From a virus: a DNA stretch of 21,149 bases. A model generated the notes under the pieces. The model was given only the letters and a program-made list of their open reading frames with translations. It ran no database searches and was not told the DNA's origin. This document shows positions 1 to 21,149 of the stretch, in pieces. A program made the position numbers and the translations under genes. Numbering within the stretch: position 1 is the stretch's first letter; the number at the start of each line of letters is the position of its first letter. The stretch is from positions 1 through 21,149 of the IMG/VR virus record IMGVR_UViG_3300010354_000829; one strand, 5' to 3'.

Positions 1-606
1 AAAGAATTTGTGGATTGTGTACAATATGTATATAATAGAAAAATAAATTTAAAAAAATATGATTTTTATTGGACCCCAGAGGTAGAACACAAACTCAGTC
101 ACAGAGTTGTTATACCATTTCTTTATAAAGATGAAATTGTGGGCTACAGTGCAAGAGCACTTAATTCAGGAATTAAACCTAAATATCACAGTGATCAACC
201 ACCCAATTATGTATTCAACTTAGACAAGCAATTGGCTGCAAATAAGTTTGTAATTGTTTGTGAGGGACCTTTTGATGCAATGAGTATAGATGGGGTGGCA
301 ATATTGAGTAATGATATTAGCGAAACACAGGCTGAATTAATTGAATCATTGGATAAACCAGTGATTGTAGTACCCGATTTTGATCGTCATTTGAATAAAT
401 CCGGAAAAGAAGTTTGGCCAGGTGCGCAATTAATAAGACGAGCTATCGAGTTCGGATGGTCGGTGAGTTTTCCAGTTTGGCGCGAAACCTGTAAAGATGT
501 AAATGAAGCCGTTATTAGATTTGGTAAATTATTTGTTGTAAAATCCATATTGGCGGCTAAAGAATCAAGCAGTCTAAAAATAAAACTACTAAGTAAAATA
601 CTATGA
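1..606 (+). CDS. Toprim-domain DNA primase, 5'-truncated by window edge
   Basis: The frame is open to base 1, so the N-terminal part (zinc-binding and primase-core regions, if present) lies outside the window; an internal GTG at position 10 is not taken as the start. The visible 200 or so residues hold a Toprim-type catalytic fold. Counting from that GTG, these are a strand followed by CEGPFDA with the conserved Glu at about 85, and VVPDFDR with the Asp-x-Asp pair at about 123/125. Before it lies a VVIPFLYKDEIVGYSAR stretch typical of phage and DnaG-like primases that bind the template ahead of Toprim. The enzyme would make RNA primers for lagging-strand synthesis in the phage replisome. Its stop codon overlaps the helicase start (ATGA at 603-606), so primase and helicase are probably translationally coupled and act as a pair, as gp61/gp41 do in T4. 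A topoisomerase-like Toprim protein is less likely given this neighbour. Confidence 0.8.
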   Translation, partial: KEFVDCVQYVYNRKINLKKYDFYWTPEVEHKLSHRVVIPFLYKDEIVGYSARALNSGIKPKYHSDQPPNYVFNLDKQLAANKFVIVCEGPFDAMSIDGVAILSNDISETQAELIESLDKPVIVVPDFDRHLNKSGKEVWPGAQLIRRAIEFGWSVSFPVWRETCKDVNEAVIRFGKLFVVKSILAAKESSSLKIKLLSKIL

Positions 607-2009
607 CACAAAACTATTCTGTAGACCTTCAAAAATTATTTTTGGAAATGATTCTACAAAATACTGAAAGTTATATTCGTATACAGAATATTTTTAATCC
701 AGAAAACTTTGATAGAAGTCTAAAGTCTACAGCCGAGTTTATTAAAACACACGTAGATCAGTATGCTGCTATGCCAAAAGCAGAACAAGTGGCTGCTATT
801 ACACAGGTTGAATTAAAAGCTATACCAGACCTTGGATCTAATCATTACGATTGGTTTATGACTGAATTCGAGTCGTTTACTAAAAGACAGGAACTGGAAC
901 GTGCCATTCTAAAAAGTGCAGACCTAATAGAAAAAGGCGATTATGATCCTGTGGAAAAACTAATTAAAGATGCGGTACAGATTAGTTTAACCAGAGATAT
1001 GGGCACAGATTATTTTGCTGATCCTAGACAAAGACTAATGAAAATTAAGAGCAATAATGGTCAAGTCAGTACAGGTTGGCCCACTATGGATCGAAGATTA
1101 TTCGGTGGTATGAATCGTGGAGAACTAAACATTTTTGCTGGCGGTTCGGGATCGGGCAAAAGTCTTTTTATGCAGAACATAAGTGTAAATTGGATCAGTC
1201 AAGGTCTTAATGGTGTATATATTAGTTTGGAACTTAGTGAAGAACTATGCGCTATGAGGATCGACAGTATGATTGCTAATGTAAGCACAAGAGAAATTTT
1301 TAGAGATTTAGATACAGTAGAAATGAAAGTTAAAATGGCAGGTAAAAAAGCTGGCAGTCTACGTATAAAATATATGCCTGCACAGAGTAATATTAATCAG
1401 ATTCGTAGCTATATTAAAGAACTAGAAGTTCAAACTAATAGTAAAATAGATTTTATTATGGTAGATTATTTGGATCTACTCATGCCTGTTAGTGCAAAAG
1501 TGAGCCCCAATGACCTATTTGTAAAAGACAAATACGTGTCCGAAGAACTACGCAATCTTGCCAAAGAACTTAATGTATTACTAATTACTGCTAGTCAGTT
1601 GAATCGTAGTGCAGTGGAAGAAATTGAATTTGACCACAGTCATATTTCAGGAGGTATCAGTAAGATCAATACTGCTGACAATGTTTTTGGTATTTTTACT
1701 AGTAGAGCAATGCGTGAGCGGGGTCGTTATCAAATACAGTTAATGAAAACTCGAAGCAGTAGCGGTGTTGGACAAAAAGTAGATCTAGACTATGATTTAG
1801 ATACTCTACGTATTACCGATCCTGGAGAGGATGCACAGGGTACCCCTGGACAATTAAGACCACAGACTACTAGTATTATGAATCAAATTAAAACAATCAG
1901 CAGAGTGGAAAGTGATAATCAATCTGATGTGCCAAAATCGTCTGCAGATGTTAACAGTACTAAACTTAAACAAATGCTAGCCGGGTTAAAAACCAGCACA
2001 AATAACTGA
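603..2009 (+). CDS. Replicative DNA helicase, DnaB/gp41 family
   Basis: A 468-residue RecA-fold helicase that would unwind duplex DNA 5' to 3' at the replication fork, driven by NTP hydrolysis. The N-terminal third (about 1-130) is a helical domain like that of DnaB/gp41. The motor domain follows: GWPTMDRRLFGGMNRGEL, then a Walker A loop AGGSGSGKS (Lys about 186), a SLELSEE segment, Walker B ending FIMVDYLDLL (Asp about 288), and a sensor-like LLITASQLNRSA segment near 325-338. This order is diagnostic of the DnaB superfamily (SF4). The length matches T4 gp41 and DnaB. The tail after about residue 420 is polar and low in complexity and may bind partners. The start codon overlaps the primase stop by four bases. 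It is followed by a 46-base gap. Family assignment is firm; the T4 gene number is by analogy. Confidence 0.93.
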   Translation: MTQNYSVDLQKLFLEMILQNTESYIRIQNIFNPENFDRSLKSTAEFIKTHVDQYAAMPKAEQVAAITQVELKAIPDLGSNHYDWFMTEFESFTKRQELERAILKSADLIEKGDYDPVEKLIKDAVQISLTRDMGTDYFADPRQRLMKIKSNNGQVSTGWPTMDRRLFGGMNRGELNIFAGGSGSGKSLFMQNISVNWISQGLNGVYISLELSEELCAMRIDSMIANVSTREIFRDLDTVEMKVKMAGKKAGSLRIKYMPAQSNINQIRSYIKELEVQTNSKIDFIMVDYLDLLMPVSAKVSPNDLFVKDKYVSEELRNLAKELNVLLITASQLNRSAVEEIEFDHSHISGGISKINTADNVFGIFTSRAMRERGRYQIQLMKTRSSSGVGQKVDLDYDLDTLRITDPGEDAQGTPGQLRPQTTSIMNQIKTISRVESDNQSDVPKSSADVNSTKLKQMLAGLKTSTNN

Positions 2010-2027
2010 CCAAAAGAGTATTCTTAG

Positions 2028-2035
2028 AATAAATA
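2028..2035 (+). promoter_or_regulatory. Possible T4-type late promoter box, variant AATAAATA
   Basis: AATAAATA differs by one base from the T4 late consensus TATAAATA and sits in the gap between the helicase gene and the next start (TTG at 2056). It overlaps a six-base inverted repeat, GAATAA/TTATTC (2027-2032 and 2039-2044). Such AT-rich words are common by chance here, so the call rests mainly on its location and on the same word recurring in other gaps. Confidence 0.35.
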
Positions 2036-2055
2036 TAATTATTCCGGAGCATATC

Positions 2056-2307
2056 TTGCAGCGTAAAACTCGCAGTATTTTAGAAGAATTGGAAACCCTT
2101 AGTCTTAACAAAGACAAGACTAATCTGGTAGAAAATAGAGCTGCACACGTAATACAAGGTGCTATAAATCTTTTGACCTTTATAAAAGAAAATTATAGTA
2201 CAGATGTTTCAGAAGAGCTTAAAAAACGATTATTGTTAAGCATAAGAAATGAAAATCAAGAGAAGTTTCAGAAAGGTATTAAAAAATTAAAAAATGCGCC
2301 TAAATGA
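2056..2307 (+). CDS. Small helical protein of unknown function, TTG start
   Basis: An 83-residue, strongly charged, all-helical-looking protein (RSILEELETL..., then two further amphipathic helices and a lysine-rich end). I recognise it as the kind of small conserved protein found beside the helicase in marine T4-like phages, but know no function. TTG is chosen as the start because a GGAG ribosome-binding site (2046-2049) lies six bases upstream and no in-frame ATG offers a comparable site. Its 3' end overlaps the next gene by 14 bases. A role in replication or recombination (for example a small mediator) is possible from position only; a structural role is equally open because the following genes look virion-related. 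Confidence 0.6.
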   Translation: MQRKTRSILEELETLSLNKDKTNLVENRAAHVIQGAINLLTFIKENYSTDVSEELKKRLLLSIRNENQEKFQKGIKKLKNAPK

Positions 2308-2920
2308 AATTACAGCAGCAACTAGTCCTAGAATAGGCACAGTTTTTAAAAGATTGGGGCAGGGTGCTCTTGCATTTTTAGGTAAAAAATACGATCCAAA
2401 CGATCCCGGAGTACAGCAAAGTTTCGAAGAGGATTTTTTTAAAAATCTTGATAGAACCAGCTATCAAGAATTTATGAAACAAAAATATGAGGCTGGTTTA
2501 CTTACAGGCCAATGGCCTTATAGATTAGTCCCCAATTCAGCACAAGGTCAAAATGAAGCTAGCGTTTCTTCCACTCTAGCAGAATTTGCTAGTGAGTTTT
2601 TCCTAGGAAGAACTTATGGTAGTTATTTACTGCCAAACGAACAACAGGAAATGATTGCGGCTATACAGAATTATAAAGAAGTTAATACATTCAGTCAGGT
2701 TAAAACTGCATTGGCTAAATTATCTGCCAAATATGAAGAACTATATGCAAAATCTAAAGCTACCCCCAAAGTTAATATTCAATTAGTGCAGCAACTTGCT
2801 AATTCAATTAATCAAATTGGTTCTGCTCATCCCCAATTTAAAGACCTTATTGTTAACGAATTACGAATGAGTATATCTAGATATATGCCATATAGAGGCG
2901 GTAGAGGTACTTTTAGATGA
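2294..2920 (+). CDS. Unknown phage protein with putative capsid-targeting leader
   Basis: 208 residues, no recognised domain. It begins MRLNEITAA, with L-N-E at residues 3-5, a match to the (L/I)-x-E prohead-protease cleavage motif of T4. The same type of start recurs in four nearby genes. The body has a basic, Gly-rich segment (about 14-35), then a mostly helical, polar region with many Gln/Lys/Glu, and a Gly/Arg-rich end (YRGGRGTFR). No membrane segment is visible. It overlaps the previous gene by 14 bases and the next by four (ATGA), so it is part of a coupled run. Inference: a protein placed inside the prohead, possibly a core or internal protein injected with DNA. There is no sequence evidence for an enzymatic activity. 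Confidence 0.65.
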   Translation: MRLNEITAATSPRIGTVFKRLGQGALAFLGKKYDPNDPGVQQSFEEDFFKNLDRTSYQEFMKQKYEAGLLTGQWPYRLVPNSAQGQNEASVSSTLAEFASEFFLGRTYGSYLLPNEQQEMIAAIQNYKEVNTFSQVKTALAKLSAKYEELYAKSKATPKVNIQLVQQLANSINQIGSAHPQFKDLIVNELRMSISRYMPYRGGRGTFR

Positions 2921-3189
2921 GAATAAATGATATTTTAACTGAAGCTCCCAATTTCGCTACACAACCTATCCCTGGTAGTAGTTCTGGACTAATTATGCCT
3001 GCAGGAGCAAGAACTGCAAATAAACCTTCATCCGCAGCAGGCGAAACAACACCACCTTCGGGCGAAACAGAAGGCAGTATTGATACAAAAAATTCAGAGC
3101 TTAGTAATCAATTCTATCAATTATTGAATCAAATACGTTATTTAGATTATGATAATTCCCTTGCCCTGTTAAACTTATTGACCAAATAA
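2917..3189 (+). CDS. Small protein with putative capsid-targeting leader
   Basis: 90 residues in three parts: a leader MRINDILTEAPN, with L-T-E at residues 7-9 fitting the T4 prohead-protease consensus; a low-complexity linker rich in Ser, Gly, Thr, Pro and Ala (about 15-58); and a C-terminal amphipathic helix pair (about 60-90) rich in Leu, Asn and Gln. The start codon overlaps the previous stop (ATGA at 2917-2920), and the next gene begins one base after its stop. I do not recognise a family. The design (cleavable leader, flexible linker, short helical module) fits a prohead core or internal-protein role; this is inference from layout. Confidence 0.6.
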   Translation: MRINDILTEAPNFATQPIPGSSSGLIMPAGARTANKPSSAAGETTPPSGETEGSIDTKNSELSNQFYQLLNQIRYLDYDNSLALLNLLTK

Positions 3190-3190
3190 T

Positions 3191-4369
3191 ATGCGTATAT
3201 TTGAACTAAATGAATCTACAGAATTAGGTAAAGCACATCTAACTCATTTTGAGGATGCTATTATTCTACAGGGATCACAAGGGGCCGAAAAAGCTTTACA
3301 AACTCTGGAATCTATTCTACAACATCCTAATACTGTAACAGAAAAGTTTGATGGTTATCCTGCACTAATATTTGGACATGATCTAAATGGTCAATTTAGT
3401 GTAGTGGATAAACATATGTTTGATCAGGGGGTGTTACCTGCCAGTCCACAAGACTTTATTCAACACGATATTAATAGAGGTGCGGATAGATCAAATTTAC
3501 ATTACATAATTAATAATATTTGGAATCCTCTACGTCAGGCTAGTGCCAATTCCAAAGGATTCTATTGGGGTGATTTATTATTAGGTTATACACCAAAACC
3601 AGAAAATGGAAAATATGTTTTTCAACCTAACCCCAATGGTATTAGATATGAAGTACAAGAAAATTCAGCCTTGGGTAACTACATAGGTAGTAAAGTGGCC
3701 ACAATTGCAGTTCATCAATATATAGATCCGGGTACTTATTTTAATATACAACAGCAAAATCAATTAGCAAAAAGTTCGGGAAAAAGAATAAAAAAATTAA
3801 AAGCTACAGATTATGCAATTAGTCTTAATGGCGGGTTAGGGGAACTAAGAACTGATACTAAAATAGGTATATTGCCCAGTAGATTACCAGTTACTCCATC
3901 TTTACAATTGGATGCAAGATATCTCAATCAACTTAGATCCCAATTACAAAGATACGGTGACTATATTGATATATTGTTAACTGGTAGTCCTGTTAGCGAT
4001 AATGTGTTTAAAGAAACATATCTAATGAAATATATTAATTTTAAAGTCAGACAACGTGACCTAAACGTATCCGCTGATGAGTTTATACAGTATGTTAATA
4101 ATTTTATTCCAATGTCTGATATAGTTAGAGCTAAAATGTTAGACTTTTTATCTAGAAGTAGACCGCATTTAAACATTTTATTTGCAATGTGGCGTGCATT
4201 ATATGCTGTTAAGTTGTCATTATATAGACAGATGAATCGTGCAGCTCAACAAAGTCCTCTTATTGGATATTTAAAATCGGGACAACGAAGTCAAGAAGGA
4301 TTTGTGGCTCAGGGGTATAAATTTATTGATAGACCAAAATTTAGTGCTCAGAACCTCGAGGGCAGATAA
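3191..4369 (+). CDS. DUF6267-like protein with KxDG nucleotidyltransferase signature and putative capsid-targeting leader
   Basis: 392 residues. After a leader MRIFELNESTELG (L-N-E at 6-8) comes HLTHFEDAIILQGSQGA, then TEKFDGYPALIFG with a K-x-D-G motif (Lys about 52, Asp 54). That motif is the signature of covalent nucleotidyltransferases (ATP-dependent DNA/RNA ligases, capping enzymes), where Lys forms the nucleotidyl adduct. Further matches are GFYWGDLLLGY (about 123-133), FQPNPNGIRYEV, and, near the C-terminus, EGFVAQGYKFIDR (Glu about 369, Lys about 377), placed like ligase motifs IV and V. From memory, this layout matches an uncharacterised phage family (DUF6267) common in marine myoviruses, often with the same kind of leader. 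The order of motifs is seen directly; ligase or nucleotidyl-transfer activity is inferred. It ends 59 bases before the next gene, in a gap with a late promoter. Confidence 0.7.
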   Translation: MRIFELNESTELGKAHLTHFEDAIILQGSQGAEKALQTLESILQHPNTVTEKFDGYPALIFGHDLNGQFSVVDKHMFDQGVLPASPQDFIQHDINRGADRSNLHYIINNIWNPLRQASANSKGFYWGDLLLGYTPKPENGKYVFQPNPNGIRYEVQENSALGNYIGSKVATIAVHQYIDPGTYFNIQQQNQLAKSSGKRIKKLKATDYAISLNGGLGELRTDTKIGILPSRLPVTPSLQLDARYLNQLRSQLQRYGDYIDILLTGSPVSDNVFKETYLMKYINFKVRQRDLNVSADEFIQYVNNFIPMSDIVRAKMLDFLSRSRPHLNILFAMWRALYAVKLSLYRQMNRAAQQSPLIGYLKSGQRSQEGFVAQGYKFIDRPKFSAQNLEGR

Positions 4370-4381
4370 ATTTCATTTTGG

Positions 4382-4389
4382 TATAAATA
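4382..4389 (+). promoter_or_regulatory. T4-type late promoter
   Basis: A perfect TATAAATA box in the 59-base gap upstream of the small structural gene starting at 4429. T4-like phages read late genes from this box using a phage sigma factor (gp55 type). The leader that follows carries AAGAGGAAAA as a strong ribosome-binding site. The gene behind it ends in a strong terminator, giving a compact, probably highly expressed single-gene unit. Confidence 0.75.
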
Positions 4390-4428
4390 AAGTTATGCGG
4401 AAACGCAAACTTTTAAGAGGAAAATAAA

Positions 4429-4851
4429 ATGGCAGTTTTTACACGTACAAATGGTAATGCACAAAACGTAGTTAGCGTTGGCAATATCGCTCTTAGCACA
4501 GAAGCCAGTTCACTTGGTGTGCCTGTCAGCACTGGTATTGGTAAGCCAATCCAGGCTTTTTCGGTTAATGCTAATGTTGCTTTTACAACAGCATTAGGAA
4601 CCGGTGAAGCAGTTGAAGCAATTCTTCGCACAATTGGTCTAAACAGTACACTACTTGCATATCAAGTAAGCAGTGCTGGAATTGGTGGCATCACTAACGG
4701 TCTTATCAGTGTTGTTATCGAGGATAGTAGCTGGAATGCAACAGATTTAGAAGCTAATATTGTTGCACTTGGAACAGTAAGCGGTGTTAACTTAACTGGT
4801 GTTAAAGTTGCACAGCCTGGTCTTAAGTTTGTAACTACAGCTGGTAACTAA
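4429..4851 (+). CDS. Small probable virion structural protein, likely abundant
   Basis: 140 residues starting MAVFTRTNGNAQ. It is rich in Ala, Gly, Val, Thr and Ser, with very few charged residues and alternating hydrophobic segments, suggesting a beta-rich coat, decoration or tail-type protein. From memory, proteins with an M-A-x-F-T-R-T-N-G start are recurrent unannotated structural proteins of marine T4-like phages. The genetic setting supports high expression: a perfect late promoter, a strong AGAGG ribosome-binding site seven to ten bases before ATG, its own terminator, and more use of C-ending and G-containing codons (GGC, GTT, CTT, CGC) than its neighbours. No signal peptide or membrane segment. 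Exact role (capsid decoration or other) is not determinable from sequence alone. Confidence 0.65.
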   Translation: MAVFTRTNGNAQNVVSVGNIALSTEASSLGVPVSTGIGKPIQAFSVNANVAFTTALGTGEAVEAILRTIGLNSTLLAYQVSSAGIGGITNGLISVVIEDSSWNATDLEANIVALGTVSGVNLTGVKVAQPGLKFVTTAGN

Positions 4852-4871
4852 TAAGATATTATATATCTTAT
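4851..4871 (+). repeat. Perfect 9-bp inverted repeat directly after the stop codon
   Basis: ATAAGATAT (4851-4859) and ATATCTTAT (4863-4871) form a perfect stem with a three-base loop. The hairpin begins at the last base of the stop codon and lies four bases before the terminator hairpin. An RNA hairpin here could block 3' exonucleases or stabilise the message. Confidence 0.6.
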
Positions 4872-4874
4872 CCC

Positions 4875-4904
4875 AAAAGGCAGCATATGCTGCCTTTTCT
4901 TTTG
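4875..4904 (+). terminator. Rho-independent terminator
   Basis: Bases 4875-4898 are a perfect 24-base palindrome (core GGCAGCATATGCTGCC with A4/T4 flanks), followed by CTTTT. As RNA this is a G+C-rich stem of about eight to ten pairs with a short loop and a U-rich tail, the classic intrinsic terminator. It ends the transcript of the structural gene at 4429-4851. Confidence 0.9.
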
Positions 4905-4923
4905 ACTAACATTTCTGTCACTT

Positions 4924-4931
4924 AATAAATA
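4924..4931 (+). promoter_or_regulatory. Probable late promoter box, variant AATAAATA
   Basis: AATAAATA lies just downstream of the terminator and 20 bases before the next start codon, with an AGGAA ribosome-binding site between (4940-4944). One mismatch to the T4 late consensus. A promoter is expected here because transcription from upstream is terminated. Confidence 0.5.
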
Positions 4932-4950
4932 ATACAAACAGGAATTTATT

Positions 4951-5229
4951 ATGCCACAGGGTCCTAGCGAAATTGAAAAACATAATTTAGAGGCTCACGT
5001 AGAGTTATGTGCCGAAAGGTATAAAAGTTTAGAAGACAAATTAAATAGAGTTCACGCCAGATTAGAGGATCTAGAATCTCACGTTATTAGTATAAGAGAT
5101 AGTTTATCTAATAAAACAGCTAATTTAAGTTCTGGAATTAACAAGCAAATAATTGCAATAGGAACTAGCATAATAGGAGTTTTATTAGCTGCTAATGTAA
5201 CCTTGATAGTTAATCTTATTAACAAATGA
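4951..5229 (+). CDS. Small coiled-coil protein with C-terminal membrane segment
   Basis: 92 residues. Residues 1-65 are a charged, heptad-like helix (HNLEAHVELCAERYKSLEDK, then LNRVHARLEDLESHV). Residues about 66-88 are a single hydrophobic segment (IIAIGTSIIGVLLAANVTLIV), followed by a short polar end. This is the architecture of XhlA/DUF7201-type small phage membrane proteins and of some holin partners; the HNLEAHV-x-LC pattern is one I associate with that phage family. It could help in lysis or anchor a complex at the membrane, but it is far from the cell-wall hydrolase at 17592, so a lysis role is only a possibility. ATG is preceded by AGGAA. Its stop overlaps the next start (ATGA). Confidence 0.6.
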   Translation: MPQGPSEIEKHNLEAHVELCAERYKSLEDKLNRVHARLEDLESHVISIRDSLSNKTANLSSGINKQIIAIGTSIIGVLLAANVTLIVNLINK

Positions 5230-5441
5230 AAATAGTAGAATTAACCAAAAAGAATCTGACTGTTTACATCAATAATGAAGAGTCGGAATTACTAAAAGAA
5301 TTTAATGATGAAAATCCTATTTGGCTTAAACGTGAGCTTAATGATAGACAACAAATTATTGCTAATCAACTTGTACACAAAGATATTTTAAAAAGAATTA
5401 AACATGAAGGCAGAATCGCTTACAAAAAAACAATTAGGTGA
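5226..5441 (+). CDS. Unknown small charged protein
   Basis: 71 residues, highly charged (many Lys, Glu, Asn), with no recognised domain. It begins MKIVELTKKN, similar in look to neighbouring leaders but lacking a clear (L/I)-x-E site near the N-terminus. Most of the body looks helical. It overlaps the previous gene by four bases and the next by 38 bases, so it is embedded in a coupled run and is likely translated. No function can be assigned. Confidence 0.5.
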   Translation: MKIVELTKKNLTVYINNEESELLKEFNDENPIWLKRELNDRQQIIANQLVHKDILKRIKHEGRIAYKKTIR

Positions 5442-5910
5442 ATTGCTAGTAGGATTAGCAATCGATAAATTAGAATTTTGGGCCAAAAAAGAAATTGATT
5501 TTTTGACTTACAATTATAAAAAGGTAGTCTGCTTACCATTAACTAAAAATTCTTGGCTTGTTGGCAAGTATAAAGTTGTTAAAAAGGATCAGGAATATGT
5601 TATATATGACGACAATAAGCCTAAATACAAATTCCAAAACAACAGAGCAGTGTTTGTCTATTGCGTATTAGATAAGTTAAGGATACACGGTTTAAGTAAT
5701 CAGATATTACTTAACGATCAACTAATAAACAGATTAGCAAACGAACTGAATACATTAGAATTTAAAAGAAAAATCTATAATAAAAGGAATAACGATAAGT
5801 TTTTCATAATTGATTCGAGATTAAGTGAGGTTAAATTAAAATTGGATCAGGCTAAAAAAGATTTGGAGAAAAACTTACTTTCGGCTAAATATTTAAAAGT
5901 TTGGGACTAA
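5404..5910 (+). CDS. Unknown phage protein
   Basis: 168 residues, basic (rich in Lys) and with many Leu, Asn and Tyr. Residues 1-35 look helical. A middle stretch (about 40-95) has alternating hydrophobic and polar residues suggesting a small beta domain (NSWLVGKYKVVKKDQEYVIY). The C-terminal 60 residues are a long charged helix, probably coiled coil (SEVKLKLDQAKKDLEKNL). No catalytic motif or membrane segment is seen. Its start lies 38 bases inside the upstream gene, and the next gene begins three bases after its stop. Position between probable capsid-interior proteins suggests a virion or assembly role, which is inference only. Confidence 0.55.
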   Translation: MKAESLTKKQLGELLVGLAIDKLEFWAKKEIDFLTYNYKKVVCLPLTKNSWLVGKYKVVKKDQEYVIYDDNKPKYKFQNNRAVFVYCVLDKLRIHGLSNQILLNDQLINRLANELNTLEFKRKIYNKRNNDKFFIIDSRLSEVKLKLDQAKKDLEKNLLSAKYLKVWD

Positions 5911-5913
5911 CAT

Positions 5914-6591
5914 ATGATTCTTAATGAACTAAATTATAATAAACAACGTAAGTTGAATGCACTATTAGAAAGTCGTTTTGGTGCTAAAATTAATTTTTCT
6001 AAACTTAGTTTAGATAAAGCACAACGTCTTGAAGAAAATATTACTCGCCATCTTAAAGACTTAAGAATGTCACAGGGTACTGCTAACCTTCAAAAAAATC
6101 CAAAATACATGGAAATGTTAATGGTTAAAGAGGGACTTAATGAGTGGATTAAAAATCATCAAAAATTACTAGAAGGTAAATTAGAAGCAGCAGAGGTAGC
6201 ATTAGCAGCCAAAGATATGGTAGATAGTTTACAGAACATGATCGAAGATGCTAGCAAAATGCTTAACGAACAACTGCCGCCTCTAGTAGATACTATACGT
6301 GATCAATTAGGACCCGAACAGGCAGATTCATATCAAGGTATGACATCTGGTTCATTACAGACTCTATTAGATAATTTAAAAAGTGCAAGAGAAAGTTTAG
6401 ATCAAGGTGCTCGTTTACTAGCAGGAGATGAAACAGCGGCAATGGCAGGTGCTGAAGGAACATCACCACCAATGCCTGGTATGGATTTACCCCCTCCCGA
6501 ACTAGGTGCTGATCAAGATCTAAATGCTGAACTTGCACAATCAGATGCCGCAGTGGGCGGAGCAAAAGTAGCAGGAAGAGCAAAAAGATAA
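5914..6591 (+). CDS. Probable capsid-core or scaffold-like protein with putative targeting leader
   Basis: 225 residues. It begins MILNELNYNKQRKLN (L-N-E at 3-5). Residues about 20-190 are long amphipathic helices with strong acidic/basic patterning (RLEENITRHLKDLR, KDMVDSLQNMIEDASKML). The tail from about 175 is Ala/Gly/Pro/Met-rich and acidic (MPGMDLPPPELGAD), ending basic. I recall the LNxLLExR-(F/Y)-G start and the DMVDSLQxM(I/V)E segment from a conserved structural protein family of marine T4-like phages, without a settled function. The helical, charged make-up resembles prohead core/scaffold proteins. The stop overlaps the next start (TAATG), and the next gene also carries a leader and a Pro/Met-rich acidic tail, suggesting the two act together. 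Confidence 0.6.
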   Translation: MILNELNYNKQRKLNALLESRFGAKINFSKLSLDKAQRLEENITRHLKDLRMSQGTANLQKNPKYMEMLMVKEGLNEWIKNHQKLLEGKLEAAEVALAAKDMVDSLQNMIEDASKMLNEQLPPLVDTIRDQLGPEQADSYQGMTSGSLQTLLDNLKSARESLDQGARLLAGDETAAMAGAEGTSPPMPGMDLPPPELGADQDLNAELAQSDAAVGGAKVAGRAKR

Positions 6592-7106
6592 TGCGTTTTT
6601 ATGAATTTGCGCATCAGCTTCGAGAAGAAGCTGATACTGCATCAGTAGACACTCTTATTTCAGTTCTAAATAATTTGCAATTTAGAATGAGTAAAGAGGG
6701 TGCAGATACTCCTGTTTCTAAAGACACAATTATTAACCTGGTCAGAAACAGCGGTGTGCCCAGTTTTGATGAAAGCGATCTTAGACAGGCTTGGGATAAT
6801 AGTTTAGCTGTAAGAAATTTAATAAAAGAGCCTAATAAAGATGAAGAAAGTATTAGCTTCATGAAGGGCGAAGAATATCAACCACCAGATGAATTAGGTT
6901 TGGATCAACCCTTGGATATGCCTACACCTGAGATGCAAGGAACCTTACCTCCAGGAATGGAAATGCCTATAGACCAACCCGGTCTAGTAGGGCAAGATAC
7001 TAGTGTGATGCCAACTACCAGTGGCGGTCCACCAGAAGGGCCCACTGGAGATAGACAAACAGTAAGTCAAATGGCCGATAGAGCTTTACGAAGAAGAAAC
7101 AAATAA
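6591..7106 (+). CDS. Unknown protein with putative capsid-targeting leader
   Basis: 171 residues. The start is MRFYEFAHQLREEAD, with L-R-E at 10-12. Residues 16-85 form a compact helical region (VDTLISVLNNLQFRM... and FDESDLRQAWDNSLAVRNL). The rest (about 95-160) is low complexity, rich in Pro, Gly, Met, Gln and Asp, with a short basic end (ALRRRNK). It resembles, from memory, short MR(I/F)-x-EF-starting proteins that sit next to the preceding family in marine T4-like phages. It is joined to the upstream gene by a one-base TAATG overlap. One base separates its stop from the stop of the convergent erpA gene, with no terminator between them. Confidence 0.58.
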   Translation: MRFYEFAHQLREEADTASVDTLISVLNNLQFRMSKEGADTPVSKDTIINLVRNSGVPSFDESDLRQAWDNSLAVRNLIKEPNKDEESISFMKGEEYQPPDELGLDQPLDMPTPEMQGTLPPGMEMPIDQPGLVGQDTSVMPTTSGGPPEGPTGDRQTVSQMADRALRRRNK

Positions 7107-7107
7107 C

Positions 7108-7431
7108 TTATATACTAAAACTAGATCCACAACCGCAAGTAGAAACAGCATTGGGGTTGCGAACAAAAAAACTACTTCCTGATATATCATCTTTATAATC
7201 GATTTCTGCACCCTCTAGATACTGCATACTAATAGCATCTACAAGTACTTTAAAAGGGCCAATTGCTATTTCAAAGTCGTCGTGATTTTGATCGTTATCG
7301 AAAGTAAAACCATATTGAAAACCACTGCAACCGCCGCCCTGAACAAAAGTTCGTAGATTAGTATTTGGATCGTTTTCTTCTAGTAAAAGTTCCACAATTC
7401 TCTGTTTGGCTTGTTCACTGATAGTAATCAT
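7108..7431 (-). CDS. erpA: A-type iron-sulfur cluster carrier, ErpA-like
   Basis: 107 residues, the usual length of ErpA/IscA proteins, and the only minus-strand gene in the window. A-type carriers accept a nascent [2Fe-2S] or [4Fe-4S] cluster from the scaffold and deliver it to apo-enzymes in the cytoplasm. All three cluster-binding cysteines are present: [16 protein letters not shown] (Cys about 35) and [11 protein letters not shown] at the C-terminus (Cys about 99 and 101). The [14 protein letters not shown] and NPNA[11 protein letters not shown] blocks are typical of ErpA rather than IscA, and the GAEIDYKDD-like block is one I associate with betaproteobacterial ErpA. Base composition is AT-rich like the phage, so it is probably a long-standing resident. 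No strong ribosome-binding site is seen before its ATG. It is divergent from iscU and convergent with the gene ending at 7106. Confidence 0.92.
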
Positions 7432-7445
7432 GTTAATATTTACTA

Positions 7446-7453
7446 TATAAATA
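7446..7453 (+). promoter_or_regulatory. T4-type late promoter for the iscU operon
   Basis: A perfect TATAAATA box in the 56-base gap between erpA (leftward) and iscU (rightward), 34 bases before the iscU ATG. An AAAGGG ribosome-binding site follows at about 7475-7480. The box is oriented only toward iscU, so iscU-def-iscA are likely late genes while erpA would need another promoter. Confidence 0.7.
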
Positions 7454-7487
7454 ATTTAGATAAAAAATAGATATAAAGGGTTAAACA

Positions 7488-7868
7488 ATGGCATATAGTG
7501 AACGTGTTTTAGATCATTATGAAAATCCCCGTAATGTAGGATCATTTGCCAAAGACGATCCAAACGTAGGAACTGGTATGGTTGGTGCACCAGCCTGTGG
7601 TGATGTAATGAAACTTCAAATTAAGGTAGACGAAAATGGTATTATTCAAGATGCACGGTTTAAGACGTATGGCTGCGGCTCGGCGATCGCAAGTTCATCA
7701 CTCGTTACGGAGTGGATCAAAGGTAAGACGTTGGACCAGGCGGGATCTATTAAGAATACTGAAATCGCCGAACATCTTGCACTCCCCCCAGTTAAAATAC
7801 ATTGCTCGATTCTTGCTGAAGACGCGATCAAAGCGGCTGTAAATGACTATCGAAGTAAACATTTATAA
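7488..7868 (+). CDS. iscU: Iron-sulfur cluster scaffold protein IscU
   Basis: 126 residues, essentially full length. IscU is the cytoplasmic scaffold on which sulfur (from IscS) and iron are built into a [2Fe-2S] cluster, then passed on by HscA/HscB. Every key residue is present at the E. coli numbering: Cys37 in APACGDVM, Asp39, Cys63 in TYGCGSAIASSS, His105 and Cys106 in KIHCSILAEDA, and the HscA-binding LPPVK at 99-103. It starts MAYSERVLDHYENPRNVGSF, very close to bacterial IscU. So it should work with host IscS and HscA. Bases 7651-7860 are about 48% G+C by hand count against about 39% for 7491-7650, and use codons (GCG, TCG, ACG, CGG) rare elsewhere here, suggesting a recombinant or recently acquired 3' half. 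Its stop overlaps the def start (TAATG). Confidence 0.97.
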   Translation: MAYSERVLDHYENPRNVGSFAKDDPNVGTGMVGAPACGDVMKLQIKVDENGIIQDARFKTYGCGSAIASSSLVTEWIKGKTLDQAGSIKNTEIAEHLALPPVKIHCSILAEDAIKAAVNDYRSKHL

Positions 7869-8350
7869 TGATTAAATCAGTGGTTAAATGGCCAGATCCT
7901 GTTTTGTTAACCCCAACAAAACCCTGGAATTTTTACAATCCCCCATTCGATTATTTAGAATTAGAACAAGATCTTAAAGATACTTTACTAGAACAAAACG
8001 GTTTAGGATTAGCAGCTAATCAAATTGGTATACCATATCGAGTGTTGGCTATTAATGTACAAAAGGACAACAATCTAAGGATTATGTATAATCCTGAAAT
8101 ACTATATATTGGGTCAGAATTAGCCACTGAGTGGGAGGGCTGTCTTAGCTTCCCTAAATTAAGATTAGAAATATCTAGACCAAAATCTGTAACTTTGCGA
8201 TGGTTGGACCATTATCAATTTATTCATAGTATGGACCTTGAAAATATAGATGCAAGGTGTATATTGCATGAAATAGATCATTTAAATGGTAAAGTATTTA
8301 AAGAGTATGTAAGTGATTTACGGTTTCGCAAAGCGTGGGACAAATTATGA
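7868..8350 (+). CDS. def: Peptide deformylase
   Basis: 160 residues, slightly shorter than the E. coli enzyme. Peptide deformylase removes the N-formyl group from new proteins at the ribosome exit and uses a ferrous (or zinc) ion. All three signature motifs are intact: GLGLAANQ at about 45-52 (motif 1, with the catalytic Gln), EGCLSFP at about 90-96 (motif 2, metal ligand Cys92), and HEIDHLNG at about 134-141 (motif 3, His134/His138 ligands and Glu135 catalytic). The protein should be active. Phage deformylases are known in marine phages. Here it is sandwiched between iscU (one-base TAATG overlap) and iscA (four-base ATGA overlap), so it is made together with iron-sulfur proteins; its own iron need may be why, but this is inference. 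The sequence is AT-rich like the phage. Confidence 0.96.
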   Translation: MIKSVVKWPDPVLLTPTKPWNFYNPPFDYLELEQDLKDTLLEQNGLGLAANQIGIPYRVLAINVQKDNNLRIMYNPEILYIGSELATEWEGCLSFPKLRLEISRPKSVTLRWLDHYQFIHSMDLENIDARCILHEIDHLNGKVFKEYVSDLRFRKAWDKL

Positions 8351-8667
8351 TTAATTTAACAGATAGTGCCAAAAATCAAATTCAAAGTAATTTATTACGT
8401 AGACAAAAAGGTAAAGGAATTCGCATTGGAGTTAAAACTACAGGTTGCTCTGGACTTGCCTATGTGTTAGAATATGTAGATGAAACTACGCCAGATTTTG
8501 AAAGTTTTCTTTTTGACAGTGTCACTGTATACATTAATAAACGTGATTTGGTTTATCTCCAAGGGTTAACTATGGACTACGTAAGACAAGGTCTTAACGA
8601 AGGATTTGAATTTATTAATCCCAACGAACGAGCAAGATGCGGATGCGGTAGCAGTTTTACTGTATAA
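8347..8667 (+). CDS. iscA: A-type iron-sulfur cluster carrier, IscA-like
   Basis: 106 residues from ATG at 8347, which overlaps the def stop (ATGA). An in-frame GTG twelve bases upstream is less likely since ATG gives the family's normal length and N-terminus. IscA receives and transfers iron-sulfur clusters alongside ErpA. The cluster cysteines are Cys34 (TTGCSGLAYVLEYVDE) and Cys98/Cys100 (RCGCGSSFTV). The TTGCSGLAYVLEYVDE and GLNEGFEFINPN blocks fit IscA of the ISC operon rather than ErpA or SufA. Compared with ErpA at 7108-7431 it is clearly a different paralogue, so this phage carries both carrier types. It is AT-rich and amelioration looks complete, unlike the 3' half of iscU. Confidence 0.93.
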   Translation: MINLTDSAKNQIQSNLLRRQKGKGIRIGVKTTGCSGLAYVLEYVDETTPDFESFLFDSVTVYINKRDLVYLQGLTMDYVRQGLNEGFEFINPNERARCGCGSSFTV

Positions 8668-8677
8668 TCTAAATTCT

Positions 8678-9358
8678 ATGTTAATTACAAAATTTAACTA
8701 TAATTCTCTACGTAGAGAAACTGTAGAGGGTAAAAGGCATTATTGTCTCCCCGACGGCTCTAAAGTAGCCAGCGTTACCACAATTCTTGATGCAACTAAA
8801 ACAGAGGAAAAGAAACAAATTTTAGCCAATTGGCGTGCCAGTGTAGGCGAGGCTAGAGCAAGGGAGATTGTAACCGAGGCCAGTAGTCGCGGCACAAGAA
8901 TGCACAAATGGCTAGAAAATTTTATTAACAGTGATGATTTAGGAGAACCTGGTACTAATCCCTACAGCAAACAAAGTCATAATATGGCCCAGGTGGTAGT
9001 TAATCAAGGTCTAAAGTATAATGTCAAGGAATTTTATGGTACAGAGGTAAATTTGTATTATAGTGGTCTCTATGCAGGCACAACTGATTGTGTGGCCAAT
9101 TGGCGTGGAAACCTAGCGATTTTAGACTTTAAACAAACAAATAAACCCAAAAAACGTGAATGGATTGACGATTATTTTCTGCAGCTAGCTGCATATAGTC
9201 TTGCACATAATAAACTATATAATACAGATATAAAACAAGGTATAATCCTAATGTGCAGCCCTGATATGAAATATCAAGAATTCACTTTATCTGGTGAAGA
9301 ATTCCAACATTACTGTAATCTTTGGTTCGATAGATTAGAACAATATTATTCTCGATAA
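8678..9358 (+). CDS. PD-(D/E)XK exonuclease, RecB/MGME1-like
   Basis: 226 residues from ATG at 8678; an upstream in-frame ATG at 8606 lies inside iscA and is not used. The fold is the PD-(D/E)XK nuclease seen in RecB, Cas4 and mitochondrial MGME1. Visible motifs in order: a helix with RGTRMHKWLE (His about 76), GTEVNLYYSGLYAGTTDCV with Glu123 and Asp137, LAILDFKQTNK with Asp150-x-Lys152 (the catalytic D...DxK), and FLQLAAYSLA with the Gln-x3-Tyr helix typical of RecB-like nucleases. It would degrade or trim single-strand ends, in recombination, genome maintenance or recycling of host DNA. It follows iscA by ten bases and shares that operon. Its four cysteines do not have Cas4/AddB spacing, so an iron-sulfur cluster in it is not supported. 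Confidence 0.85.
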   Translation: MLITKFNYNSLRRETVEGKRHYCLPDGSKVASVTTILDATKTEEKKQILANWRASVGEARAREIVTEASSRGTRMHKWLENFINSDDLGEPGTNPYSKQSHNMAQVVVNQGLKYNVKEFYGTEVNLYYSGLYAGTTDCVANWRGNLAILDFKQTNKPKKREWIDDYFLQLAAYSLAHNKLYNTDIKQGIILMCSPDMKYQEFTLSGEEFQHYCNLWFDRLEQYYSR

Positions 9359-9361
9359 ATA
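9354..9361 (+). promoter_or_regulatory. Probable late promoter box, variant GATAAATA
   Basis: GATAAATA spans the end of the nuclease gene (stop at 9356-9358) and the 21-base gap before the GTG start at 9380. An AAAAGGAT ribosome-binding site lies at 9367-9374. One mismatch to the T4 late box, correctly placed for a short leader. Confidence 0.5.
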
Positions 9362-9379
9362 ATAACAAAAGGATCGGCT

Positions 9380-9901
9380 GTGGCTATAGTACAAATTTCA
9401 CAAATTAAACATAGAAGAGGGTATGCTAATGCTTTACCTCAATTGGGATCAGCTGAGTTGGGATGGAGTGTAGATACTCAACAACTTTACATAGGCAACG
9501 GCACATTAGAAGAAGGTGCACCCGAAGTTGGTAATACTGAAATTTTAACAGAGCATAGTAATATACCTGGTATTACCACTTATACACAAACCATCACAAA
9601 TAATACTACAGCAAATATTGCCAATTTAGTATTTGATGATACCGATCCTAGTGTAATTATTAACTATAGAGCATTTAGACTTCATACCGATGGGGTTAAT
9701 GCTAATATCAAAACAGGCACATTGACCATTAGCCAATATTTAAGTCGCAATTCTTATACTGATTCAAATGTTGAGTTGGGCAATACTGCCTTACAATTTT
9801 CGGTGACCCAATATTCGAATCTTTGTTTTGTTTCGGGAAATGTTAAGAGTCAATCGGGCGATCCTGACTGTGTGCTAACTTATACAATTAATACAATTTA
9901 A
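9380..9901 (+). CDS. Probable tail-fibre/adhesin-type structural protein, GTG start
   Basis: 173 residues. The N-terminal 56 residues carry a pattern common in marine phage tail or receptor-binding proteins: IKHRRGYANALPQLGSAELG, then LYIGNGTLEEGAPEVGNTEI. This resembles the small N-terminal unit of major tropism determinant/tail-fibre proteins that attaches to the virion. The remaining 115 residues look beta-rich (many Thr, Asn, Ile, Val) with no catalytic motif. GTG is chosen since AAAAGGAT stands five bases upstream and the family motif begins soon after. It is shorter than typical fibres, so it may be a fibre base, a connector or a stand-alone adhesin. A possible late promoter precedes it. 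Virion role is well supported by motif; the exact position is not. Confidence 0.68.
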   Translation: MAIVQISQIKHRRGYANALPQLGSAELGWSVDTQQLYIGNGTLEEGAPEVGNTEILTEHSNIPGITTYTQTITNNTTANIANLVFDDTDPSVIINYRAFRLHTDGVNANIKTGTLTISQYLSRNSYTDSNVELGNTALQFSVTQYSNLCFVSGNVKSQSGDPDCVLTYTINTI

Positions 9902-9906
9902 CATCT

Positions 9907-10353
9907 ATGTGGAATTTGTTTCCTTCAGAGCGTTTGCGCTCTTGGCAAGCGTTTCGCCTTTATCTCAACGGTTTGACCTTAGAAGAAGCAATAAAAGAAT
10001 GTAATCATTTATGGGCCTATTGTCCCTATCAAAAGTATTATTTAAGTGTAGATAATATCAGAGATTGGCCTAATCCCTGGGAATTATTACACGAAAATGT
10101 CTATTGTGATCTTGCAAGAGCCTTGGGTATAGTGTATACTCTATATCTCACTAATCACAGTCCTCCTGTAGAGCTAAGAATATATTTAGATAAAAACACA
10201 AATCAGGAGTATAATTTAGTCTATCTTTGTAATGGAAAATATGTTCTTAATTACGAGCATGATACAATTGTAAATAAACGACAAATTACAAAATATTTTC
10301 GATTAAAAAAACAAATATCCATAGAAGAATTACAATTAGACAAAATAAAATAG
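9907..10353 (+). CDS. Conserved phage protein of unknown function
   Basis: 148 residues, rich in aromatic residues. It opens MWNLFPSERLRSWQAFRLYL, then WPNPWELLHENVYCDLARAL, then beta-like stretches (LVYLCNGKYVLNYEHDTIV) and a charged C-terminal segment. I recognise the RLRSWQAFR, WPxPWELL and GKYVLNY blocks as shared by proteins in many marine T4-like phages, but no function is known to me. No membrane segment or catalytic motif is seen. It begins five bases after the upstream stop and nine bases separate its stop from nrdA, so it is cotranscribed with both. It could be an assembly or accessory protein; the sequence does not decide. Confidence 0.6.
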   Translation: MWNLFPSERLRSWQAFRLYLNGLTLEEAIKECNHLWAYCPYQKYYLSVDNIRDWPNPWELLHENVYCDLARALGIVYTLYLTNHSPPVELRIYLDKNTNQEYNLVYLCNGKYVLNYEHDTIVNKRQITKYFRLKKQISIEELQLDKIK

Positions 10354-10361
10354 GAAAATCA

Positions 10362-12680
10362 ATGAATAAGATATTAGTAGTAAAAAGAGATGGTCGTAAA
10401 GAAGAACTAGATTTAGAAAAATGGCAAAATCAAATTAAGAAAATCTGTACAGGCATTTCAGATGTAAGTCAAAGTATGATCGAAATTAAAGCACAACCAC
10501 ATTTTTATGATGGTATTACTACTCGACAAATTGACGAAATTACCCTAAGAGCAACTGTAGATCTAATTGATGTAGATGCAAATCCCGAAATTGGACATAC
10601 TAACTATCAATATGTGGCTGGTAAACAACGGCTTAGTATGTTAAGAAAAGATGTTTATGGTGATTATACTCCGCATCACCTGTTTGAAATTGTAAAAAGA
10701 AACATTGCAGTTGGTCTATATACAAAAGAATTATTGGAGTGGTATAACGAAGAAGACTGGAATCGTATGAACGATATGATCGATCATAGCAAAGACGAAC
10801 AATATAGCTATGCTGCAATCGAACAACTTATTGAAAAATATTTGGTGAAAAATCGTAGCACCAAAGAAATTTATGAAACACCACAGGTTCGTTATATGAT
10901 TGCAGCCGCCACTGTATTTCATCGAGAAGAACCCAATTCAGCCCGTATGAAATATATTAGGGAATATTATAATGCTGCTTCTGATGGTCTATTTACTCTT
11001 GCTACTCCTGTTCTTGCTGGCCTTGGAACGCCTACAAAACAGTTCAGTAGTTGTGTTCTTATACGTAGCGATGATGATCTTGACAGTATCTTTGCTAGCG
11101 GTGAAATGATGGCTAAATATGCTAGCAAACGAGCTGGTATTGGATTAGAAATTGGTCGTCTAAGACCATTAGGTAGTCCAATTAGAGGTGGGGAAATTAT
11201 GCATACAGGTATGATTCCCTTTCTTAAAAAATGGTTCGGCGATTTAAGGAGCTGCAGTCAAGGTGGAATTCGCAACGCTAGTGCTACTGTATTTTATCCC
11301 ATTTGGCATCATCAGTTTGATGACCTTATTGTTCTTAAAAACAATCAGGGAACCGAAGAAACCCGAGTACGGCATATGGATTATGGGGTTGTACTTAACC
11401 GTTTCTTCTGGAAAAGATTTAGAAACAGACAAAACATAACTTTTTTTGATCCCAATCAGGTTCCTGATCTTTACGAAGCATTTTATCGTAACACACAAGA
11501 ATTTGAAAAACTATATTGTGAATACGAAAAACGTACTGATCTAAGAACCAAAACAATCAGTGCAGAAGAAGTATTCAAAAGCGGGATTCTTAAAGAACGC
11601 ACAGACACAGGACGTATCTATCTTGTGTTCATTGATAATGTAATGAATCAAGGTCCATTTGATCCCGAATATCATACAATATATCAATCCAATCTTTGCG
11701 TAGAAATATTGTTACCAACTCGACCATTTAAACGTCTCGACGACGAATCTGGCAGGATCGCATTATGTACACTGGGATCAATCAATTGGGGAAGTTTTCG
11801 TAATCCAGAAGATATGCGCAGAGCCTGCAGAATTCTTCATAGAAGTCTCTGTAATATTCTTGACTATCAGGACTTTTTGTCAATACAGAGTAAAAAAAGT
11901 AACGATGAAATACAACCATTGGGTATTGGGGTGACAAATTTAGCCTATTGGCACGCTAAAAGAAATCTTAGATATGGCGACAAAGATGCACTACAGGAAG
12001 TGAAAACTTGGATCGAACACCAAGCATATTATCTGACAGAAGCTACTGTAGAATTAGCTAAAGAACGCGGTAAATGTCTTGACAGCAATCGAACACGCTA
12101 CGGTCATGGTATCTTTCCTTGGGAACTGCGTGCCAGTGCAGCCAATGAACTAGCAGATTTCACTCCTACATTGGACTGGGAAACATTGCGTACCAGTATG
12201 AAAGAACATGGTGTGCGCAATGCAACACTTATGGCAATCGCACCTGTAGAAAGTAGCAGTGTAGTAATTAACAGCACTAATGGCATCGAAATGCCTATGA
12301 GTTTGATTAGCACCAAGGAAAGCAAAGCTGGAAGTTTTGTACAGGTAGTTCCAGAATATCAAAAACTAAAACACAAATATCAACTAATGTGGGATCAAAA
12401 AGATTGTATCGGCTACATTAAAACGGCTGCAGTTCTGGCTGCTTACGTTGATCAAAGTATCAGTACAAATACTTTCTATAATCCAAAACATTTCCCAGAT
12501 CGAAAAGTGCCCACAACACTAATCGCAAACAATTTAATGCAGGCACATATTTGGGGATTGAAAACATTCTATTATAGTCTAATAGATAAACAGGGCAGTA
12601 AGAGTCAAGAAGAAGAAACATTATTAGAACCTATAGAAATAGAAAATGAAGAAGAATTTTGTGAGGCCTGTACCCTATGA
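10362..12680 (+). CDS. nrdA: Ribonucleoside-diphosphate reductase large subunit, class Ia
   Basis: 772 residues, close to E. coli NrdA (761). With NrdB it reduces ribonucleoside diphosphates to deoxy forms in the cytoplasm for phage DNA synthesis. The N-terminal ATP-cone is present (VVKRDGRKEELDLEKW, to about residue 90), so dATP feedback control may be retained. The active site is intact: Cys231 in QFSSCVLIR, NLCVE at 444-448 (Asn, thiyl-radical Cys446, Glu448), LPTRPF, and Cys469 in ALCTLGSIN. The C-terminal redox pair CEAC (767/770) that re-reduces the active site is present. A Tyr pair in KTFYYSLIDKQGSK fits the radical-transfer route. A GGAAAATCA site precedes ATG. It overlaps nrdB by four bases (ATGA), and a glutaredoxin follows nrdB, so the whole electron pathway is encoded together. 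Confidence 0.97.
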   Translation: MNKILVVKRDGRKEELDLEKWQNQIKKICTGISDVSQSMIEIKAQPHFYDGITTRQIDEITLRATVDLIDVDANPEIGHTNYQYVAGKQRLSMLRKDVYGDYTPHHLFEIVKRNIAVGLYTKELLEWYNEEDWNRMNDMIDHSKDEQYSYAAIEQLIEKYLVKNRSTKEIYETPQVRYMIAAATVFHREEPNSARMKYIREYYNAASDGLFTLATPVLAGLGTPTKQFSSCVLIRSDDDLDSIFASGEMMAKYASKRAGIGLEIGRLRPLGSPIRGGEIMHTGMIPFLKKWFGDLRSCSQGGIRNASATVFYPIWHHQFDDLIVLKNNQGTEETRVRHMDYGVVLNRFFWKRFRNRQNITFFDPNQVPDLYEAFYRNTQEFEKLYCEYEKRTDLRTKTISAEEVFKSGILKERTDTGRIYLVFIDNVMNQGPFDPEYHTIYQSNLCVEILLPTRPFKRLDDESGRIALCTLGSINWGSFRNPEDMRRACRILHRSLCNILDYQDFLSIQSKKSNDEIQPLGIGVTNLAYWHAKRNLRYGDKDALQEVKTWIEHQAYYLTEATVELAKERGKCLDSNRTRYGHGIFPWELRASAANELADFTPTLDWETLRTSMKEHGVRNATLMAIAPVESSSVVINSTNGIEMPMSLISTKESKAGSFVQVVPEYQKLKHKYQLMWDQKDCIGYIKTAAVLAAYVDQSISTNTFYNPKHFPDRKVPTTLIANNLMQAHIWGLKTFYYSLIDKQGSKSQEEETLLEPIEIENEEEFCEACTL

Positions 12681-13777
12681 GTCAAAATCAGTATGATTTA
12701 AAAACAAGAACAGATTACTTGTCTAGAAAAATGTTTCTAGACCCTGCGGGACCTGTGACAATTCAAAGATTTGAAGAAGTAAAATATAATAAACTACAAA
12801 AAATTGAACAAACTGCAAGGGGTTTCTTTTGGGTGCCAGAAGAAATCAGTCTGACTAAAGATGCTAACGACTTTAAAGAATCAAGCGAAGCAGTAAAACA
12901 TATTTTTACCAGTAACCTATTACGACAAACTGCTTTGGATAGTTTACAAGGTCGTGGACCTAGTCAAATTTTTACACCTGTAATAAGTTTACCCGAACTA
13001 GAAGCATTGGTCTATAACTGGACCTTTTTTGAAACCAATATTCATAGTCGTAGCTACAGTCATATTATTCGCAACATCTATAATGTTCCTAAAGATGTAT
13101 TCAATACTATTCACGATACAAAGGAAATTGTAGATATGGCCAGTAGTGTGGGTGACTACTACGACCAATTACATCGTATCAACTGTCATAAAGAACTAGG
13201 CAGCCCTTACTCAGAAGAAGCACATATTCGATCAATTTGGTTAGCACTACACGCCAGTTATGCCCTAGAGGCATTTAGATTTATGGTATCATTTGCCACT
13301 AGTTTGGCAATGGTAGAAAACAAGATCTTTATTGGCAATGGTAATATTATTAGTTTAATTCTACAGGATGAATTGTTACATAAGGAATGGACTGCCTGGA
13401 TTATTAATCAAGTAGTCAAAGAGGATTCGAGATTCGCTAAAGTAAAACAGGAATGTGAAGCAGAAGTGTATAATATCTATATGGATGTTATAAGGGAAGA
13501 AAAAGCTTGGGCAGATTATTTGTTTCGTAAAGGCCCGGTTATCGGTTTAAATGCTAACATTCTTAAAGAATTTGTTGATTATATTGCTGTAAATAGTCTT
13601 AAAGATATTGGAATTAAATATACTGCACCTGCACCCAAAACTACACCTATTCCTTGGTTTAACAAACATACTGATACTAGTAAAAAACAAACTGCATTGC
13701 AGGAAAATGAAAGTACTAGCTATGTAATTGGACTAATGTCCGATACATTAGAGTATGATTCTTTACCGCAAATTTAA
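12677..13777 (+). CDS. nrdB: Ribonucleoside-diphosphate reductase small subunit, class I
   Basis: 366 residues, near the E. coli length. NrdB carries the di-iron centre and tyrosyl radical that start catalysis in NrdA. Metal ligands are visible: Asp88 (ALDSLQGR), Glu119, His123, Glu198 (YALEAFRF), and Glu232/His235 (QDELLHKE). The radical tyrosine is Tyr127 in NIHSRSYSH. One feature differs from E. coli: the segment reads FETNIHSRSY, so Glu119 and His123 are four apart, where E. coli has ETIHSRSY with a spacing of three. I recall the ETNIH form from marine phage enzymes, so it may be a clade trait. The C-terminal end is acidic/hydrophobic (TLEYDSLPQI), as needed to dock on NrdA. It overlaps nrdA by four bases; 30 bases with an AAGGAG site lead to the glutaredoxin. 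Confidence 0.96.
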   Translation: MSQNQYDLKTRTDYLSRKMFLDPAGPVTIQRFEEVKYNKLQKIEQTARGFFWVPEEISLTKDANDFKESSEAVKHIFTSNLLRQTALDSLQGRGPSQIFTPVISLPELEALVYNWTFFETNIHSRSYSHIIRNIYNVPKDVFNTIHDTKEIVDMASSVGDYYDQLHRINCHKELGSPYSEEAHIRSIWLALHASYALEAFRFMVSFATSLAMVENKIFIGNGNIISLILQDELLHKEWTAWIINQVVKEDSRFAKVKQECEAEVYNIYMDVIREEKAWADYLFRKGPVIGLNANILKEFVDYIAVNSLKDIGIKYTAPAPKTTPIPWFNKHTDTSKKQTALQENESTSYVIGLMSDTLEYDSLPQI

Positions 13778-13807
13778 TGCAGCATAACTATAAAAAAGGA
13801 GAATTCA

Positions 13808-14059
13808 ATGTTAACTGTTTATTCTAAAGAAAATTGTAGCTTCTGTGTACAGGCAAAAAAATTACTAGACAAATATGCAATAGAATATCAAGAAGTCAGG
13901 ATTGATCAAAATGAGGATGCTAAGAATTTTATTTTAGCCGAGGGTCACAGAACTGTTCCTCAAATCTATAAAAACAACCAACTGTTTGTTGAAGGGGGCT
14001 ATCAAGGGCTCAGTCGATTAACGGAATCACAAATCAAGGAGAAATTGAATGTTGGTTAA
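13808..14059 (+). CDS. Glutaredoxin
   Basis: 83 residues, the standard size of a small glutaredoxin. The redox site is CSFC at residues 10-13, at the end of the first strand (MLTVYSKENCSFC), followed by the cis-proline motif TVPQIY and a Gly-Gly turn (EGGYQGL). It would pass electrons from glutathione to the C-terminal CEAC of NrdA, the job of NrdC in T4. The strong AAGGAG site and its place directly behind nrdB support this. A Ser-Phe between the cysteines is less usual than Pro-Tyr, but within the family range. The last ten bases overlap the next gene. Cytoplasmic; no signal peptide. Confidence 0.93.
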   Translation: MLTVYSKENCSFCVQAKKLLDKYAIEYQEVRIDQNEDAKNFILAEGHRTVPQIYKNNQLFVEGGYQGLSRLTESQIKEKLNVG

Positions 14060-14360
14060 AAAAGGTTATAATGAAGGTACTATCGTAAGTTTTAAATTAG
14101 TAAATGGAGATGAAGTACTAGCTAAATTAGTTAGCACAGAGGCGGATAGATTTATAGTTACTAAACCCTGTACAGTAATGCCTAGTCCTCAAGGAATTGG
14201 ACTGATGCAAAGCCTATTTTGCGGGGATATAAATAATAATATCGATCTAAGATTCGATCATGTTTTAATGCATGCACCTGTTGTCAAGGAAATACAGGAT
14301 CATTATTTGACAACAACTACAGGCATTCAAACAGTAAGCAAAGGATCTATCGTAGTATAA
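14049..14360 (+). CDS. Small unknown protein, possibly Sm-like fold
   Basis: 103 residues. The first half reads like an Sm/LSm-type strand pattern: EGTIVSFKLVNGDEVLAKL, then STEADRFIVTKPCTVMPSPQ. The G-x-x-V-x-F-x-L-x-(N/D)-G-D-E start and the strand that follows are reminiscent of LSm proteins, but the RNA-binding Sm2 motif is not clear, so this is an impression of fold only. I recall similar proteins (with KPxxVxPxPQGxGLxQS) in marine T4-like phages without a known function. It overlaps the glutaredoxin gene by ten bases and is followed after nine bases by the PAAR gene. It could be either a regulator/RNA-binding protein or an assembly factor. Confidence 0.5.
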   Translation: MLVKKGYNEGTIVSFKLVNGDEVLAKLVSTEADRFIVTKPCTVMPSPQGIGLMQSLFCGDINNNIDLRFDHVLMHAPVVKEIQDHYLTTTTGIQTVSKGSIVV

Positions 14361-14369
14361 GGAAAAAAT

Positions 14370-14714
14370 ATGCCGGGTGGGGTGGTTAGACTAGCAGATA
14401 TATTAGGACCAGGGGGATTAGTGGGGGGACCTGCTAGCCCAGATGTATACGTTAATGGACGGCCTGCTGCCTTAATTGGTGCTGTCTATACACCCCATCC
14501 CTGTTGTGGTGTGAAAAAATGTCCTCCTTTACATTGTTTTGGTACTATTTTAGATGCACCTTCTGGTGTATTAGTAAATGGTGTGCCTGTATTGACAAAA
14601 ACAGGTGTAGGTTTATGTGGTCATAAAGTAACTACAGCCAGCGATGACGTTATTGTTGTTGGCAATCAATTGTTTGGCATTGCAAGTTTACTAATAAGTA
14701 GGGCATTATTATAA
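14370..14714 (+). CDS. PAAR-domain tail-spike tip protein
   Basis: 114 residues. PAAR proteins form the sharp conical tip on the central spike of contractile tails (T4 gp5.4) and hold a metal ion near the apex. The family features are seen: SPDVYVNGRPAALIG, a His-rich turn, VLVNGVPVLTKTG and GLCGHKV near the end. Candidate ligands are His43, His55, Cys83 and His85. Between them lies an extra cysteine cluster (TPHPCCGVKKCPPLHCFG: Cys45, 46, 51 and 56), more thiols than a plain PAAR site needs. The protein supports a myovirus-type contractile tail. A ribosome-binding site AAGGAAAA precedes ATG. It leads a run of probable spike or baseplate genes (14718, 15179). Confidence 0.85.
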   Translation: MPGGVVRLADILGPGGLVGGPASPDVYVNGRPAALIGAVYTPHPCCGVKKCPPLHCFGTILDAPSGVLVNGVPVLTKTGVGLCGHKVTTASDDVIVVGNQLFGIASLLISRALL

Positions 14715-14717
14715 GTT

Positions 14718-15167
14718 ATGGCTATTCCACAAATTTATACTGATTTAATTCCCACTGTTCCTACAAGTACGCTTACTCCATTACAAATAGCGTTAACTGC
14801 GAGCATGTCTAATGCACAGGAATTGGCTTTTGATGTCAATGTAGATTTCGCGAGAGAGATGACCAGATTTGCTTCATCTGAAAAATGGGTACCAGCTGAA
14901 AAGGATCCCTTTACAGGATTACCTATTAGAATAAACGCTATACCTGGATTAACAGGTCAGGCAATAGTAATTATTGGTGAGGATGTTTATTTAAAAAGAA
15001 TAGCACAAAATTGCGGTCCTAACGAAACTGTAAGGTATGAAAACGAATATATTGGCAAACGTGTTAACATAGCGGAAGGAACCTATGCACTTTACGGTAA
15101 AATTGTTTATGATGGTAGAATGGCCACAAGCATGGATGCAGGATATACGGATGGACCTTTAGGTTAA
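14718..15167 (+). CDS. Unknown protein, probably virion-related
   Basis: 149 residues with no recognised domain. The N-terminal 45 residues are rich in Thr, Pro, Leu and Ile (LIPTVPTSTLTPLQIALTAS), followed by an acidic helix (NAQELAFDVNVDFAREMTRF). The C-terminal half looks beta-rich with a Gly/Tyr character (AEGTYALYGKIVYDGRMATS). A single Cys is present, and no membrane segment. It starts three bases after the PAAR stop and ends eleven bases before the 787-residue gene. Its place between a spike-tip protein and a large structural protein suggests a baseplate or spike-assembly role, but this rests on position alone. Confidence 0.52.
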   Translation: MAIPQIYTDLIPTVPTSTLTPLQIALTASMSNAQELAFDVNVDFAREMTRFASSEKWVPAEKDPFTGLPIRINAIPGLTGQAIVIIGEDVYLKRIAQNCGPNETVRYENEYIGKRVNIAEGTYALYGKIVYDGRMATSMDAGYTDGPLG

Positions 15168-15178
15168 AGGATAATAGT

Positions 15179-17542
15179 TTGTTACAAAAGGTCGAAATGA
15201 AAAGACAAGTAGATAATATGAAATTCAAAAAAATGAAATTTCATATAACAAACTATCCTACAATCTTAGGTCATTGGAAAAACTTCAGTTACGTTAGTCA
15301 CAAACAAGTTAATCCAGTAAGATCCTGGAGATCATTTAATCCAGGACCTACATACTATATTTCATATATTACGGAAGAAGAATACGAAAAATTAAAGGAA
15401 CATTATACTGACTGCTATGAATTTACTGGGCCATTTGATGTACCTTATTTAGGACAACAGATTAAAAATTTTGTATTTGATTATGCCAATGTAGCATCTA
15501 GTACACCTTTATTTTGGAAGTTAAAGGAAAACGAACCACTGCATTTTTTATATTATTTAACAGAGGATCAAGCAAATTATCTTAAAGCTTTAGATATCTA
15601 TAAAGCAGATCTTAAAAATCAACCTCAATTCGGTCCAAATAATATACAAGTTTATGCTAGTGGTTATATACCACTTGGTCCAATTTTTCCAACTAGAAAT
15701 AATTATTCCAGTAATGCTTATCAAATATCAGCTACTAGTGGACCCGGCCCTCAATACACAACTAGCTATATGGGACTGGTGCCCTACGCAGGTTTGCAAT
15801 ATAGAAATGCATTTAGTTTGGATTCGGCTATAAGTTTACCACCCACTGGAGTACAAACAAGTACCACAGAATATACCACAGTAGAAAGCGGAGTATATTT
15901 CGGATCTTTAAGTAGTCAGGGTAATTTAGTAGCTATGCAACTAACCCCTAACTTGCCGTTAGAAGCCGAGGGTAGTACCGAGGCAGAACCTAAATATAAT
16001 CCATGGCTTTGGGGATATTTTAGACTTTACTGGGACGATCCAAGAGCAACTATTTTTGGTGCTAACAGTGCTATACCTGCTCTTACTGGTGTAGTTCCTG
16101 AAAAATATAATGATCAAATTCCAGGTAATTTTGTTTATTGGGTAGATCTTGCTTTATCGAGGCTAACCGGAATAAATCAAAACGCAGCTTCTAGTTTTAA
16201 CACTAATTATTTTATTAATATATTCAATCAAGCACTAGGTTATGCGTTTACTAGTAACGAATACATTAATAGTACCAATCAAGCTGAAAATACTAATTTG
16301 CCCTACTACGGATCTACAAACTATGCAGATTATGTTACTAATGGGTTCGATGTATTCAATCAAGGAAAAGCATTAAAAAAATCATTCAGGAATTTGGGCC
16401 AAATTATTCAGACTGCCAATAGTGGAAGTTTTGGAACGAGTAATGCAATTGCTGCTATTATGATAAACAAGGGTCTTGGTTTTATCAATGATCTGTCAGA
16501 CAAACTAATTGCTGCAGGTATTAGTTTGGACGATTTATATAATACAAATTATACAAGTCAAATCAGTGCAATATTGTCCACTATTACCAAGCCAAGCGAT
16601 CTCATTATAATTCAAGGAGTTCTAGATACCAATGTATCTAACATTACTAACCCTTTGGATTATATCAGTATAGAAAAAACAAGCGGACAGGCTAATGATA
16701 GTGCCTTTGCTACAATGGCAGATGTGGGCCGCAAACTGTATAGTCTGGCGCCTAATTTAGATTTTCCCAATGGTGCTGCACTAGTCACTTTATTAGATAG
16801 TCTAGTAACAGAAGACAGTAAGAATTTAAATATATCTACACAGAATAGTACTCTTAAGCCTGAAATAATCGATTGTATGAGGTATTTCTTACCGCAAACA
16901 GCAGACAATCAAACCATTTCAATATTGAATATTATAGGTACTGCATCTGGATACTATACTGCGGAACTAAAAAAGGTTAATGATGCTATAGCTGCATTGT
17001 ATGCTACAAATTATGGTCCTCAGATAAGATCTGCATTAGAAAACATCAGTAGGATTGCCAGTAGATCCGTACTGCCATCTGATCTCAATATTCAACCAAT
17101 TTGGGACTATCTAGGCACTGGTGAATATGGCTATCCTCAAGTATTGGAAGAGCAATGGGTCTCACTCGAAAACCAATATAAAAAACAGTACTTAGATCTA
17201 CTGAACACCATTAAGGTAGATCCTGCTAAAGATATACAATTTTTAGTTGAAACTATTAACTCAAATTATGATTATATCTGTCAACAATTATATTTTGAAA
17301 TAGCTAATTACAATAAGGCTAACTTTACTACTAGTGATTTTGGAGATACAAACACCTTATGGAGTTTTATTTCTTCTTTACCTTTTTATGGAGCAGACAG
17401 CAATAACTTAGGCACTGATGCTTTATTATATGGTTGTGCTGCACCTAATTCTACAGGAGAATTAGTGAAATCGATTTTAGCTCAAGCTAAAAATAATCAA
17501 CTTATAGGTCAATCCGGCGTCGGCGTTAAAAGTCCGTTTTAA
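15179..17542 (+). CDS. Large probable virion structural protein, TTG start
   Basis: 787 residues, the largest in the window. The start is TTG with an AAAGGA site (15167-15171) seven bases upstream; ATGs at 15197 and 15218 are alternatives with weaker sites. Residues about 1-135 hold two charged, aromatic blocks with ITEEEYEKLKEHY-like and YLTEDQANYLKAL motifs, suggesting a repeated small domain. The rest is rich in Asn, Ser, Thr, Tyr and Gly with long neutral stretches (NNYSSNAYQISATSGPGPQ, AFTSNEYINSTNQAENTNLP), and helical parts between about 400 and 700. No membrane segment, protease, or lysin motif seen. Such composition fits a tail/baseplate or fibre protein. Position after the PAAR gene supports a place at the tail tip. 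It ends before a 49-base gap with a promoter. Confidence 0.58.
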   Translation: MLQKVEMKRQVDNMKFKKMKFHITNYPTILGHWKNFSYVSHKQVNPVRSWRSFNPGPTYYISYITEEEYEKLKEHYTDCYEFTGPFDVPYLGQQIKNFVFDYANVASSTPLFWKLKENEPLHFLYYLTEDQANYLKALDIYKADLKNQPQFGPNNIQVYASGYIPLGPIFPTRNNYSSNAYQISATSGPGPQYTTSYMGLVPYAGLQYRNAFSLDSAISLPPTGVQTSTTEYTTVESGVYFGSLSSQGNLVAMQLTPNLPLEAEGSTEAEPKYNPWLWGYFRLYWDDPRATIFGANSAIPALTGVVPEKYNDQIPGNFVYWVDLALSRLTGINQNAASSFNTNYFINIFNQALGYAFTSNEYINSTNQAENTNLPYYGSTNYADYVTNGFDVFNQGKALKKSFRNLGQIIQTANSGSFGTSNAIAAIMINKGLGFINDLSDKLIAAGISLDDLYNTNYTSQISAILSTITKPSDLIIIQGVLDTNVSNITNPLDYISIEKTSGQANDSAFATMADVGRKLYSLAPNLDFPNGAALVTLLDSLVTEDSKNLNISTQNSTLKPEIIDCMRYFLPQTADNQTISILNIIGTASGYYTAELKKVNDAIAALYATNYGPQIRSALENISRIASRSVLPSDLNIQPIWDYLGTGEYGYPQVLEEQWVSLENQYKKQYLDLLNTIKVDPAKDIQFLVETINSNYDYICQQLYFEIANYNKANFTTSDFGDTNTLWSFISSLPFYGADSNNLGTDALLYGCAAPNSTGELVKSILAQAKNNQLIGQSGVGVKSPF

Positions 17543-17544
17543 TG

Positions 17545-17572
17545 TTGACTTTAGATTAAGATCTGCTACAAT
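17545..17572 (+). promoter_or_regulatory. Sigma70-like promoter before the lysis-type block
   Basis: TTGACT (17545-17550; five of six to TTGACA) and TACAAT (17567-17572; five of six to TATAAT) are separated by 16 bases. The pair fills the 49-base gap before the cell-wall hydrolase gene, and is followed by AGGA at 17581-17584. No late-type box is present in this gap, so the block behind may be read by unmodified host RNA polymerase. Confidence 0.6.
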
Positions 17573-17591
17573 AGCAAGATAGGAATTTAAA

Positions 17592-18164
17592 ATGAAAGAA
17601 TATTTATGTAAAATTGCTATTGCCTTAATATTGAAAGTTTTGTTCATTTTTGCAGTTGTATTATTGTGTTTTACTGCGGGTAAAACTTATATGAATTATA
17701 AAGTATCAAATCTGCAAAAAGAAATGCATAGTCAAAAAGATTTTTCACCTACAATGCATCAAAAACTCAAAGATTTAGAATGTCTAAGCACCAATATATA
17801 TTGGGAAGCTGGAAATCAAAGTTTCGAAGGTAAAGTTGCAGTGGCACAAACAACTCTTAATAGAGTAAAAGATGGTAGATTTGGAAAATCAGTCTGTGAT
17901 GTTGTATATTCAAGAACTATGATACATGGCAAAGTATTATGTCAATTTAGTTGGGTATGCGAGAATAAAAGAAAGGTTATTCCTATTCATGATAAACAAT
18001 GGATAGAAAGCCAAGAGGTGGCAAAAAAGGTTTTATTTGAAAATTTTAAATTATCTGGATTAACTGATAGTCTTTATTTTCACGCAGATTATGTTAATCC
18101 AAAATGGGGCAAGGAAAGAATTGCAAAAATCGATAGGCATATATTTTACAAGGAAAAAAAATGA
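17592..18164 (+). CDS. SleB/CwlJ-type cell-wall hydrolase with N-terminal membrane anchor
   Basis: 190 residues. Residues about 6-30 are a hydrophobic segment (ALILKVLFIFAVVLLCFTAG) that can act as a signal anchor, followed by a short charged linker. From about 60 comes the Hydrolase_2 (SleB) domain: LECLSTNIYWEAGNQSFEGK with the conserved Glu at about 72, VAVAQTTLNRVKDGRFGKSV, and LCQFSWVCENKR. SleB-type enzymes cut the glycan strand of peptidoglycan, and phages use them as endolysins. The N-terminal anchor suggests export through the host Sec route (signal-arrest-release or anchored type) rather than a need for a holin pore. It overlaps the next gene, a small membrane protein, by four bases. 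It may alternatively be a virion-associated lysin. Confidence 0.82.
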   Translation: MKEYLCKIAIALILKVLFIFAVVLLCFTAGKTYMNYKVSNLQKEMHSQKDFSPTMHQKLKDLECLSTNIYWEAGNQSFEGKVAVAQTTLNRVKDGRFGKSVCDVVYSRTMIHGKVLCQFSWVCENKRKVIPIHDKQWIESQEVAKKVLFENFKLSGLTDSLYFHADYVNPKWGKERIAKIDRHIFYKEKK

Positions 18165-18475
18165 AAGTATCTCTACAAGAATTATTTAATAATTTGAAAA
18201 ACTTTTTTGTAGATAGAATCAAGCATCTTACAGCAGATACACTTGGTTGGTTAGCAGCTATAATTTTACATTTAGCTACTATCCCACAATTGTTGGCCTT
18301 GATTTCTGGATTTACAGATAAAACACCCGACCTAGAAATTGTTTTATTTGTTTGGGCAGGGCTAGCCTTACTTTGGGCACGAGCAATTTTATTGCAAAAT
18401 AGGTTAAATATTATTACGATTGGTACAGGTTTTATTGTACAAGCTGTATTAATGGCAATAATTATGTTCAGATAA
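18161..18475 (+). CDS. Small three-helix membrane protein, holin candidate
   Basis: 104 residues. A short amphipathic N-terminus (about 1-24) is followed by three hydrophobic segments at about 27-50 (GWLAAIILHLATIPQLLALI), 58-77 (EIVLFVWAGLALLWARAILL) and 83-103 (IITIGTGFIVQAVLMAIIMF). Small size, three membrane helices and a start overlapping the cell-wall hydrolase stop (ATGA) fit a class I holin or related lysis regulator. I recall close relatives with TADTLGWLA and LATIPxLLA motifs across marine phages, without a proven role. If the hydrolase is Sec-exported, this protein could be a pinholin. Function is inferred from topology and neighbours. Confidence 0.66.
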   Translation: MKVSLQELFNNLKNFFVDRIKHLTADTLGWLAAIILHLATIPQLLALISGFTDKTPDLEIVLFVWAGLALLWARAILLQNRLNIITIGTGFIVQAVLMAIIMFR

Positions 18476-18476
18476 T

Positions 18477-19133
18477 ATGAATTATTTCGAATTGAAGTTA
18501 GAACTGAAAAGTCTATATGACAGATTTGAATATAATTCACTTACACCTCGACAACTGATCAATAAAATTAACAATGCAATACCCTATAATGAATGTAAAT
18601 TCACTATAGTACCAACCCTTAGTCTAACTAATTTAAACTTTGATGTAACTGGATGCTATTACCCAGAATTAGACACCAGTGGCCAAACACCTATCGAAAT
18701 TGAAATTCTTTGTAGTAAAGAAAGAATCTTTTATACTTTATGTGATGAAGATTTAGATAGAGAAATTTGGTATGGATTAGTTTTTGATATTTTAACTGTT
18801 TTAGGACACGAATTTGTACATATGCATCAATTTAGACGTAGACATTTTAAACCCGGTAAAGAATATCTCAGCCAAGAAAAAAGTCTACAGAAAAAATCAC
18901 AACAAGAATATTTGGGTATTCCCGATGAGATAGATGCTTATGCATATTCTGCAGCAGCACAGATGGCATATGTTTTACCTAATTACATAGAATTCTGTCG
19001 TACTCCTGTTTATGAATGGTACAAAACTGCTTTTAATAAAAATCATAACATTGTGAAGTTGTTGGAAAGAAAAACAAACAAATATTACAAATTATTGAAA
19101 AGACAATATAATGAAACATACAGACAACGATAG
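18477..19133 (+). CDS. HExxH metalloprotease-like protein
   Basis: 218 residues. It contains LTVLGHEFVHMHQFRRRHF with a zinc-type H-E-x-x-H at about 111-115, and 26 residues later IPDEIDAYAYSAA with Glu at about 141, a candidate third metal ligand (gluzincin-like layout). The upstream region has beta-like segments, and the C-terminus is strongly basic and helical. Proteins with HE(F/L)xHxxQ and PxEIDAYA are frequent in marine phages as unannotated genes, and SprT-like or virion-maturation proteases are possible relatives. The motif is directly visible; peptidase activity and target are inferred. It begins one base after the membrane-protein stop, in the same block as the cell-wall hydrolase. 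Its end overlaps the next small gene by 23 bases. Confidence 0.62.
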   Translation: MNYFELKLELKSLYDRFEYNSLTPRQLINKINNAIPYNECKFTIVPTLSLTNLNFDVTGCYYPELDTSGQTPIEIEILCSKERIFYTLCDEDLDREIWYGLVFDILTVLGHEFVHMHQFRRRHFKPGKEYLSQEKSLQKKSQQEYLGIPDEIDAYAYSAAAQMAYVLPNYIEFCRTPVYEWYKTAFNKNHNIVKLLERKTNKYYKLLKRQYNETYRQR

Positions 19134-19314
19134 CTGCGAATTCAGTGCCTTGGGTGATGGAGATTTTGTATTTGTAGTGGACGAAACTGGAAATTTAAAA
19201 TCAGTATTGGTCCCGGAGGATTTTGATGGTTTTACAAATGAAACACCACCAAACGTACAAAAAATCTTTAAGATATTTGGTATTAAACAAATTAATCAAA
19301 ACACATTACATTAA
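19111..19314 (+). CDS. Small acidic protein of unknown function
   Basis: 67 residues, acidic in its first half (DNDSCEFSALGDGDFVFVVD), with a beta-like stretch, then a short C-terminal helix with alternating hydrophobic residues (VQKIFKIFGIKQI). No recognised domain. It begins 23 bases inside the previous gene without a clear ribosome-binding site, so translation may depend on coupling. The acidic composition differs from its basic neighbours and is that of a plausible small regulatory or mimic protein, but no evidence fixes a function. Confidence 0.5.
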   Translation: MKHTDNDSCEFSALGDGDFVFVVDETGNLKSVLVPEDFDGFTNETPPNVQKIFKIFGIKQINQNTLH

Positions 19315-19322
19315 AATTTATT

Positions 19323-19490
19323 ATGAACTTTAAACACAATAACTTTGGTTATAAATCTATAACCTATCGAATTAATTTTGCCACTGACTTTTATGCCAAA
19401 TCATATACGGTTAAAGAAAATTTCAACGATTTTAAAGAGGCTAGAGCAGTGATTAAAGATATTAAAAATAAACTTACAAAAAAAAGTTAG
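19323..19490 (+). CDS. Very small unknown protein
   Basis: 55 residues from ATG at 19323 to TAG at 19488-19490: basic, with many Asn, Lys, Phe and Tyr (MNFKHNNFGYKSITYRINF at the start, a lysine-rich helix at the end). It fills an otherwise empty stretch between two genes, is in keeping with the close packing here, and its codon use matches the neighbours. No strong ribosome-binding site is seen. A seven-base inverted repeat (19348-19354 and 19359-19365) lies inside it. Likely real but unproven. Confidence 0.45.
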   Translation: MNFKHNNFGYKSITYRINFATDFYAKSYTVKENFNDFKEARAVIKDIKNKLTKKS

Positions 19491-19496
19491 ACATTA

Positions 19497-19504
19497 TATA
19501 AATA
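19497..19504 (+). promoter_or_regulatory. T4-type late promoter, almost at the start codon
   Basis: A perfect TATAAATA box in the 21-base gap before the ATG at 19512. Only seven bases lie between the box and ATG, and no ribosome-binding site is visible, so a transcript starting at the usual distance from a late box would be leaderless or nearly so. Confidence 0.62.
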
Positions 19505-19511
19505 ACTTACT

Positions 19512-21149
19512 ATGATTTTTGCCTCCTTTACTTTGGCTGTAGCATTATTAATAAGTGCTATTGCGGCCTATTATAGTATAGTTGGTCTAGCCACTATATT
19601 CGCCGCTGCAACTGTTCCAGTTATCATAATGGGAACTGCATTAGAAATCGGCAAAATTATGGCTGCAGTTTGGTTAAAATTAAACTGGCACAGGGCTCAA
19701 TTAACCTATAAGGTCTATTTAGTGCCTGCAGTGGCAATCTTGATGCTGCTTACTAGTATGGGAATTTTTGGTTTTCTAAGTAAAGCGCATTTAGATCAAA
19801 CTGCTGCCACAGGTGAAAGTAGTGCTCAAATACAAAGATTAACTACAGAAATCGAACGAAGGCAAACGCAGGTTGCCAGAGCTGAAGAAAGAATTAAACA
19901 ATTAGAAAGCACAGGGTCTGGACAGGATGCCCAAACTCAAAATCAGATAGATAGAGAACAGGCACGTATAGATGCTGCCCTGAAAAGAATCGAACCTGCT
20001 ATACAAGAACAAAATGCAATTATAGATAGTCAATTAAAGATATACAACGATCAAATTAAAAAAATTGATCTGGATTTAGAAAATTTACAAAATCATCTTA
20101 ATAAAAATGAAATAGCGAGAGCACAATCTTTAATAGGTGTACAGGCTGATGGTAGACTTGGACCTGCTACTACTAATGCAATTAGACAATACAGAGAAAA
20201 GCTTAGTCAGGAAAAACAACAGATTAATAGTCAAATTGAGCAAAGTAACAGAAACCCTGTAATTCAAGCGGCTAGAGTAGAAATCACTAGAATACGCAGA
20301 CAGGTTGAAACACAGATACAAGAAAGTAATAATTTAATTAATAGATTAAGAAATCAGGTTGGTAAAACTAATACACAGAATTTAGATGCACTAATAGATG
20401 AGCAACAGCAGAGAATTAAATCGGCCAATACAGAATTAGAACAATTAATCGAACAACGTTATCAACTCCAATCACAATTTCGTAAACTCGAAGCTGAAGT
20501 TGGTCCAGTAAAATATATTGCCGAATTAATTTATGGTGATGATACAAATAAAGACTTATTGGAAAAAGCAGTAAGACTAGTTATTATTATCATAGTAACA
20601 GTTTTCGATCCTTTGGCATTAGTGCTTATTCTTGCTGCACAACAAAGTTTTAGATGGCATAAAGATAATAAGTTAGTTTCAATATCAGATGCAGTACCAG
20701 AATCTAAGATTGAGACTGTGAAAGAAGAGGAACCGATAGTAAAGTTTTTTGATATTAATGACCATCCATATCTAAATAAAAAATGGGTATTTTCACCGTC
20801 CGGTGATCCTGTAGTTGTACAAACTGACCTAGATCAAATTAACTATTGTCTAGTATGTAATAGTGCCACTATAAATGCAGGTGAATTGGGTACTATTTGT
20901 TCTAATTCAAGCTGTTCAAGTTATACTCAAACTCCTAGTGACGAGTTTGAATTAAGAGCTAACAGTAATTTGTCTATCGCAGAGTCTAATAGCATTTTAG
21001 TAAAAGAAAATTCTGTTGTAGAAGCCAAACGATCAAAAAAAACTCCGATGATAACCCCGCCTGAAACTCTTAATATAAGGAAAAAAATATTAGCAGTAGA
21101 GGATAGTAATGTAAATACAAATACAAGTGGATTTGGTTTAACTTTTCCT
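19512..21149 (+). CDS. Large membrane/coiled-coil protein with peptidoglycan-binding-like motif, 3'-truncated by window edge
   Basis: At least 546 residues, still open at the window end. In order: hydrophobic segments at about 3-20, 22-45 and 67-88 (MIFASFTLAVALLISAIAAY; VPAVAILMLLTSMGIFGFL); a long coiled coil at about 105-335, rich in Gln, Glu, Arg and Lys; inside it, at about 201-227, a peptidoglycan-binding-like motif (RAQSLIGVQADGRLGPATTN followed by AIRQYRE); a further membrane segment at about 362-386 (VRLVIIIIVTVFDPLALVLI); then a cytosolic or virion tail with a four-Cys set, Cys446/449 and Cys463/468 (CLVC, CSNSSC), that could hold zinc. I recall relatives with the same N-terminus in many marine T4-like phages. 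A role spanning the envelope (DNA entry, tape-measure-like, or superinfection control) is possible; the function is unknown. Confidence 0.72.
   Translation, partial: MIFASFTLAVALLISAIAAYYSIVGLATIFAAATVPVIIMGTALEIGKIMAAVWLKLNWHRAQLTYKVYLVPAVAILMLLTSMGIFGFLSKAHLDQTAATGESSAQIQRLTTEIERRQTQVARAEERIKQLESTGSGQDAQTQNQIDREQARIDAALKRIEPAIQEQNAIIDSQLKIYNDQIKKIDLDLENLQNHLNKNEIARAQSLIGVQADGRLGPATTNAIRQYREKLSQEKQQINSQIEQSNRNPVIQAARVEITRIRRQVETQIQESNNLINRLRNQVGKTNTQNLDALIDEQQQRIKSANTELEQLIEQRYQLQSQFRKLEAEVGPVKYIAELIYGDDTNKDLLEKAVRLVIIIIVTVFDPLALVLILAAQQSFRWHKDNKLVSISDAVPESKIETVKEEEPIVKFFDINDHPYLNKKWVFSPSGDPVVVQTDLDQINYCLVCNSATINAGELGTICSNSSCSSYTQTPSDEFELRANSNLSIAESNSILVKENSVVEAKRSKKTPMITPPETLNIRKKILAVEDSNVNTNTSGFGLTFP

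Follow-up and report, generated by a model that had tools for sequence, protein, structure and literature searches.

Short N-terminal leaders as probable capsid-targeting propeptides in a T4-superfamily jumbo phage fragment

Results

A block of short-leader genes follows the gp41 helicase

The window, by which we mean the whole stretch of DNA analysed here, is a complete IMG/VR record of 21,149 bases in which a primase-like ORF (10-606) and the gp41 helicase gene (603-2009) are followed by the leader block, Isc-type genes, nrdA and nrdB, and baseplate-type genes; all gene names other than gp41 come from sequence reading and synteny. Among isolated phages, PA5oct-type Pseudomonas jumbo phages have the most similar gp41 (48.7% identity), with Atu_ph07, Phosso and others next, so the window is part of the genome of a jumbo phage in the T4 superfamily, kin to PA5oct, RaK2 and CBB. 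Searched by megablast against phage records, the window had no match, and T4 late promoter matches in the window (TATAAATA; 4 versus 4.7 expected) were uninformative. A direct single-sequence search of viral contigs with the DUF6267 protein described below found no relatives, and gp41 was used as the query instead, which gave a set of 80 viral contigs, the largest of them 317 kb (G004). By sequence reading, IscA-like, IscU-like, second IscA-like and peptide deformylase-like genes (7108-8667) adjoin the virion block.

The original prediction had singled out five proteins with an (L/I)-x-E site in the first 12 residues, and all five ORFs and their starts were confirmed: MRLNE at 2294, MRINDILTE at 2917, MRIFELNE at 3191, MILNE at 5914 and MRFYEFAHQLRE at 6591, all on the plus strand. 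Their bodies, which it held to be otherwise unrelated, indeed fall into separate families in a profile search. The first gene of the block (2056..2307, plus strand, TTG start, beginning MQRKTRSILEEL; PHROG 11854 'virion structural protein') is a possible sixth leader-bearing protein (SIL-x-E↓L, where the arrow marks a putative cut) that was absent from the original list. Its L-x-E is kept in relatives with the middle residue varying, and homologs are PA5oct gp259 and one in RaK2, with CBB_292 from CBB virions listed alongside.

The putative leader MRLNE (2294..2308) begins a 208-aa protein (2294..2920) that occupies the slot preceding DUF6267 and has no homologs detectable by sequence. Proteins in this slot in relatives start MK(I/V)(N/K)E(I/V)xxE↓(G/A), whereas the window's MRLNEITAA has Ala rather than Glu at the corresponding position, about residue 8-9 (compare MKVNEIITE↓A in relatives). 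By this comparison, the LNE match does not lie at the position used by relatives, the site glutamate looks lost, and the case for a leader at 2294 is weak. The next leader, MRINDILTE↓A (2917..2943), precedes a 90-aa low-complexity, P/T/S/G-rich protein (2917..3189) for which homologs were not found; of all leaders in the window it most resembles MKINEVITE↓A of the relatives and MKTYQEFIAE↓A of T4 IPIII. It is followed by the leader MRIFELNE↓S (3191..3214) of the DUF6267 protein.

The leader region MILNELNYNKQRKLNALLE↓S (5914..5970) opens an all-helical protein (5914..6591; PHROG 14154 'virion structural protein'), the homolog of PA5oct gp247 and slot equivalent of CBB_298, whose relatives were reached by HMM or phmmer alone, tblastn against phages giving no match. 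Glu5, followed by L/M/V/I, and Glu19 are each invariant in 12/12 aligned sequences, and residues 4-22 form a helix in the structure model. Support for a leader here is good and either glutamate may be the cut site, LLE-19↓S resembling a cut more and LNE-5 having a precedent in T4 Alt. Neither PHROG 14154 nor PHROG 11854 was detected in seven Kyanoviridae records and HTVC008M; PA5oct and RaK2 were then found by tblastn.

Finally, the leader MRFYEFAHQLRE↓E (6591..6626) begins a 171-aa protein (6591..7106) whose slot is shared with RaK2 ORF136, CBB_299 and PA5oct gp246, each either detected in virus particles or carrying a virion structural annotation. It matches all three weakly by profile; for the RaK2 and PA5oct proteins an HMM search gives a weak match (E 0.004-0.03) and profile comparison a modest one (E 1e-4, probability 58%). 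The C-terminus carries a conserved V-x-x-MA-x-(K/R)A common to the RaK2 and CBB equivalents. Of the individual sites, LTE↓A at 2917, LNE↓S at 3191 and LRE↓E at 6591 have strong support.

At residues 2-12, [LI]-x-E occurs in nine of 31 plausible window genes against 2.7 expected from internal 11-residue stretches of the same window proteins (binomial P 0.001; shuffled N-termini P 0.005), and eight of these nine genes fall from the gp41 helicase to the IscA-like gene, inclusive. The concern, raised with the original prediction, that so short a motif can arise by chance was justified for the bare L-x-E, which is unspecific and also matches at 5226 (MKIVELTKK), 7108 and 18161, but not for the window as a whole, which holds an excess. 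Since the bare motif is weak evidence, we tested it on relatives.

Leaders are conserved by slot and diverge in sequence

When N-termini were aligned across related phages, as the original prediction had advised, the hydrophobic-x-Glu was kept by slot while the leaders diverged. The corresponding slots of dozens of uncultivated relatives hold short, divergent leaders with a T4 IPI-III-like start (M-K/R-x-x-E-F/I), which vary in length and terminate in hydrophobic-x-Glu, usually with a small residue next. Relatives carry MKIKDIVQE↓G, MKVNEIITE↓A, MKINEVITE↓A, MKINEILKE↓G and MKIKEITE↓G in the pre-DUF6267 slot, and MRASDFIRE↓D, MRANDFILE↓S, MRSYEFLAE↓D, MRIRDIILE↓A and MKVNDIVVE↓N in the 6591 slot, where some have the start motif and no LxE site. 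The DUF6267 leaders (MKLFEIKKQSADFLLTE↓S, MKLFEIRQTPPRWLILE↓G, MRFREIVAE↓A, MQLHEIQNKSPSWQLVE↓A, MNIEFIEYLNE↓A, MLLEFITTLTE↓G) vary in both length and sequence, and most finish in [LIV]-x-E↓small directly before the domain. Lengths in the curated set run from 5 to 19, and P1' is mostly G/S/A/D in this hand-picked set of leaders.

A leader-plus-site regex matched 4/4 nonredundant N-termini of the pre-DUF6267 family, 15/22 of the 5914 type, 14/37 of the DUF6267 type and 5/18 of the 6591 type, for which shuffles predict 0.0-0.2 matches, against 1/25 for gp41 and none in the other control families of neighbouring housekeeping genes; the regexes were drawn up after viewing the relatives and the PA5oct block, so these family counts are partly descriptive and gauge specificity rather than discovery. 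The 5226 family has the start motif in 13/14 sequences and the site in none. A leader scan of one relative (G001, 201 kb) gave seven matches versus 1.1 expected. Pelagiphage HTVC008M showed no excess under the strict pattern (1 match versus 0.89 expected), and the leader is therefore confined to few genes in this phage.

Two further observations were made among these contigs. Four consecutive genes at 266855-270148 of G004 (10755-14048 of locus L120) have MRxxEFxxE leaders on weak ParB-like, DUF6321, weak RegB-like endoribonuclease and GNAT acetyltransferase domains, and are candidate injected enzymes. In the pre-DUF6267 slot of four loci (L021, L029, L070, L022), the predicted mature start after the Glu is Gly/Ala-rich and amphipathic-looking (e.g. 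GFWSGLGNLAHGAALGATSAM), and such starts are possibly membrane-active.

Leaders are gained and lost, and LxE sites persist at fusion junctions

The DUF6267 homolog of HTVC008M has a leader (MYNDLLVE↓DKNTHLEHLED), whereas cyanophage homologs are leaderless and begin MAKNTHLEHLED, MAKNTHLEH or similar; the adjacent cyanophage cytidylyltransferases are leader-bearing (MRFLDFIKE↓A, MITFHVFITE↓A, MKRFLQFLSE↓A, MRFRQFIIE↓A). Some relatives have DUF6267 fused to an N-terminal domain that itself starts [LI]-x-E↓GGNVFKD; in two loci (L061, L065) the pre-DUF6267 protein has joined the fusion too, giving an 852-aa protein (9758-12314 in L061) in the order pre-DUF6267 protein, GGNVFKD domain, DUF6267, with LxE at the junctions. 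LxE stands at 14/15 listed fusion junctions, some of them near-identical, and such retention is, as far as sequence can tell, the behaviour expected of protease sites. By reading, relatives of the GGNVFKD domain carry a GSTG..SGDLDLAVD nucleotidyltransferase-like motif. Several proteins of the cyanophage block in the gp41-gp61 interval (L002, L008, L010, L011) have a C-terminal tail resembling W-R-x-(E/N)-(M/L/I), such as YDWRKEMGVD, YSWRAELGISE and NWRDEMGGN.

The DUF6267 protein is a predicted ligase-fold enzyme

The protein at 3191..4369 (plus strand) matches DUF6267 (PF19782) at E 3.7e-29 and 102.7 bits against a Pfam gathering threshold of 27. The Pfam entry gives its function as unknown, and our literature search found DUF6267 named in no paper. 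Its structure model has a mean pLDDT of 92 and falls below 50 only at residues 1-14, the leader and linker, which are disordered and lie outside the fold. Ligase motifs are readable as KxDG, GDLL, EGFVA and the motif V lysine; across 23 sequences K52, D54, G55, E369 and G370 are invariant, and G127, D128 and K377 nearly so. In a VIA-align search the top rows were nearly all RNA/DNA ligases, with a best Z of 7.5 over 178 residues (a middling score, being below 8), and plain Foldseek gave no significant PDB match. Since motifs and fold agree, DUF6267 is likely to be a ligase-fold nucleotidyltransferase of the covalent nucleotidyltransferase superfamily. The model also has a helical insertion at about residues 242-352.

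Virion proteomics and the prohead protease in relatives

In PA5oct, most genes of the matching block are labelled 'structural protein, ESI-MS/MS', including those for gp247 (MFLKDVKITE↓S), the homolog of the 5914 protein, and gp246 (MKIKDILVE↓S), in the 6591 slot. A fixed motif applied genome-wide was found in 5/93 MS-detected PA5oct proteins versus 2/370 others (OR 10.5, P 0.004), one of the five lying in the block that had been read beforehand. Another of the five is gp333, in the gp67 slot beside the portal, which starts MKINDIITE↓G; the protein in the gp67 slot of G004 starts MILNEL, the same as 5914. Leaderless proteins of the PA5oct block (e.g. gp251) were MS-detected too, so virion presence alone is no proof of a leader role. 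Table 4 of the CBB account lists the products of CBB_292, 294, 298 and 299 in virions (PMC5259590), and these genes directly follow gp41 (CBB_291). The leader-bearing cyanophage cytidylyltransferase family T4-GC190 was likewise detected in purified virions (Sullivan 2010, PMC3037559). Published virion MS therefore covers two of the five slots, 5914 and 6591 (PA5oct gp247/gp246, CBB_298/299), and no counterpart of 2294, 2917 or 3191 was recognised in the PA5oct/RaK2/CBB virion block.

The gp21-like protease that the original prediction had advised seeking elsewhere in the genome was not found in the 21-kb window but is present in relatives, with homologs in G004, HTVC008M and P-TIM40 and a gp21-type protease annotated in PA5oct. 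G001 has no gp21 or gp23 match in its 201 kb, where both probably lie off the fragment, and G004 was used instead.

Discussion

In our view these leaders are probably capsid-targeting propeptides like those of the T4 internal proteins, cut by a gp21-family prohead protease. The N-terminal M-(K/R)-hydrophobic-x-(E/D)-(F/I/L) part would bind the prohead core during assembly, the protease would cut after the Glu of hydrophobic-x-Glu, the mature protein would stay inside the head, and the cargo would be ejected into the host. The peptide is thus probably a label of proteins carried within the virus particle. The leaders themselves, their conservation with variable length and sequence, their gain and loss, the sites at fusion junctions and the gp21-type protease in relatives, together with the association with virion proteomics, support in part the T4-like targeting and cleavage originally proposed, with two amendments: the position of the match at 2294, and 5914, which may be cut at LLE-19↓S.

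One alternative is that the segments target the proteins by attaching to the prohead core or some other partner in assembly but remain uncut, with the Glu lying on the face that binds. In T4, targeting can be separated from processing (review PMC9026906), the start motif occurs without a site in 5226-type and some 6591-type proteins, and the invariant Glu5 of 5914 with its hydrophobic successor would suit such a face. We nevertheless think this unlikely, given that the x of L-x-E is free while the hydrophobic residue and Glu are kept, that the site persists at internal fusion junctions where no targeting is required, that P1' is mostly small or Asp in the hand-picked set, and that the specificity of T4 gp21 is identical.

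It is less likely still that the motif is shared by chance, through the residues common at the starts of AT-rich phage genes (M-K/R, hydrophobics, E). L-x-E is short, the window matches at 5226, 7108 and 18161 have no other support, and HTVC008M shows no overall excess; against this, specific families exceed their shuffles and their neighbours do not, the slots keep the site while the sequence diverges, and both the excess in G001 and the run of four MRxxEFxxE genes in a single 317-kb contig go beyond it. Least probable, if by little, is that the leaders have nothing to do with capsid entry and are a positional or structural motif, simply the opening helix in the small virion proteins of a single tail or head module, as the modelled helix of 5914 and the leaderless virion proteins of the block might suggest, because the 3191 leader is disordered outside its fold, and because enzymes (DUF6267, cytidylyltransferase, GNAT) and proteins encoded at distant loci have leaders as well.

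If the leaders are indeed capsid-targeting propeptides, a sequence-readable leader would allow capsid cargo and candidate injected proteins to be listed for uncultivated jumbo phages, in which most virion proteins have no function assigned. Which enzymes T4-type phages carry into the cell with their DNA would become a testable question; among the candidates are a weak RegB-like match, GNAT acetyltransferase domains and the ligase-fold protein. A bolder extension, which we consider improbable, is that these jumbo phages carry a nucleic-acid-repair kit in the capsid, in which ligase-fold DUF6267 and the nucleotidyltransferase-like domain, sometimes made as a polyprotein cut at LxE junctions, would be injected with the genome and mend RNA/DNA cuts made by host defences before phage expression.

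The leader type is already known, and what is new is its spread and its enzyme cargo. T4 IPII and IPIII start MKTYQEFIAE↓A and IPI starts MKTFKEFTSTTTPVSTITE↓A, the cut positions being those of the T4 literature, and both start and cut motif match the window's MRINDILTE↓A and the long DUF6267 leaders; in each case unrelated bodies lie under a common leader. The bodies here have no detected relation to the IPs and include predicted enzymes, the genes sit between gp41 and nrdA, and cleavage is predicted. In the T4 capsid-targeting sequence (CTS), of length 10-19, residues 4 and 7 have a role in targeting, whereas processing involves residues 8 and 10 (PMC9026906). T4 Alt, the virion ADP-ribosyltransferase, is cut at ITE-6 (PMC5694885) and thus combines enzyme cargo with a very short leader, a precedent by which the five-residue MILNE and MRLNE remain possible, although no ADP-ribosyltransferase domain was detected in the five window proteins. 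phiKZ and SPN3US likewise use a Glu-specific prohead protease with many cleaved head and ejection proteins (PMC5694885), but theirs is a separate phage lineage with S/A/G-x-E propeptides, in which P3 is A/S/G rather than L/I. The PA5oct/RaK2/CBB block shares the gene order, with virion-found homologs of 2056 and 5914 and a slot equivalent of 6591, and differs in that the available portions of its published accounts describe no leader.
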